DNA from: Aromatoleum toluvorans
GTDB taxonomy: Bacteria; Pseudomonadota; Gammaproteobacteria; Burkholderiales; Rhodocyclaceae
Reading direction: 5' to 3'
NCBI RefSeq assembly: GCF_012910905.1
Contig: NZ_WTVN01000007.1
Coordinates: 1-64,000, forward strand
Length of the DNA stretch: 64,000 nt
Shown here: positions 1 to 64,000 of the stretch, in pieces
Layout: each line of letters begins with the position of its first letter
Numbering within the stretch: the stretch's first letter is position 1
Program-made: the position numbers and the translations under genes
Notes under the pieces: model-generated
Told to the model about the DNA's origin: nothing
Seen by the model: only the letters and a program-made list of their open reading frames with translations
Database searches by the model: none

Positions 1-53
1 CGAGATCTACACTCTCTCCGTCGTCGGCAGCGTCAGATGTGTCTAAGAGACAG
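1..53 (+). other. Illumina Nextera i5 adapter (assembly contamination)
   Basis: The first 53 bases are library adapter, not genome. Positions 1-12 match the end of the P5 oligonucleotide, 13-20 (TCTCTCCG) match the published Nextera index S511, 21-34 match the Nextera read-1 adapter, and 35-53 match the 19-base Tn5 mosaic end with one substitution (C for A at 43). Genomic sequence therefore starts at about 54. No gene should be called across this stretch. Confidence 0.97.
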
Positions 54-90
54 ACAAGGAGGAGCCACCCCACGCCTGAAGGAGATTGCC

Positions 91-681
91 ATGATTGTCC
101 GGATCAACCCCTTTGCCGCCCTCGAAGACATCAGCCGGCGGCGTTTTCTCTTCGGTTCCGGCGCGCTGCTCTCGGCCAGCGCCGTCGCCCTGCTTGCGAA
201 CCGCCCCGCCCTCGCCGCCGAATATGGCAAGAAGAAAGGCGGCGACTCCACGGCCGACGTCCGCATCCTCAACACCGCGCTGGGCGCGGAACTGGAAGCC
301 ATCGCGGCGTACGGCGTAGGCGCGCAAAGCGGACTGCTGCAAAAGGCGACACTGGATCTCGCCCTGCAGTTTCAGGGTCAGCACAAGGAACACGCCGACG
401 TGCTCGCCAAGACGGTGCAGAAGCTCGGCGGCAAGCCGGTCGAGGCGAAAGCGCACTACGAGTTTCCGACCGACAAGCTGAAGACGCAGGCCGACGTGCT
501 GGGCTTTGCGGCGGGGCTCGAAAAAGGGGCCGTCAGCGCCTATCTCGGTGCCGTCCCGCTCTTCCAGGAGCGTGAACTCGCCAGGGCCGCCGCCAGCATC
601 CTCGGCGACGAGGCCATGCACTGGGCCATCCTGCGCCAGGCGCTCGGCGACAACCCGGTCCCGGCGGCCTTCGTGTCATGA
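91..681 (+). CDS. Tat-exported ferritin-like domain protein
   Basis: A 196-residue protein of the periplasmic ferritin-like (DUF4439 / Ferritin_2) type. The N-terminus has a twin-arginine signal, SRRRFLFGS at about residues 15-23, then a hydrophobic stretch and an Ala-rich cleavage region near residue 42. The rest is predicted as a four-helix bundle with the acidic and histidine residues expected of a diiron or metal site: ELEAIAAY, QHKEHAD, GLEKGAVSAY and DEAMHW. I start it at the ATG at 91, which has AAGGAG at 79-84; the frame is open further upstream only through adapter sequence. Its stop overlaps the next start (ATGA), so it is translationally coupled to a c-type cytochrome. Folded and metallated export is inferred from the Tat signal; substrate and metal are unknown. 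Confidence 0.8.
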   Translation: MIVRINPFAALEDISRRRFLFGSGALLSASAVALLANRPALAAEYGKKKGGDSTADVRILNTALGAELEAIAAYGVGAQSGLLQKATLDLALQFQGQHKEHADVLAKTVQKLGGKPVEAKAHYEFPTDKLKTQADVLGFAAGLEKGAVSAYLGAVPLFQERELARAAASILGDEAMHWAILRQALGDNPVPAAFVS

Positions 682-1070
682 TCCGGAACGCCGCTGCCGC
701 GCTTGCGCTGCTCGCGGCACAGTGCGCCGCAGCCGCCGCCCCTCCACACGGCGACCCGGCGCGCGGCGCGGCGATCTACGACCGCTGCGCCGCCTGCCAC
801 GCACTTGCCTACAACCGCACCGGCCCGAAACACTGCGGCCTGTTCGGACGGCGCGCCGGCAGCGTGCCGGATTTCGAATACTCGCCGGCAATGGCGAAGG
901 CAAAGTTCAAGTGGAACGCGGAAACGCTCGATCGCTTCATTGCAAACCCCACGCGCGCGGTCCCCGGCACGACCATGGGCTACGCAGGCATCCCCGACCG
1001 GCAGGAACGCGCCGACCTGATCGCCTGGCTCCGGGTAGCCACGGCCGACCCGGCCGATTGCCGGCACTGA
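678..1070 (+). CDS. Class I periplasmic cytochrome c
   Basis: A 130-residue single-haem cytochrome c. It has a short Sec signal peptide (hydrophobic, ending AAAA near residue 20), the haem-attachment motif CAACH at about residues 36-40, and the cytochrome c2 / mitochondrial-type block GLFGRRAGSVPDFEYSPAM. The axial methionine is probably in the later PGTTMGYAGI segment. The ATG overlaps the stop of the ferritin-like gene by four bases, so the pair is probably one operon. Its role as the electron partner of the ferritin-like protein is inference. The next gene runs in the opposite direction. Confidence 0.85.
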   Translation: MIRNAAAALALLAAQCAAAAAPPHGDPARGAAIYDRCAACHALAYNRTGPKHCGLFGRRAGSVPDFEYSPAMAKAKFKWNAETLDRFIANPTRAVPGTTMGYAGIPDRQERADLIAWLRVATADPADCRH

Positions 1071-1109
1071 CGCTCCCCTGGCCAGCCCCCCGGCCCGGCC
1101 TCTTCGCCC

Positions 1110-1649
1110 TCACTCCGCCCCCGGATCCTCCGCCGGATCGGGAAACAGCACATCGGTAAAGCCGAAGCGGCTCATGTCGCGCATGCGCATCGGGTACAGG
1201 ATCCCCGCCAGATGATCGCATTCATGCTGCACCACGCGCGCATGAAAACCTTCCACGCTGCGGTCGATCGCGCTCCCGTCCGGCGCTGATCCCGTATAGC
1301 GGACGCGGCGCAAGCGCGGGACCAGTCCGCGCAGGCCCGGCACCGACAGGCAGCCCTCCCAGCCGTCCTCCTCCTCGTCGCCGAGCGGCGTGATCACCGG
1401 ATTCACCAGGACCGTTCGCGGCACGGGCTGCGCATCGGGATAGCGTTCGCTGTGCTCGAATCCGAAGATCACCACCTGCAGGCCCACACCGATCTGCGGC
1501 GCAGCCAGCCCCACCCCGCCGGCCGCGGCCATCGTGTCGAACATGTCACGGATCAGTGCCTCGAGGTCGGGCGTCCCAAAGGCGCTCACAGGCGCGGCAG
1601 CTTGCAGCAGGCGCGGATCGCCCATGCGCAGGATGGTTCTGACAGCCAT
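1110..1649 (-). CDS. def: Peptide deformylase
   Basis: Removes the formyl group from the N-terminal methionine of nascent proteins. All three family motifs are present in 179 residues: GVGLAAPQ (45-52), EGCLS (98-102, metal ligand Cys100) and QHECDHLAG (141-149, ligands His142 and His146, catalytic Glu143). There is an acidic C-terminal tail. It stands alone, not beside fmt as the main housekeeping def usually is, so it may be the second deformylase of the genome; that is inference. It is divergent from the ACT-domain gene, sharing about 170 bp of upstream DNA in which I see no convincing promoter. Confidence 0.93.
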
Positions 1650-1817
1650 TGATCGCTCCGGAACTGTTCGATGGATGGAAGCACGCGGGGAAACCGCACC
1701 GGATCTCCCGACCCGCGCCCGTCTCGGCAGAACGCACTATAGTCATGTAAACGCGGACACGCGACCACCTGCAGGCCGGCCCCGAATCACCGCGCCTGCG
1801 CACACGGAGAACCGGCC

Positions 1818-2345
1818 ATGAAAACCTCCCTCGTCGTCACCCTGATCGGCCCGGACCGCCCCGGCCTCGTCAATTCCCTCGCCGCGCGCGCCAACGCCTG
1901 CGGAGCCGGCTGGATGGAAAGCAGCATGGCCCAGCTTGCCGGCCAGTTCGCGGGTATCGTGCGGCTCGAAATCGACGAGCCGGCCATTGCCGACCTCGAA
2001 AAGTCGCTGCTCCCGCTCGAAAACGAAGGACTTCACCTGCGCTTCGAGCGCGGCATCCCGCCGACCACCGCCTCGCTGCGCGAAGCCCGGCTCGAACTGA
2101 CCGGTCACGACCGTCCCGGCATCGTGCATGAAATCTCGGCGGTTCTCGCGCGTCACGGCGTGAGCATCGACAAGCTCGATACCGCCTGCGAAAACGCATC
2201 GTTCAGCGGTGAACCCCTGTTCCGCGCCCATGCCGAGCTGCGCGTCCCCCCGGCGGTTCTGGCATCCGAGCTGCGCCGCGACCTCGAAGCGCTGGCCAAC
2301 GAACTGATGGTCGACCTGAGCCTCGAAGACCAGCCGCCCCGTTGA
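1818..2345 (+). CDS. Two-ACT-domain regulator (GcvR-like)
   Basis: A 175-residue protein made of two ACT-type ligand-binding domains, residues about 4-80 and 93-172. Each begins with the characteristic D-R-P-G turn (GPDRPGLV, then GHDRPGIV). This layout is that of the glycine cleavage system transcriptional repressor GcvR and relatives, which sense amino acids without binding DNA themselves. No gcv genes or GcvA are nearby, so the regulated pathway is not shown here. The ATG follows a GGAGA ribosome site about eight bases upstream. Confidence 0.8.
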   Translation: MKTSLVVTLIGPDRPGLVNSLAARANACGAGWMESSMAQLAGQFAGIVRLEIDEPAIADLEKSLLPLENEGLHLRFERGIPPTTASLREARLELTGHDRPGIVHEISAVLARHGVSIDKLDTACENASFSGEPLFRAHAELRVPPAVLASELRRDLEALANELMVDLSLEDQPPR

Positions 2346-2474
2346 ACCTGCCTCCATCCGCGTCGCCGAATTGGACCGTTTTTCCCGCGCTTATCGGCGC
2401 AGTGCCCATCTCGGCGGCGCATTAAAGTGCTCCCATGTCCGAACCAGTTGGTACGCACGGACGAGGAGCGGCGA

Positions 2475-2642
2475 ATGGAACTCGAATATCTCGAATACGA
2501 CTGCGAAGTGATCGATCTCGACGACCTCTCGGCGCACGCCGGTGACGCCCAGGCCGACGAGACGGCGGAGGCCGCGTTCGCGAGCTGGTTCACCGACGGG
2601 CGCAGCCGCAATGGCTCCCAGCCAGGCGCCAGGGCCAGCTGA
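2475..2642 (+). CDS. Small acidic protein of unknown function
   Basis: A possible 55-residue protein starting MELEYLEYDCEVIDLDDL, strongly acidic in the first half and polar in the second. The ATG at 2475 has GAGGAG at 2463-2468 with good spacing. An in-frame start at 2427 lacks a ribosome site. I recognise no domain. It sits between the ACT regulator and alkB, all on the same strand. The reverse strand is also open here, so coding status rests on the ribosome site and the non-random composition. Confidence 0.4.
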   Translation: MELEYLEYDCEVIDLDDLSAHAGDAQADETAEAAFASWFTDGRSRNGSQPGARAS

Positions 2643-2717
2643 CACCCGCGGCGGCCGTCACTGAAGCCGGCCACCAACGATCGCCCTTCGCCGCATGATT
2701 CCGCACCGAGCGGCACG

Positions 2718-3371
2718 ATGACGCTGGATCTCTTCGAAACGGACGACGCTTCCTCCACCGGGCGCGAAGCGCTCGCCCCCGGCGCCGTGGTCCTGCGCGG
2801 ATTTGCCCGCGCAAGCGCAGTCCTCCTGCTGGCCGAGATAGAGCGCATCGCGGCCCGCGCGCCCTTCCGCCACATGCTCACCCCCGGCGGCCAGCAAATG
2901 TCCGCTGCGATGACGAACTGCGGCCCCCTCGGCTGGGTCTCCGACCGGCGCGGCTACCGCTACGAACCGGCCGACCCGCAGAACGGGCACCCCTGGCCAT
3001 CGATGCCCGAATCCTTCCGCCGCCTGGCGCACGACGCTGCCGCCGCGGCCGGCTTCCCGGGCTTCGCTCCCGACGCCTGCCTGATCAACCGCTACGAACC
3101 GGGCACCCGCATGTCGCTGCACCAGGACCGCGACGAGCCGGACCTCACCGCACCGATCGTCTCGGTGTCGCTCGGCCTGCCGGCGACCTTCCTCTTCGGC
3201 GGCCTGAACCGCGGCGACGCCAGCGATCGCATCGCACTCGTGCATGGCGACGTGGTCGTGTGGGGCGGCCCGTCGCGACTGCGCTTTCACGGCATCCTCC
3301 CCGTGCAGGAAGGTACTCACTCCCTTCTTGGTCGCCAGCGCATCAATCTGACCTTCCGCAAGGCGACCTGA
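2718..3371 (+). CDS. alkB: DNA oxidative demethylase AlkB
   Basis: An Fe(II)/2-oxoglutarate-dependent dioxygenase that repairs 1-methyladenine and 3-methylcytosine by direct demethylation. At 217 residues it matches the E. coli enzyme in length. The iron ligands are His135 and Asp137 (SLHQDRDE) and His191; the 2-oxoglutarate-binding arginines are Arg208 and Arg214 in RINLTFRKA. NRYEPGTRMSLHQD is the family signature. It is not beside ada. It ends convergently with the tRNA-Val transcript, and the hairpin at 3426-3456 lies between them. Confidence 0.95.
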   Translation: MTLDLFETDDASSTGREALAPGAVVLRGFARASAVLLLAEIERIAARAPFRHMLTPGGQQMSAAMTNCGPLGWVSDRRGYRYEPADPQNGHPWPSMPESFRRLAHDAAAAAGFPGFAPDACLINRYEPGTRMSLHQDRDEPDLTAPIVSVSLGLPATFLFGGLNRGDASDRIALVHGDVVVWGGPSRLRFHGILPVQEGTHSLLGRQRINLTFRKAT

Positions 3372-3422
3372 GCGCCCGCGCCGGCCCGGACACCACGCTT
3401 CCAATCCGGCACGGCCAGAAAC

Positions 3423-3456
3423 AAAAAACCCGCAGAGCCTTACGCTGTGCGGGTTT
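3423..3456 (-). terminator. Intrinsic terminator after tRNA-Val
   Basis: A nine-base stem, AAACCCGCA (minus strand 3456-3448) with TGCGGGTTT (3434-3426), is followed on the minus strand by a run of T residues. This is a standard rho-independent terminator ending the hupB/tRNA-Val transcript. The plus strand has only a short T run after the stem, so it serves alkB less well. Confidence 0.85.
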
Positions 3457-3481
3457 CTGATGCCGTAGAGGCGAGTGTTCG

Positions 3482-3557
3482 TGGTGGGTGCTAACGGGGT
3501 CGAACCGCTGACATCCTCCTTGTAAGGGAGGCGCTCTACCAACTGAGCTAAGCACCC
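3482..3557 (-). tRNA. tRNA-Val (anticodon TAC)
   Basis: A complete 76-base tRNA with an encoded CCA end. The acceptor stem begins GGGTGCT and closes with AGCACCC, the D arm is GCTC/GAGC, and the anticodon stem is CCTCC/GGAGG around the loop CTTACAA. The anticodon is at 3522-3524 (plus-strand GTA) and the T loop is TTCGACC. It lies 41 bp downstream of hupB on the same strand. The same hupB then tRNA-Val order is common in Betaproteobacteria. Confidence 0.97.
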
Positions 3558-3576
3558 GTGCCGGACGGGTGCTTAG
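3548..3576. repeat. Inverted repeat overlapping the tRNA-Val 5' end
   Basis: Two perfect 12-base arms, 3548-3559 and 3565-3576, are separated by five bases (GCCGG). One arm is the first ten bases of tRNA-Val plus two flanking bases. On the transcribed strand the leader arm CTAAGCACCCGT can pair with the tRNA 5' end, and it resembles the tRNA's own 3' acceptor strand. It may be a hupB transcript end or processing signal, or a relic of a lost upstream tRNA copy. Confidence 0.8.
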
Positions 3577-3597
3577 CCCCCGATCCAACAAAGTCGA

Positions 3598-3870
3598 TCA
3601 GTTTACTGCATCTTTCAGGGCCTTGCCAGCCCTGAACTTCGGAACCTTTGCTGCCTTGATCTTGATGTTCTTGCCCGTGCGCGGATTGCGGCCGGTTCGC
3701 GCGGCACGCGTACCGACATGGAAGGTACCGAATCCAACGAGGGTTACGGAGTCGCCTGTCTGAAGCGCGCCCTTGACTGCCGCGATCGCTGCATCGAGTG
3801 CCTTTCCCGCAGCCGCCTTCGACAATTCCGCTTGCGAGGCGATTTGGTCGATCAGTTCGGATTTATTCAC
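3598..3870 (-). CDS. hupB: DNA-binding protein HU-beta
   Basis: A 90-residue nucleoid protein that bends and compacts DNA as a dimer. The sequence is canonical: [11 protein letters not shown] at the start, the [19 protein letters not shown] beta-arm region, and the conserved [15 protein letters not shown] end. The start is GTG with AAGGGG just upstream. It lies downstream of lon in the conserved clpX-lon-hupB order but has its own strong promoter at 3973-4002, giving a leader of about 100 bases. Confidence 0.97.
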
Positions 3871-3972
3871 TTAAGTCCCCTTCTGGATATGAAAGCGATG
3901 ACCCGAAATGCGCAAACCCTCTGCCGGAGCCGCATTCAGGGCGATTCCAAATGCGTTGCGAGAAGCACGGAC

Positions 3973-4002
3973 TTTATAGCGCGCCGTATTCCGGGGTGTC
4001 AA
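3973..4002 (-). promoter_or_regulatory. Strong sigma-70 promoter of hupB
   Basis: On the minus strand, TTGACA (4002-3997) and TATAAA (3978-3973) are separated by 18 bases. The -35 box is a perfect consensus. It lies inside the right arm of the inverted repeat that fills the lon-hupB gap, so DNA or RNA structure there could affect its use. Confidence 0.85.
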
Positions 4003-4063
4003 TACGCGCCGCAGCGTTTTACAACGCTACAGCGCGTATTGACGCGGGACTTGTCGAACTGTC
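3988..4063. repeat. Nested inverted repeat between lon and hupB
   Basis: Three nested pairs of arms share one centre: ATTCCGGGG (3988-3996) with CCCCGGAAT (4055-4063); GTCAATACGCG (3998-4008) with CGCGTATTGAC (4033-4043); AGCGTT (4013-4018) with AACGCT (4023-4028). On the minus strand this follows the lon stop within 10 bp and could act as its transcript end, although there is no T run. It also contains the hupB -35 box. Confidence 0.8.
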
Positions 4064-4072
4064 GCCCCGGAA

Positions 4073-6493
4073 TCAGTGCGCGCGGACGGCCTTGCCCGTC
4101 GCACTGCTCTCGCCGGACTCGGTCGGCGGAGCCTCTTCCGCGGGGGTTTCCGGAAGAGGCTGGGGCCGGCGTTCGAGCGCATGCTCCAGCACCTGGTCGA
4201 TCCAGCGCACCGGAATCAGCTCGAGCGTATTCTTGATGTTCTCGGGAATCTCGGCGAGGTCCTTGACGTTCTCTTCCGGAATCAGCGCCACGCGGATGCC
4301 GCCGCGCACGGCCGCCAGCAGCTTTTCCTTCAGGCCGCCGATCGGCAACACCTCGCCGCGGAGCGTGATCTCTCCCGTCATCGCGACATCACAACGCACC
4401 GGAATGCCCGTGAGCACCGACACCAGCGCAGAGCAGATCGCGATGCCGGCCGACGGACCGTCCTTCGGAATCGCCCCTTCCGGCAGGTGGATGTGGATGT
4501 CGCTCTTCTGGTAGAAATCTTCCTGGATACCGAGCGAACGCGAACGCTTCCGCACCACGGACAGGGCAGCCTGGATCGACTCCTGCATCACTTCGCCGAG
4601 CTTGCCCGTCGTCATGACCTTGCCCTTGCCCGGCAACGCAACGGCCTCGACGGTCAGGAGCTCGCCGCCGACCTCCGTCCACGCCAGGCCGGTCACCTGG
4701 CCGACCTGGTTTTCCTTCTCGGCCATGCCGAAGGAGTACTTGCGCACGCCCAGGTACTTGTCGAGGTTCTTCGCGTTCACCACGACCTTGCTCGTACGCT
4801 TCCTGAGCACGAGCGACTTCACCACCTTGCGGCAGATCTTCGAGATCTCGCGCTCCATGCTGCGCACGCCCGCCTCGCGGGTGAAGTAACGGCACACGTC
4901 GCGCAGGGCTTCCTCGGTCACGGACAGTTCGTCGCGCTTGAGCCCGTTGTTCTTCATCTGCTTCGGCAGCAGGTAACGCAAGGCGATATTGACCTTCTCG
5001 TCTTCCGTGTAGCCCGACAGGCGGATCACCTCCATCCGGTCAAGCAGCGCCGCCGGGATGTTGAGCGTGTTCGCCGTCGCGACGAACATCACGTCGGACA
5101 GGTCGAAATCGACCTCGATGTAGTGGTCCTGGAAGGTGTGGTTCTGCTCCGGATCGAGCACTTCCAGCAGCGCAGAACTCGGATCGCCACGGAAATCCAT
5201 GCCCAGCTTGTCGACTTCGTCGAGCAGGAACAGCGGATTCTTGACGCCGACCTTGCTCATGTTCTGCAGGATCTTGCCCGGCATCGAACCGATGTAGGTC
5301 CGCCGGTGGCCGCGGATCTCGGCTTCGTCGCGCACGCCGCCGAGCGCCATGCGGATGAACTTGCGGTTCGTCGACTTGGCGATCGACTGGCCGAGCGAGG
5401 TCTTGCCGACCCCCGGAGGCCCGACCAGGCACAGGATCGGCGCCTTGACCTTGTCCACGCGTTGCTGGACCGCCAGATATTCGAGGATGCGTTCCTTGAC
5501 GCGCTCGAGACCGTAGTGGTCCTTGTCGAGGACCTTCTCGGCTTCCGCGAGGTCACGGCTGACGCGCGACTTCTTCCGCCACGGCAGACCGACCAGCGTG
5601 TCGATGTAGTTGCGCACGACCGTCGCTTCCGCCGACATCGGCGACATCAGGCGCAGCTTCTTGAGTTCCGCCTGGGCCTTGGCGAGCGCCTCCTTCGGCA
5701 TGCCCGCGGCCTTGATCTTCTTGTCCATCTCCTCAAGGTCGGCCCCTTCCTCGCCTTCCCCGAGTTCCTTCTGGATCGCCTTGACCTGCTCGTTGAGGTA
5801 GTACTCGCGCTGGCTCTTCTCCATCTGGCGCTTCACGCGGCCACGGATGCGCTTTTCGACCTGCAGGATGTCGAGTTCGGTCTCCAGCTGCGACAGCAAC
5901 CGCTCCAGGCGGTCGCCGGTATCGGACATTTCCAGCACTTCCTGCTTCTGCTCGAGCTTGAGCGGCAGGTGCGCGGCAATGGTGTCCGCGAGGCGGCCGG
6001 CATCGTCGATCCCGGACAGCGACGCGAGGATCTCCGGCGGGATCTTCTTGTTCAGCTTAACGTACTGGTCGAACTGGGCAATGATCGCCCGCCGCATCGC
6101 CTCGAGTTCGTTGTTGTCGGTCTCGGGAACGGGTACCGGCGTGACCTTGGCCACGAATACGCTGCGCAGGTCTTCCACCGAGTCGACACGCGCGCGCTGC
6201 ACGCCCTCGACGAGCACCTTGATCGTGCCGTCGGGAAGCTTGAGCATCTGCAGGATGTTGGCAATGCAGCCGATCTCGTAGAGATCTTCGGCCGCGGGCT
6301 CGTCCTTGGCAGCGGATTTCTGCGCCACCAGGAGAATGCCCTTGCCCGCCTCCATGGCGTTCTCGAGTGCCTTGATGGATTTCGGGCGACCCACGAAGAG
6401 CGGAATCACCATATGCGGGAACACCACCACGTCGCGCAGCGGCAGCAGCGGCAGTTCCATTTGCTCGTCGGGGAGGTCAAGCGGGCCTGACAT
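4073..6493 (-). CDS. lon: ATP-dependent Lon protease
   Basis: Cytoplasmic AAA+ serine protease that degrades misfolded and short-lived regulatory proteins. In the 806-residue form it has the N-terminal substrate-binding domain ([24 protein letters not shown]), Walker A GPPGVGKT near residue 356, and the Ser-Lys protease domain with PKDGPSAG (Ser near 680). I place the start at [11 protein letters not shown] (6493), which has GAGGT upstream and matches the family; an in-frame ATG 17 codons earlier would overlap the sigma-32 promoter. It sits downstream of clpX with an 88 bp gap that carries its own heat-shock promoter. Confidence 0.97.
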
Positions 6494-6527
6494 GATTGTT
6501 TTTACCTCGAAAGGACTGGTCAGGCCC

Positions 6528-6555
6528 ACATGGGGCCCAACCACGAAAAATCAAG
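6528..6555 (-). promoter_or_regulatory. Sigma-32 (RpoH) heat-shock promoter of lon
   Basis: On the minus strand CTTGAT (6555-6550) is followed after 14 bases by CCCCATGT (6535-6528). The RpoH consensus is CTTGAA, 13-14 bases, CCCCATNT, so only one base differs. It lies 35 bases upstream of the lon start in the clpX-lon gap, where heat-shock control of lon is expected from E. coli. Confidence 0.8.
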
Positions 6556-6581
6556 CGGCGCCCAGAACCGATTTTTCGGAT

Positions 6582-7850
6582 TCAGTTGGAACCCGCTACC
6601 TTCTGCTGATCCGCATAGATCAGCAGCGGCTGGGCGCCTTCTTCGATCGTACCCTCGTCGACGACCACCTTCTCCACGCCCTTCAACGTGGGCAGGTCGT
6701 ACATGATGTCGAGCAGCGCGGCTTCGAGGATCGAGCGCAGGCCGCGCGCGCCGGTCTTCCGGCGGATTGCCTTGCGGGCCACGGCGTGCAGTGCCGCCGG
6801 ACGGATCTCGAGTTCGACGCCTTCCATCGAGAACAGCTTCTGGTACTGCTTGACCAGCGCGTTCTTGGGTTCGACGAGGATCTGGATCAGTGCAGCCTCG
6901 TCGAGCTCCTGAAGCGTCGCGACGACCGGCAGGCGGCCGACGAACTCGGGGATCAGGCCGAACTTGACCAGATCCTCGGGCTCGACCTGACGGAACGATT
7001 CGGTCACGTCGCGGCCCTGGCGGCTCTTGATCTCGGCGCCGAAACCGATGCCGATCTTTTCGGTGCGGTTGCGGATGACCTTTTCCAGGCCATCGAAGGC
7101 ACCGCCGCAGATGAACAGGATGTTGGTGGTGTCGACCTGGATGAAATCCTGGTTCGGGTGCTTGCGCCCGCCCTGCGGCGGAATCGAGGCCACCGTGCCT
7201 TCGATCAGCTTCAGCAGCGCCTGCTGCACGCCCTCGCCGGAAACGTCGCGGGTGATCGACGGGTTGTCCGACTTGCGCGAGATCTTGTCGATCTCGTCGA
7301 TGTAGACGATGCCGTGCTGCGCCTTGTCGACATCGTAGTCGCACTTCTGCAGCAGCTTCTGGATGATGTTCTCGACGTCCTCGCCGACATAACCGGCTTC
7401 GGTGAGCGTCGTCGCGTCGGCCATCACGAACGGCACGTTGAGGAGACGCGCGAGCGTCTGCGCAAGCAGCGTCTTGCCCGAACCGGTCGGTCCGATCAGC
7501 AGGATGTTGCTCTTCGACAGCTCGACATCGTCCTTGCGCCCCGAAATGTGGCGCAGGCGCTTGTAGTGGTTGTACACCGCAACGGCCAGGTTGCGCTTGG
7601 CCTGCTGCTGGCCGATCACGTACTGATTGAGGATCTCGCAGATCTCCGCGGGGGTGGGCAGGCTGTTGCTGCCTCCATCCCCATCGGCCGATTGTGCAAT
7701 CTCGTCACGGATGATGTCGTTGCACAGCTCGATGCACTCGTCGCAGATAAAGACCGACGGTCCCGCAATGAGTTTGCGAACCTCATGCTGACTCTTTCCA
7801 CAGAACGAGCAGTAAAGCAGCTTTTCGCCACCCGTCTTCTTTTCCGTCAT
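6582..7850 (-). CDS. clpX: ClpX, ATPase subunit of ClpXP
   Basis: Unfoldase that recognises tagged substrates and feeds them to ClpP. The 422-residue protein begins with the four-cysteine zinc-binding domain (CSFCGKSQ ... CDECIELC, about residues 14-41), then an AAA+ module with Walker A GPTGSGKT and Walker [11 protein letters not shown], and the substrate-pore and ClpP-docking regions of the family. The ATG has AGGA upstream. It is 17 bp from clpP, so one transcript. Confidence 0.97.
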
Positions 7851-7867
7851 GGTCTTCCTCTCGTATG

Positions 7868-8506
<639 letters not shown>

Positions 8507-8525
8507 TCCTTGGTCTTTCGCGGCA

Positions 8526-9833
8526 TCAGGCCGCGTTGTTACCCATCAGTTCGTCAAACGATACCGCGTTCTCGGCAGTCTGGGCCTGCGAAGTGACCCA
8601 CGCGACCACGTTGTCTTCGATCACCACGGCCTCGGCCTGTCCGAGACGCTCCGGCTGCGCGTAGTACCAGCGTACCAGTTCCGAAGGATCCTCGTAGCTC
8701 TGGGCCATCTCTTCGACCAGGGCACGAACCTGCTCCGGTTTTGCGTAGAGTTCCTTCGCCTTCACGAGTTCGGCCATGATGAGGCCCAGTTTGACACGAC
8801 GCACGGCCTGATCGGTAAACCAGGCGGCCTCGACCGGGATGTCCTTCGTCTTCATGCCACGCATCTCGAGGTCGCGCTTGGCGTTCTCGGCGAGTTGATG
8901 GCTCTCGGCATCGACCAGCGCCTTCGGCACTTCGATCGGATTGGCGGTCAGCAGCGCGTCCATGACCTGTTCCTTGACCTTGGCCTGGATGCGGCGTTTC
9001 ACCTCGCGTTCGAGGTTGGCGCGCACTTCGTCGCGCAGCTTGGTGACGTCACCGTCGGCGACGCCCAGCGCGCGTGCGAGGTCGGCGTCGACCGCCGGCA
9101 GGATCGCGCCTTCGACGCGCTTCACGGTCACTTCGAACTGCACTGCCTGACCGGCGAGGTTACGGGCATGGTAGTCCTCGGGGAAGGTCATGTCGAAGGT
9201 CTTGCTTTCACCGGCTGCCAGACCCGTCACGGCAGACTCGAAATCCTTCAGCATCGAGCCGGCGCCGATCACGAACGGGAAGTCCTGGGCCTGACCGCCT
9301 TCGAACAGTTCGCCATCCTTGCGACCGGCGAAATCGATCACGACGCGGTCACCCTCGCCGGCGGCACGCTCGGCGGTCTCGAAGCGGGTGCGCTGCTTGC
9401 GCAGCACTTCGATGGTCTTGTCGACCTCGGCATCACCGACAACCAGCACCGGACGCTCGATCTTGCTCTGGGACAGGTCACCCAGCTCGACCTGCGGGTA
9501 GACTTCGAACACGGCGCTGAATTCGAGCGTACCTTCGGCAGCTGCGTCCTTCGGCTCGATGCGGGGATAACCGGCCACGCGCAGGTTCTGCTCGCGCACG
9601 GACTCGCCGAACGCCTTCTCGACAGCCGCGCCGATCGCTTCGGAACGGGCCTGCGATTCGTAGGTTTGCGCTACGATCTTCATCGGCACCTTGCCAGGAC
9701 GGAAACCCGGCATCTTCACGGTACGGGCCATGCGCTTCAGCCGGGCTTCGACTTCCTTGTCGATCTCGGCCATTGACACGGACATGTCGATGCGGCGCTC
9801 CAGTGCGCCCTGCGTTTCCTGGTTGGTCTGCAT
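8526..9833 (-). CDS. tig: Trigger factor
   Basis: Ribosome-associated chaperone and prolyl isomerase that meets nascent chains at the exit tunnel. The 435-residue protein has the ribosome-binding signature GFRPGKVP at about residues 44-51, the FKBP-type domain ([25 protein letters not shown]) in the middle, and a long helical C-terminal domain. It is the first gene of the tig-clpP-clpX block and is divergent from prkA across 284 bp. Confidence 0.97.
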
Positions 9834-9947
9834 TAAGTAACGATCCCTGACAAGTCAAAATTTGCCCACAAGGCACACGCCGGGCTTACCGGGAGGCCAG
9901 CCCCCCGACCACGGAGGACGAACGGAGCGCGTAAAAATAGATTTTTG

Positions 9948-9956
9948 ATTTTAGCA
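9948..9956 (-). promoter_or_regulatory. Candidate extended -10 promoter of tig
   Basis: The minus-strand sequence TGCTAAAAT is an extended -10 element (TGn then TAAAAT). No good -35 box lies 16-18 bases upstream. It would give a leader of about 110 bases for tig. It is the best candidate in the tig-prkA gap but is weakly supported. Confidence 0.35.
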
Positions 9957-10064
9957 CAGCACAAGGCCCTTCCTTCCAGAGTCCTTCCGGCCGCAGAATG
10001 AGGTGTCTTTGAGGTGTGTTGACTTGCGCATGGAATGAAGAAAACCACGGAACTTGAGCCCCCG

Positions 10065-10084
10065 GACACCCTCTGACGGGTGTC
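10065..10084 (+). promoter_or_regulatory. Hairpin in the prkA leader
   Basis: GACACCC (10065-10071) and GGGTGTC (10078-10084) form a perfect seven-base stem with a six-base loop, 33 bases before the prkA start. No T run follows, so it is more likely an mRNA leader structure or operator than a terminator. I found no sigma-54 (GG-N10-GC type) promoter that I could support upstream of prkA. Confidence 0.4.
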
Positions 10085-10117
10085 GGCGAACGGCTCGACC
10101 CAGACAGGAGAATCCAG

Positions 10118-12040
10118 ATGACGATCTTCAATGCCTATCAGGCCCGTTTCGAGGCGGCCCGCGAAGAGGAGATGTCGATCCAGGAATACCTGGAGCTGTG
10201 CCGGTCCGACCGCTCGGCATATGCAACGGCTGCGGAACGGATGCTGATGGCGATCGGCGAACCCGAACTGGTAGACACCCGCCTGGATCCTCGCCTGTCG
10301 CGCATCTTCTCGAACAAGATGCTCAAGATCTATCCGGCCTTCCGCGACTTCTACGGCATGGAAGAGGTGATCGAGCACATCGTCTCGTACTTCCGTCACG
10401 CCGCGCAGGGGCTGGAAGAGAAGAAGCAGATCCTGTACCTCCTCGGCCCGGTCGGTGGCGGCAAGTCGTCGCTGGCCGAGAAGCTGAAGTCGCTGATCGA
10501 GAAAGTCCCCTTCTTCGCGATCAAGGGTTCGCCGGTGCACGAGTCGCCGCTGGGCCTGTTCGACGTGAACGAGGACGGCCGCCTCCTCGAGGACGATTTC
10601 GGTATTCCGCGCCGCTACCTGAACACGATCATGAGCCCGTGGGCGGTGAAGCGGCTGCACGAGTTCGGCGGGGACATCACCAAGTTCCGCGTCGTCAAGC
10701 TGCGTCCGTCGGTGCTCAAGCAGACGGCGGTCGCGAAGACCGAGCCGGGCGACGAGAACAACCAGGATATCTCGTCGCTGGTCGGCAAGATCGACATCCG
10801 CAAGCTGGAACAGTACTCGCAGGACGACCCGGACGCCTACAGCTATTCGGGCGGCCTGTGCCTCGCGAACCGCGGCCTGCTGGAGTTCGTCGAGATGTTC
10901 AAGGCACCGATCAAGGTGCTGCACCCGCTGCTGACGGCCACCCAGGAAGGCAACTACAAGGGTACCGAGGGCTTCGGGGCGATCCCGTTCGACGGCATCG
11001 TGATGGCGCACTCGAACGAGTCGGAGTGGGTTGCGTTCAAGAACAACCGCAACAACGAGGCCTTCCTCGACCGGATCTACACGGTGAAGGTGCCCTATTG
11101 CCTGCGCGTGTCCGACGAAATACACATCTACGAGAAGCTGCTGATCGAGAGCTCGCTCGCCGACGCGCCGTGCGCACCCGACACGCTGCGCATGATGGCG
11201 CAATTCGGCGTGCTGTCGCGCCTCAAGGAGCCGGAAAATTCGAGCATCTACTCGAAGATGCGCATATACGACGGCGAGAACCTCAAGGACACCGATCCGA
11301 AGGCGAAGAGCTTCCAGGAATACCGCGACTATGCGGGCGTGGACGAAGGGATGACGGGCCTATCCACGCGCTTCGCGTTCAAGGCGCTGTCGAAGGTGTT
11401 CAACTTCGACCACCGCGAAGTTGCGGCAAACCCGGTGCACCTGATGTACGTACTCGAGCAGCAAATCGAGCAGGAGCAGTACGCGCCCGAGGTCGAGGCC
11501 CGCTACATGGGCTACATCAAGGAGTTCCTGGCGCCGCGCTACGCCGAGTTCATCGGCAAGGAGATCCAGACGGCCTATCTGGAAAGCTACTCCGAGTACG
11601 GCCAGAACATCTTCGACCGCTACGTGACCTACGCCGACTTCTGGATTCAGGACCAGGAGTTCCGCGACCCGAACACCGGCGAGATCCTCGACCGCTCGGC
11701 GCTCAACGACGAGCTCGAGAAGATCGAGAAGCCTGCCGGCATCAGCAACCCGAAGGACTTCCGCAACGAGGTGGTGAACTTCGTGCTGCGCGCGCGGGCG
11801 AAGCACGACGGCAAGAATCCGAGCTGGACGAGCTACGAGAAGCTGCGCGGGGTGATCGAGAAGAAGATGTTCTCGAACACCGAGGAGCTATTGCCGGTCA
11901 TCAGCTTCAATGCGAAGGCGAGCGCGGACGAGCAGAGGAAGCATCAGGACTTCGTCAACCGCATGATCGAGAAGGGCTATACCGAGAAGCAGGTGCGCTT
12001 GCTCTGCGAATGGTACTTGCGGGTCCGCAAGTCCTCGTGA
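10118..12040 (+). CDS. prkA: PrkA serine protein kinase / AAA+ protein (YeaG)
   Basis: A 640-residue member of the PrkA family: an AAA+ core with Walker A GPVGGGKSS at residues 110-118, followed by the PrkA C-terminal kinase-like domain. The E. coli homologue YeaG is induced in stationary phase and nitrogen starvation, and PrkA is linked to stress physiology and sporulation in Bacillus. Start ATG at 10118 has AGGAG at 10106-10110. It leads prkA-yeaH-spoVR, a widely conserved trio; in E. coli the third homologue (ycgB) is elsewhere, here all three are contiguous. Confidence 0.95.
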   Translation: MTIFNAYQARFEAAREEEMSIQEYLELCRSDRSAYATAAERMLMAIGEPELVDTRLDPRLSRIFSNKMLKIYPAFRDFYGMEEVIEHIVSYFRHAAQGLEEKKQILYLLGPVGGGKSSLAEKLKSLIEKVPFFAIKGSPVHESPLGLFDVNEDGRLLEDDFGIPRRYLNTIMSPWAVKRLHEFGGDITKFRVVKLRPSVLKQTAVAKTEPGDENNQDISSLVGKIDIRKLEQYSQDDPDAYSYSGGLCLANRGLLEFVEMFKAPIKVLHPLLTATQEGNYKGTEGFGAIPFDGIVMAHSNESEWVAFKNNRNNEAFLDRIYTVKVPYCLRVSDEIHIYEKLLIESSLADAPCAPDTLRMMAQFGVLSRLKEPENSSIYSKMRIYDGENLKDTDPKAKSFQEYRDYAGVDEGMTGLSTRFAFKALSKVFNFDHREVAANPVHLMYVLEQQIEQEQYAPEVEARYMGYIKEFLAPRYAEFIGKEIQTAYLESYSEYGQNIFDRYVTYADFWIQDQEFRDPNTGEILDRSALNDELEKIEKPAGISNPKDFRNEVVNFVLRARAKHDGKNPSWTSYEKLRGVIEKKMFSNTEELLPVISFNAKASADEQRKHQDFVNRMIEKGYTEKQVRLLCEWYLRVRKSS

Positions 12041-12046
12041 CCGACG

Positions 12047-12076
12047 CGCCGCCCGGGAGACAAGCCCCGGGCGGCG
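12047..12076 (+). promoter_or_regulatory. 11-bp hairpin between prkA and yeaH
   Basis: CGCCGCCCGGG (12047-12057) and CCCGGGCGGCG (12066-12076) make a perfect 11-base stem with an eight-base loop, starting seven bases after the prkA stop. It is followed by TTCT only. It could be a leaky terminator or a 3' stabiliser that sets different PrkA and YeaH levels. Confidence 0.6.
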
Positions 12077-12101
12077 TTCTGCGCCCTTGCCGGAGATACA
12101 C

Positions 12102-13370
12102 ATGACCCGCATCATCGATAGGCGGTTCGACAGCAAGAAGAAGAGTGCAGTGAATCGGCAGCGCTTCATGCGCCGCTTCAAGCAGCAGATCCGTCGCGCC
12201 GTGAACGAGGCGATCCAGGATCGCTCCATCCGCGATCTCGACAACGGCGAGCAGATCACGATCCCCTCCAAGGATCTGAGCGAGCCGCAGTTCCAGCATG
12301 GGCGCGGCGGCATCTGGGAACAGGTTTTTTCGGGTAACGATCAGTTCGCCAGCGGCGATCTGATCAACCGCCCCCCTTCCGGGGGAGGCGGAGGTCGGGG
12401 CCAGGGCAAGGCGAGCAACGAGGGTGAGGGCGAAGACGATTTCGCGTTCCACCTCTCGCGCGAGGAATTTCTCGACATTTTCTTCGACGACCTTGCCCTG
12501 CCGAACCTGGTCCGCACGCAGCTCGCACGCATCACGGATTACAAGACGCAGCGCGCCGGCTTCACCTCCGACGGCACGCCGGCGAACATCAACATCGTGC
12601 GCTCGATGCGCGGGGCGCTGGGGCGCCGGCTCGCACTCGGGTCGCCGTTCTCGGCCCGCCTGCGCGAATTGCAAAAGGAACTCGAGAAGGTCATCGAGGA
12701 ATCCGGCGAGGATTGCGAGGAAGCGCTGCAGCTCAAGGACGAGATCGGGCGCCTGCGCGCGAAGATCGACGCGATCCCGTTCATCGACAGCTTCGACCTG
12801 CGCTACAACAACCGCATCCGCGTTCCGAAGCCGACCACGCAGGCGGTGATGTTCTGCGTGATGGACGTGTCGGGATCGATGGACGAGGAGAAGAAGGCCA
12901 CCGCGAAGCGCTTCTTCATGCTGCTGTACCTGTTCCTCACGCGCACCTACGAGCAGATCGACGTCGTCTTCATCCGCCACCACACCGTCGCCAAGGAAGT
13001 CGACGAGGACGAGTTCTTCCACTCGCGCGAGTCGGGCGGGACGGTGGTGTCGAGCGCGCTGAAGCTGATGCACGAGGTGGTCACCGAGCGTTACGCGCAG
13101 GGCAGCTGGAACATCTACGGCGCACAGGCCTCGGACGGCGACAACTGGGACAACGACTCGCCCATCTGCCGCGAGCTGCTGGGCGCGCAGATCCTGCCGT
13201 GGTGCCAGTATTTCGCCTACATCGAGATCACGCCGGGCGAGCCGCAGAACCTGTGGAGGGAATACGAGAAGCTATCGGGCGAGCACAAGAACTTCGCCAT
13301 GCAGCGTATCGAGGAACCGGCCGACATCTATCCGGTGTTTCGCGAACTCTTCAAGAAGACTCTCGTATGA
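12102..13370 (+). CDS. yeaH: YeaH / DUF444 protein with VWA-like MIDAS
   Basis: A 422-residue DUF444 protein. The N-terminus is very basic (RRFDSKKKSAVNRQRFMRRFKQQIRR), followed by a Gly-rich linker near residue 90 and a von Willebrand A-like domain with the metal-site motif DVSGSMDE at about residue 254. In E. coli YeaH acts with YeaG. I start it at MTRIIDRRF (12102), which has GGAG seven bases upstream; an earlier in-frame start has no ribosome site. Its stop overlaps the spoVR start by four bases. Confidence 0.93.
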   Translation: MTRIIDRRFDSKKKSAVNRQRFMRRFKQQIRRAVNEAIQDRSIRDLDNGEQITIPSKDLSEPQFQHGRGGIWEQVFSGNDQFASGDLINRPPSGGGGGRGQGKASNEGEGEDDFAFHLSREEFLDIFFDDLALPNLVRTQLARITDYKTQRAGFTSDGTPANINIVRSMRGALGRRLALGSPFSARLRELQKELEKVIEESGEDCEEALQLKDEIGRLRAKIDAIPFIDSFDLRYNNRIRVPKPTTQAVMFCVMDVSGSMDEEKKATAKRFFMLLYLFLTRTYEQIDVVFIRHHTVAKEVDEDEFFHSRESGGTVVSSALKLMHEVVTERYAQGSWNIYGAQASDGDNWDNDSPICRELLGAQILPWCQYFAYIEITPGEPQNLWREYEKLSGEHKNFAMQRIEEPADIYPVFRELFKKTLV

Positions 13371-14905
13371 AGCGCGCCTCCGCAAAGAAGCCGAAGCAAC
13401 TGCCCGCGACGTCCGAATGGACCTTCGAGGCGATCGACGCGTACCACACCGAGATCGCGCGCGTCGCCGCGAATTTCCACCTGGACGCCTACCCGGCGCA
13501 GATCGAGCTGATCACCTCGGAACAGATGATGGACGCCTATGCGTCGGTCGGCATGCCGGTGAATTACCACCACTGGTCCTTCGGCAAGCATTTTCTTTCG
13601 ACGGAAAAGAGCTACCGGCGCGGACAGATGGGGCTGGCCTACGAGATCGTCATCAACTCGAACCCCTGCATCGCCTACCTGATGGAGGAGAACACGCTGA
13701 CGATGCAGGCGCTGGTGATCGCGCACGCGGCGTACGGGCACAACAGCTTCTTCAAGGGCAACTACCTCTTCCGCACCTGGACCAATGCGGACGCGATCAT
13801 CGACTACCTGGTCTTCGCGCGGAACTACATCGCGCAGTGCGAGGAGCGCCACGGCGAGGAGGAGGTGGAGCTGCTGCTCGACTCCTGTCATGCGCTGATG
13901 AACCTGGGGGTGGACCGCTACAAGCGTCCGCCCAAGCTGTCGCTCGCGAAGGAGAAGCTGCGCCAGGCCGAGCGCACGGAATACCTGCAGAGCCAGGTCA
14001 ATGAGTTGTGGCGCACGCTGCCGGTCCACGACACCAAGCCGGGCAAGGTCGCAGCGCCGCGCTTCCCGCCCGAGCCCGAGGAAAACCTGCTCTATTTCGT
14101 CGAGAAGCATGCACCGCTGCTCGAGCCGTGGCAGCGCGAAGTCGTGCGCATCGTACGCAAGATCGCGCAGTACTTCTTCCCGCAGCGCCAGACGCAGGTG
14201 ATGAACGAGGGCTGGGCGTGCTTCTGGCATTACACCCTGCTCAACACGCTCTACGACGAGGGCCTGCTCGCTGACAGCTTCATGCTGGAATTCCTGCAAT
14301 CGCACACCAACGTCGTCTACCAGCCCTCCTACAACGAACGCTGGTACAGCGGCATCAACCCTTATGCGCTGGGCTTCGCGATGTGGCAGGACATCAAGCG
14401 CATCTGCGAGGATCCGACCGAGGAAGACCGCGCCTGGTTTCCCGACATCGCAGGCAGCGACTGGCGCGAGACCTTCGACTTCGCGATGAAGAACTTCAAG
14501 GACGAGAGCTTCGTCGCGCAGTACCTGTCGCCGAAGGTGATGCGCGACTTCCGCATGTTCGCGATTCTCGACGACGAGCACGAACCGAAGCTGAGGGTTT
14601 CGGCGATTCACGATGAGCTGGGCTACCGGCGCGTGCGCGAGATCCTGTCCGACCAGTACAACCTCGGCAGCCGTGAACCGAACATCCAGGTCTGGAACGT
14701 TGATCTGCGCGGAGACCGTTCGCTCACACTGCGTCACCAGCAATACCGCAAGCGCCCGCTGGGGGGAAACATCGACGAAGTGATGAAGCACATGGCGCGG
14801 CTGTGGGGCTTCACGGTGCGGCTGGAGAGCCAGCACGAGGACGGGTCGGTCGAGCTGGTGCAGGAGACGCGCCTCGAAAAACGTCGCGGGCAATCCGAAA
14901 ACTGA
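13367..14905 (+). CDS. spoVR: SpoVR family protein (YcgB)
   Basis: A 512-residue SpoVR-family protein. Family hallmarks visible are the MPVNYHHWSFGKHF block near residue 65, the NEGWACFWHY block near residue 280 and LRHQQYRKRPL towards the C-terminus. Bacillus SpoVR is needed for spore cortex formation, but in non-sporulating Proteobacteria the role is unknown beyond association with PrkA and YeaH. The start overlaps the yeaH stop (ATGA), indicating translational coupling. Confidence 0.93.
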   Translation: MKRASAKKPKQLPATSEWTFEAIDAYHTEIARVAANFHLDAYPAQIELITSEQMMDAYASVGMPVNYHHWSFGKHFLSTEKSYRRGQMGLAYEIVINSNPCIAYLMEENTLTMQALVIAHAAYGHNSFFKGNYLFRTWTNADAIIDYLVFARNYIAQCEERHGEEEVELLLDSCHALMNLGVDRYKRPPKLSLAKEKLRQAERTEYLQSQVNELWRTLPVHDTKPGKVAAPRFPPEPEENLLYFVEKHAPLLEPWQREVVRIVRKIAQYFFPQRQTQVMNEGWACFWHYTLLNTLYDEGLLADSFMLEFLQSHTNVVYQPSYNERWYSGINPYALGFAMWQDIKRICEDPTEEDRAWFPDIAGSDWRETFDFAMKNFKDESFVAQYLSPKVMRDFRMFAILDDEHEPKLRVSAIHDELGYRRVREILSDQYNLGSREPNIQVWNVDLRGDRSLTLRHQQYRKRPLGGNIDEVMKHMARLWGFTVRLESQHEDGSVELVQETRLEKRRGQSEN

Positions 14906-14999
14906 CGTGCGGCGGCATTCGATCCGCGTGCGGACAGATTGACGTCATAATTCGCACGAACGCGTAGAATCAGGGCTTTCCAGTCCCGCCGGAGGCTCC

Positions 15000-16505
15000 A
15001 TGTTTCTGCCGCCCAAGCCGATTTATCCGGTCGACGGCATTCGTGCGATCGAAGCCCTGGTCGCGCCGGATGCGCGGCCGAGCCTGATGGAGCGCGCCGG
15101 ACGGGTCGCTGCCGAGGAAGCCGTGCACCTGACCCAGGACCGGGCGGGCCATGTGCTGATTGCTTGCGGCCCCGGCAACAATGGCGGCGACGGCTTCGTG
15201 ATGGCGCGCCGCCTGCTGCAGGCCGGCCGGAACGTGACCGTTGCGTTCGCCGACGACCCGGCGAAGCTGCCGCGCGAAGCCTCGGCCGCGTTTGCGGCGT
15301 GGCGAGCGGCCGGCGGCGAAACCGTCTCGGATTTCCCGGCCGCCCCGGCAAACGGCTGGGCCCTGGTCGTCGACGCGCTGTTCGGCATCGGCTTGCGCAG
15401 TGCCGTGACCGGGCGGCACGCGAAGTGGATCGACGCGCTCAACGCGCAGCACGCGCCGCGGCTCGCCATCGATATTCCGAGCGGACTCGACGCCGACACC
15501 GGGCGGGTGCTGGGCACGGTATTCCATGCGACGACCACGCTGACCTTTCTCGCGCTCAAACCCGGGCTGCTCACGCATGACGGTCCCGACATTGCCGGGG
15601 TCGTCAATGTCCATCGCCTGGACATTGACCCGCCTGACTACCTTCCGCCCCGGGGCTTGCAGATCCAGCCGGGAATCATCAAGCCATTCCTCAGGCAGCG
15701 CCTGCAGAACACCCACAAGGGATGCTACGGCGACGTCGGCATCATCGGCGGGGCGCGCGGGATGACCGGCGCGGCCTTGCTCGCCGGCAGGGCAGCGCTG
15801 AAGCTCGGCTGCGGGCGGGTGCTCACCGGTCTCGTCGACGACACGGCGCCGGCGGTCGATTTCACTCAGCCGGAACTGATGCTGCAACGTCCGGACGACG
15901 TGATCGAGTACGCAACCGTGCTGGCGGCGGGGCCCGGGCTGGGTCATGGCGATGTCGCGGCGGCGCTCCTCGAACAGGCGATCCGGCGCCCTCGCCCGAT
16001 CGTCCTCGACGCCGACGCGTTGAACATCGTCGCGGCATCCGACCATCTCAGATCCCTCGTCGCTGCGCGTGAGGCGCCGACGATGATGACCCCTCACCCC
16101 GGCGAGGCGGGACGGCTGCTGCGATCGGACACGGCCGCCGTCCAGAGCGATCGCGTCGCGAGCGCACTCGAACTCGCACGCACCTTCAACGCGCTGGTGG
16201 TGCTCAAGGGCAGTGGCAGCGTGATCGCGACCCCGGATGGCCGCTGGCTGATCAACAGCACGGGACACCCCGGCATGGCCAGCGCCGGCATGGGCGACGT
16301 GCTGACCGGGCTGATCGCCAGCCTGGTGGCGCAGGGCTGGCCGGCGGAGTCGGGCCTCATCGCGGCAGTGCATCTGCATGGCGCCGCAGCCGACCGGCTG
16401 GCACGCGAGGGCATCGGCCCCGTGGGACTGACCGCCAGCGAGGTCGCGGACGCTTCACGGGGCATATTCAACGGGTGGACCTTGCAGGCAACCAGGGGGC
16501 ACTAG
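15000..16505 (+). CDS. nnr: Bifunctional NAD(P)H-hydrate epimerase / dehydratase
   Basis: Repairs hydrated NAD(P)H: the N-terminal YjeF_N domain (residues about 1-215, GPGNNGGDG motif) interconverts epimers, and the C-terminal ribokinase-like domain (about 235-500) uses ADP to dehydrate the S form. The nucleotide-site motif AGMGDVLTG is near residue 425. The ATG has GGAGG at 14991-14995. Upstream, TTGACG (14939-14944) and TAGAAT (14965-14970) resemble a promoter, but the spacing of 20 is too long to call. It is a single gene, not beside tsaE as in some genomes. Confidence 0.95.
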   Translation: MFLPPKPIYPVDGIRAIEALVAPDARPSLMERAGRVAAEEAVHLTQDRAGHVLIACGPGNNGGDGFVMARRLLQAGRNVTVAFADDPAKLPREASAAFAAWRAAGGETVSDFPAAPANGWALVVDALFGIGLRSAVTGRHAKWIDALNAQHAPRLAIDIPSGLDADTGRVLGTVFHATTTLTFLALKPGLLTHDGPDIAGVVNVHRLDIDPPDYLPPRGLQIQPGIIKPFLRQRLQNTHKGCYGDVGIIGGARGMTGAALLAGRAALKLGCGRVLTGLVDDTAPAVDFTQPELMLQRPDDVIEYATVLAAGPGLGHGDVAAALLEQAIRRPRPIVLDADALNIVAASDHLRSLVAAREAPTMMTPHPGEAGRLLRSDTAAVQSDRVASALELARTFNALVVLKGSGSVIATPDGRWLINSTGHPGMASAGMGDVLTGLIASLVAQGWPAESGLIAAVHLHGAAADRLAREGIGPVGLTASEVADASRGIFNGWTLQATRGH

Positions 16506-16614
16506 GCGAAAACCCGGCATCCGGCTGCATGTCGCGCGACTGAAATCGCCGCCCGGCTTATGCGAAAATCCTGACGCCGCCCGCATCGCCGGACTCAACT
16601 TCATAACCGACCAT

Positions 16615-17862
16615 ATGCTGCAGATCCGCGTCGACCGTCTCAGACCCGGGGTTTTCATATCGCTTTCATCCCTCGGCTGGATGGGACACCCTTTCTTGCT
16701 GAATCGCTTCTGCCTCTCGAACGAGAAGCAGATTCAGGCGCTGCGGGAAATGGGCATCACAGCCGTCGAGTGGGACCCCGCGCGCAGCACGGCCGAACCT
16801 CTTCCCGAGCGCACGGCCGGCGCCCCTGTCGCCGAGCAGGATTTCAGCAGCGCGGCGCTCGCGGGGATGCAGAACGAGAAACGCGTGCGTATCGAAAGGG
16901 TGCGCGAGCAGCGCGAAGGCCTGGCACGGCGTGAACGGCTGTTCGAGCAGCAGGCAATCGCTGCGGGCGATATCTTCCGTTCGCTCCTCGGCCGCCCGCA
17001 GGACGCACAGCGACAGGCCAAGGCGCTGGTCGGGACGCTGGTGGAAAACCTGCTCGGCACCGACAGCATGGTGATCCATCTGGTGAGCGAGAAGAGTCGC
17101 GAAGGCGGCCTCGCATTTCACGCCCTGAACGTGATGGCCTTGTCGCTGATGCTGGGCAAGACGCTGCGGCTATCCGAGGAGGAAATGCGGCACCTGGGCC
17201 TGGGCGCCCTGCTCCACGACGTCGGCAAACAGGAAATCCCGCCCCGCATCCTGCGCAACACCAGGCGCAGCGGCCCCGAGGAAGAGTTCTACCGTGCCCA
17301 CGTCGGCTACGGCATCAAGGCCATCAGCAGCATGAAGGACCTTCCCGTGGCGGTGCGCAACGTCATTGCGTGCCATCACGAGTTCTTCGACGGCAGCGGT
17401 TTTCCCAACCGCCTGGCCGGCGAGAAGATCCCCCGGCTCGCCCGCATTGCGGCAATCGCGAACCGCTACGACAATCTGTGCAACCCCTTCGACCTGCGCG
17501 ACGCGAAGGCGCCGGCCGAAGCACTGCGCCAGATCTTCCGCGCCGAAAGCGCGCATTACGATGGGCAACTCGTGCAGTTGTTCATCAGGACGCTCGGCGT
17601 CTATCCGCCCGGGACCTTCGTCTCGCTGTCCAACGGCGGCGTCGGGATGGTCGTGGAGACCAATCCCGCGGCTCTCCTCCATCCGCTCGTGATGCTGCAC
17701 GATCCCGACATCCCGCGCGCGGAAGCCCTGCTCCTCGATCTGCGCGACGCCGACCTGAAGGTCGAGTCGGCCCTGAGCCCGGCCACCCTTCCGGTCGAAA
17801 CCGTGGAATACCTGGCGCCGCGCGGCCGGCTCGACTACTACGTCGAAGGCAGCAAGAATTGA
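16615..17862 (+). CDS. HD-GYP family protein (probable c-di-GMP phosphodiesterase)
   Basis: A 415-residue protein with an N-terminal DUF3391 segment (MLQIRVDRLRPGVFISL), a basic helical linker around residues 85-125, and an HD-GYP domain from about 150. The metal-site HD is in LLHDVGKQEIP near residue 198, and HHEFFDGSG is intact. However the GYP signature reads GFP, and the HP element preceding it reads HV. Similar DUF3391-HD-GYP proteins degrade cyclic di-GMP; whether this variant is active cannot be read from sequence. It converges with the transporter gene downstream. Confidence 0.85.
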   Translation: MLQIRVDRLRPGVFISLSSLGWMGHPFLLNRFCLSNEKQIQALREMGITAVEWDPARSTAEPLPERTAGAPVAEQDFSSAALAGMQNEKRVRIERVREQREGLARRERLFEQQAIAAGDIFRSLLGRPQDAQRQAKALVGTLVENLLGTDSMVIHLVSEKSREGGLAFHALNVMALSLMLGKTLRLSEEEMRHLGLGALLHDVGKQEIPPRILRNTRRSGPEEEFYRAHVGYGIKAISSMKDLPVAVRNVIACHHEFFDGSGFPNRLAGEKIPRLARIAAIANRYDNLCNPFDLRDAKAPAEALRQIFRAESAHYDGQLVQLFIRTLGVYPPGTFVSLSNGGVGMVVETNPAALLHPLVMLHDPDIPRAEALLLDLRDADLKVESALSPATLPVETVEYLAPRGRLDYYVEGSKN

Positions 17863-17887
17863 TCGGTGCGTTCCACCTGACCGGCGA

Positions 17888-18784
17888 TCAGCCCCGGCCC
17901 TGAACGACCGCAAGCCTGCGGGGTGCCTGAATCACACCGGTCGCGAGGCCCGTTCCCGCGAGGATCACACCGCAGCCGGCAAGCATGTTGATCGTGACGA
18001 CTTCGTCGAGCAGGATTGCGCCCCACAACATGCCGAACACCGGAATGAGGAACGTGACCGCGATCGCACGCGCCGGCCCGACGTGTGCGATCAGGCGGAA
18101 GTACATCACGTAGGCAACGCCGGTGCAGGCGAACGCGAGCAGGAGCACCGACGTCCACGCCTCGCGTCCGGGCATCGCCTCGGGCCACAGCCACACCGCG
18201 AAAGGCGCGAGCACGAGGGCGGCATAGAACTGGCTGCCGGTGGCGATCGCCATCGGATCGACACCGGACAGGAAGCGCTTGGTGAAATTCGCCGCGATAC
18301 CGTAATTCAGCGTTGCGGCGAGGCACGCCGCCACCGCCCAACCCGCGCCGCCGACGCGGAACGAGGCCTTGCCCCACACGAGAATCACGACTCCCAGCAG
18401 GCCGAGCAGCAGACCGGCCATCGCGGCCGCCGAGAGGCGATCCTTGAGCCAGACCCATGCGACGAGCGCCGCAAAGAGCGGCGAGGTGGCGTTGACGATG
18501 GAGGCGAAGCCGGCCGTGACCGACAGTGCCGCCCACGCGTACAGCACGAAAGGCAAGGCCGAATTCGTCACGCCGATGAAAAGCAGCGGCCCGGCCTTGC
18601 GCCACAGCGGAGCGAGATGGCCGCGCCATGCGAGCACCGGCAGCAGCAGCAAGGCGGCCAGGCCGACCCTGAGCTCGATCAGCGCCGCCGGCCCGAACTG
18701 CGGTGCGGCGACGCGCATGAACAGAAACGAACCGCCCCACAGGGCGGCGAGGATCACCAGTTCCAATACGTCACGCGGTCGCAC
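17888..18784 (-). CDS. EamA / DMT-superfamily transporter
   Basis: A 298-residue integral membrane protein with about ten hydrophobic segments arranged as two EamA repeats, beginning LVILAALWGGSFLFMRVA. Such permeases export amino acids or metabolites; the substrate is not evident. I place the start at the GTG at 18784, which has GGAG six bases upstream. A longer in-frame GTG at 18838 would add 18 polar residues with no ribosome site. It is divergent from nadC. Confidence 0.82.
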   Translation of the reverse strand: MRPRDVLELVILAALWGGSFLFMRVAAPQFGPAALIELRVGLAALLLLPVLAWRGHLAPLWRKAGPLLFIGVTNSALPFVLYAWAALSVTAGFASIVNATSPLFAALVAWVWLKDRLSAAAMAGLLLGLLGVVILVWGKASFRVGGAGWAVAACLAATLNYGIAANFTKRFLSGVDPMAIATGSQFYAALVLAPFAVWLWPEAMPGREAWTSVLLLAFACTGVAYVMYFRLIAHVGPARAIAVTFLIPVFGMLWGAILLDEVVTINMLAGCGVILAGTGLATGVIQAPRRLAVVQGRG

Positions 18785-18886
18785 TTCCGCTCCCGAAAAC
18801 GATGGCCCCGCGGTGGAGGCCCGATTGCCCCGGCACACGACGGAACCGCTAGAATTCCTGCCTCATCATACCGATCCACGCTAGCC

Positions 18887-19735
18887 ATGAATCTGTCTCA
18901 GCAACTGCGCATCGAGATCCAGCGCAACGTCGCCGCGTCGCTCGCCGAGGACGTCGGCACCGGCGACCTGACCGCACGCCTGATCGCCGCCGACACCGAC
19001 GCCCGCGGTCGGGTGATCACGCGCGAGGACGCGATCGTCTGCGGCACGGCCTGGTTCGACGCCGCCTTCGCCGCACTCAGCCCCGCGGCCACGATCATCT
19101 GGCATGTCGCCGACGGCGACCGTGTCGAGGCGGGTCAGGCGCTGTGCGATGTCGTCGCGAATGCACGGGTGCTGCTCACCGCCGAGCGCACCGCACTGAA
19201 CTTCCTGCAACTGCTCTCCGGCACCGCCACCGTCACCCGCCGCTTCGTCGACGCCGTGGCGGGGACCGGCGCCAGGATCGTCGACACCCGCAAGACCCTG
19301 CCCGGCCTGCGCCTCGCGCAGAAATACGCCGTTGCGGTGGGCGGCGGCACCAATCATCGCGTCGGCCTCTACGACGGCATCCTGATCAAGGAGAACCATA
19401 TCATCGCCGCGGGCAGCGTCGCACGCGTGCTGGAACAGGCGAAGAAGATCGCGCCGTCCAACGTGTTCATCGAAATCGAGGTCGAGACGATCGCGCAGCT
19501 CGAGGATGCGCTCGCGGCGGGCGCGAAGATGATCCTTCTCGACAACATGGACCTCGCCACGATGCGCGAAGCGGTGCGCATTACCGCGGGCCGCGCGGAA
19601 CTCGAAGCCTCGGGCGGCGTGAGCCTGGAAAAGGTGCGGGCGATTGCCGAAACGGGCGTCAACCGCATCTCGATCGGCAGCCTGACCAAGGACGTGCGCG
19701 CGCTCGACCTGTCGCTGCGTCACATCGAGGAGTAA
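18887..19735 (+). CDS. nadC: Quinolinate phosphoribosyltransferase (nicotinate-nucleotide pyrophosphorylase)
   Basis: Converts quinolinate and PRPP to nicotinate mononucleotide in de novo NAD synthesis. The 282-residue protein has the family blocks EDVGTGDLTA, NFLQLLSGTAT, DTRKTLPGLR and KENHI, with ASGGVS near the C-terminus. The ATG at 18887 begins MNLSQQLR; longer upstream reading through the divergent transporter is not credible. nadA and nadB are not in this window. Confidence 0.96.
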   Translation: MNLSQQLRIEIQRNVAASLAEDVGTGDLTARLIAADTDARGRVITREDAIVCGTAWFDAAFAALSPAATIIWHVADGDRVEAGQALCDVVANARVLLTAERTALNFLQLLSGTATVTRRFVDAVAGTGARIVDTRKTLPGLRLAQKYAVAVGGGTNHRVGLYDGILIKENHIIAAGSVARVLEQAKKIAPSNVFIEIEVETIAQLEDALAAGAKMILLDNMDLATMREAVRITAGRAELEASGGVSLEKVRAIAETGVNRISIGSLTKDVRALDLSLRHIEE

Positions 19736-19740
19736 GCCGA

Positions 19741-19798
19741 CGCGGGCAGCGGCCGTCCGGCCGCGATGCCCGCGCCTTCCGCCGGCGCCTAGGCGCCG
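19741..19798. terminator. Hairpins between convergent nadC and thrC
   Basis: CGCGGGCA (19741-19748) pairs with TGCCCGCG (19767-19774), enclosing GCGGCC/GGCCGC around the loop GTCC, directly after the nadC stop. A second perfect 16-base palindrome at 19783-19798 contains the thrC stop codon. Neither has a T run, so these are GC-rich transcript-end structures rather than textbook intrinsic terminators. Confidence 0.5.
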
Positions 19799-21234
19799 AG
19801 GTGCCCGACGATGAAGCGCTTGATCGCGTCGACCTCGGGCGCCATCACCTCGACCCGCTGCGGCAGCGACTCGATGCCATCGAGTTCCGCGGGACGCTCG
19901 GGCTCGCGCCCCAGCGCCGCGCGGATGGTCTCGGCGAACTTCACCGGCAGGGCGGTTTCGAGCACCAGCAGCGGCACGCCGGCGGGCACGGAGTCGGCGC
20001 AATCCCATGCGACCTTGACGCCGTCGGCCGTGTGCGTATCCACCATCGTCCCGTAGGTCTCGAATACCTGCCGGATCGTCGACAGGCGATCCTCGTGCGT
20101 GCTGCGTCCGGACGCGAAGGCGAAGTTCGTGAGGTGGGCGAATTCGGGAGTCCCGGAAAGATCGAACGCTCCGCCCGCGTCGACCGACTTCCACAGTTCC
20201 GCAACACGTTTCGGGTCGCGGCCGACGAGATCGAAGACAAAGCGCTCGAAGTTCGACGCCTTCGAGATATCCATCGAAGGGCTCGACGTGACGTGGGTTT
20301 CCGCCGCCTTGCGCGGGCGATACACGCCCGTTTGGAAGAACTCGTCGAGGACGTCGTTCTCGTTGGTTGCGAGGATCAGGCGTGCGACGGGCAGGCCCAT
20401 CTGGCGTGCGATGTGGCCCGCACAGATATTGCCGAAGTTGCCCGACGGCACGCAGAACGCGATCTGCTCGTCGTTGGACTTCGTCGCGGCGAAATAGCCC
20501 TTGAAGTAGTACACGATCTGGGCCGCGACACGCGCCCAGTTGATCGAGTTGACCGCACCGATCTTGTACCTGGCCTTGAACGCGGCGTCGTTCGACACCG
20601 CCTTCACGATGTCCTGCGCGTCGTCGAACATCCCGGTGACGGCGATGTTGTAGATGTTCTCGTCCTGCAGCGAATACATCTGCGCGCGCTGGAACGCGCT
20701 CATCTTGCCGTGCGGCGACAGCATGAACACGGTCACGCCGTGCTTGCCGCGCATCGCGTATTCCGCCGCCGAACCGGTGTCGCCCGACGTCGCGCCGAGG
20801 ATGTTGATCGTCTCGCCGCGCTTGTCGAGGACGTACTCGAAAAGGTTGCCGAGCAACTGCATCGCCATGTCCTTGAATGCCAGCGTCGGGCCATTCGACA
20901 GTTCGAGCAGGCCGAAGCGGCCCGGTTCCAGCCAATGCACCGGGGTGATGTCGGCTGCGTTGTCGCCGGAGCGGGCGAAGCGATAGACGTCGGCAGTGTA
21001 GGTCTTGTCGCAGATCGCCTTGAGGTCGGCCGCGGGGATGTCGGTGATGAATTTCGACAGGATCGCGAAGGCGAGCTCCGCGTAGGACAGGCCGCGCCAG
21101 GCATCGAGTTCGGCGCGCGTGACCTGCGGGTAGGTCTCCGGCAGGTACAGGCCACCATCGGGAGCGAGACCGCCCAGCAGGATGTCGCAGAACTCGGGAC
21201 GGGCGGCGTGGCCGCGGGTGGACAGGTACTTCAC
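19789..21234 (-). CDS. thrC: Threonine synthase
   Basis: Pyridoxal-phosphate enzyme that turns O-phosphohomoserine into threonine. The 481-residue protein begins with the family start KYLSTRG and has the PLP lysine region LAFKDMAMQ and the block ATSGDTGSAAEYA. The start is GTG at 21234 with GAGGA upstream; an in-frame ATG 15 codons earlier is less likely. It is the third gene of the alaA-hom-thrC operon, 124 bp after hom. Confidence 0.95.
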   Translation of the reverse strand: MKYLSTRGHAARPEFCDILLGGLAPDGGLYLPETYPQVTRAELDAWRGLSYAELAFAILSKFITDIPAADLKAICDKTYTADVYRFARSGDNAADITPVHWLEPGRFGLLELSNGPTLAFKDMAMQLLGNLFEYVLDKRGETINILGATSGDTGSAAEYAMRGKHGVTVFMLSPHGKMSAFQRAQMYSLQDENIYNIAVTGMFDDAQDIVKAVSNDAAFKARYKIGAVNSINWARVAAQIVYYFKGYFAATKSNDEQIAFCVPSGNFGNICAGHIARQMGLPVARLILATNENDVLDEFFQTGVYRPRKAAETHVTSSPSMDISKASNFERFVFDLVGRDPKRVAELWKSVDAGGAFDLSGTPEFAHLTNFAFASGRSTHEDRLSTIRQVFETYGTMVDTHTADGVKVAWDCADSVPAGVPLLVLETALPVKFAETIRAALGREPERPAELDGIESLPQRVEVMAPEVDAIKRFIVGHLGA

Positions 21235-21358
21235 GGGCAAATCCTCAAAATTTCGTGTTCGTTCATGGACGAAAGGCACGGCGATGCGGCGCTCCGCACC
21301 CGGCCGTGCCTGCCGTCGCGCCGGTGCACTCGGGCGGTGCGCCGGCCCCGGAGGAGAA

Positions 21359-22669
21359 TTACTGCAGGCTTTCCATGCGCAGGCGCGTGATCCTGCCCTG
21401 CACGACCGGCAGCGCCTCGATCTTCGCGATCGCGGCGTTGGCGTTCTTCTCCACGGTCTCGTGCGTGAGCATGATGATGTCGGTCTGCGACGTGCCCTCG
21501 GGGGCTTCCTTCTGGATCATCGCCTCGATCGAGATGCCGCTGTCGGCGAGGATGCGGGTGATGTCGGCGAGCACGCCCGGCTTGTCCTCGACGCGCATGC
21601 GCAGGTAGTAGGACGTGATCACTTCGTCGATCGGCAGCACCTTCAGGTCGTGCACCTGGTCGGGCTGGAACGCGAGGTGCGGCACGCGGTGCTCGGGATC
21701 GGCCGTATGCAGGCGCGTCACGTCGACGAGGTCCGCGATCACGGCGCTGGCCGTCGGTTCGGCGCCGGCCCCCTTGCCGTAGTAAAGCGTCGCGCCGACC
21801 GCGTCGCCATAAACCACTACCGCGTTCATCGCGCCTTCGACGTTTGCGATCAGGCGCTTGGCCGGGATCAGCGTCGGATGCACGCGCAGTTCGATGCCTT
21901 CCGGGCGCATGCGCGAGATGCCCAGCAGCTTGATGCGGTATCCGAGCTGTTCGGCGTAGGTGATATCGACGCTGTCGAGCGCCGTAATGCCCTCGACGTG
22001 GGCGGCCTCGAACTGCATCGGCACGCCGAAGGCGATCGCGCTCATGATCGTGGCCTTGTGGGCGGCGTCGATGCCTTCGATGTCGAAGGTCGGATCCGCT
22101 TCGGCATAGCCGAGCGCCTGCGCTTCCTTGAGCACGTCGGCGAACGGCAGGCCCTTGTCGCGCATCTCGGACAGGATGAAGTTGGTCGTGCCGTTGATGA
22201 TGCCGGCGAGCCACTGGATGCGGTTGGCGGAGAGGCCTTCGCGCAGCGCCTTGATGATGGGGATGCCGCCGGCGACCGCCGCCTCGAACGCGACCATGAC
22301 GCCCTTCTTCTGCGCGGCGGCGAAGATCTCGTTGCCGTGCACGGCGAGCAGCGCCTTGTTGGCGGTCACGACATGCTTGCCGTTCTCGATCGCCTTGAGC
22401 ACCAGCTCCTTGGCGACGCCGTAGCCGCCGATCAGCTCGACGACGATGTCGATATCGGGGTCGGCGACGACCGAAAACGCGTCGTCGGTCAGGCGCGGGC
22501 CTTCCCCGGCGACCTTGCGCGCGAGTTCCAGGTTCTTGTCGGCCACTGCAGTAATGCGGATCGGGCGACCGGCGCGACGGGTGATTTCCTCCTCGTTGCG
22601 TTTCAGAACGGTGAAGGTACCGCCACCGACGGTACCGATGCCCAGCAGGCCAACATTGATCGCTTTCAT
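21359..22669 (-). CDS. hom: Homoserine dehydrogenase
   Basis: Reduces aspartate semialdehyde to homoserine, the branch point to threonine and methionine. The 436-residue protein has an N-terminal Rossmann motif GLLGIGTVGGGT, the catalytic domain with GIINGTTNFIL, and a C-terminal ACT domain from about residue 350 (YYLRMRVEDKPGVLADI) that usually gives threonine feedback. It is monofunctional, without an aspartokinase domain. It lies between an alanine-type aminotransferase and thrC on one strand. Confidence 0.96.
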   Translation of the reverse strand: MKAINVGLLGIGTVGGGTFTVLKRNEEEITRRAGRPIRITAVADKNLELARKVAGEGPRLTDDAFSVVADPDIDIVVELIGGYGVAKELVLKAIENGKHVVTANKALLAVHGNEIFAAAQKKGVMVAFEAAVAGGIPIIKALREGLSANRIQWLAGIINGTTNFILSEMRDKGLPFADVLKEAQALGYAEADPTFDIEGIDAAHKATIMSAIAFGVPMQFEAAHVEGITALDSVDITYAEQLGYRIKLLGISRMRPEGIELRVHPTLIPAKRLIANVEGAMNAVVVYGDAVGATLYYGKGAGAEPTASAVIADLVDVTRLHTADPEHRVPHLAFQPDQVHDLKVLPIDEVITSYYLRMRVEDKPGVLADITRILADSGISIEAMIQKEAPEGTSQTDIIMLTHETVEKNANAAIAKIEALPVVQGRITRLRMESLQ

Positions 22670-22714
22670 AAGAACTCGTTGAGTTTCGTCTTCAGATGGG
22701 TAAAACGGCTTGCT

Positions 22715-24013
22715 TCAGGTGCCGTGACGCTTCCGGTAGCTTTCGAGGAAGCGGGCGAGACGGCCGATGGCGTCGCGCAGGTCGCCCTCGTGCGGCAGGA
22801 ACACGAGGCGGAAATGGTCGGGATGCGGCCAGTTGAAGCCCGTGCCCTGCACCAGCAGCACGCGCTCCTGCTCGAGGAGCTCGGCGATGAAAGCCTGATC
22901 GTCCTCGATCGGGTACATCTTGGGATCGAGCTTCGGGAACATGTACAGCGTCGCCTGCGGCTTCACGCAGCTCACGCCCGGGATTGCCGTGATCAGTTCG
23001 TAGGCGAGGTCGCGCTGCCGGCGCATGCGGCCGCCTTCGACGACGAGGTCGTCGATGCTCTGATAGCCGCCCAGCGCCGTCTGGATCGCGTACTGGCCCG
23101 GCACGTTCGCGCACAGGCGCATCGAGGCGAGCATGTTGAGGCCTTCGATGTAGTCCTGCGCATGGCGCTTGTCGCCGCACACGACCATCCAGCCGGCGCG
23201 ATAGCCGCAGGAACGGTAGTTCTTCGACAGGCCGTTGAAGATGATCGTCAGCACGTCCTCCGACAACGCGGCCATCGACGTGTGCTTCACGCCGTCGTAG
23301 AGCACCTTGTCGTACACCTCGTCGGCGTACAGGATCAGGCCGAATTCGCGGGCGAGATCTACGATGCCTTTCAGGACCTCGTCGGGATAGACCGCTCCGG
23401 TCGGATTGTTCGGGTTGATGACGACGATGGCGCGGGTGTTCGGCGTGATGCGCGAACGCATGTCGTCGAGATCCGGCAGCCAGCCGCTCGCCTCGTCGCA
23501 CAGGTAATGCACCGGACGGCCGCCCGACAGGCTCACGGCCGCCGTCCACAGCGGGTAATCGGGGGCCGGCACCAGCACCTCGTCGCCGGCGTTGAGCAGC
23601 GCGTTCATCGCCATCACGATCAGCTCGGACACGCCGTTGCCGATGTAGATGTCCTCGATCGTCACACCCTTGATGTGCTTCTGCTGGGTGTAGTGCATCA
23701 CCGCCTTGCGCGCCGCGAAGATACCCTTGGAATCCGAATAGCCCGCCGAGTTCGGCAGGTTGCGGATCATGTCCATCTGGATCTCTTCGGGGGCGTCGAA
23801 GCCGAACGCGGCGAGGTTGCCGATGTTGAGCTTGATGATCTTGTGCCCCTCGTCTTCCATCTGCTTGGCGCGGGTGAGGACGGGGCCGCGGATGTCGTAG
23901 CAGACGTTGGCGAGCTTGGCGGACTTGCGGACCTGCGGGAGCTTCTGGGCATCGGCGTTGCCCTGCGTTTGTTCGGGCGGGACAGCAACCCGCAGTTTCG
24001 GCTCGACGCTCAT
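22715..24013 (-). CDS. alaA: AlaA-type glutamate-pyruvate aminotransferase
   Basis: A 432-residue class I aminotransferase of the AlaA (YfbQ) type, which makes alanine from pyruvate and glutamate. Visible blocks are NIGNLAAFGFDAPEE, the substrate region INPNNPTGAVY, and the PLP lysine in FNGLSKNYRSCGYRAGW. I start it at MSVEPKLR (24013), with GGAG upstream; an ATG ten codons earlier is possible. The first 30 residues are an extension relative to E. coli AlaA. It heads the operon with hom and thrC, an arrangement common in Betaproteobacteria, so a role in feeding threonine synthesis is possible but not shown. Confidence 0.88.
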   Translation of the reverse strand: MSVEPKLRVAVPPEQTQGNADAQKLPQVRKSAKLANVCYDIRGPVLTRAKQMEDEGHKIIKLNIGNLAAFGFDAPEEIQMDMIRNLPNSAGYSDSKGIFAARKAVMHYTQQKHIKGVTIEDIYIGNGVSELIVMAMNALLNAGDEVLVPAPDYPLWTAAVSLSGGRPVHYLCDEASGWLPDLDDMRSRITPNTRAIVVINPNNPTGAVYPDEVLKGIVDLAREFGLILYADEVYDKVLYDGVKHTSMAALSEDVLTIIFNGLSKNYRSCGYRAGWMVVCGDKRHAQDYIEGLNMLASMRLCANVPGQYAIQTALGGYQSIDDLVVEGGRMRRQRDLAYELITAIPGVSCVKPQATLYMFPKLDPKMYPIEDDQAFIAELLEQERVLLVQGTGFNWPHPDHFRLVFLPHEGDLRDAIGRLARFLESYRKRHGT

Positions 24014-24127
24014 CGCACTCCGTCCTTTCTTTCGCATGTTCACTCCGCGCCCGGCCTCGGGCGCGCCGCAGGATCGCCGGCAACACCGCAGGGAACTGCC
24101 GGGTGGGCCGGAAAACCAAAAGAATGT

Positions 24128-24156
24128 ATCTTATCCAAGCCTGTATCCCCCGGCAA
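24128..24156 (-). promoter_or_regulatory. Promoter of the alaA-hom-thrC operon
   Basis: On the minus strand TTGCCG (24156-24151) and TAAGAT (24133-24128) are separated by exactly 17 bases. It lies 115 bp upstream of the alaA start in the gap shared with the divergent Mth938-like gene. Confidence 0.55.
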
Positions 24157-24178
24157 TTTTGCCGACCGAGCGAACCCG

Positions 24179-24556
24179 ATGAAGCTGAATCTAGAACAGA
24201 ATCCCGACCTCAACGTCGTGACCGGCTACGGTACCGACCACCTGATGATCAACAAGGAACGCCACGACGGCAACGTGCTGGTCGCGGCCGACCGCATCGT
24301 CGGAGGCTGGGCCCCGGGCGGCTTCGCGAACCTGAGTGCGGACGATTTCGCCCCGGTGTGCGAGATGAAGCCCGAAGTCGTGCTGATCGGCACCGGCAGC
24401 CGCCTGCGCTTTCCGGCGCCGGCGATCCTGCGCCCGCTGATCGAAGCGCGTATCGGCTATGAAATCATGGACTTGCCTGCCGCCTGCCGCACCTACAACA
24501 TCCTCGCCGCCGAGGGCCGCTCGGTCGTCGCGGCACTGCTCTTCGACGCAGCCTGA
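24179..24556 (+). CDS. Mth938-like (DUF498) domain protein
   Basis: A 125-residue protein of the Mth938-like family (DUF498). Homologues include NDUFAF3, a mitochondrial complex I assembly factor, but bacterial roles are undefined. Visible family features are the VLIGTGSRLRFP block near residue 80 and MDLPAACRTYNILAAEGRSVVAALL at the C-terminus. The ATG at 24179 begins MKLNLEQNPDLN. It is divergent from alaA and followed by bcp on the same strand. Confidence 0.85.
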   Translation: MKLNLEQNPDLNVVTGYGTDHLMINKERHDGNVLVAADRIVGGWAPGGFANLSADDFAPVCEMKPEVVLIGTGSRLRFPAPAILRPLIEARIGYEIMDLPAACRTYNILAAEGRSVVAALLFDAA

Positions 24557-24668
24557 CGCCCGCGAGCGGGCGGATGCGCGCCCGCCGCCCCCTCGCGAGC
24601 ATGCAGACGTTGTCTTCCGGCCGGCTCCTCCGCTACGCTGAGTGCGACAACCGACACAGGAGAGCCCG

Positions 24669-25133
24669 ATGAGTACGGCAAGCATCCCGTCCATGCCCGA
24701 TCTGACCCTTCCCGCAACGGGCGGCAACAGCGTCGCCCTCGCGGCACGGAGCGGCCGCAAGGTGGTCCTGTATTTCTACCCCAAGGACAACACGCCGGGC
24801 TGCACCAACGAGACCGCGGACTTCCGCGACCATCACGCGTCGTTCCACGCCGCCGGGTGCGACGTGTATGGCATTTCGCGCGACAGCCTGAAGTCGCACG
24901 AGAACTTCAAGGCCAAGCTCGGCCTGCCCTTCGAGCTGATCTCCGACGCCGACGAGGCGGCATGCAATGCCTTCGGCGTCATCAAGATGAAAAACATGTA
25001 TGGGAAACAGGTACGCGGCATCGAACGCAGCACTTTCGTCATCGATGCCGAAGGTGTCGTCCGCCGCGAGTGGCGCGGCGTGAAAGTGGCCGGCCACGCG
25101 CAGGAAGTGCTGGATTTCGTGAAGACCCTGTAA
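24669..25133 (+). CDS. bcp: Thiol peroxidase of the Bcp/PrxQ family
   Basis: Thioredoxin-dependent peroxiredoxin that reduces hydrogen peroxide and organic peroxides. The 154-residue protein has the peroxidatic Cys45 in PKDNTPGCTNE and conserved FKAKLGLPFELISD. The resolving cysteine found five residues later in E. coli Bcp is alanine here (A50); other cysteines are Cys64 and one in EAACNAFG, so it belongs to the 1-Cys or atypical subtype. Start at 24669 with AGGAG at 24658-24662. It is followed after 36 bp by the PhoH-like gene. Confidence 0.93.
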   Translation: MSTASIPSMPDLTLPATGGNSVALAARSGRKVVLYFYPKDNTPGCTNETADFRDHHASFHAAGCDVYGISRDSLKSHENFKAKLGLPFELISDADEAACNAFGVIKMKNMYGKQVRGIERSTFVIDAEGVVRREWRGVKVAGHAQEVLDFVKTL

Positions 25134-25169
25134 CCCCGATCAACCGACGCCTCGAGCCTCACCCACTCC

Positions 25170-26576
25170 ATGACCAAACGCGCGCCCAGCAGCCGGGACA
25201 CCAAGCTCTTCGTCCTCGACACCAACGTGCTGATGCACGACCCCACCAGCCTGTTCCGCTTCGAGGAGCACGACGTGTTCGTGCCGATCATGACGCTGGA
25301 GGAACTGGACAACAACAAGAAGGGCATGTCCGAAGTCGCGCGCAACGCGCGCCAGGCAAGCCGCACGATGGACGAGATCGTGAGCTCCTGCCCCGCCGAC
25401 ATCGCCGACGGCATCGACCTCAAGGCCCCCTCGCACGAACTGGCGACGGGCAAGCTGTTCCTGCAGACCGAGGCGATCAACCTCGCCCTGCCCCCCGCGC
25501 TGCCGACCGCCAAGGGCGACAACCAGATCCTCGCGGTGGTCATGCACCTGGTCGAGCGCTTCCCCAAGCGGCCGGTGATCCTGGTTTCCAAGGACATCAA
25601 CATGCGCATCAAGGCCCGCGCGCTGGGCCTGGAGGCGCAGGACTACTTCAACGACAAGGTGCTGGAGGACACCGACCTCCTCTACACGGGCTGGCGCGAG
25701 CTGCCGCCCGACTTCTGGGACACCCACGGCAAGGGCATGGAGTCGTGGAAGGAGGAAGGACACACCTACTACCGCATCAACGGTCCGCTCTCGGCCAGCC
25801 TGCTGGTCAATGAATTCCTGTTCCAGGACGGCGAATCCCCGCTGCAGGCATGGGTGAAGCGAAGGGAAGGGAAGACCGTACTGATCGAGACGCTGGTCGA
25901 CTACGCCCACAACAAGAACAACGTGTGGGGCATCACCGCGCGCAATCGCGAGCAGAACTTCGCGCTCAACCTGCTGATGAATCCCGAGATCGACTTCGTC
26001 ACCCTGCTCGGCCAGGCCGGCACCGGCAAGACGCTGCTCACGCTCGCGGCGGCGCTGACCCAGGTACTGGAAGCCAAGCGCTATTCCGAGATCATCATGA
26101 CCCGCGTGACCGTGCCGGTCGGCGAGGACATCGGCTTCCTGCCTGGGACCGAGGAAGAGAAGATGGCGCCGTGGATGGGTGCGCTGGAGGACAACCTCGA
26201 CGTGCTCAACGGCACGACCGGCGAAGGCGGCGACTGGGGCCGCGCGGCGACGCGCGACCTGATCCGCTCGCGCATCAAGATCAAGAGCCTCAACTTCATG
26301 CGCGGGCGCACCTTCATCAACAAGTTCCTGATCATCGACGAGGCGCAGAACCTCACGCCGAAGCAGATGAAGACCCTGATCACGCGCGCGGGGCCGGGCA
26401 CCAAGGTGGTGTGCCTCGGCAACATCGCGCAGATCGACACCCCCTACCTGACCGAGGGCAGCTCCGGCCTGACCTTCGTGGTCGACCGCTTCAAGGATTG
26501 GCCGCATTCCGGCCATATCACGCTGCAGCGCGGCGAACGCTCGCGTCTCGCCGACCACGCGGCGGACGTGCTTTGA
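25170..26576 (+). CDS. PIN-PhoH family ATPase / ribonuclease
   Basis: A 468-residue two-domain protein. Residues about 12-150 are a PIN-type nuclease domain (VLDTNVLMHD, DNQILAVVMHL, with the acidic residues expected for catalysis). Residues about 235-468 are a PhoH P-loop ATPase with Walker A GQAGTGKTLL and Walker B FLIIDEAQNLT. PhoH2-type proteins of this architecture unwind and cleave RNA in mycobacteria; here that is inference by family. A GC-rich hairpin follows the stop. Confidence 0.9.
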   Translation: MTKRAPSSRDTKLFVLDTNVLMHDPTSLFRFEEHDVFVPIMTLEELDNNKKGMSEVARNARQASRTMDEIVSSCPADIADGIDLKAPSHELATGKLFLQTEAINLALPPALPTAKGDNQILAVVMHLVERFPKRPVILVSKDINMRIKARALGLEAQDYFNDKVLEDTDLLYTGWRELPPDFWDTHGKGMESWKEEGHTYYRINGPLSASLLVNEFLFQDGESPLQAWVKRREGKTVLIETLVDYAHNKNNVWGITARNREQNFALNLLMNPEIDFVTLLGQAGTGKTLLTLAAALTQVLEAKRYSEIIMTRVTVPVGEDIGFLPGTEEEKMAPWMGALEDNLDVLNGTTGEGGDWGRAATRDLIRSRIKIKSLNFMRGRTFINKFLIIDEAQNLTPKQMKTLITRAGPGTKVVCLGNIAQIDTPYLTEGSSGLTFVVDRFKDWPHSGHITLQRGERSRLADHAADVL

Positions 26577-26580
26577 CCTT

Positions 26581-26607
26581 CGCCGGGGCGGCAGGGCTGC
26601 CCCGGCG
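26581..26607 (+). terminator. Hairpin after the PhoH-like gene
   Basis: CGCCGGGGC (26581-26589) and GCCCCGGCG (26599-26607) form a perfect nine-base stem with a nine-base loop, starting four bases after the stop. There is no T run, so termination may need Rho or be partial. Confidence 0.45.
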
Positions 26608-26653
26608 ATACCGTCGAAATACCCTGGAAAAGACACGGGAATTTGCCATGGAT

Positions 26654-26684
26654 CATCCCGGCGGACCGGGATGCACCCTATAAT
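26654..26684 (+). promoter_or_regulatory. -10 box with overlapping palindrome before the CBS/DUF294 gene
   Basis: A perfect TATAAT lies at 26679-26684, 29 bases before the start codon. No -35 box is recognisable. Instead a perfect palindrome, CATCCCGG (26654-26661) and CCGGGATG (26666-26673) around CGGA, occupies the -35/spacer region. The geometry suits a regulator-dependent promoter or an operator. Confidence 0.55.
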
Positions 26685-26713
26685 GCGCGGGTTTTTTGCC
26701 TGCGAAAGCTGCC

Positions 26714-28612
26714 ATGCCTGCTACCGCCTCCGAGATGCTGGTCGGTGCCAGTTCGGACTTCCTCAAGCGCTTCTCGCCGTTCAACCGGATGGAGCCGGAG
26801 GCGCTCGGATTCCTGAGCGAGCGTGCGGTGCTGGCGTTTCACGCCCGCGGCAGCGAGATCCTGACCCCCGAGATGGGGCAGCCGACGCACTTCCACATCG
26901 TGCAGCGCGGCAAGGTGCAGGCCCGTCAGACCGGCCCCGCGAGCGTCACCGACTACGCCGCGATGACGCTGGGTCCGGGCGAATGCTTCCCGATCGGCGC
27001 GATCTCGGCCCAGCGCCCCTCGACCAACGCCTACGTGGCGGTCGAAGACAGCTTCGTGTTCCAGCTGCCCGCGGAGGATTTCCTCAAGCTCATGCAGATG
27101 AGCCCGGTCTTCCACGTCTTCTGCACCCAGTACATCGCGAGCCTGCTCAACCAGTCGCGGCAGCAGCTGCAGAGCACCTTTGCGCAGCGCGCGGCGGAGC
27201 AGCAGACGATGACGACGCCGCTCGGCCAGCTCGTGAAGAAGGCACCGATTTTCGTCACGCCGGACAGCTCGCTGCGCGCCGCGCTGGAAAAGATGTCCGA
27301 GATGCGTATCGGCTGCATGGTGGTCACGGACAGCGAACAGAAGCCGCTCGGCATCCTGACCCAGAGCGATCTGCTCCCGCGTGTCGTGCTGCCGGGAATC
27401 GATCTGCAGCGCCCGATCGGCGACGTGATGACGCGCACCCCGCACGTCATGTCGGCCTCGGATTCCGCCTACGACGCGGCCCTCGAGATGGCGACGCACG
27501 GCGTGCGCCATCTGCTGGTGGTCGACTCGGAGGGCCGTCTGAAGGGCGTGGTTTCCGAGCGCGATCTGTTCACGCTGCAGCGCATCGGCCTGCGGCAGAT
27601 CCGTTCCAGCATCGAAGGCGCCGACGACCTGGACGCGCTGCAGCGCGCCAGCCGCGACATCCGCCAGCTGGCGCTCAACCTGATCGCCCAGGGCATCGGC
27701 GCGGAACAGCTGACCCAGTTCATCTCCGCGCTCAACGACGCCCTGACCTGCCGCATCATCGATCTGGCGCGTGCGCGGCATGACCTGTACGGCATCGACT
27801 ATGCGTGGCTCGCCTTCGGCTCGGAAGGGCGCCACGAGCAGACGCTCTCGTCCGACCAGGACAACGGCATTATCTACGTCCGCCCCGAAGGGGCAGACCC
27901 GACCGAGCTGAAGAACCGCCTGCTGGCCTGCGCGAAGGAAGTGAACGAGAACCTCGCCGCCTGCGGATTCCCGCTGTGCAAGGGCAACATCATGGCGAGC
28001 AACCCCGACCTCTGCCTCACGCTCGACGAGTGGAAGGGGCGCTTCGGCGACTGGATTCGCGAGCCGGATCCGCAAGCCCTGCTCAATGCGACGATCTTCT
28101 TCGATTATCGCGTACTGTGCGGCAACGAACGCCTGGGCGACCAGCTGCGCGCGTGGCTGAACCGCACGGCGAAGGCCAACGCCAACTTCCTGCGCATGAT
28201 GGCGTCGAATGCGCTGCAGGTCGCACCGCCGCTGGGACGCATCCGCGATTTCGTCGTCGATGACGACGGCACGATCGACCTGAAGAAATCCGGCGCCCGC
28301 CTGTTCGTCGACGTCGCGCGCATTCTCGCCCTGCGCACCGAGGTCGCATCGAGCAGCACCGTGCAGCGGCTGCGCCAGGCCGGCAACAAGATGGGCATTG
28401 CGTCCGAGGAAATTGCCGCGCTGATCGACGGCTTCCACTTCATCCAGCTGCTGCGCCTGCGGTCCCAGCACCTCGACACCGAACACGACGCGCCGGGCGA
28501 CAACCGCGTCAATCCGGACACGCTGAACGAACTCGACCGGCGCATCCTGAAGGAAGCGTTCCGTCAGGCCAGGAAGCTGCAATTGCGCCTCAGGCTCGAC
28601 TACCAGCTATGA
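26714..28612 (+). CDS. cNMP-binding / CBS pair / DUF294 nucleotidyltransferase-like protein
   Basis: A 632-residue sensor-like protein. Order of domains: cyclic-nucleotide-binding-like fold (about residues 10-130), two CBS domains (about 170-300, VTPDSSLRAALEKM and MSASDSAYDAALEM), then DUF294 nucleotidyltransferase (about 325-470, LAFGSEGRHEQTLSSDQDNG) and its C-terminal helical partner. The catalytic G-S-E-G-R and D-Q-D-N pattern is intact. CBS domains usually bind adenine nucleotides; the target of the transferase is unknown. I use the ATG at 26714; a TTG six codons earlier would lie too close to the predicted transcription start. Its stop overlaps the DnaQ-like gene. Confidence 0.88.
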   Translation: MPATASEMLVGASSDFLKRFSPFNRMEPEALGFLSERAVLAFHARGSEILTPEMGQPTHFHIVQRGKVQARQTGPASVTDYAAMTLGPGECFPIGAISAQRPSTNAYVAVEDSFVFQLPAEDFLKLMQMSPVFHVFCTQYIASLLNQSRQQLQSTFAQRAAEQQTMTTPLGQLVKKAPIFVTPDSSLRAALEKMSEMRIGCMVVTDSEQKPLGILTQSDLLPRVVLPGIDLQRPIGDVMTRTPHVMSASDSAYDAALEMATHGVRHLLVVDSEGRLKGVVSERDLFTLQRIGLRQIRSSIEGADDLDALQRASRDIRQLALNLIAQGIGAEQLTQFISALNDALTCRIIDLARARHDLYGIDYAWLAFGSEGRHEQTLSSDQDNGIIYVRPEGADPTELKNRLLACAKEVNENLAACGFPLCKGNIMASNPDLCLTLDEWKGRFGDWIREPDPQALLNATIFFDYRVLCGNERLGDQLRAWLNRTAKANANFLRMMASNALQVAPPLGRIRDFVVDDDGTIDLKKSGARLFVDVARILALRTEVASSSTVQRLRQAGNKMGIASEEIAALIDGFHFIQLLRLRSQHLDTEHDAPGDNRVNPDTLNELDRRILKEAFRQARKLQLRLRLDYQL

Positions 28613-29253
28613 ACTGGCTCACCCGGCTCCTCGGCAACAGCGCAGACACGGCCACGCTCGACGCGGCCTTGCGTGATGCCCTCGCGAAGTGGGAAGCGCT
28701 GCCGGCGCCCGATCCGGGCACCGCCCACTTCGAGACGCGCTACGTGGTCATCAACACCGAGGCCACCGGGCTCGACCTCGACAAGGATCGCCTGCTCGCG
28801 GTCGCGGCGATCGCGATCGACCGCGAGCAACTGTCGCCGCACGACAGCTTTCATGCCGCCGTGGAACCGGATGCCGCGGCGGCACTGACGAGCCTCCTCG
28901 CCTTCGCGGGCAAGGGCCCGGTCGTGGTGTTCAACGCGTCGTTCAACCGCAGCCTGCTCGAACGCGCGCTCGACGAGCATCTCGGCATCACGCCCGACTG
29001 GACCTGGCTCGACCTGCACTGGCTCCTGCCGGCCCTCTACGACGAACACATCGACCGGCCGGCACGCCTGGCCGACTGGATGAAGGCTTTCGGCATCGAG
29101 ACCTTCCAGCGCCACCACGCGCTGGGGGATGCCTGGGCGATCGCACAGCTGATGCTGGCCGCGCAGGCACGCGCCCGCGCGCTCGGCCACAACACTCCAC
29201 GCACGTTGGCGGACCTCGAACACAGCCGCCGACAATTGAGGCGCCACGGATGA
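28609..29253 (+). CDS. DnaQ-like protein with degenerate exonuclease site
   Basis: A 214-residue protein with the RNase H-like fold of DNA polymerase III epsilon-type 3'-5' exonucleases. In active DEDDh enzymes the first motif is D-x-E and the second contains F-D. Here they read Asn49-Thr50-Glu51 (VINTEATGLD) and Phe112-Asn113 (FNASFNRSLL). The third motif keeps His170 and Asp174 (HHALGDAW). Two of the four metal-binding acids are therefore asparagine, so catalysis is probably lost and a nucleotide- or nucleic-acid-binding role more likely. The start overlaps the stop of the CBS/DUF294 gene, and the stop overlaps the next start, so three genes are coupled. Confidence 0.85.
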   Translation: MNWLTRLLGNSADTATLDAALRDALAKWEALPAPDPGTAHFETRYVVINTEATGLDLDKDRLLAVAAIAIDREQLSPHDSFHAAVEPDAAAALTSLLAFAGKGPVVVFNASFNRSLLERALDEHLGITPDWTWLDLHWLLPALYDEHIDRPARLADWMKAFGIETFQRHHALGDAWAIAQLMLAAQARARALGHNTPRTLADLEHSRRQLRRHG

Positions 29254-29819
29254 ATCGAATTTCCCCTGCAAGCAACATGCGCCGCTGCCTGACAACCCGC
29301 TTCATCGCCGCGCTCGCGGCGACCACCCTGCTGATCGCCCCGCCTGCGGGCGCCGACGACACGCCCGCTCCGGCCGATCAGCCCGCCGCGACGACGTCGT
29401 CCTTCGGCCGATACGGTACGGCGGCCCAGGATCTCATCAACCAGGGGATGGAGTACCTCGGCATCCGCTATCGCTTCGGCGGCAATTCGCCCGAAACGGG
29501 GCTCGATTGCAGCGGCCTGGTCCAGAACGTCTTCCGCAACGCGCTCGGCCTCAACCTGCCGCGCGCCGCGCGCGACATGGCCAGCGTCGGCGAAAAGGTC
29601 GGCATGCAGGATCTCAAGCCCGGCGATCTGGTGTTCTTCAACACCATGCGCCGCGCCTTCTCGCATGTGGGCATCTACGTCGGCGAAGGCCGCTTCCTGC
29701 ACGCCCCGTCGAGAGGCGGTGAAGTGCGCATCGACGAGATGAGCCAGAGCTACTGGGCGAAGCGCTTCAACGGCGCACGCCGCATGGTGCCCGACGCCGG
29801 CCTGCCACAGGCCGACTGA
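29250..29819 (+). CDS. NlpC/P60 family cell-wall hydrolase
   Basis: A 189-residue secreted peptidase. A basic N-terminus and hydrophobic stretch (residues about 11-35, ending PAGA) form a signal peptide. The NlpC/P60 catalytic residues are Cys87 (GLDCSGLV), His139 (FSHVGIYVG) and the third polar position His151 (FLHAPSRG). These enzymes cut peptide cross-links of peptidoglycan, as MepS/Spr does. It overlaps the preceding DnaQ-like gene by ATGA, an unexpected partner. Confidence 0.9.
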   Translation: MNRISPASNMRRCLTTRFIAALAATTLLIAPPAGADDTPAPADQPAATTSSFGRYGTAAQDLINQGMEYLGIRYRFGGNSPETGLDCSGLVQNVFRNALGLNLPRAARDMASVGEKVGMQDLKPGDLVFFNTMRRAFSHVGIYVGEGRFLHAPSRGGEVRIDEMSQSYWAKRFNGARRMVPDAGLPQAD

Positions 29820-29903
29820 CGGGCGGCGCCGGCGTACCGGCGAGGCGCTGCGACGGGTCGGGTTTTCGTCTAGGCTTCGATCAAGCCCGACGAGATCCCA
29901 GCC

Positions 29904-30686
29904 ATGCTGATCGCCCAGTTGTCCGACCCCCACGTCGTCGCCCCCGGTTCCCTCCTCTACGGCAAGATCGACACCGGTGCGCTGTTCGCCGCGGCCGTCC
30001 GGCGCGTCGCCCGGCTGAGCCCGGTGCCGGACCTGGTCGTCGTCTCCGGCGACCTCGTGAACGAAGGCACCGCCCGGGAATACGCACGGGTACGCGAACT
30101 GCTCGCACCGCTGCCGATGCCGTGGCAAGTGATGGCCGGCAATCACGACGACCGAGAGCAACTCAGGGCCGCCTTTCCGGACCAGGGCTTCGGCGATGGC
30201 AGCCTGTGCTGCGCGCGGCGGATGCTCGGCGACCTGACCCTGCTGTTCCTCGACACCACCATCCCCGGCGAGGAAGGCGGCGAGATCGCCGACGAACAGC
30301 TCGCCTGGCTCGACCGGGCGTGCGATCCCGATCGTGATTGCCTGCTGTTCCTGCATCACCCCCCGTTCGCGACGGGGATCGCCGGGCTCGACACCATCGC
30401 CTGCAGCGGTTCCGCACGCCTCGCCGACTGGCTGCACCGCCACGCCGAAGTGCGCGCCCTCGCCTGCGGCCACGTACATCGCCCGATCTTCGCAAGCTTC
30501 GCGGGACGACCGTGCATCACCGCCCCCTCGGTCGCCCACCAGATCGTGTGCGACCTGTCGGGCGCGCCCGATGCGCTGGCTTGGTGCCGCGAACCGCCCG
30601 CCTTCCTGCTGCATCGCTGGCACGACGGCGAGCTGGTCACGCACGTGCTGCCCGTCGATGAGAGCGCGGCACAGCGCTACGATTGA
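29904..30686 (+). CDS. Calcineurin-like metallophosphoesterase (CpdA type)
   Basis: A 260-residue metallophosphoesterase. The metal-binding series is present in order: QLSDPHV (D-x-H), VVSGDLVNEG (GD), MAGNHDD (GNHD), LFLHHPP and CGHVHRP (GHxH). This arrangement is typical of 3',5'-cyclic nucleotide phosphodiesterases of the CpdA/class III group, so cAMP is a plausible substrate, but related enzymes cut other phosphodiesters. It has no obvious operon partner; the next gene is convergent. Confidence 0.85.
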   Translation: MLIAQLSDPHVVAPGSLLYGKIDTGALFAAAVRRVARLSPVPDLVVVSGDLVNEGTAREYARVRELLAPLPMPWQVMAGNHDDREQLRAAFPDQGFGDGSLCCARRMLGDLTLLFLDTTIPGEEGGEIADEQLAWLDRACDPDRDCLLFLHHPPFATGIAGLDTIACSGSARLADWLHRHAEVRALACGHVHRPIFASFAGRPCITAPSVAHQIVCDLSGAPDALAWCREPPAFLLHRWHDGELVTHVLPVDESAAQRYD

Positions 30687-30704
30687 GCGGCCTTCGCCCG
30701 ACGC

Positions 30705-31547
30705 CTATTCCGTCTTCACCAGCCGGCGATACTGCGCCATGTGGCGGATGGCTTCCCGCGGCTGCCTGAACTGCTCGCACAACAACGCCAGGTTGTAGTG
30801 GCAATCGGCCAGACCCGGATCGCCGCGCAGGGCCGTCTGGTAGGCGTCCATCGCCTCGTGCTTGCGGTCCATGTCGTCGAGCAGGACACCGAGGTTGTAC
30901 ATCAGCGTCGGATCGGCTCCGCACGCCGCGATCGCATCGCGGTAGACGCGCTCGGCCTCCGTCAGGCGGCCTGCTTCGTGCAGCAAGGATCCCAGATTGA
31001 TGCGGGCATCGAGCAGCTTCGGCGCCTCGACGATCGCCCGCTCGTAGGCCCGCCGCGCAGACTCCGGTTCGTCGCGCTCCAGCGCGAGCGCCTGCTCGAA
31101 CCAGTGCGCGGCGTGCGCCGGTGCGTGGGTGGGTGCGCTCCCGGCCTGGCTTGCAGCCGCCTTGTGCTCGATCACGCTCATGGAGCCGTCGGCAGGGTCA
31201 CCTTCGAACGCGAGCAGATACTGGCCCGACTCGGCCTGCCAGTGGCCGCTGCCCTCCCTGACGACGACGCGGTCGGCCACGACGCGCACGGACAGCCCCG
31301 AGAGGGGCATCTCCTCGGGAAGCCGGCTGCGCAGCGCCTTCATGGATCGCACGATGCGCCGGGGCGGGACCTGCGCCTCAGCGAGCGCCTGCGCAGTGCG
31401 CAGCACGACCAGATCCTGGAACGAGAACCGCCAGGCGTTGCGCGGGCCGCGCTCCGGCGAGACGAAGCCGGCCCCGATCAGTGCACGGATCGTGCTGCGC
31501 CCCAGGCGCAGAAGTTTCTCGACCTCACGCACGCCGTAGCGGTGCAT
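30705..31547 (-). CDS. MerR-like HTH protein with C-terminal TPRs, last gene of the NHEJ operon
   Basis: A 280-residue protein. Residues 1-70 form a MerR-type winged helix (YGVREVEKLLRLGRSTIRALIGAGFVSP, then FQDLVVLRTAQAL). Residues about 85-115 look like a small beta-rich region, and residues about 150-275 contain three or four tetratricopeptide repeats (ARRAYERAIVEAPKLLDARINLGSLLHEAGRLTEAE and so on). It starts 12 bp after the ku stop on the same strand, so it is almost certainly co-transcribed with ligD and ku. It may regulate the operon or act as a protein-interaction partner; neither is shown. Confidence 0.85.
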   Translation of the reverse strand: MHRYGVREVEKLLRLGRSTIRALIGAGFVSPERGPRNAWRFSFQDLVVLRTAQALAEAQVPPRRIVRSMKALRSRLPEEMPLSGLSVRVVADRVVVREGSGHWQAESGQYLLAFEGDPADGSMSVIEHKAAASQAGSAPTHAPAHAAHWFEQALALERDEPESARRAYERAIVEAPKLLDARINLGSLLHEAGRLTEAERVYRDAIAACGADPTLMYNLGVLLDDMDRKHEAMDAYQTALRGDPGLADCHYNLALLCEQFRQPREAIRHMAQYRRLVKTE

Positions 31548-31559
31548 CGGGAAACCTCG

Positions 31560-32450
31560 CTATTTCCTGGCCGTCTTGCGTACCGCCGGCTCGGCGGCAG
31601 GCTTCGCCCGCCGGGGCGGCTTGCGCGTCTCGGCCGGCGGCTCGGAGGGCAACTCCGGCGCCGGGGCCTTTTTCTCCAGGCTCGCGCGCAGGGCCTCCAT
31701 GAGGTCGATCACCTGGCCGCCACCTTCGCCCTCCTCGGTCAGCGTGATCTCCTGACCCTCGACCTTCTTCTGCACCGCCGCCTCGATGCGCGCGCGCACC
31801 GCGTCCGTGTAGGCGGCGGGATCGAAACGCTCCACGGCCTGCTGGTCGATGAGCAGCTGCGCCAGCTGGAGCTCGGCATCCTTGACCTCGGTCTGCGGAA
31901 TGTCGAGGTCCCTGATCGAGCGCACGTCGGCGCCGTAGAGCAGCTGCTGCATGACGAGCCCGCTCATTTCCCCCGCCTCGACCGGACGGATCATCACGAC
32001 ATGCTGCTTGCCGTGCGCCGCCCAGCGACCAAGGGCGCAGCGCCCCGACGCCCGCAGCGCGCGGGCAAGGAGCGCATAGGGCTTGGCGCCGCCCTTGTCC
32101 GGGGCGAGGTAATAGGCCTTGTCGAAATACACCGGATCGACGGTTTCGATGGGCACGAACTCGGTGATCTCGGCGCTGTGCGAACCTGCCTCCTCGAGCG
32201 CCTTCAGCTCGTCGGCGCTGAAGGTCACGAACTGGTCCTTGGCGAATTCGTAGCCCTTGACCATGTCGTCGCGCGCCACCACCACCTCTTCCTTCAGGCA
32301 CACGTACTGCTGCTTGAGCCGCGAACCGCAGCCCTTGTGCAGCAGGTTGAACGAGACGGTCCGGCTCGCTTCGGTGGCGGTATAGAGTTTCACCGGGATG
32401 GCCACCAGTCCGAACGAGACCGTGAGCGATGCAATCGATCGTGCCGCCAT
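31560..32450 (-). CDS. ku: Ku, DNA end-binding protein of bacterial NHEJ
   Basis: A 296-residue Ku homodimer subunit that encircles DNA ends and recruits LigD. It begins with the family start SIASLTVSFGLVAIPVKLYTA and carries the core beta-barrel region up to about residue 230. The C-terminus from about 255 is a Lys/Ala/Pro-rich tail (RKPPRRAKPAAEP) of the sort that modulates DNA threading and ligase contact. It is 23 bp downstream of ligD and 12 bp upstream of the MerR/TPR gene. Confidence 0.95.
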   Translation of the reverse strand: MAARSIASLTVSFGLVAIPVKLYTATEASRTVSFNLLHKGCGSRLKQQYVCLKEEVVVARDDMVKGYEFAKDQFVTFSADELKALEEAGSHSAEITEFVPIETVDPVYFDKAYYLAPDKGGAKPYALLARALRASGRCALGRWAAHGKQHVVMIRPVEAGEMSGLVMQQLLYGADVRSIRDLDIPQTEVKDAELQLAQLLIDQQAVERFDPAAYTDAVRARIEAAVQKKVEGQEITLTEEGEGGGQVIDLMEALRASLEKKAPAPELPSEPPAETRKPPRRAKPAAEPAVRKTARK

Positions 32451-32473
32451 GCTTGCCTCCGGGGGTCAGGGAG

Positions 32474-35260
32474 TCATGATCCGGCGCCCGACACGGCCCG
32501 TTCCAGGCTCTGCTTGCGCTCCAGGGCGTCGTGCCAGCGATCACCCGATTGCGCCAGGCGCTGCGCGACGTTGGTGATCCTGAAGTCGAGCGGGTGCGCG
32601 CCGGCCAGCTCGTCCCAGGTGAGCGGCATCGACACCGGCGCGCCGGGCACCCCTCGGGGCGAATAGGCGACGTTCAGCGTCTTGCCGCGGACGTTCATAT
32701 TGTAGTCAAGGAAGATCTTGCCGGTCCGCGCCCGCACGCTCCACTCCATCGTGATGTCCCGCGGATGCTGGCGCAGCAGGTGCCGCCCGACGAGCTCGCA
32801 CACCTTGCGCGCGGCGTCGAAATCGATCGTGCGCCGGATCGGCACGAAGACATGCAGCCCGGTCTTGCCCGAGGTCTTGACGATCGCGTCCAGCGCCATG
32901 CCCTGCAGCAGCTCGCGCAGGTGGAAGGCCACCGCCTTGCCCTTCTCGAAGGCGACCGTGTTGAGCTCCGGCTCCGCCCCCGGTGCCTCCTTGCCGGAAT
33001 AGATATAGGGGTCGAGGTCGAACACCACGTAGTCGGGGAAGTTGAGCACCGAGGATTCCAACGTGGCGAGAGATCCGGCGTAGTCGGTCCCCTGCACCGC
33101 CGCATCCGCCCCGGGGCGCGCACGCGAATGCCAGACATGAAGCTCGATGGTCCCCGACTGCGCAAGCCACAGCAGCGTCGCCAGGTTGTTGCACACGAGT
33201 GCCTCGTGGCTCTCGTCCTTGTGTTCGGAAAACACCGTAAGGGTGTCCACGAACGCGGGCCGCTCCTGCTCCCAGTGCTTCTGGAAGAATCGCTGCCCGC
33301 CGATACCTTCGGGCATGCGGATCAGCGTCAGCGGACGATCCGCGAGGTGCGGCAGGAGGAAGGGCGAAACCTGCGCGAAATAGCGCAGCAGGTCGCGCTT
33401 GGTCAGCGCCGGCTGCTTGAGTGCCGGATCCGCCGGCCAGTAGACGCGATCGAGATGCGTCAGGCGGATCCGGTGCGGGCCGACCGCGAGCGGAAAGGCC
33501 GCCTTGCCGTTCTCCAGTTGCCGCAGGACCTCGTCGATCTCGCCGCTTCCTCCCTCTGCGCCCGACTTCCCCGCTGCGTACGGCACCTGCGGGACGTGCC
33601 CGGAGCGCAGCACCGTTCGGGGGTCGATGTCGTCGCGCACGCGCAGAAAAACCGGCGCGCGCAGGCTGCCGTCCTCGGTCCACGCCTGGAATTGCACTTC
33701 GACCACCATTTCCGGCACGACCCACGTCGTCGGGCCGTTCAGCTCCGGCTGCGCCACGAACGGACAGGCATCCGTTTGCAAGCCCTCCAGCCGCGCCTTC
33801 ACCTGCGCCAGCGTCGCGGCGTCGAAGCCGGATCCGACATGCGAGGCGTACCGCAGCACGCCCCCATCCCGGTACCCGATCAGCAGCGCGCCCAAGGGCG
33901 CCCGCGAGCCCTTGCCGCGGGTGTAGCCGCCGACCACGAACTCCCCACTTTGGGTGGCCTTGATCTTGAGCCACGCTGCCGAGCGCCGGCCGGCCTCGTA
34001 GCGGCTGTCCTTGCGTTTTCCGACCACCCCCTCGAAGCCGCTGGCGAGCGCCGCTTCATGCAGCGCCTCCCCGTCCTCCGCGACATGGACGAGCTGCAGC
34101 AGGGGCGAAGGCAGCAGGCACTGGGCGAGGTAGCGGCGGCGGTCGCGATACGGCGCGCCGCGCAGGTCGACGCCCGCGAAGTGCAGCAGGTCGAAGCAGC
34201 AGAAAACCACCGGCGTGCTGCGGTCGGCGACGGCGATGTCGCGCTCGGTCTTCAGCTGGAAGCGATTCTGCAGCGCATTGAACGACGGCCGGCCGCTCGC
34301 ATCGAAGGCCACGACCTCTCCATCCAGGATCATGTCCGCCCCCTGGCCACGCAGTTCCGCCGCGAGCCGCGGGAAGGTGGCGGTCAGGTCGAGGCCCCGG
34401 CGCGACAGCAGTTTCACCCGCATTTTCGCCCCCTTCCCGGACACGAAGGCGAGCACGCGATAACCGTCGAGCTTGGGTTCCCACAGCCAGTCGACATCGG
34501 TGAACGGTGCCTCGCCGGTTTCGGCGAGCATGGGCGAAAGCGTCGCGGGCATCGCCTCGGGCCGCCCGCAAGGCACCAGCGTTGCCACCGGAATGCGGCG
34601 CACCGGCAGGACCTTGAGCTCCTCGACCATCAATCCGCTGAGTACCGAACGGTTCCTCTCGCCGGGATCGGCAGGCCCCGCAAAGCGGTCCTTGTGCTTG
34701 ATCAGCAGCCAGTTGCGCGGCTCCGACGTGCGGACGAGGGCGAAGGAGCCCTTCACCTTCTCTCCGCGCAGCAAGAAGCTCAGCTTGCCCTGCGCGAGCC
34801 CTTCGCGGACCCGCCGCTGCGCTTCGTCCCGATCGTCGAACGAATACGCCTGATCCTCGTCGGGTGAGTAAACGCCGCAGTCCCACACGATCACCTCCCC
34901 GGCGCCGTACTGCCCGGGCGGGATGACGCCCTCGAACGAGGCGTAGTCATAGGGATGATCCTCGGTCTCGACGGCGAGCCGCTTGTCCGCGGGATCGAGG
35001 GACGGCCCCTTGGGAACTGCCCAGGATTTCAGCACTCCATCACATTCGAGCCGGAAGTCGAAGTGCAGCCGCCGGGCCGAGTGCTGCTGGATCACGAAGA
35101 GCAGCGGCCCACCGCCTGCCTGCGGCACCGACGGCGCCGGCTCCGGTGTGGCAGCAAAAGTCCGCCTGGCCGCGTATTCGCCGAGTTCGCCGGGCGGATC
35201 GGCCGCGGGCTGTCCCTTTGCCCGCCGCGCGGGTGGAACCGCCTCATGCCCACGCGGCAT
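32474..35260 (-). CDS. ligD: LigD, multifunctional NHEJ DNA ligase
   Basis: A 928-residue repair enzyme with domains in Pseudomonas order: 3'-phosphoesterase (about 50-200, HFDFRLE), ATP-dependent ligase (about 235-530, nucleotidyl lysine Lys263 in EPKLDGYR), then primase-polymerase (about 620-910). Together with Ku it repairs double-strand breaks without a template. I start at MPRGHEAVPP (35260), with AGGAC upstream; an ATG 21 codons earlier would overlap the divergent DUF72 gene. The two start codons are then only 25 bp apart, so any ligD promoter lies inside the DUF72 coding region. Confidence 0.95.
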   Translation of the reverse strand: MPRGHEAVPPARRAKGQPAADPPGELGEYAARRTFAATPEPAPSVPQAGGGPLLFVIQQHSARRLHFDFRLECDGVLKSWAVPKGPSLDPADKRLAVETEDHPYDYASFEGVIPPGQYGAGEVIVWDCGVYSPDEDQAYSFDDRDEAQRRVREGLAQGKLSFLLRGEKVKGSFALVRTSEPRNWLLIKHKDRFAGPADPGERNRSVLSGLMVEELKVLPVRRIPVATLVPCGRPEAMPATLSPMLAETGEAPFTDVDWLWEPKLDGYRVLAFVSGKGAKMRVKLLSRRGLDLTATFPRLAAELRGQGADMILDGEVVAFDASGRPSFNALQNRFQLKTERDIAVADRSTPVVFCCFDLLHFAGVDLRGAPYRDRRRYLAQCLLPSPLLQLVHVAEDGEALHEAALASGFEGVVGKRKDSRYEAGRRSAAWLKIKATQSGEFVVGGYTRGKGSRAPLGALLIGYRDGGVLRYASHVGSGFDAATLAQVKARLEGLQTDACPFVAQPELNGPTTWVVPEMVVEVQFQAWTEDGSLRAPVFLRVRDDIDPRTVLRSGHVPQVPYAAGKSGAEGGSGEIDEVLRQLENGKAAFPLAVGPHRIRLTHLDRVYWPADPALKQPALTKRDLLRYFAQVSPFLLPHLADRPLTLIRMPEGIGGQRFFQKHWEQERPAFVDTLTVFSEHKDESHEALVCNNLATLLWLAQSGTIELHVWHSRARPGADAAVQGTDYAGSLATLESSVLNFPDYVVFDLDPYIYSGKEAPGAEPELNTVAFEKGKAVAFHLRELLQGMALDAIVKTSGKTGLHVFVPIRRTIDFDAARKVCELVGRHLLRQHPRDITMEWSVRARTGKIFLDYNMNVRGKTLNVAYSPRGVPGAPVSMPLTWDELAGAHPLDFRITNVAQRLAQSGDRWHDALERKQSLERAVSGAGS

Positions 35261-35285
35261 GGCACAAGTCCTGGGAGCGGATGCG

Positions 35286-35999
35286 ATGCGACTGTCGACC
35301 GGAACGAGCGGCTTTTCGTACAAGGAGTGGCTCGGCGCCTTCTACCCGGAGAAGCTCCCCGCGAACGCAATGCTGCACTACTACGCCGAGCGCTTCACGA
35401 CGGTGGAGATCAACAACACCTTCTACCGCATGCCGGCCGAATCGATGCTGGCGCACTGGGCGGAAGAAGTGCCGCCCGGGTTCGCCTTCACGCTCAAGGC
35501 GCCGCGCCGCATCACGCACGAGGAGCGCCTGCACGGCTCCGAAGCGAGCGTGGCCGAATTCGTGCGCCGCGCCGCCACGCTCGGAGACAAGCTCGGCGTG
35601 CTCCTGTTCCAGCTGCCGCCGTTTCTCGGAAAGGATCTTCATCGGCTGCGCGATTTCCTGGCGGGATTGCCGTCAGACAAACGCTATGCCTTCGAGTTTC
35701 GCCACGCCTCCTGGCAGGACGACGAGGTCTACGAGGCCCTGCGCTCGCACGGGGTAATGTATTGCGTCACCGACACCGACGAAGGCGAAACGCCTTTCGT
35801 CTCCACGACGGAGTGCGCCTACATCCGCCTGCGACGCACCCACTACGACGACGCCGACCTGCGCACCTGGGTCGAACGCATCGCCGCGCAGCCGCTCGAA
35901 CGCGCCTACGTCTACTTCATGCACGAAGACGAGGCGCTCGGCACGTGCTTCGCCCGGCGGCTGGAAGAACTGTGGCGGGAAGCGGGTGGAACGCCGTAA
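35286..35999 (+). CDS. DUF72 family protein (YecE-like)
   Basis: A 237-residue TIM-barrel-like DUF72 protein, starting MRLSTGTSGFSYKEW, the family N-terminus. Other conserved blocks are EINNTFYRMP, FAFTLKAPRRITH, LLFQLPPFL and YAFEFRHASW. Function is unknown; some relatives sit near DNA repair genes, which fits its position divergent to ligD. The start at 35286 has GGGAG eight bases upstream. Confidence 0.9.
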   Translation: MRLSTGTSGFSYKEWLGAFYPEKLPANAMLHYYAERFTTVEINNTFYRMPAESMLAHWAEEVPPGFAFTLKAPRRITHEERLHGSEASVAEFVRRAATLGDKLGVLLFQLPPFLGKDLHRLRDFLAGLPSDKRYAFEFRHASWQDDEVYEALRSHGVMYCVTDTDEGETPFVSTTECAYIRLRRTHYDDADLRTWVERIAAQPLERAYVYFMHEDEALGTCFARRLEELWREAGGTP

Positions 36000-36008
36000 A
36001 CAAAGAAA

Positions 36009-36034
36009 GCCCGCACCACGGCAATGGTGCGGGC
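36009..36034 (-). terminator. Intrinsic terminator of acnB
   Basis: Perfect ten-base arms GCCCGCACCA (36009-36018) and TGGTGCGGGC (36025-36034) with a six-base loop. On the minus strand the stem is followed by TTTCTTTG, so it terminates acnB. It also lies just past the DUF72 stop and may work in both directions. Confidence 0.85.
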
Positions 36035-36062
36035 CTTCGAGGTGCTAACGACTGCTGGAGAC

Positions 36063-38660
36063 TTAAACCGTCACGGTCGCCGCAACGTCGCTGAACTCCG
36101 CGATCTGGTCGAAGTTCATGTAGCGATACACGTCCGCCGCCTTGGCATTGACCGCCGCGACCTGCTCCATGTACTCACCGACCGTCGGGATCTTGCCCAT
36201 CAGCGCGCACACGGCGGCGAGTTCCGCCGAACCGAGATACACGCGGGTGTCGATGCCGAGACGGTTCGGGAAGTTACGCGTCGAGGTCGACATCGCGGTC
36301 GAGCCCTTGCGGATCTGCGCCTGGTTACCCATGCACAGCGAGCAGCCCGGCATTTCCATGCGCGCGCCGGACTTGCCGAGCACCGAGTAGTAGCCTTCCT
36401 CGTTCAGGATCATCGCGTCCATCTTGGTCGGCGGGGCGATCCACAGGCGGGTCGGGATGTCCGACTTGCCGTCGAGCACCTTGCCGGCGGCGCGGAAGTG
36501 GCCGATGTTGGTCATGCACGAGCCGATGAAGACTTCGTCGATCTTGTCGCCGGCGACTTCGGACAGCAGCTTCACGTCGTCCGGGTCGTTCGGGCAGGCG
36601 ACGATCGGCTCCTTGACGTCGGCCAGCTCGATCTCGATCACGGCGGCGTACTGGGCGTCGGCGTCGGCCTTCAGCAGTTCGGGCTTGGCGATCCAGGCTT
36701 CCATCGCCTTGATGCGGCGGCCCAGCGTGCGCGCGTCCGAGTAGCCGTTCGCGATCATCCACTTCATCAGCGTGATGTTCGAGCGCATGTACTCGATGAT
36801 CGGTTCCTTGTTCAGCTGGATCGCGCAGGCGGCAGCGGAACGCTCGGCAGCGGCGTCGGACAGCTCGAAGGCCTGTTCGACCTTCAGGTCCGGCAGACCT
36901 TCGATTTCGAGGATGCGGCCCGAGAAGATGTTCTTCTTGCCCTTCTTCTCGACGGTCAGCAGGCCCTGCTTGATCGCGTAGTAGGGGATCGCGTTGACCA
37001 GGTCACGCAGCGTGACGCCGTTCTGCAGCTTGCCCTTGAAGCGCACCAGCACCGATTCCGGCATGTCGAGCGGCATGACGCCGGTCGCGGCGGCGAAGGC
37101 CACGAGGCCCGAGCCGGCCGGGAAGGAAATGCCGATCGGGAAGCGGGTGTGCGAGTCGCCGCCGGTGCCGACCGTGTCGGGCAGCAGCAGGCGGTTGAGC
37201 CACGAGTGGATCACGCCGTCGCCCGGACGCAGCGCCACGCCGCCGCGGGTCGAGATGAAGGACGGCAGTTCGCGGTGCATACGAACGTCGACCAGCTTCG
37301 GATAGGCGGCGGTGTGGCAGAAGGACTGCATCACCATGTCGGCGGAGAAGCCGAGGCAGGCGAGATCCTTCAGCTCGTCGCGCGTCATCGGGCCGGTGGT
37401 GTCCTGCGAGCCGACGGTGGTCATCTTCGGTTCGCAATAGGTGCCCGGCAGGATGCCCTTGCCTTCCGGCAGGCCGCAGGCGCGGCCGACCATCTTCTGC
37501 GCGAGCGAGTAGCCCTTGCCCGGATCGTTCGGTTGCTGCGGCAGACGGAACAGCGTCGACACCGGCAGGCCCAGCGCTTCACGCGCCTTGGTGGTCAGGC
37601 CGCGGCCGATGATCAGCGGAATGCGGCCGCCGGCGCGCACTTCGTCGAGGATGACCAGGGTCTTCAGCTGCGACTCGGCGATGGTGGCGCCGTTCTTGAG
37701 CGCGGTGACCTTGCCGGTCGCCTGGTCGATCTTCAGCTCGATCTCGTCGCCCATGTCCATCTGGCCGGCGTCGATTTCGATCGGCAGCGCGCCCGCGTCT
37801 TCCATGGTGTTGAAGAAGATCGGGGCGATCTTGGAGCCGATGCACACACCACCGAAACGCTTGTTCGGCACGAAGGGGATGTCTTCGCCGGTGAACCACA
37901 GCACCGAGTTGGTCGCGGACTTGCGCGAGGAACCGGTACCGACCACGTCACCGACGTAGGCGATCAGGTTGCCCTTCTTGGCCAGCGCCTCGAGCTGCTT
38001 GATCGGACCGCGCTCGCCCGGCTTGTCGGCGTCGATGCCCGGACGCGGGTTCTTCAGCATCGCCAGCGCGTGCAGCGGGATGTCGGGACGCGACCAGGCG
38101 TCCGGCGCGGGCGACAGGTCGTCGGTGTTGGTTTCGCCGGTGACCTTGAAGACGGTCAGCTTCTGCGAGGCCGGCACTTCCGGACGCGAGGTGAACCACT
38201 CGGCGTCGGCCCAGCTCTGCATCACGGCCTTGGCGTTGGCATTGCCGGCCTTGGCGAGCTCGGCAACGTCGTGGAAGTAGTCGAACACCAGCAGGGTCTT
38301 CTTCAGGCCTTCGGCGGCGACGGCGCCGACTTCGGCGTCGGCCAGCAGGTCGATCAGCGGCTTGACGTTGTAGCCGCCCAGCATCGTGCCGAGAAGCTCG
38401 GTGGCCTTGGCGCGCGAGATCAGCGCACAGGCTTCTTCACCCTTGGCGACCTTGGCGAGGAACTCGGCCTTGACCTTGGCGGCGTCATCCACGCCGGCCG
38501 GCACGCGGTAGGTGATCAGTTCGACGAGGGCAGCTTCCTCGCCGGCGGGGGGATTCTTCAGCAGGGCAACCAGGTCCTGGGTCTGCTGCTTCGACAGCGG
38601 CAGCGGGGGGATGCCGAGGGCGGCGCGTTCGGCGACATGGGCACGGTAGGCTTGAAGCAC
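36063..38660 (-). CDS. acnB: Aconitate hydratase B (bifunctional with 2-methylisocitrate dehydratase)
   Basis: An 865-residue [4Fe-4S] TCA-cycle enzyme. It has the AcnB-specific N-terminal HEAT-like domain and swivel domain before the catalytic core, unlike AcnA. Iron-sulfur cysteines lie in SCMTNIGHF and [11 protein letters not shown] near the C-terminus. AcnB also binds its own mRNA and others when the cluster is lost in E. coli. The start is GTG with AAGGA upstream. It is divergent from acnA across a 345 bp region with an operator-like palindrome. Confidence 0.97.
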
Positions 38661-38728
38661 GGCGAATTCCTTCCTTTTTCGTGACGTTGGCTGGGCGTCG
38701 GGGCTGCGGACCCGGACGACGCCGCGAG

Positions 38729-38750
38729 ATTATATGTCTTTTATAAGACT
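38729..38750 (-). promoter_or_regulatory. acnB -10 box and overlapping operator-like palindrome
   Basis: On the minus strand TATAAT lies at 38734-38729. Immediately upstream a 14-base imperfect palindrome (38736-38749) has arms GTCTT and AAGAC around TTAT, covering the spacer. The nearest -35-like TTGCAC is 20 bases away. This looks like a repressor site over the acnB promoter, possibly for a GntR-type TCA regulator; the regulator identity is inference. Confidence 0.5.
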
Positions 38751-39005
38751 TGCGGTGCAATGCAACAACCATCGCTGGTCAGCGCGCGAATTCTACTCCT
38801 CCCCATGGACCTGCGTACGCCCGCCGGACGCGGTGCTGGCGTTTGCCTTCGCCCCGTCCGTCGTCTACACCGGGCAAGGTGGTGCGGGAACGCATCAAGG
38901 TGGTGCGGGAACGCATCTCACCCGTGCAGTTCCAACAGGTAGCCGGAGGCGGCGCGACTTGCGGTCGTTCGCCTCGCACACGAACCGACGAAAAGGAGAT
39001 CCGAC
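38751..39005. other. acnB-acnA divergent intergenic region
   Basis: Apart from the acnB promoter side and the 21-bp tandem duplication at 38876-38917, I see no gene here. A frame stays open across part of it on both strands, but without a ribosome site or recognisable product. The acnA ribosome site AAAAGGAG is at 38992-38999. I could not identify the acnA promoter. Confidence 0.5.
38876..38917. repeat. Exact 21-bp tandem duplication upstream of acnA
   Basis: The unit beginning AAGGTGGTGCGGGAACGCAT occurs twice in direct succession, 38876-38896 and 38897-38917, with no mismatch. It lies 89 bp upstream of the acnA start. Two turns of helix per unit would place any bound protein on the same face. 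It could equally be recent slippage or an assembly artefact. Confidence 0.85.
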
Positions 39006-41720
<2,715 letters not shown>

Positions 41721-41738
41721 CATGCGGATACTTCTGAC

Positions 41739-42128
41739 ATGCTCGCGATCCCCTGCCCATGCCAATCCGGAAAGCCCTTCACCGAATGCTGCGCACCGGT
41801 GATCTCGGGCGACCTGCCGGCCGAATCGGCCGAGGCGCTGATGCGTAGCCGCTACACGGCCTTCACGCTGTGCAACGAGGCCTACCTGCTCGACACTTGG
41901 CACAGCTCGACGCGCCCCGTGACGCTCGACCTGGCCGGTGGCGAGCCGGCACCCAAATGGATCGGCCTCCAGGTGCGGCAGCATGTGCAGACGGGGAAAG
42001 ACACGGCCATCGTCGAGTTCGTCGCCCGCTACCGCGTCGGCGGGCGCGCCCATCGCCTGCACGAGACCAGCCGTTTCGTGCGCGAGGATCGCCGCTGGTA
42101 CTACGTCGACGGCGAGATCCAGGAATAA
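41739..42128 (+). CDS. YchJ family SEC-C protein (UPF0225)
   Basis: A 129-residue protein with an N-terminal SEC-C zinc-binding motif, CPCQSGKPFTECC, followed by an NTF2-like domain (about residues 35-125, ending RRWYYVDGEI). Function of YchJ is unknown; SEC-C motifs bind zinc and often ribosomes or SecB in SecA. It sits directly after acnA on the same strand and could share its transcript. Confidence 0.88.
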   Translation: MLAIPCPCQSGKPFTECCAPVISGDLPAESAEALMRSRYTAFTLCNEAYLLDTWHSSTRPVTLDLAGGEPAPKWIGLQVRQHVQTGKDTAIVEFVARYRVGGRAHRLHETSRFVREDRRWYYVDGEIQE

Positions 42129-42133
42129 GGGCA

Positions 42134-42163
42134 TTCCCGGGCGCAATCGCCGCCGCATATAAT
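42134..42163 (+). promoter_or_regulatory. Promoter of the DUF6394-K+ channel pair
   Basis: A perfect TATAAT at 42158-42163 is preceded after 18 bases by TTCCCG (42134-42139), a three-of-six match to the -35 consensus. It lies 76 bases before the DUF6394 start. Confidence 0.45.
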
Positions 42164-42238
42164 CGGTCTTGCAGTATGACCTTCACGTGAGCGCGTGCCG
42201 CCCCGGCGCCGGCGCCGCGTGCCTACCGCGAGACCGGC

Positions 42239-42622
42239 ATGAACCTCGAAAAAGTCATCTTCGGCTTCTTTATCGTCCTCGCGGCGACGCTGAACTTCGG
42301 GTTCTTCGTCGGCGACCTCGACGATCCGGTGCACCATGAGATCAACGAGCTTTTCGTCGCGATCGTCGTCAACCTAATCGCAACGGTGCTCAAGTTCGGC
42401 GACCGCACGCAGATCGGCGCCATCCACCTCGCGACCAGCCTGGTCGCCGACCTGCAGCTGATCGCCGCCGCAATGGTGTGGGGCTATGCCGAGCATGTCA
42501 CGGGCACGGGCATGACGCCGACGATGGTCGCGCGTGTCGTCTCGCTCGCGGGCGGCGCGCTGTTCGCGAACGTCGTTTCGGTGATCATCCTGATCGCCGA
42601 GACCATCATGCAGCGCCGCTAG
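42239..42622 (+). CDS. Small membrane protein (DUF6394-like) beside a K+ channel
   Basis: A 127-residue protein with about three or four membrane segments (residues 6-28, 40-52, 63-83, 96-120). I believe it belongs to the DUF6394 family, found mainly in Betaproteobacteria, but no function is known. It ends 13 bp before the potassium-channel gene and shares its strand, so the two are probably co-expressed; a role as an accessory channel subunit is inference. Confidence 0.75.
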   Translation: MNLEKVIFGFFIVLAATLNFGFFVGDLDDPVHHEINELFVAIVVNLIATVLKFGDRTQIGAIHLATSLVADLQLIAAAMVWGYAEHVTGTGMTPTMVARVVSLAGGALFANVVSVIILIAETIMQRR

Positions 42623-42635
42623 CGAGTCGGCTGCG

Positions 42636-44369
42636 ATGATGCCGCTGCTGCGCCATCAGAGCGTCTTCTTCCTGATCATGCGGCGCCTGCGCGCGCCGCT
42701 GATCCTGTTGATCGTCATCATCGCGATCTCGGTGTTCGGCCTCACCCTCGCGCCCGGCGTCGATGCGGAAGGCAAGCCCGCGTACATCAGCTTCTTCCAC
42801 GCGCTGTACTTCATCAGCTACACCGCGACCACCATCGGCTTCGGCGAGATCCCCTATGCCTTCTCCGACCAGCAGCGGCTGTGGGTCATCATCTGCATCT
42901 ACCTCTCCGTGGTCGGCTGGGCCTACACCGTGGGCACCGTGTTCGCCCTGCTCGCCGACCGCAACCTGCAGCAGGCGATCCGCACGCAGGGCTTCATGCG
43001 TGCCGTGCGCAACCTGCGCGAGCCCTTCTATCTCGTGTGCGGATTCGGCGAAACCGGCCGGCTGATCTGCGACGCGCTCGACCGGCTCGGCGTCCGCGCG
43101 GTCGTCGTGGAGCTGGACGACACCAAGGTCGGCGAGATCGAACTGCACGGCTACCGCGCCGACGTTCCAGCCCTGTGCGCAGACGCACGCAACCCGGAGA
43201 CCCTCAAGTTCGCGGGCCTCACGCACCGCAGCTGCATCGGGGTCGTCGCACTGACCAACGACGACAGCGCCAACCTCGCGATCGCGATCGCGGCGCGGCT
43301 CCTCGCGCCGGGCATTCCGGCGCTGTGCCGCGCCGAATCGGCCGAGACGGCCGCCAACATGGCGTCGTTCGGTACACGCCACATCATCAACCCGTTCGAG
43401 AAATTCTCGGAATACCTCGCGCTCGCGCTGCACGCGCCCGCCGCCTGGCACCTGCTGACCTGGCTCACCGGCGTACCCGGCACGACGATGGAACGCCAGC
43501 GCAACCCGCCGCGCGGCGAATGGATCCTGTGCGGACACGGGCGCTTCGGTCGCATGCTTGCGCACGTCCTCGAACAGGAAGGGGTGCCGCTCACGATCAT
43601 CGATCGCAACGCCGCGCCCGCCGCGTGCCCGCCGCGCTGGATACAGGGCGAAGGAACGGCGGCCTCCGCGCTCGAAGCGGCCGGCATCCAATGCGCGGCC
43701 GGCATCGTCGCGGCCACGTCCAACGACATCGACAACCTGTCCACGGTCGTCACCGCGCGCGAACTCAATCCGGCCCTGTTCGTCATCCTGCGCCAGAACC
43801 ATTTCGCGAACAACGCACTGTTCGAGGCCTTCGACTACGACGTGAACGTCGTTCCCAGCCGCATCATCGCCCATGAATGCCTCGCGATCCTGACCACCCC
43901 GCTGCTCGTGCCCTTCCTCGAAGAGATGAAGCGGCGCAACGAGGAATGGTGCGATCACCTGCTGAAGCGCCTGACCAAGCGCTTCGGCTGGGAGATCCCC
44001 ACCGTCTGGAGCGAGCGCCTCAACCTCAGCCGCGCCCCGGCGCTGTACCGGCGGCTGATGAAGGGGGCGACAGTCGAGCTGCAGGCGCTGCTGCGATCGC
44101 CGTCGAACCGCGACGAGCCGCTCGCATGCGAGGTCCTCTACCTGCAGCGCGATGACGACGACCACGTGCTGATTCCCGACGGCGACACGCAACTGGGGCC
44201 CGGCGACGAATTGCTGCTGGTGGGTACGACGGACGCGCAACGCGAGTTCGGGCTGATGCTGTCGAACGACCATGCCCTGGTGTACGTGCTCACCGGCAAG
44301 AACCTGCCCGGTGGCTGGATCTGGGAACGGCTGTCGCGCGCCGCCGACGATCCGCACGGCGCCGCATAG
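42636..44369 (+). CDS. Two-TM potassium channel with two RCK/TrkA-N domains
   Basis: A 577-residue channel-type protein. Transmembrane helices lie at about residues 18-40 and 80-103, with the pore between them; the filter reads TTIGFGE (65-71), a variant of TVGYGD. Two Rossmann-like RCK_N domains follow, starting FYLVCGFGETGR (about 128) and WILCGHGRFGR (about 290), and a C-terminal TrkA_C-like domain closes the chain. Such channels are gated by cytoplasmic nucleotides or Ca2+. The filter variant leaves strict K+ selectivity unproven. Confidence 0.88.
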   Translation: MMPLLRHQSVFFLIMRRLRAPLILLIVIIAISVFGLTLAPGVDAEGKPAYISFFHALYFISYTATTIGFGEIPYAFSDQQRLWVIICIYLSVVGWAYTVGTVFALLADRNLQQAIRTQGFMRAVRNLREPFYLVCGFGETGRLICDALDRLGVRAVVVELDDTKVGEIELHGYRADVPALCADARNPETLKFAGLTHRSCIGVVALTNDDSANLAIAIAARLLAPGIPALCRAESAETAANMASFGTRHIINPFEKFSEYLALALHAPAAWHLLTWLTGVPGTTMERQRNPPRGEWILCGHGRFGRMLAHVLEQEGVPLTIIDRNAAPAACPPRWIQGEGTAASALEAAGIQCAAGIVAATSNDIDNLSTVVTARELNPALFVILRQNHFANNALFEAFDYDVNVVPSRIIAHECLAILTTPLLVPFLEEMKRRNEEWCDHLLKRLTKRFGWEIPTVWSERLNLSRAPALYRRLMKGATVELQALLRSPSNRDEPLACEVLYLQRDDDDHVLIPDGDTQLGPGDELLLVGTTDAQREFGLMLSNDHALVYVLTGKNLPGGWIWERLSRAADDPHGAA

Positions 44370-44379
44370 CGCCGCCGGA

Positions 44380-44598
44380 TCAGTCGGACGCCACCAGCAC
44401 GACCGTTTCCCCGCCGAAACGGACGGTTGCGCCCGGCCGCAGCTTCGCGCGCTTGCGCGATTCGACCTTGCCGTCCACCGTCACCCGCCCCGCCTCGACG
44501 GCCGCGTGGGCCTCGCCGCCGGTACCGGTGAGCCCGGTCGCCTTCAGCAGCTGATCGAGCTGGATATATTCGCCGCGCACCGCAAACGAAACCGTCAT
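44380..44598 (-). CDS. S4-domain RNA-binding protein (YbcJ-like)
   Basis: A 72-residue protein that is essentially a single S4 RNA-binding domain: YIQLDQLLKATGLTGTGGEA, then GRVTVDGKVESRKRAKLRPG. The start at 44598 (MTVSFAVRG) has GGGAGG upstream. Relatives include E. coli YbcJ, of unknown role. It lies convergent with the K+ channel. Confidence 0.85.
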   Translation of the reverse strand: MTVSFAVRGEYIQLDQLLKATGLTGTGGEAHAAVEAGRVTVDGKVESRKRAKLRPGATVRFGGETVVLVASD

Positions 44599-44704
44599 AT
44601 GCACCTCCCGCACGCGCTTCACATGGCGCGATTCAAATTGATCGATCGGAAGCCGTCAGCCTACACTCCCGGCTATCCCCTTGTTCCTTCAGGCCGCCCA
44701 GAAC

Positions 44705-45568
44705 ATGTCCGACGACCTGCTGCACCGGATCGACCGCACGCTCAGCCGCGCCGCCGACGCGGGCGCGCTGCTGCCCATCCGCACCGAGCAGACACCGATC
44801 CGCGACGCCGGCATCGACTTCACGGTGCGCTGGGTCTCCACCCTCGCGCACAAGGATGCAGCGCGCGTCGAGGCCGCCGTGCGACGCGACCCGGACTTCA
44901 ACCCCTTCCTGCCTCCCGACCCCGAACTGACGATCGGCCCGCTCGGCGACGAACACCTGGGCGTGCTCAACAAGTTTCCGGTCATCGACCGCCACCTGCT
45001 GATCGTCACGCGCCGCTACGAGGCGCAGACCGCGCCCCTGACACGCGCGGACTTCATCGCGCTGGCGACGGTGATGGCCGCCAGCGGCGGACTCGGCTTC
45101 TACAACGGCGGCGCCGAGGCGGGCGCCAGCCAGCGCCACAAGCACCTGCAGTGGATCCCGGATGCCACCGGAACCGCGCGCCTGAGCCGCTTCACGCACC
45201 AGCTGCCGCAGGACCTGCCCGCCGGAGAAATCGCCACACACCCTGCCCTGCCCTGGCGCCATTGCTTCCTGCGCCTGCCGCCATGCGGCGATGCCGTGTC
45301 GCTGGGCGAAGCGATGCACGCGGCCTTCGACCGCGCATGCGCGGCGGTCGGCATCGCCGCATCCGCCGAGCCGATGCCGCCGTACAACTTCCTCGTCTCG
45401 CGCGACTGGATGACGGTGATCCCGCGCACCTGCGAGCGCCACGAGAACATCTCGGTCAACGCGCTGGGTTTCGCCGGCTCGCTGTTCGTGCGACGCCCGG
45501 AGGAAATCGACACCGTGCGGGCGATCGGCCCGCTCCGGCTCCTTGCCGCCGTCGCGACCCCGCGCTGA
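44705..45568 (+). CDS. ATP adenylyltransferase (Ap4A phosphorylase)
   Basis: A 287-residue HIT-superfamily enzyme of the APA1/APA2 type that phosphorolyses Ap4A to ATP and ADP. The N-terminal block VLNKFPVIDRHLLIVTR and the catalytic histidine motif QRHKHLQ (about residues 141-147) are present, and a second HIT-like half follows with FLVSRDWMTVIPR. The start at 44705 (MSDDLLHR) is preferred over an upstream TTG. Dinucleoside polyphosphates accumulate under stress. Confidence 0.88.
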   Translation: MSDDLLHRIDRTLSRAADAGALLPIRTEQTPIRDAGIDFTVRWVSTLAHKDAARVEAAVRRDPDFNPFLPPDPELTIGPLGDEHLGVLNKFPVIDRHLLIVTRRYEAQTAPLTRADFIALATVMAASGGLGFYNGGAEAGASQRHKHLQWIPDATGTARLSRFTHQLPQDLPAGEIATHPALPWRHCFLRLPPCGDAVSLGEAMHAAFDRACAAVGIAASAEPMPPYNFLVSRDWMTVIPRTCERHENISVNALGFAGSLFVRRPEEIDTVRAIGPLRLLAAVATPR

Positions 45569-45928
45569 TCAGGCTGCCTGCACCGGCACGATCGGCGTCA
45601 GCGCTGGCAGGCCGATCTGCGCGCGCAGCTCGTTGCATTTCGGATTCGGCGCGCCGTCGGCCTCGTGCGACGGGAATTCGCGGCACGGCGTCGGCCGCCG
45701 GTCGTAGATCGTGCAGGACACCTGCTCGCCGGGTTGCCCCTCCAGGGCCACACAGCGGCGCGGCACCGTGTTGCTCCCCGTCATGCAACGCCGGTAGGGG
45801 TCGAGCTTCTCGGTCAATGCGACAGGCACGAAACCGTCCGGCGCGTCGTCCGCCTCGCCCCAGTAGAACGACACGCGAAACTGGACGCAGCACATGCCGC
45901 AATCGAGGCAGGGGTTGCCGTCGCTCAT
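45569..45928 (-). CDS. YkgJ-family cysteine-cluster protein (copy 1)
   Basis: A 119-residue protein with the YkgJ cluster: CLDCGMCCVQFRVSF at residues 7-21, then CVALEG, CTIYDRRPTPCREF and a C-terminal cysteine. The family is thought to bind zinc or an iron-sulfur cluster; function is unknown. The start MSDGNPCLDC is eight bases after the end of a second copy of the same family upstream, so the two are tandem paralogues. Confidence 0.85.
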   Translation of the reverse strand: MSDGNPCLDCGMCCVQFRVSFYWGEADDAPDGFVPVALTEKLDPYRRCMTGSNTVPRRCVALEGQPGEQVSCTIYDRRPTPCREFPSHEADGAPNPKCNELRAQIGLPALTPIVPVQAA

Positions 45929-45936
45929 GGCCCTGC

Positions 45937-46266
45937 TCAGAGCGGCGGCAAGCCGTGACGCCGGCGCGCCCGGTCGCACGCGTCCTCGCCGATGCCGAGC
46001 GCCGCGTACGGCGCGAAGTCGCGGCACGGCGACGGCCTGCCGGCATAGGTCGAGCAGGCGACTTTCGCCCCGATCTCGCCCGAGAGTGCGACGCAGCGCG
46101 ATGGCGCCTCGTCCGTCCCGCGCATGCGCACCAGCTCGCCGGTCACCGGCACGGTGAGCGCGTCCGGCACCCCGCCCGGCATGGCGCTGGCCAGTTCGGA
46201 ACGATGGAAATCGACGCGGAAGGCCGCGCAGCAGGCGCCGCAGCGGGTGCAGTGATCGTCGCTCAC
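45937..46266 (-). CDS. YkgJ-family cysteine-cluster protein (copy 2)
   Basis: A 109-residue paralogue of the following gene: CTRCGACCAAFRVDF near the start, CVALSGEIGAKVACSTYAGRPSPCRDF, and a final cysteine in EDACDRARR. The start is GTG with a good GGAGG seven bases upstream. The two copies differ at most positions outside the cysteines, so the duplication is old. Confidence 0.83.
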   Translation of the reverse strand: MSDDHCTRCGACCAAFRVDFHRSELASAMPGGVPDALTVPVTGELVRMRGTDEAPSRCVALSGEIGAKVACSTYAGRPSPCRDFAPYAALGIGEDACDRARRRHGLPPL

Positions 46267-46297
46267 GCGGCAGCCTCCGGCGGCGTCGCGGCACCGC

Positions 46298-47026
<729 letters not shown>

Positions 47027-47047
47027 CGTCTTTCTCCTCTATTCCGT

Positions 47048-47752
47048 TCAGCGTGCGCCATCCGGTTGCCGCGCGCAAGCCCGCACATCGAGGTCGCAGA
47101 CGAGCCGGTAGAGCGGCTGACCGGAATCGCGATACTTGCGCTCGAACGGCGTCAGCGGCGCCGGCGCCTCGAAGGTTTCCCACGCCACGTCACGGCCGGT
47201 CGCCAGTCCGAGTGCACACGCGAATTCCTCGATATACACCCGCCAGTTCGTGCGGCATTCCAGCACGCCGCCCAGCCGCGGGATGAACGGGAACACCGGA
47301 TGCGCATGCCAGCGCCGCCCGAGGTGGCCGATCTTGGGCCACGGATTCGGGTACAGGATGTAGTGGCGGGACAGGCGCATGCCCGCATCGCACAGCAGAC
47401 GCCAGTAATCGACGAGGTCGGCGCGCACGAACATCATGTTCTTCGGCAACAGCGCGTCCGGATAGGGTTTGCGGCGATTGAGGCGATCCTCGGACTGATC
47501 GACGCCGATCACCCAATGATCGGGAAACGCGCGCGCCAGCTGGATCGTGCTGTGACCGACGCCGCAGCCCGCATCGAGGATCAGCGGCGCCTTGCGGTCC
47601 CAGCCCGCGAGGCTGGCCTCGAAGGCCGCGCGGTTGTAGTCGAGACAGGGCTTGCGGAAGGGCTCCGCCAAGTGGCGCTCGACGCGGCGCACGAGCTGCT
47701 CGTGGACGCCCGCCTGGGCGCTCTCTGGAATGCGCGAATTTGCGTAGCTCAT
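47048..47752 (-). CDS. trmB: TrmB-family tRNA methyltransferase, divergent
   Basis: A 234-residue SAM-dependent methyltransferase of the TrmB family, which makes m7G46 in tRNA. The SAM site DAGCGVGHS (about residues 60-68) and the C-terminal LTPFERKYRDSG match the family. But the hallmark F-P-D-P-W reads YPNPWPK, an Asp to Asn change at a conserved active-site position, and the following KRHHKRR stretch is GHLGRRW. It may be a diverged paralogue with altered substrate. Start at 47752 (MSYANSR). It lies 13 bp after dusC on the same strand. Confidence 0.7.
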   Translation of the reverse strand: MSYANSRIPESAQAGVHEQLVRRVERHLAEPFRKPCLDYNRAAFEASLAGWDRKAPLILDAGCGVGHSTIQLARAFPDHWVIGVDQSEDRLNRRKPYPDALLPKNMMFVRADLVDYWRLLCDAGMRLSRHYILYPNPWPKIGHLGRRWHAHPVFPFIPRLGGVLECRTNWRVYIEEFACALGLATGRDVAWETFEAPAPLTPFERKYRDSGQPLYRLVCDLDVRACARQPDGAR

Positions 47753-47765
47753 CGATTCGTCCGGT

Positions 47766-48755
47766 TCAGGCCGCGAGGGGCACCGCTGCGGAAAGGATGC
47801 CGTGCCGCCGCAGCGCCACATCCACTTCGGGCGGCCGGCGCGCCGCCCGCACATTCTGGAACAGCTGCTCGGCCTGCGGGAAATTGCGGCGCAGCAGGTT
47901 GAGCCATTGCTTGATGCGGCCCGGCGAATGCTGGGGCTTCACCCTTTCCTGGACCCTGTGCCAGAAAAGCGCGAGCAGCGGCCGCAGCTCCGCCCATTCG
48001 GCATCGCGGTCGATCGCGACGTCGGGCACGGCCCCCTCGTGCTCGCGGAGCCGTCGCGCGAGGAAGGGATCCGCAACCGCGCCGCGCCCCAGCATGACGT
48101 CGGCAACGCCGCTCTCCGCGCGGCAACGCCGCCAATCCGCTTCCGACCAGACTTCGCCGTTGGCGGTGACGGGAATGCGGACGGCTTCGGCGATGCGTCC
48201 GATCCACGGCCAATGCGCGGGCGGACGGTAGCCGTCGAGCTTGGTCCGCGCGTGCACCACGAGGCCTTCCACGCCCCCGGCGGCGAGGGCCTGGGCACAT
48301 TCGACCGCCCTGTACGTATCCGCAACGCCCAGTCGCATCTTCGCGGTAAACGGCAGGCCGATGGGGACGGCGGCGCGTACGGCAGCGGCGATGCGATACA
48401 GCAGTTCCGGCTCGTCGAGCAGCACGGCACCGCCGCGATGGCGATTCACGGTGGGTGCGGGGCAGCCGAAATTGAGGTCGATCCCGGGAGGCGCCAGCTC
48501 GACGAGGCGCGCCGCGTTGTCGGCCAGGCACGCGGGATCGGAGCCGAGCAACTGGACGCGCACCGGAACATCCGCTGCCGTCCGTCCGCCCGACCGCAAT
48601 TCCGGGCACAGGCGGGTGTAGAAACGATGCGGAAGCAGCGTGCCGGACACACGCGCGAACTCGCTCACGGCCCAGTCGTAGGCACAGGCGCGGGTAAGAA
48701 CGTCGCGCAATACCGCGTCGAGCAGACCTTCCATCGGCGCGAGCAGCAAACGCAC
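47766..48755 (-). CDS. dusC: tRNA-dihydrouridine synthase C
   Basis: Flavoenzyme that reduces uridine to dihydrouridine in the D loop of tRNA. The 329-residue protein begins [16 protein letters not shown] and has the catalytic cysteine in [17 protein letters not shown], with [16 protein letters not shown] and the FMN phosphate-binding [10 protein letters not shown]. Specific blocks and length fit DusC. I start at the GTG at 48755, with AGGGAG upstream; a -10 box (TACAAT, minus strand 48786-48781) lies inside the longer in-frame extension, which supports the shorter form. Confidence 0.92.
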
Positions 48756-48780
48756 ACCAACTCCCTGAAAAAAGGGGCGT

Positions 48781-48809
48781 ATTGTACGGCCATTCGCATC
48801 GCGGGCGAA
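48781..48809 (-). promoter_or_regulatory. Candidate dusC promoter
   Basis: Minus-strand TACAAT (48786-48781) follows TTCGCC (48809-48804) after 17 bases. It would start transcription about 20 bases before the dusC GTG. Confidence 0.4.
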
Positions 48810-48856
48810 CACGGACGGCAGCTGGCTGCCCGTCCCCGGCGCCAGCCATACTCTAC

Positions 48857-48885
48857 TTGCCATGCAGAGGCAAATCGCCGATAAT
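48857..48885 (+). promoter_or_regulatory. Promoter of rpmE
   Basis: TTGCCA (48857-48862) and GATAAT (48880-48885) are separated by 17 bases, a good sigma-70 promoter. It lies about 60 bases upstream of rpmE and is divergent from dusC. Confidence 0.65.
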
Positions 48886-48946
48886 CCGCGGTTTCCACTG
48901 TTGTCAGGGCGGCCACATTCACCGCCCGTTCGTTCGAGGAATCACC

Positions 48947-49165
48947 ATGAAAGCGGACATCCACCCGAATTACAACGCCGTCCAGGTCACCTGCTCCTGC
49001 GGCAACAGCTTTGAAACGCGCTCCACGCTGGGCAAGCCCGTCCTGCACGTCGAAGTGTGCGCGGCCTGCCACCCGTTCTACACCGGCAAGCAGAAGATCG
49101 TCGACACCGCCGGCCGCGTCGAGCGTTTCCGCCAGAAGTACGGCAGCGTTCAGCGCCTCGGCTGA
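48947..49165 (+). CDS. rpmE: Ribosomal protein L31 (zinc-binding type)
   Basis: The 72-residue large-subunit protein L31. It is the C+ form: zinc ligands are in VTCSCGNSF and [12 protein letters not shown]. Genomes with this form often also carry a zinc-free paralogue under Zur control, not seen in this window. Single gene with its own promoter and a textbook terminator. Confidence 0.97.
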
Positions 49166-49184
49166 TCCCGGCCTACGGTCACGC

Positions 49185-49212
49185 AAAAAGGCAGCTTCGG
49201 CTGCCTTTTTTG
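49185..49212 (+). terminator. Intrinsic terminator of rpmE
   Basis: GGCAGC (49190-49195), tetraloop TTCG, GCTGCC (49200-49205), then a run of six T residues; A residues mirror them on the 5' side. Canonical rho-independent terminator 19 bases after the stop. Confidence 0.95.
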
Positions 49213-49304
49213 TTCCCTGCCCGCGGCGCGCCAACGCCCGCCGGCTAGAATTCCGCACCTGACGATCGAACACCCCCGCATAATGACGAGCGGGGCGACA
49301 TGAC

Positions 49305-50942
49305 ATGACTGGTGAATCCTCCGGCACCTCCTCGATACGGCAGCATCTGTTCGGCGCGACCGGGCTGGCGCTGCTCATCGCGCTGTACCTGCTCACCGGA
49401 CTGACCGGCCACGCCCCGTGGCGCGGCGACGACGCCCGTCACTTCGGCGCGATCTTCGAGATGGTGCAGGGAAACAACCTGCTGTTTCCTGCCATCGCGG
49501 GCCAGCCGGAAACGCCCTTCCCGCCGCTCTATTACTGGACGGGTGCGGCCTTTGCACGCCTTCTCGCCCCGCTGGTGCCGCTGCACGACGGCGCACGGCT
49601 GGCAACGACGCTGTTCACGGCGCTGGCGATCTTCTGGATCACCCGCGCGGCAACCCGTCTCTACGGGCGCCAGACGCGCACGCCCGCGGCCCTGCTGACC
49701 CTCGGCACGCTCGGCCTCGTCCTGCATGCGCACGAAACGCAGCCGATGATTGCGCTGATGGCCATGCAGGCGCTGACGCTGGCGGGGCTCTCGCACATCC
49801 CGACGCGCCCGGCGCTCGGCGGGGTCCAGGCCGGGCTGGGCGCGGCGCTCGCCTTCCTCGCCGCCGGCCTGCCCGGCGTCGTGCTCACGATTCCCCTCTT
49901 CATCGTCGTCATCGCCGCCTGTCCGGAATGCCGCGATCCGCGCGCCAGCAGTGGCCTCATCATCGGCCTGAGCCTTGCGATCGGCGCATCCGCGCTGTGG
50001 CCGCTGGTGCTGCATTACCAGTCCCCGGAGCTGCTCGCGCTGTGGTGGCGCACCGAATGGCCCAACCTGTGGGCAGACCCGATGCGCGGCGACGAACTCG
50101 CGCGCCTCGTCGAGTTGCTCGGCTGGTTTGCCTGGCCGCTGTGGCCGATCGCGCTGTGGTCGCTGTGGCGGACGCGCCATCATCTGCTGCACGTATCGTC
50201 CTTCCTGCCGATCGCCGCGCTGGCGCTCGCGCTTGCGTGGATCATTGCCAACGGTAGCCTCGGGCAGGCGTCCATGCTGCCCGTGGTGCCGCCGCTCGCG
50301 CTGCTCGCGGCATCCGGCGTACCGAGCCTGCGCCGCGGCGCCGCGAATGCGTTCGACTGGTTCGCCGTCATGACCTTCGGCGTGTTCGCCCTGCTCCTGT
50401 GGACCGCCTGGAGCGCGCAGGTCTTCCTGTGGCCGCCCGGCCTGGCTCGTTACCTGGTACGGATCGCGCCGGACTTCGCACTACGCTCGCCCGAGATTTC
50501 GGCCGCGGTCGGGATTGTCGTCTTTGCGGCGTGGGGGCTGCTGGTGGCGTGGCTGCCGCGCTCGCCGAACCGCGCCCCGGCGAACTGGGCGCTAGGCATG
50601 ACGATGCTGTGGTGCCTGGCGATCGCGCTGCTGAAGCCCTGGTTCGACCACGACCGGAGCTATCGCCCGACGGCGATGTCCCTGAAGATCGCGCTCGCCG
50701 GCGAGCGGGCGGACTGCGTCGCAATGATGGGGCTGTCGCCGAGCCAGCGCGCCTCCTTCCACTACTTCGCCGGGATTCGGCCGGACAAGGTCGTGAACAA
50801 CGCGACGCCGTGCCGCTTCCTGCTCGCCTCCGACGATCGCGGCAACACCCAGACGCCTGCACCGGAGTGGCAGCAGATCTGGGAATACCGCCGCGGCGGC
50901 GGGAAAAGGCAGGAAATCTTCCGGCTGTACCGGCGCGACTGA
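49305..50942 (+). CDS. ArnT-like membrane glycosyltransferase (PMT_2 / GT83)
   Basis: A 545-residue polytopic membrane protein with about twelve hydrophobic segments. The first periplasmic loop holds the acidic GDDARHFG and the PPLYYWTGAAFARL block seen in lipid-linked sugar transferases of the ArnT type. These move sugars from undecaprenyl-phosphate to lipid A or other acceptors. The C-terminal 100 residues are a soluble domain. Substrate is unknown and no lipid A modification genes adjoin it. Confidence 0.82.
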   Translation: MTGESSGTSSIRQHLFGATGLALLIALYLLTGLTGHAPWRGDDARHFGAIFEMVQGNNLLFPAIAGQPETPFPPLYYWTGAAFARLLAPLVPLHDGARLATTLFTALAIFWITRAATRLYGRQTRTPAALLTLGTLGLVLHAHETQPMIALMAMQALTLAGLSHIPTRPALGGVQAGLGAALAFLAAGLPGVVLTIPLFIVVIAACPECRDPRASSGLIIGLSLAIGASALWPLVLHYQSPELLALWWRTEWPNLWADPMRGDELARLVELLGWFAWPLWPIALWSLWRTRHHLLHVSSFLPIAALALALAWIIANGSLGQASMLPVVPPLALLAASGVPSLRRGAANAFDWFAVMTFGVFALLLWTAWSAQVFLWPPGLARYLVRIAPDFALRSPEISAAVGIVVFAAWGLLVAWLPRSPNRAPANWALGMTMLWCLAIALLKPWFDHDRSYRPTAMSLKIALAGERADCVAMMGLSPSQRASFHYFAGIRPDKVVNNATPCRFLLASDDRGNTQTPAPEWQQIWEYRRGGGKRQEIFRLYRRD

Positions 50943-50964
50943 ATCCGCGGCGCCGCGATCGCGC

Positions 50965-51516
50965 TCAGCCTTCGAGGCGCAGGAAGGTGTCGCGGTAGTG
51001 GCGCAATTCGCCGATCGATTCGTAGATGTCCGACAGCGCCTCGTGCTTTCCCTTCTTCACGACCCCCTTGTAGACCTCGGGGCGCCACCGGCGGGCGAGT
51101 TCCTTCAGCGTCGACACGTCGAGGTTGCGGTAATGGAACCAGGCTTCGAGCTGCGGCATGTAGCGCGCGAGGAAGCGGCGGTCCTGGCACACGGAATTGC
51201 CGCACATCGGCGACGTGCGCGCCGGTAGGTATTCCTGCAGGAACGCGAGCATCCGCGCTTCGGCATCCGCTTCGCCGACCGTGGACGCCTTCACGCGATC
51301 GGTCAGGCCCGATTTGCCGTGCGTGTCGCGGTTCCACTGGTCCATCCGGTCGAGCACGCTGTCGGGCTGATGCACGGCGATCACCGGGGCTTCCGCGACG
51401 GTATTGAGCTGGGAATCGGTGATCACGATCGCGATCTCGATGATGCGATCGGTATCGGGCTCGAGCCCGGTCATCTCCATGTCCAGCCAGATGAGGTGAT
51501 TCTGATCCTGTGCCAT
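50965..51516 (-). CDS. orn: Oligoribonuclease
   Basis: Essential 3'-5' exoribonuclease that clears two- to five-base RNAs, including pGpG from c-di-GMP breakdown. The 183-residue protein has all DEDDh motifs: [16 protein letters not shown] and [11 protein letters not shown]. Start at 51516 (MAQDQNHL). It is divergent from the Ste24-type protease. Its presence matters for c-di-GMP turnover by the HD-GYP protein upstream in the window. Confidence 0.96.
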
Positions 51517-51588
51517 AATCGTCCGCCCGCTTGAGCAAAGGCGCGATTGTGGCATAGATGCCGCCGCGCCTCGCCGCTACCCGCCGAA

Positions 51589-52845
51589 ATGTCCCCGTAC
51601 GCCTTCTCGATCCTGTTCCTCGCCGCCGTCACGCTGACCCTGCTCGCACGGCTCGCCCTCATGTTGCGCCAGATCCGGCACGTACAGGCGCGCCGTGACG
51701 CGGTGCCGCCGCCGTTCGCGGAGTCGATCAGCCTGGAGTCGCATCGCAAGGCCGCGGACTATACCGCCGCCCGGATGAAGCTCGGCGTCGCCGATGCCGC
51801 CATCGGCACCGCATACGTGCTCCTCCTCACGCTCGGCGGCGGCCTGCAGGCGATCCACGACGTGCTCGCCGGAATCCTCGAACCCGGAACGCTCGCCCAC
51901 GGCGTCGCCCTGCTCGCGGCGCTCGGCATCATCGGCTGGGCGGTCGAATTTCCGTTCGCGCTCTATCGGACCTTCGGCATCGAAAAGCGTTTCGGCTTCA
52001 ACCGCATGACCCCCGCGCTGTATGCCGCGGACCTCGCGCGCGAGACGCTGCTGGCGGCACTGATCGGCCTGCCGGTGCTCGCCGCGGTGCTGTGGCTGAT
52101 GGGTGCGATGGGCGAGCGCTGGTGGCTGTGGGTCTGGCTGTTCTGGCTCGGGTTCAACCTGCTGGCGCAGTTCATCTGGCCGACCTTCATCGCACCGCTG
52201 TTCAACAAGTTCACGCCGCTGGCGGACGAAGCCCTCAAGGCACGTGTCGAGGGCCTGCTTGCGCGCTGCGGCTTCCGCTCCCGCGGGCTCTTCGTCATGG
52301 ACGGCTCGCGCCGCTCGGCGCACGGCAACGCCTACTTCACGGGCTTCGGCGCGGCGAAGCGCATCGTGTTCTTCGACACCCTGCTCGACAAGCTCCAGCC
52401 CGAGGAAGTGGAGGCCGTGCTCGCCCACGAACTCGGCCATTTCCACCATCGCCATATCTGGAAGCGCCTGGCCGCCGTCGCGGCCGCGAGCCTCGGCATG
52501 CTGTGGCTGCTCGGCTGGCTGATGGGGCAGACGTGGTTCTTCGCCGGGCTCGGCGTCGCCCCCGCCGCGGCCGGCACGGCCGTCGCGCTGGCGCTGTTCG
52601 CGCTGGCACTGCCCGCTTTCACTTTCCCGCTCGCGCCGCTGATGAGCCATTGGTCGCGGGTACACGAATTCGAGGCCGATGCCTATGCGGCGCAGCAGAC
52701 ACGCGCCGCCGATCTCGCACAGGCACTCGTCAAGCTCTACCGCGACAACGCCTCGACGCTGACGCCCGATCCGCTGTATTCGCGCTTCTTCGACTCCCAC
52801 CCGCCGGCCGCCCTGCGCGTCGCGCGCCTGCGTTCCACCAGCTGA
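51589..52845 (+). CDS. Ste24/CAAX-type M48 membrane metalloprotease
   Basis: A 418-residue multi-spanning zinc protease of the M48 family. Seven or more hydrophobic segments surround the catalytic AHELGHFHH motif (about residues 278-286), and the third zinc ligand lies in HEFEADAYA. N-terminal FGIEKRFGFN matches Ste24-type CAAX peptidases. Bacterial members act in membrane protein quality control. Start at 51589 (MSPYAFSI). The rsgA gene follows 14 bp later. Confidence 0.9.
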   Translation: MSPYAFSILFLAAVTLTLLARLALMLRQIRHVQARRDAVPPPFAESISLESHRKAADYTAARMKLGVADAAIGTAYVLLLTLGGGLQAIHDVLAGILEPGTLAHGVALLAALGIIGWAVEFPFALYRTFGIEKRFGFNRMTPALYAADLARETLLAALIGLPVLAAVLWLMGAMGERWWLWVWLFWLGFNLLAQFIWPTFIAPLFNKFTPLADEALKARVEGLLARCGFRSRGLFVMDGSRRSAHGNAYFTGFGAAKRIVFFDTLLDKLQPEEVEAVLAHELGHFHHRHIWKRLAAVAAASLGMLWLLGWLMGQTWFFAGLGVAPAAAGTAVALALFALALPAFTFPLAPLMSHWSRVHEFEADAYAAQQTRAADLAQALVKLYRDNASTLTPDPLYSRFFDSHPPAALRVARLRSTS

Positions 52846-52859
52846 AGGCCGCCCGCTTC

Positions 52860-53789
52860 GTGAGCAAACCCCGCCCGAGCCACGGTACGCCACTGAACGG
52901 AGTGATCGTCGCCGCCTTCGGCCGTCACTATGAAGTCGCCGTTTCCGGCCGGTCCGTGAAGGACGGGAGCCTCAAATGCTATCCGCGCGGAAAGAAGAGT
53001 GTCTTCGCGTGCGGCGACGAGGTCGGGATTGAGGCCAGCGGAGACGATCAGGGCGTCATCACGACGCTGCATCCGCGCCGCAACCTGCTGTGGCGCTCGG
53101 ATGCCTTCCGGGAAAAGCTCATCGCGGCGAACCTCAGCCAGGTCGTGCTCGTGACCGCGACCGAGCCGGGGTTCTCCGACCTGCTGATCTCGCGCTGCAT
53201 TGCGGCCGCCGAGAGCCAGCATCTCAGGACCCTGATCGTCCTCAACAAGACCGACCTGAGCGATTCCCTGCCGCAGGCGCGCCGCATGCTGGCCCCGTTC
53301 CGGGAGCTCGGTTATCAGGTGGTCGAGCTGAGCGCCCGCGAAGGTGTGGAAGGACTGCTCCCCCATCTCGCCGGCCAGCGGAGCATCTTCGTCGGGCAAT
53401 CGGGAATGGGAAAATCGACGCTCACGAACGCCCTGATCCCGGAGGCCCGCGCCGCGACGCGCGAAATCTCGGAAGCGCTCAACAGCGGCAAGCACACGAC
53501 CACCTTCGCCCGCCTCTACCCGCTCGACGGCGGCTGGCTGATCGACAGCCCGGGCCTGCAGGCCTTCGGTCTCGCCCACCTCACGCCCGAGGAACTCGCC
53601 GCGAGCTTCGTGGAGTTCCACGACCACCTCGGCAAGTGCCGCTTCCGCGACTGCCGGCACGAGGCCGAGCCCGGCTGCGCCCTGCTGGCAGCGGTCGAGT
53701 CCGGCGCGATCGCAGCGCGCCGCTTCGAACATTTCCGTCAGATCCGCGACGAGATCCGCGCAGCGAAGCGGCAGTCGCAGGGCTGGTAG
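52860..53789 (+). CDS. rsgA: RsgA, small ribosomal subunit maturation GTPase
   Basis: A circularly permuted GTPase that checks late 30S maturation. In 309 residues the motifs occur in the permuted order: NKTDLSD (G4), then SAREG (G5), GQSGMGKSTL (G1), the switch TTTFARL, and DSPGLQAFG (G3). An N-terminal OB fold and a C-terminal zinc site (CRFRDCRHEAEPGC) flank it. The start is GTG with GAAGG upstream. It is 14 bp after the Ste24 protease gene, so probably one transcript. Confidence 0.95.
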   Translation: MSKPRPSHGTPLNGVIVAAFGRHYEVAVSGRSVKDGSLKCYPRGKKSVFACGDEVGIEASGDDQGVITTLHPRRNLLWRSDAFREKLIAANLSQVVLVTATEPGFSDLLISRCIAAAESQHLRTLIVLNKTDLSDSLPQARRMLAPFRELGYQVVELSAREGVEGLLPHLAGQRSIFVGQSGMGKSTLTNALIPEARAATREISEALNSGKHTTTFARLYPLDGGWLIDSPGLQAFGLAHLTPEELAASFVEFHDHLGKCRFRDCRHEAEPGCALLAAVESGAIAARRFEHFRQIRDEIRAAKRQSQGW

Positions 53790-53815
53790 CCCCGTCGAAC
53801 CGGCCGGACAGGACG

Positions 53816-53844
53816 AAAAAAAACCCGCCGAAGCGGGTTTTTTT
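53816..53844. terminator. Bidirectional intrinsic terminator
   Basis: ACCCGC (53823-53828), loop CGAA, GCGGGT (53833-53838), with eight A residues before and a run of seven T residues after. It ends rsgA on the plus strand and the thiolase gene on the minus strand. Confidence 0.95.
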
Positions 53845-53867
53845 CTGCCCTGAGGCCGAATGGACGA

Positions 53868-55049
53868 TCAGATGCGTTCCCAGATCGTCGTGATGCCCTG
53901 GCCGCCGCCGATGCACATCGTGGCCATGCCGTAGCGGCCGTTCACGCGGATCAGCTCGTGCAGCAGCTTGGTGATGATGACGCCGCCGGTCGCACCGACC
54001 GGGTGGCCGAGGGCGATCGCGCCGCCGTTCGGGTTGGTCTTCTTCGGATCGAGGTCGAGGCCCTTGTTCACCGCAATCGACTGGGCCGCGAAGGCTTCGT
54101 TGGATTCGATCACGTCGATCTTGTCCAGCGACAGACCGGCGCGCTGCAGCGCGAGCTTCGAAGCGGGGATCGGGCCTTCACCCATCACGTCGTTGGGCAC
54201 GCCGGCGATTGCGTAGGCGACCAGGCGCGCGATCGGCTTGTGGCCGCCGGCAGCCGCCTTGGCAGCGTCGGCCAGCACGAGGAAGGCAGCCGCGTCGTTG
54301 ATGCCGGAAGCGTTACCGGCGGTGACCGAACCGTCCTTCTTGAAGGCGGGCTTCATCTTGCCCAGCGCTTCCATGGTGGTCATGCGCGGATGCTCGTCGG
54401 TGTCGAACACGACCGGGCCCTTGCGGGTTTCGAAGGTGATCGGGACGATCTGGCTCTTGAAGCGGCCGTCGGCGATTGCGGCGGCGGCGCGGTTCTGCGA
54501 CTCGAGCGCAAAGGCGTCCTGGTCTTCGCGGGTGATGCCCCACTTGCCGGTCAGGTTCTCGGCGGTGATGCCCATGTGGCCGACGCCGAACGGGTCGGTC
54601 AGCACGGCGACCATCGCGTCGATCGCCTTGGTGTCACCCATGCGGGCACCGTTACGCAGCGCCGGCATCAGGTAGGCGCCGCGCGACATCACTTCGACGC
54701 CGCCACCGATCGCGAAGTCCGCGTCACCCAGCATGATGGCCTGGGCGGAGTTCACGATGGCCTGCTGCGCCGAGCCGCACAGGCGGTTGACGGCGAAGGC
54801 CACCGAATCCATCGACATGCCGCCCTGGATCGTCGCGACGCGCGCGACGTAGGGGTAACGCGATTCCGTCGGGATGCAGTTGCCGACGGTGGCGAAGGTC
54901 ACCTGCTTCGGATCGACGCCGGCGCGGGCGATCGCTTCCTTGACGACCACACCGCCCAGTTCAGCGGGTTCCATGTCCTTCAGCGAGCCACCGAAACCAC
55001 CCACAGCCGAACGGACTGCGCTCAATACCACAACTTCACGATTCGCCAT
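53868..55049 (-). CDS. Acetyl-CoA acyltransferase (BktB-like thiolase)
   Basis: A 393-residue thiolase condensing or cleaving acyl-CoA. Catalytic residues are Cys91 (NRLCGSAQQA), the GHPVGATG histidine near residue 349, and Cys379 (MCIGGGQG). The sequence, from FGGSLKDMEPAELG to the C-terminal IGGGQGITTIWERI, is close to the broad-specificity beta-ketothiolase BktB of Cupriavidus, so it could serve polyhydroxyalkanoate synthesis, beta-oxidation or aromatic breakdown. No phaB or phaC is adjacent. The CobD-like gene upstream is 21 bp away on the same strand. Confidence 0.9.
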   Translation of the reverse strand: MANREVVVLSAVRSAVGGFGGSLKDMEPAELGGVVVKEAIARAGVDPKQVTFATVGNCIPTESRYPYVARVATIQGGMSMDSVAFAVNRLCGSAQQAIVNSAQAIMLGDADFAIGGGVEVMSRGAYLMPALRNGARMGDTKAIDAMVAVLTDPFGVGHMGITAENLTGKWGITREDQDAFALESQNRAAAAIADGRFKSQIVPITFETRKGPVVFDTDEHPRMTTMEALGKMKPAFKKDGSVTAGNASGINDAAAFLVLADAAKAAAGGHKPIARLVAYAIAGVPNDVMGEGPIPASKLALQRAGLSLDKIDVIESNEAFAAQSIAVNKGLDLDPKKTNPNGGAIALGHPVGATGGVIITKLLHELIRVNGRYGMATMCIGGGQGITTIWERI

Positions 55050-55070
55050 CTCTGTGCTCCCTCCTGGATG

Positions 55071-55997
55071 TTAAGCACCAACCCAGCCGGCAATCACCAG
55101 CAGGGCCAGCATCAGCAGGCACAGCACCAACGCGCGCCAGATCAGGCCCACGGTGCTCTGCATGTAGTCGGCATCGGCCTCTTCTCCGACACCCATTTCC
55201 GGTCGTTCTACGATCTCACCGAATTCATGGACCGGCATGCCCAGGCGAACGCCGAGGGCGCCGGCGCCGGCCGCAATGAGTATACCGGACGCCCTGTCGG
55301 CCCATAGCATCGCCTGCGTGCGCCAGCAGAACACCGCGTCCTCGAAGTCGCCCACGACCGAGAACGATGCCGCGGTCAAGCGCGCGGGCAGCCAGTCGAT
55401 CAGCTCGAAGGCCTTTTTCGCGAAGCGGCCGAACTGGCCGAACTCGGCGTCGCTGCGCTCGCCCCATTCCTCGCCGAGGAAACGTGCGAGGCGATACAGC
55501 AGGGCACCGCTCGGCCCCGGCAGGACGATGAACCAGAAGATGACGCCGAACACGTTGCGATGCGCTGCGACCAGCCCCTTCTCGATGGCGAGCCGCGCGA
55601 CTTCGCTGGAGCTCGCGCCGACGTACTGCCCGCCGCGCCACTCGCTCAGCAGCGAACGCGCGCGGTCGAGTTCCCCCATGCGCAGCGCGAGGTGGATATC
55701 CGTGAAGAAATGGCTTTCCTGGCGGAAACCCATCGTCAGGTAGAGCACGGCGATATTGAAGGCCAGCGCCAACAGGGGATGGGCGAGCCACAGCAGGAAG
55801 AACACCAGCGCCCCGACTGCGACGACGGAAACGACCAGCAGCAGCCAGGCGACTGCGCCGTTGCGGGCCTGACCGTCGTTGAAGCGTTCAACGAGGACGC
55901 CCGCAAGACGGTGAAGCGGATCCAGAACGATTTGCCGCACCGGCAGTGGCCGTACCTGCTCGAGCAGCAGCGCAACAATCAACGAAAGAAGCGTCAT
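55071..55997 (-). CDS. CobD/CbiB-related membrane protein
   Basis: A 308-residue membrane protein related to CobD/CbiB (and AmpE), with hydrophobic segments at about residues 1-20, 48-85, 165-185 and 280-305. Family blocks are ARSLLSEWRGGQYVG, EVARLAIEKGLVAAHRNVFGVIFWF and PGPSGALLYRLA. CobD/CbiB makes adenosylcobinamide phosphate, but this Betaproteobacterial type lies outside cobalamin operons and may do something else. Start MTLLSLIVALLLEQVRP at 55997. Confidence 0.78.
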   Translation of the reverse strand: MTLLSLIVALLLEQVRPLPVRQIVLDPLHRLAGVLVERFNDGQARNGAVAWLLLVVSVVAVGALVFFLLWLAHPLLALAFNIAVLYLTMGFRQESHFFTDIHLALRMGELDRARSLLSEWRGGQYVGASSSEVARLAIEKGLVAAHRNVFGVIFWFIVLPGPSGALLYRLARFLGEEWGERSDAEFGQFGRFAKKAFELIDWLPARLTAASFSVVGDFEDAVFCWRTQAMLWADRASGILIAAGAGALGVRLGMPVHEFGEIVERPEMGVGEEADADYMQSTVGLIWRALVLCLLMLALLVIAGWVGA

Positions 55998-56246
55998 GCG
56001 AATTGCGATGGGAGAAAGGGTCCGGACCGGCAGTATCTGGCGACAATACCATAAAAGCACGACGGGATTGTGCGACGCGGAAAACATTGCTCGCAGCAAA
56101 CGCCGCCCAATTGTTGCAGATTATTGAACAGTGCGTGCCGCCCCCACCCGTTTATCCGTCCGACCGGGCTCCCTAGACTGAGAAGACCGGGGCCATGGAA
56201 AAGAGCCCCGCATTCAAAGCTGACCCAACCCCTCCCTGGAGACCCC

Positions 56247-57032
56247 ATGACCACGATGCCCACCCTGTTCGTTTCCCATGGCGCACCGACGTTCGCACTC
56301 GAGCCGGGCGATGCCGGAAGCGAACTTGCGGCGCTCGCCCGAACGCTCCCGGCGCCGCGGGCGATCCTTGTCGCGTCGCCGCACTGGATGACCGCCGGGG
56401 TGAGCGTGACCACGAGCGAACGCCCCGAGACAATCCACGATTTCGGCGGCTTTCCGCGCCCGCTGTACGACCTGCGCTACCCCGCGCCGGGTGCGCCCGA
56501 ACTCGCCGAGCGCGCCATCGGCCTCCTTGCCGCCGCGGGCGTGGATGCGCGCGCGGAGCCGCGTCGCGGCCTGGACCATGGGGCGTGGGTGCCGCTGCTG
56601 CACATGTATCCCGACGCGTCGGTGCCGGTGGTGCAGGTCTCGATGCCGGGGCGACGTCCGGCAAGCTGGTTCCATGCGTTCGGACAGGCCCTGTCGCCGC
56701 TGCGCGAGGAAGGCGTCCTCATCGTCGGGTCGGGAAGCCTCACCCACAACCTCTATGAGTTCACCGGCGGCGCAACCGGCACGGAGCCCTACGTGCAAGC
56801 CTTCGCACAGTGGATCGCCGACACGCTCGCGGCGAACGATGTCGATGCGCTGCTCGATTACCGGCGGCTTGCGCCGCATGCCGAACGGGCACATCCGACG
56901 GACGAACACCTGATGCCGCTGATGTTCGCCCACGGTGCCGCCGGCCGCCATCCGGTGGCGAAACGGCTGGCCGCAAGCGACGTGCGCTACGGCATGCTGG
57001 CGATGGACTCTTACGTTTTCGACGCAAGCTGA
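56247..57032 (+). CDS. DODA-type extradiol ring-cleavage dioxygenase (YgiD-like)
   Basis: A 261-residue class III extradiol dioxygenase of the 4,5-DOPA dioxygenase / YgiD family. Metal-ligand histidines are in FVSHGAPTF, SPHWMT, LDHGAWVPL and HPTDEHLMPL. Such enzymes open catechol-type rings; E. coli YgiD acts on L-DOPA. The physiological substrate is unknown. It is monocistronic, between a CobD-like gene in the other direction and trxC. Confidence 0.88.
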   Translation: MTTMPTLFVSHGAPTFALEPGDAGSELAALARTLPAPRAILVASPHWMTAGVSVTTSERPETIHDFGGFPRPLYDLRYPAPGAPELAERAIGLLAAAGVDARAEPRRGLDHGAWVPLLHMYPDASVPVVQVSMPGRRPASWFHAFGQALSPLREEGVLIVGSGSLTHNLYEFTGGATGTEPYVQAFAQWIADTLAANDVDALLDYRRLAPHAERAHPTDEHLMPLMFAHGAAGRHPVAKRLAASDVRYGMLAMDSYVFDAS

Positions 57033-57038
57033 GCGAAA

Positions 57039-57058
57039 GCGGGAAGTTCGTTTCCCGC
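57039..57058 (+). terminator. Hairpin after the dioxygenase gene
   Basis: GCGGGAA (57039-57045) and TTCCCGC (57052-57058) pair perfectly around six bases, seven bases after the stop. No T run follows. Confidence 0.45.
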
Positions 57059-57240
57059 GCTCCGCGTTCGCGTTAATATAAGCACACGCTTCTATGTGAA
57101 TAGGGGGCGGCCATGAAGCCAGGCCCGGATGCTGACGGTTGCTCTCGCTAGCGCGCCGCCCGCCTCCGCAGCGGGATTGGCCTGGATGACCGAGCTGCGT
57201 ACGGCGACGAGCCCCCCGGCCGCCCGTTCCGGAGTTGATG

Positions 57241-57681
57241 ATGTCCGTCGATACCCTGACCCTGCCCTGCCCCGACTGCGATGCCTTGAACCGGGTGCCG
57301 AGCGCCCGCCTGAATGACGAACCGATCTGCGGCAAGTGCCGCGCGCCGCTGTTCGCGCGCAAGCCCCTGACGCTGACGGCGGCCAACTTCGCACAGCACG
57401 TCGAACGCAGCGACCTGCCGGTGCTGGTGGACTTCTGGGCGCCGTGGTGCGGCCCCTGCCGCATGATGGCGCCGGCCTTCGAGGAGGCCGCGCGAATGCT
57501 CGAGCCGCAGATGCGGCTGGCGAAAGTGAATACGGAAGAGATCCAGGAGCTGGCCGCGCGCTTCGGCATCCGCAGCATTCCCACGATGATCCTGTTCCGG
57601 AACGGACAGGAAGTGGCCCGCCAGTCGGGCGCGATGAATGCCGGTGCGATTGCGCACTGGGCACGCAGCCATGCGCTTTGA
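57241..57681 (+). CDS. trxC: Thioredoxin 2
   Basis: A 146-residue thioredoxin with an N-terminal zinc finger (CPDC at residues about 10-13 and CGKC at about 31-34), followed by the thioredoxin fold with the redox motif WCGPC. TrxC is induced by OxyR in E. coli and reduces peroxiredoxins and other disulfides under oxidative stress. I choose the ATG at 57241, six bases after GGAG; an adjacent ATG at 57238 is too close to it. No OxyR site is evident. Confidence 0.94.
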   Translation: MSVDTLTLPCPDCDALNRVPSARLNDEPICGKCRAPLFARKPLTLTAANFAQHVERSDLPVLVDFWAPWCGPCRMMAPAFEEAARMLEPQMRLAKVNTEEIQELAARFGIRSIPTMILFRNGQEVARQSGAMNAGAIAHWARSHAL

Positions 57682-57765
57682 GCGGACGCTTGTGGCGCCT
57701 CTGCTCGCCCTGTAAGGTTGTCGCGCGGACGGGGATGTCCGCTACATAGTGAGGAGTCGGCGCAG

Positions 57766-58215
57766 ATGTTGGCAGTGGTTCAGCGCGTGTCGGAGGCACG
57801 CGTCGTGGTGGACGGCAGGGTGACCGGCGAGATCGGTTGCGGACTCCTGATCCTGGTGTGCGCGGAACGCGGCGATCGCCGCGCGGAAGCGGACAAGCTG
57901 CTGGGGAAGCTGCTCAAGCTGCGGATCTTTTCGGACGAGGCCGGCAAGATGAACCGCTCGGTGCAGGACGTGGCGGGCGGTCTGCTGATCGTCAGCCAGT
58001 TCACCCTCGCCGCCGACACCACCGGCGGGAACCGGCCGAGTTTCACCAACGCGGCGGCACCCGACGAAGGACGGGCGCTGTACGAGTACTTCGTCGCCGA
58101 GGCGCGCAAGGCGCACCCGCAGGTGGAGACCGGCGAGTTTGCCGCGATGATGCAGGTCCATCTGGTCAATGACGGGCCGGTGACCATTCCGGTGCGCATC
58201 GCGCCGGCGACCTGA
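57766..58215 (+). CDS. dtd: D-aminoacyl-tRNA deacylase
   Basis: Removes D-amino acids (and glycine from tRNA-Ala) from mischarged tRNA. The 149-residue protein has the SQFTLAADT substrate-pocket block, GNRPSF and the cis-proline motif NDGPVTI. The start at 57766 has GAGGAG at 57751-57756. It follows trxC on the same strand by 84 bp. Confidence 0.95.
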
Positions 58216-58251
58216 GCGCCCTTTCGCGCAACCCTTGACGGAACATTTCCC

Positions 58252-58572
58252 ATGACCGCTCGTACCCTTGCCTTCGCCGGCCCCCTCGCCAGTCTCCTCG
58301 CCGCCCTGATCGCGGGCTGCGCCCAGGCGCCCACCGCCGCGCGCCCCGTGGAATACGCCTGCGATGCGGGCAAGGGCTTTTCGGTCGCCTACCACGCAGG
58401 GGACGCTGCGACGATAGACATCGCCGGCATGCGCTTCGGCCTGATGAAGGAGGCCGCGGACGGCGGCGAAGAACGCTACGCGTGCGGCGCCCTGACGCTG
58501 TGGCGCCGCGGCAGCATGGCGCGCGTGGATCTGCAGGAATCCCTGTACGAAAACTGCCGCGCACGCGACTGA
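58252..58572 (+). CDS. MliC-like lipoprotein (C-type lysozyme inhibitor family)
   Basis: A 106-residue lipoprotein. The signal peptide ends in a lipobox, LIAGC (Cys near residue 23). The rest fits the MliC/PliC fold: YACDAGKGFSVAYH near the start, and YACGALTLWRRG followed by CRARD. MliC blocks the active site of host-type lysozyme at the outer membrane. It follows dtd by 36 bp. Confidence 0.8.
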   Translation: MTARTLAFAGPLASLLAALIAGCAQAPTAARPVEYACDAGKGFSVAYHAGDAATIDIAGMRFGLMKEAADGGEERYACGALTLWRRGSMARVDLQESLYENCRARD

Positions 58573-58626
58573 TTTTCGCCCCCGGAAGGATTAACATCAA
58601 CGATTCCATCGGCGGAGATCTGGATC

Positions 58627-59280
58627 ATGCTCTACGGCGTAACCGACCTGACGACCTTCATCCTCGGCACGATCTTCATCGTGCTGCTGCCCGGCCCCAA
58701 CTCGGTGTACGTGATGTCGATCGCGTCGCGCCTGGGGGTCGCGGCCGGTTATCGCGGTGCGTGCGGGATCTTCGTCGGCGACACGATCCTGATGATCCTC
58801 TCCGCGACCGGCGCCGCGTCCGTGCTGAAGACGACGCCGGCGCTGTTCATGGTGCTGAAGTACGCCGGGGCGGCCTACCTCGCCTGGGTCGGCCTCGGAC
58901 TGCTGCGCGCGGCGCTCACCCGCTGGCGCAACCGGGCCGCGGGCGCCGCCGAAGCGGAGCAGGCGCCTCTCGACGCCGCACATCCCTTCCGTTCCGCGCT
59001 GGTGATCAGCCTGATGAACCCGAAGGCGATCCTGTTTTTCGTGTCCTTCTTCATCCAGTTCGTGGATCCCGGCTACGCTTACCCCGCGCTCTCGTTCGCG
59101 ATCCTCGGCACGATCGTGCAGGTGTGCAGCGCCGCCTACCTGTCGGCGCTGATCTTCGGCGGGGCGCACCTCGCGGCGCAGTTCCGCCGCCGCCGTCGCC
59201 TGTCTGCAGCCGCGACCGGCGGCGTCGGCGGGCTCTTCATCGGCTTCGGCGCCAAGCTGGCCAGCGCGACGCTGGGCTGA
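58627..59280 (+). CDS. leuE: LysE-family amino-acid exporter (LeuE-like)
   Basis: A 217-residue inner-membrane exporter with six hydrophobic segments. It starts with the LysE/RhtB signature FIVLLPGPNSVYVM and contains SLMNPKAILFFVSFFIQF, both close to E. coli LeuE, which exports leucine and analogues. The assignment to LeuE rather than another RhtB-type exporter is by resemblance only. GC-rich hairpins separate it from the convergent NYN gene. Confidence 0.8.
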   Translation: MLYGVTDLTTFILGTIFIVLLPGPNSVYVMSIASRLGVAAGYRGACGIFVGDTILMILSATGAASVLKTTPALFMVLKYAGAAYLAWVGLGLLRAALTRWRNRAAGAAEAEQAPLDAAHPFRSALVISLMNPKAILFFVSFFIQFVDPGYAYPALSFAILGTIVQVCSAAYLSALIFGGAHLAAQFRRRRRLSAAATGGVGGLFIGFGAKLASATLG

Positions 59281-59343
59281 CGCCCCCGCGGGGGGCGCTG
59301 CCACGCTACGAGCGAGTTGCACCCCGTCCGCGATGCGGACGGG
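59281..59343. terminator. Two hairpins between convergent leuE and the NYN gene
   Basis: CGCCCCC (59281-59287) with GGGGGCG (59291-59297) begins immediately after the leuE stop. CCCGTCCGC (59323-59331) with GCGGACGGG (59335-59343) ends eight bases from the NYN stop. Neither is followed by a T run. Confidence 0.45.
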
Positions 59344-59350
59344 AATCCGC

Positions 59351-60772
59351 TTAGCCCGGTGCGGTTTCGGTCTTGCGCGGACGACGGCTGCGCGAAGCGC
59401 CCTTGCGCGCGGGCTTGGCCGAAGCCTCTTCCGCAGACGATGGGGCAGATGGTTCGGCCGGGGGCGTCACTTCGGGTGCAACGGCCGTCGAGGCTGGTTC
59501 CACCGCTTCGGTTTTCCCTGCTTCCTCGGTGGCAGCCTGCGCCTTGCCGCGACGCGGTTTTCGGCCGCCCGCCTTGGCGGTTTTCGCTTTCGGCGCTTCG
59601 CCCTGCTCCGCTGCAGCGGCTTCGGGCGTAACACTCACGGCGGGCGGCGTGCTCACGGCGGCCGGAAGTTCGGGCCGTGCCGGTGCCGGGTGCGGTTCCG
59701 GTTGCGCGGCTTCGGCTGCGGGCATGTCCGCCTTGCGCGGTTCTGCCGCGGCAGCGGCTTCCGCCTTCTTCCCTGCCGACTTGCGTCCGCCGCGCTTGCG
59801 GCGTGATTCGTGGCGGCCGGTCGCATCTTCGGCCGCGGGCCGCTCTGCCGGCGCGGCTTCGGCAGGCAGTGCCTCACCCGGCGCAGACGCCACGTCCACG
59901 GCCATCGCCTGCTCCGCAGCCACCTCGGCGGCGGGTTCCGCCGGTGCCGCGCGGTTGCCGCGATAGACATAGGCGCCGGATTTTTCGTCGCGCCCGAACT
60001 CGAGCAAGCCGCGCGACTGGGCTTCTTCCAGCAGGTTGCCGAAGGCGCGGAAGCCGTAGTACGACTCGTTGAAATCCGGCTTGCGGCGCTTGATCGCCTC
60101 TTTCAGCATCGACGCCCAGATGCGCACGCCGCTGTCGCCACGTTCGGCGACGAGCGCGTCGAAGGTCTCCACGGCGATATTGATCGCCTTGAGCTTGCGC
60201 GCCTCGGTCTCCTCCTTGCGGCGCGTTTCCTCCTCGGGCGAACGCTTCGGCGCAGGCTGGGTTTCGCGCGTCTCGCGCTTGGCCGCGCGCTGGCTTTCGC
60301 GCACGAGGTCGTCGTAGAAGATGAACTCGTCGCAGTTGGCGATGAGCAGGTCCGAAGTCGATTGCTTGACGCCGACGCCGATGACCTGCTTCGCGTTCTC
60401 GCGCAGCTTGGACACCAGCGGCGAGAAGTCCGAGTCGCCGCTGATGATGACGAAGGTGTCGACGTGCGACTTGGTGTAGCACAGGTCGAGCGCGTCGACG
60501 ACGAGGCGGATGTCGGCGGAGTTCTTGCCGGACTGGCGCACGTGCGGGATCTCGATGAGCTCGAAGTTCGCCTCGTGCATCACGGCCTTGAAGCCCTTGT
60601 AGCGCTCCCAGTCGCAATAGGCCTTCTTGACGACGATGCTGCCCTTCAGCAGCAGGCGCTCGAGCACCGGCTTGATGTCGAACTTCTCGTATTTCGCGTC
60701 GCGCACACCGAGGGCGACGTTTTCGAAATCGCAGAACACCGCCATGCTGACGCTGTCATGGGATGAGGCCAT
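59351..60772 (-). CDS. NYN-LOTUS protein with long Ala/Pro/Lys tail
   Basis: A 473-residue protein. Residues about 8-150 are a NYN (PIN-like) nuclease domain with its acidic residues intact: AVFCDFENVALG, NSADIRLVVDAL and IISGDSDFSPLV. Residues about 190-275 form an OST-HTH/LOTUS RNA-binding domain (WASMLKEAIKRRKPDFNES). From about 280 the chain is low-complexity, rich in Ala, Pro, Glu and Lys, ending in basic clusters (GASRSRRPRK). An RNA-cleaving role is inferred from the domains. Start at 60772, with GGAG upstream. Confidence 0.88.
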   Translation of the reverse strand: MASSHDSVSMAVFCDFENVALGVRDAKYEKFDIKPVLERLLLKGSIVVKKAYCDWERYKGFKAVMHEANFELIEIPHVRQSGKNSADIRLVVDALDLCYTKSHVDTFVIISGDSDFSPLVSKLRENAKQVIGVGVKQSTSDLLIANCDEFIFYDDLVRESQRAAKRETRETQPAPKRSPEEETRRKEETEARKLKAINIAVETFDALVAERGDSGVRIWASMLKEAIKRRKPDFNESYYGFRAFGNLLEEAQSRGLLEFGRDEKSGAYVYRGNRAAPAEPAAEVAAEQAMAVDVASAPGEALPAEAAPAERPAAEDATGRHESRRKRGGRKSAGKKAEAAAAAEPRKADMPAAEAAQPEPHPAPARPELPAAVSTPPAVSVTPEAAAAEQGEAPKAKTAKAGGRKPRRGKAQAATEEAGKTEAVEPASTAVAPEVTPPAEPSAPSSAEEASAKPARKGASRSRRPRKTETAPG

Positions 60773-60910
60773 TGGGTTCTCCGGTGGGGTGGCGGGCGCG
60801 ATCGCGGGGACCACGCAAGGCGCCCATGATAGCGATTCCTGCGACGGCGATGGCGGATGTCATGGCGTCGGGTGGCGGCGGCGGCTCCGTCGAGAGCGCC
60901 GTAACGGCCT

Positions 60911-61879
60911 TCAGGCGACGCGGTCGGGCGGCGTGCGGCCGGCGAAGAAGGCTTCGACGTTTTCCAGCACGCGCATGCCCATGCCGACGCGTGTCTCGCG
61001 CGTCGCGCTGCCCAGGTGCGGCAGCAGCACCACGTTCTCCAGCGTCATCAGGCCTTCGCTGACGAGCGGCTCGCGTTCGAACACGTCGAGGCCCGCGCCG
61101 GCGATCGTGCCGCTGCGCAGCGCATCGACCAGCGCGGCCTCATCCACGACCTCGCCGCGTGCGGTGTTGATGAGGAAGGCATCGCGGCGCATCAGCGCGA
61201 GGCGTTCGGCGTTGATCAGGTGGCGCGTCGCGGCACCGCCCGGGCAATGCAGCGAGACGAAATCCGACTGGGCGAGGACCTCCTCGACCGTATCGCACTG
61301 GCGCGCAGCGAGCCCCGCGAGCGCCTCCGCCGGCACGCGGCTGCGGTTGAAGAAGACGATCTTCATGCCGAAGCCGTGCTGCGCGCGCATTGCGACCGCC
61401 CGGGCGATGCGGCCCATACCGACGAGGCCGAGCGTCTTGCCGCTCACCTTGCTGCCGATCATGTGCGTGGGACGCCAGCCGGTCCAGTTGCCGCTACGCA
61501 GTTCGCGCTCGCCCTCGCCCGCACGCCGGGCGACCATCAGCATCAGGGTGATCGCGAGGTCGGCGGTGCAGTCGGTGAGCACGTCGGGCGTGTTCGTCAC
61601 CGCGATGCCCAGGCCCCTGGCCGCGTCGATGTCGATGTGGCTGTAGCCGACACCGTAGTTGGCGATCAGCTTCGCGTTCGGCGCGGTGCCGAGGGCATCG
61701 GCGTCGATGCGGTCGGAGACGGTGGCGAGCAGCGCGTCGCAGGCGGCGAGCGCCGCGCGGATTTCATCGCGGGTAAAGGGGCGGTCCTCGGTGTTCAGGC
61801 GGACGTCGAAGCGCTCGCTCAGGGCGCGTTCGACTTCGGCGGGCCACCGGCGGGTGAGGATGAGTCGGGGTCGGGTCAT
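60911..61879 (-). CDS. D-2-hydroxyacid dehydrogenase (glyoxylate/hydroxypyruvate reductase type)
   Basis: A 322-residue NAD(P)-dependent oxidoreductase. The nucleotide site is GLVGMGRIARAVA; catalytic Arg, Glu and His are in NTARGEVVDE, DVFEREP and LPHLGSAT. The layout fits GyaR/GhrB-type glyoxylate reductases, but the substrate cannot be fixed from sequence. It is upstream of the NYN gene on the same strand with a 138 bp gap that shows no feature I can support. Confidence 0.87.
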   Translation of the reverse strand: MTRPRLILTRRWPAEVERALSERFDVRLNTEDRPFTRDEIRAALAACDALLATVSDRIDADALGTAPNAKLIANYGVGYSHIDIDAARGLGIAVTNTPDVLTDCTADLAITLMLMVARRAGEGERELRSGNWTGWRPTHMIGSKVSGKTLGLVGMGRIARAVAMRAQHGFGMKIVFFNRSRVPAEALAGLAARQCDTVEEVLAQSDFVSLHCPGGAATRHLINAERLALMRRDAFLINTARGEVVDEAALVDALRSGTIAGAGLDVFEREPLVSEGLMTLENVVLLPHLGSATRETRVGMGMRVLENVEAFFAGRTPPDRVA

Positions 61880-62095
61880 GGGCTTCCTGCCTGTGGTTCG
61901 GCTTGATGTTGTTTGTTACCCCGGAGCGTTTCGGGCTTTCGGGGCGCAATCCTGAACGATACCCGCAATGCGCGCTCCCCGGGATCGGGCGCAACCCCAA
62001 CGGCAGGCACCCCGGTCACCGGAAACCTTGGGCGCCGGTGCAGCTCTAATTGGCGCAGTCCTCTCCGACATGCACCGGTGCGCGGGGTTCGCCAC

Positions 62096-62920
62096 GTGGA
62101 TATCCTGCCCCTGATCTCGCCGCTCGGCCTGTCCGGCACGAGCGCCATTCGTCCCGCTTCGACAAACCTTGTCGCAGCGGCGAGCAGCTTTTCGCTGCTC
62201 GGCAACACATCGACGATCGTCAATCTGTCCAGCTTCGGCCAGCTTCTTTCGGCAGTGGCGACTTTCCAGAACCGTCTGGCGGTGCTGCGCCCGGGCGCGA
62301 CCGACAGCAGCCTGGGGAGCAATTTCGGCACCGATTTCGGCAGCCTCGCGACCGAAGTGCAGCATTTCGTCGACAGTTTCAACGGGCTTCAGGGCAGCCT
62401 GAACGAGCAGGGCTTCCTGTTCGGCACGGTGCCGGGCTCGTCCGCCGGGACGCAACTGACGGCCGACCTCCAGACACGCTTGACGCGGGTGTTCGACAAC
62501 GGCGAATCCGCCCTGACCCGCTTGTCGGATCTCGGTATCGAACTGCGGCCGTCGCTGATTCCCGGTGTCGGAACCCTGGGCATCGACGTGGCGAAGCTGC
62601 GCGCAGCCTTTGAATCCGACCCCGCAGGCGCTTTTACGCTGCTGGCGAAGGCGGTAACGGAATTCTCCGCGCTGGGAGCGGCGTTCACTTCCTCCAATGG
62701 CGGCGCGACGGGGCTTCTGGCGGCGGAACTGCAGTTCTCCGCGCTGCAGTTGAGCCTGGGCCTCTTCGATACGGGCGCCGACCGGCTCAACGCCGGCCTT
62801 CCGGGCCTCAATGACCTGCTCACGCTGGCCTCGCTGGGCAACGCCGGGCGCGACTCGCAGGCGCGAACCCTCGCCGCGCTCAACGAGTTCTCGCTGATCT
62901 CCTCACTGCTGGGGCAATAG
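62096..62920 (+). CDS. Stand-alone FliD C-terminal-like protein
   Basis: About 274 residues, Ala/Leu/Ser/Gly-rich and without cysteine. The middle matches the C-terminal domain of flagellar cap protein FliD: VQHFVDSFNGLQGSLNEQ, then LTRLSDLGIEL and GTLGIDVAKLRAAFESDPAG, where FliD has a YN pair, L-x-D-x-G-I and G-x-L-x-I-D-x-x-K-L. The N-terminal coiled coil and the surface domains of FliD are missing. No flagellar genes or signal peptide are near. The start is uncertain: GTG at 62096 or at 62078. About 215 bp of DNA upstream (61880-62095) contains short GC-rich hairpins but nothing I can name. Confidence 0.65.
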   Translation: MDILPLISPLGLSGTSAIRPASTNLVAAASSFSLLGNTSTIVNLSSFGQLLSAVATFQNRLAVLRPGATDSSLGSNFGTDFGSLATEVQHFVDSFNGLQGSLNEQGFLFGTVPGSSAGTQLTADLQTRLTRVFDNGESALTRLSDLGIELRPSLIPGVGTLGIDVAKLRAAFESDPAGAFTLLAKAVTEFSALGAAFTSSNGGATGLLAAELQFSALQLSLGLFDTGADRLNAGLPGLNDLLTLASLGNAGRDSQARTLAALNEFSLISSLLGQ

Positions 62921-62997
62921 CAGGCTGCAACATCGGCACACAAAAATCCTGAACGCGTGTTTTTCTGTCATAGCGATATGATTTTTCTCATTTATTT

Positions 62998-63019
62998 GCA
63001 CAAGTAATCCTGATATAAA
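62998..63019 (+). promoter_or_regulatory. Third copy of the small-RNA promoter element
   Basis: GCACAAG (62998-63004), nine bases, then TATAAA (63014-63019). The spacing is identical to the elements before the two small RNAs. No copy of the 36-base block follows directly; a transcript from here would run into the first small RNA. Confidence 0.5.
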
Positions 63020-63040
63020 AATCTTTTGGGATATTTCTTG

Positions 63041-63069
63041 TTGCGCCGCACAAGGGATTCCAATATAGT
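63041..63069 (+). promoter_or_regulatory. Promoter of small RNA A
   Basis: TTGCGC (63041-63046), 17 bases, TATAGT (63064-63069). Inside the spacer, GCACAAG (63048-63054) lies nine bases before the -10 box, as in the other two copies. Confidence 0.65.
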
Positions 63070-63075
63070 TTGAAC

Positions 63076-63147
63076 CGTCTCCTCCACCCTCCTCCTTTGG
63101 TGTGGATTTAGCCCGAGCCGAAATACCGTGCTCGGGCTTTTTTCTTT
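63076..63147 (+). ncRNA. Small RNA A with anti-Shine-Dalgarno loop
   Basis: Predicted transcript of about 70 bases. A 5' hairpin (stem TCCAC 63083-63087 with GTGGA 63102-63106) exposes the loop sequence CTCCTCCTTT (63089-63098), which is complementary to AAAGGAGGAG and shares CCTCCTT with the 3' end of 16S rRNA. A second CCTCC is at 63081-63085. The 3' part is an intrinsic terminator: GCCCGAGC (63111-63118), loop, GCTCGGGC (63130-63137), then a T-rich run. No start codon or coding potential is evident. Its sibling lies 291 bp downstream. Confidence 0.75.
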
Positions 63148-63331
63148 TTCGGCCCCCGGTTTTCGGGTGCCAAAGCAGAACACCATCATCAACTGCCCCC
63201 GCCGGTACAGCGCGGACCCGGCTCGACGGCCCCGAGCGGATCCGCTTCCGTTGATTGCCTGAATCGCCGCCATCTGCCGCGCACATTGGAACGCCTGATC
63301 CAGCGATAAAAAAATTTGTCGTACAACTTTA

Positions 63332-63360
63332 CTGCATTGCACAAGCGAGGCCGGTAAGAT
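63332..63360 (+). promoter_or_regulatory. Promoter of small RNA B
   Basis: TAAGAT (63355-63360) with GCACAAG (63339-63345) nine bases before it. The -35 position holds CTGCAT (63332-63337), a weak match, so the shared GCACAAG element may be the main determinant. Confidence 0.5.
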
Positions 63361-63366
63361 TCGATC

Positions 63367-63434
63367 CGTCTCCTCCACCCTCCTCCTTTGGTGTGGATTT
63401 AAGCCCGAGCCTCAACCGCTCGGGCTTTTTCTTT
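63367..63434 (+). ncRNA. Small RNA B with anti-Shine-Dalgarno loop
   Basis: Sibling of small RNA A. The block 63366-63401 is identical in all 36 bases, so the same CTCCTCCTTT loop is presented. The terminator has the same stem, GCCCGAGC (63403-63410) and GCTCGGGC (63418-63425), but a different seven-base loop, then TTTTTCTTTT. Conservation of both stems with divergent loops and flanks argues for selection on the RNA. It ends at the stop codon of the convergent LysR gene. Confidence 0.75.
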
Positions 63435-64000
63435 TCAGCCGCCGCTCGGCGCGCTCAGCAGGGCCCAGATCCGGTCGACCATCGGGTTGCTGTTTTCGGC
63501 GGCGCGATGCAGGCGGACCTCCAGCGGGCAGGTCCATTGCGCCGGCCCCGCCGCAACCAGGCGGCCTTCGCCGATCTCGCGGCCGACGCAACTCTCCGGC
63601 AGCCAGCCCAGGCCGTGGCCTTCCAGCACCATCGCCTTCAAGGCCTCGGACATGTGGGTGTCGAAGGAGCGGTCGAAATGGCAGCGCGCGTTGGCGAGCA
63701 GGATCATTTCCACGACGTGCCCGAGGTAGGTCCCGGACGAATACGCGAGGAAAGGCACCGCCGCCTCCACCCGCCCCGGTAGCTTGTAGCGCGGCCGGCC
63801 GTCTTCGCGGGGGGCGGACAGCGGCAGCATGCGGTCGGTCGCGAGCGTGATGTACGGGAAACGCACCGGATCGAGCAGCATCGGCAGTTGCGGGTGGTGG
63901 TAGGCGATCACGAGATCCGTTGCGCCTTCGATCAGTGCGCTCGCGCCTTCGGGCACGTTCACCGCACCGACGCGCGCGACGACGTTGCCCAGCGCCTCCT
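63435..64000 (-). CDS. LysR-type transcriptional regulator (partial, C-terminal part)
   Basis: The final 188 or so codons of a LysR-family regulator; the gene runs off the window end, so the HTH domain is not seen. The visible part is the substrate-binding domain: GATDLVIAYHH, MLPLSAP, FLAYSSGTYLGH and EALKAMVLEGHGLGWLPESCV, which is the usual second-subdomain signature. The ligand and targets are unknown. Its stop codon touches the terminator of small RNA B. Confidence 0.85.
   Translation of the reverse strand, partial: EALGNVVARVGAVNVPEGASALIEGATDLVIAYHHPQLPMLLDPVRFPYITLATDRMLPLSAPREDGRPRYKLPGRVEAAVPFLAYSSGTYLGHVVEMILLANARCHFDRSFDTHMSEALKAMVLEGHGLGWLPESCVGREIGEGRLVAAGPAQWTCPLEVRLHRAAENSNPMVDRIWALLSAPSGG

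Follow-up and report, generated by a model that had tools for sequence, protein, structure and literature searches.

Tandem RF02278 small RNA genes of Aromatoleum toluvorans carry PhaR-type promoter operators and may couple carbon storage to carbon intake

Two tandem blocks near the end of a 64,000-nt stretch of Aromatoleum toluvorans DNA (contig NZ_WTVN01000007.1, positions 1 to 64,000; here, the window) are genes of RF02278 double-hairpin small RNAs (sRNAs), and a PhaR-type site overlaps the predicted -35 element of each. A survey outside the host family shows that this operator is associated with PhaR across the sampled order. On these grounds, we consider it probable that the siblings are PhaR-repressed, are released when PHB accumulates, and then curb carbon intake. 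The RNAs themselves are already known: they belong to RF02278, described in Burkholderia.

The two copies are identical over exactly 36 nt (63075-63110 and 63366-63401) at an offset of 291, as the original prediction had stated. Both exceed the curated Rfam cut-off of 50 bits for RF02278, copy 1 (63076-63145, plus strand) with 61.2 bits and copy 2 (63367-63433, plus strand) with 64.0 bits; in a search of the whole window, the E-values were 7.4e-10 and 1.4e-10, respectively, and the full model length was covered. This match rules out the new sRNA family that had been considered possible. The relatives include many from Aromatoleum, Azoarcus, Thauera, and Zoogloea, in agreement with the proposal of sibling sRNAs with anti-Shine-Dalgarno elements in Rhodocyclales.

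Each copy consists of a 5′ hairpin (63083-63106 in copy 1 and 63374-63397 in copy 2, plus strand) followed by an intrinsic terminator (63110-63145 and 63401-63433, plus strand). The sequence predicts an RNA of ~70 nt, with a 5′ end for copy 1 probably near 63075/63076. Copy 1 folds at -29.2 kcal/mol (z -5.44) and copy 2 at -27.2 kcal/mol (z -5.39), and for each copy 0 of 200 shuffles was as stable. In the minimum free energy (MFE) structure, the loop of the 5′ hairpin is the CU-rich anti-Shine-Dalgarno sequence UCCUCCUUU; 5′ of the hairpin, GUCUCC is likewise CU rich and unpaired. The loop had been expected to display ten letters complementary to a ribosome-binding site (RBS), of which nine are in the MFE loop and the first C is paired. 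The terminator stem, GCCCGAGC/GCTCGGGC, is common to both copies and the loops differ, also as foreseen. Compensatory stem changes around a constant loop had been named as support for the pair. In an alignment of 27 copies, two-sided changes keep the terminator stem paired at 7 pairs, whereas the 5′ hairpin is nearly invariant and therefore gives no covariation signal either way.

Other families scored below their cut-offs. Copy 1 reached 23.4 bits against NmsRb (RF02877; cut-off, 52), to which copy 2 gave no match at E values up to 1; copy 2 reached 18.7 bits against MmgR (RF00519; cut-off, 41); and anti-hemB, ncS16, and SorY were all under cut-off. This subthreshold likeness to anti-hemB, NmsRb, ncS16, SorY, and suhB/mmgR fits a shared anti-Shine-Dalgarno design, not membership. 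The suggested counterpart of Neisseria NmsR thus stands as a resemblance in the expected mode of action but not as a family assignment.

The genome (4.8 Mb, 117 contigs) contains five RF02278 copies above the cut-off. Four are on the plus strand of the same contig (C95), starting at 63076, 63367, 66149, and 66405, with copies 3 and 4 ~2.8 to 3 kb downstream of copy 2 and beyond the window; the fifth is on the minus strand of another contig (C26:126-191). Between the two pairs lie a lysR-type regulator gene (Pfam), whose 3′ part occupies 63435-64000 on the minus strand (whole gene, L006:1536-2441), and then, outside the window, a lyase gene of the aspA/fumarase family. The array is followed by a U32-peptidase-family gene. 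The same gene order with 2+3 copies is found in another genome of the genus (G044), in Aromatoleum tolulyticum (L226), A. evansii (L255), and A. toluclasticum (L272), and in Azoarcus sp. Aa7 (L229). The array of A. toluolicum is split over L265 and L218, A. diolicum (L217) has lysR and aspA with one copy only in the stretch examined, and a further genome of the genus (G100) has three dispersed copies. At E ≤ 0.001, RF02278 is present in 113 of 121 host-family genomes (90 above cut-off) and, in the order as a whole, in 244 of the 399 genomes sampled (144 above cut-off). A tandem pair was also observed in another family (f8) at G127:C1:1646160-1646602, in a genome with nine matches; the tandem arrangement is thus not limited to Aromatoleum.

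Reading the sequence upstream of copy 1 predicts a sigma70-type promoter with a -10 of TATAGT (63064-63069) and a -35 of TTGCGC (63041-63046) at a spacing of 17. A site matching the published PhaR motif, TGCGCCGCA (63042-63050, within TTGCGCCGCACAA at 63041-63053), overlaps this -35. Copy 2 has its own predicted promoter of the same spacing, with a -10 of TAAGAT (63355-63360) and a weak -35, CTGCAT (63332-63337), which is overlapped by the PhaR-type site TGCATTGCA (63333-63341); all of these elements are on the plus strand. By eye, an A-rich, UP-element-like tract precedes copy 2 (63305-63319, plus strand), a similar one precedes copy 1 (63012-63026), and GATAAAAA-type tracts recur in several copies of the class B defined below; they may have a UP-like function. 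At 62998-63019, upstream of copy 1, GCACAAG-N9-TATAAA occurs a third time; here it is followed by no sRNA block and looks like the sRNA promoter standing alone. Copy 4 (L005:1501-1572; C95:66405-66476) has TTGCACAACGCAAC in place of an exact PhaR-type site, and no exact site is present at the final copy of the G044 array either. The last array copy may be regulated differently.

The host genome encodes one PhaR and four phasin genes, and TGC-N3-GCA occurs within ~155 nt upstream of the phasin match in three of the four. The 13-base pattern TTGCNNNGCAMAA is found at 15 places in the genome, compared to 8 for the reversed control; these places include array copies 1 and 3 and one phasin promoter, and one site lies directly before a gene that we take to be MaoC-like. 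Since most of the 13 loci examined for this pattern are without a gene assignment, by itself the pattern has little power to define a regulon. Two adjacent TGC-N3-GCA palindromes are located at L067:1501 (G000:C51:24458), upstream of what is presumably a gene for a 2-hydroxyacyl-CoA dehydratase/benzoyl-CoA reductase-type subunit, which is possibly PhaR-controlled.

Within the host family, two promoter classes were distinguished. In class B, the promoter immediately precedes the RNA, with a -35, 17 nt, a -10 of the form TANNNT, and then CGTCTCCTCC or TGTCTCCTCC; both window copies belong here, and their predicted promoters were aligned with those of other class B copies. The C26 copy falls into class A, in which the RNA is preceded by a leader of some 50 to 60 nt (estimated by eye) and is then similar to S17 of Bordetella, which is processed (RNase E; PMC11722255). 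The family set comprised 123 copies, namely, those above the Rfam cut-off among the matches listed plus L204; 6 fetched loci without the core by regular expression were excluded. TGC-N3-GCA occurs within 150 nt upstream of 101 of the 123 (Markov shuffle mean, 11.2), or 100 of 122 without L204, a copy included on account of a site seen beforehand. The strict form, TGC[AG]N[CT]GCA, is found for 98/123 copies at -120 to 0 versus 19/123 at -240 to -121. In class B, the palindrome overlaps the -35 and ends 25 to 27 nt before TCTCCTCC in 31 copies (shuffle mean, 0.5; maximum, 5 in 300), a count that includes L155, which otherwise has a class A layout. In class A, 64 other copies have the site at 54 to 99 nt (59 of them at 74 to 96), upstream of the -35 and often between A-rich arms. 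Among the remaining 28 copies, which have the exact site at neither distance, 6 have it elsewhere and 17 have a one-letter variant. The link to PhaR was first noticed on ~56 upstream sequences of this family, and for this reason only the set from other families is a fair test. Co-occurrence with PhaR inside the host family was discarded as a test, as PhaR is present in 117 of its 121 genomes and the comparison is uninformative.

PhaR (PF07879) was detected in 266 of the 399 genomes of the order. The other-family set, chosen by Rfam score and PhaR status, consisted of 88 RF02278 copies, 57 in PhaR-positive and 31 in PhaR-negative genomes; it was assembled from 30 copies from PhaR-negative genomes, 30 from PhaR-positive genomes by place, and 28 as loci. 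Copies left out include those of class B in G236, G226, and G183, whose site had been seen beforehand. A genome absent from the PhaR-positive list was counted as PhaR negative, an assignment that may be wrong for incomplete genomes. The strict motif was present within 150 nt upstream of 40/57 PhaR-positive copies versus 0/31 PhaR-negative copies (Fisher P = 1.2e-11), and the loose motif was present at 42/57 versus 2/31 (shuffle means, 5.2 and 1.3). In a control stretch from -300 to -151, the strict motif was found at 6/57 and 1/31 and the loose motif at 14/57 and 3/31. Counted by genus, the strict motif occurs in 33/39 PhaR-positive versus 0/13 PhaR-negative cases (P = 4.3e-8), and counted by family in 10/11 versus 0/8; these P values overstate independence because PhaR-negative genomes cluster in few lineages. 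Three sites (G467, G300, and G264) were known beforehand, without which the strict count is 37/54; the loose site of G462 was also known beforehand. Family f4 has the site in 9/9 PhaR-positive copies, and the site is absent from its single PhaR-negative copy. The 17/57 PhaR-positive copies without a strict site include 6/9 in f8, 4/6 in f31, and 2/3 in f43, and the site is present in 0/1 PhaR-positive copies of f48.

A different element, TATTAGA, lies within 150 nt upstream of 25/31 PhaR-negative copies (L327 to L356 and L311) versus 3/57 PhaR-positive copies, which suggests another conserved promoter or control in the PhaR-negative lineages. Lineages differ in promoter type, of which PhaR may be just one correlate; the TATTAGA count slightly lowers our confidence in the PhaR-repressed reading. 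We regard as unlikely, though deserving of weight, the alternative that these are RF02278 sRNAs whose operator serves another factor, or on which PhaR acts as an activator or antisilencer, with no induction by PHB accumulation. The motif is a short palindrome, some PhaR-positive lineages do not have it, the class A site is upstream of the -35, and Sinorhizobium meliloti PhaR has been reported to activate as well as repress genes (PMC12542648); yet the motif tracks PhaR across the sampled order and equals the footprinted PhbF motif, and the class B site overlaps the -35, a usual place for repression.

Published work on PhaR provides the model for the repression that we favor. PhbF of Herbaspirillum has the motif TG[N]TGC[N]3GCAA, derived with MEME and footprinted at the phbF promoter; the protein attaches to PHB granules and lowers expression from phaP1 and phbF reporters (PMC3206438). 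For S. meliloti PhaR, the consensus combines a YGCRNYGCR core with A/T-rich arms, and PhaR/AniA, reported as a repressor, binds the promoter of the sRNA gene mmgR (PMC12542648); MmgR is raised on loss of PhaR/AniA (PMC12542648; reviewed in PMC8401924). In Burkholderia, ncS03, ncS05, and ncS27 rise 8.0-, 6.9-, and 4.3-fold in glucose medium (PMC5688073, Table 2), the signal for accumulation of these sRNAs is described as unknown (PMC5688073), and an upstream motif is common to three of the four members (PMC5688073, Fig. S3). We suggest that this shared motif is the PhaR-type operator, which, if real, would explain the rise in glucose medium. The terms PHB and polyhydroxy do not occur in the main texts of PMC11722255 and PMC5688073 as available to us, nor does PhaR in that of PMC11722255. 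We found no report of the proposed PhaR-type control of RF02278 sRNAs among the open-licence papers listed; subscription papers or supplements could hold one.

The preferred circuit would operate as follows. When the cell contains little PHB, PhaR would occupy the TGC-N3-GCA operator over the -35 and keep the sRNA off. Under carbon excess, PHB granules would form, PhaR would move to them, as published PhaR biology suggests, and the sRNA would be made. Its 5′ CUCC stretch and CCUCCUCCUUU loop would then pair with the purine-rich RBSs of predicted target mRNAs for carbon uptake and activation, blocking translation and slowing intake, a mode of action borrowed from work on NcS27, S17, and NmsR. 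With four copies around lysR-aspA, more of the sRNA would be made. The weak -35 of copy 2, the inexact site of copy 4, and the class A site, from which PhaR could also activate, speak against this circuit, as do PhaR-positive copies without a strict site and the predicted target places, 12 of 26, that do not fit carbon intake.

Candidate targets were sought as complements of the loop before start codons; these searches had a reversed-pattern control only, and strong Shine-Dalgarno sequences are themselves common at such positions. A perfect loop complement, AAAGGAGGA followed after 3 to 11 nt by ATG, occurs at six places in the genome and at zero in the reversed control. Five of the six open into a frame, and the sixth stops after one codon. 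The five encode an AMP-binding acyl-CoA synthetase (Pfam), with a 14-nt complement over the RBS; a LivK-type binding protein, near-identical by eye to the Pfam-scanned L394; and, by reading, a porin-like protein, a FixJ-type response regulator, and a restriction-type-nuclease-like protein. Three of the five duplexes have energies of -39.3, -38.9, and -34.8 kcal/mol and the other two of -28.7 and -28.3 kcal/mol, compared to a median of -21.6 kcal/mol for a background of 112 starts that includes the candidates; these energies ignore accessibility.

A 12-nt complement, CCAAAGGAGGAG, before ATG was retrieved 27 times across the host family, corresponding to 26 distinct places in 23 of 121 genomes, with 6 control counts. 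By Pfam or likeness to a scanned relative, 14 of the 26 places fit carbon intake or activation: four AMP-binding, three Peripla_BP_6, two DUF4212, two DUF485, and one each of DctP, FadL/TodX, and acyl-CoA dehydrogenase. We take DUF4212 and DUF485 to be small proteins that accompany sodium symporters, those for acetate among them. The other 12 do not fit; they comprise an ATP-sulfurylase, polyphosphate kinase 2, a chalcone-isomerase-like protein, an FAD-binding protein, and eight that have no Pfam match, are unscanned, or are too short for genes. A conserved 105-aa protein (L396, L397, and L408; minus strand, 1189-1503) has a 12-nt loop complement before its start in three genomes, and a Pfam scan of L396 gave no match. 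The predicted trend toward carbon uptake agrees with the target lists of NcS27 and S17.

That full-loop complements recur before uptake genes also speaks against a reading to which we give only a slim chance, that of general growth-arrest ("toxic") RNAs that broadly titrate or block ribosome binding with no defined metabolic regulon. The family owes its name to growth inhibition in Escherichia coli (PMC4603805), and ncS27 overexpression slows growth (PMC5688073), but the inhibition is not constant: in E. coli overexpressing S17S, exponential growth is unaffected and the transition to stationary phase suffers only modestly (PMC11722255), and the effects of NcS27 vary with the substrate (PMC10987360).

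The two aconitase genes of the window (39006-41720, plus strand; 36063-38660, minus strand) had been put forward as possible targets, and they turn out to be poor candidates. Their RBS duplexes (-18.3 and -15.9 kcal/mol, with the acnB start taken as the GTG of the longest frame) are weaker than the background median. The values for aspA (-20.1 kcal/mol), lysR (-21.4 kcal/mol), and the phasins (-24.4 to -18.3 kcal/mol; nearest starts, -21.5 to -18.3 kcal/mol) are near that median, and these genes were likewise set aside. Pairing was thus not favored for the TCA genes checked, i.e., the two aconitases and the aspA/fumarase-family gene. That the siblings are functional NmsR equivalents, stringent-response-controlled repressors of the TCA cycle with the nearby aconitases among their targets, is marginally slimmer still as a prospect: tandem siblings with two anti-Shine-Dalgarno stretches do recall NmsR, which represses six TCA enzymes under RelA (PMC5362039), but the NmsRb score is far under its cut-off, aconitase pairing is poor, and the Burkholderia work, as far as its text was available, found no complementarity to TCA genes (PMC5688073). 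Decayed, untranscribed repeats are scarcely credible: there are five copies above the cut-off, promoters and terminators can be read from the sequence, relatives show compensatory changes in the terminator stem, and relatives are expressed (PMC5688073, PMC11722255).

Beyond the window, we lean, with less assurance than for the local circuit, toward the view that RF02278 serves PHB-making Betaproteobacteria as the RNA branch of their PhaR regulon, throttling carbon uptake and activation as the store fills. If so, a widespread sRNA family would be tied to carbon storage, which would be relevant to hosts for bioplastic production. MmgR would then show the same wiring with a different RNA, implying that the circuit arose twice. 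In the PhaR-less lineages, the promoters are without the operator and mostly have TATTAGA instead.

The closest known relatives are ncS03, ncS05, ncS27, and ncS62 of Burkholderia cenocepacia, S17 of Bordetella pertussis, and Hsnc059, Hsnc063, Hsnc086, and Hsnc107 of Herbaspirillum, with which the RNAs described here have in common their sequence, two hairpins, a CU-rich 5′ end and loop, and complementarity to RBSs. Multiple copies per genome also occur in Burkholderia and Herbaspirillum; the Burkholderia copies are dispersed and not tandem (PMC5688073), whereas here four form an array around lysR-aspA. NmsR/RcoF and NgncR_162-163 of Neisseria, whose likeness to RF02278 is already published (PMC5688073), are also tandem siblings in which an unpaired CU stretch and a CU-rich loop are directed at RBSs. 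They differ in their TCA targets, RelA control, and three stem-loops (PMC5362039), compared to two here counted from the inferred 5′ end. MmgR (RF00519, alpha-r8) of Sinorhizobium meliloti is an sRNA likewise tied to PHB, and the promoter of its gene carries a PhaR/AniA operator, but it is a different, alphaproteobacterial RNA that limits phasins and PHB, whereas phasin starts here pair no better than background. Finally, the PhaR/PhbF regulon itself (phasins, phbF, and other PHB genes) has the same TGC-N3-GCA operator, also at phasin promoters of this genome; in Herbaspirillum, the targets described in the available part of the source are promoters of PHB metabolism, with no sRNA named among them (PMC3206438).
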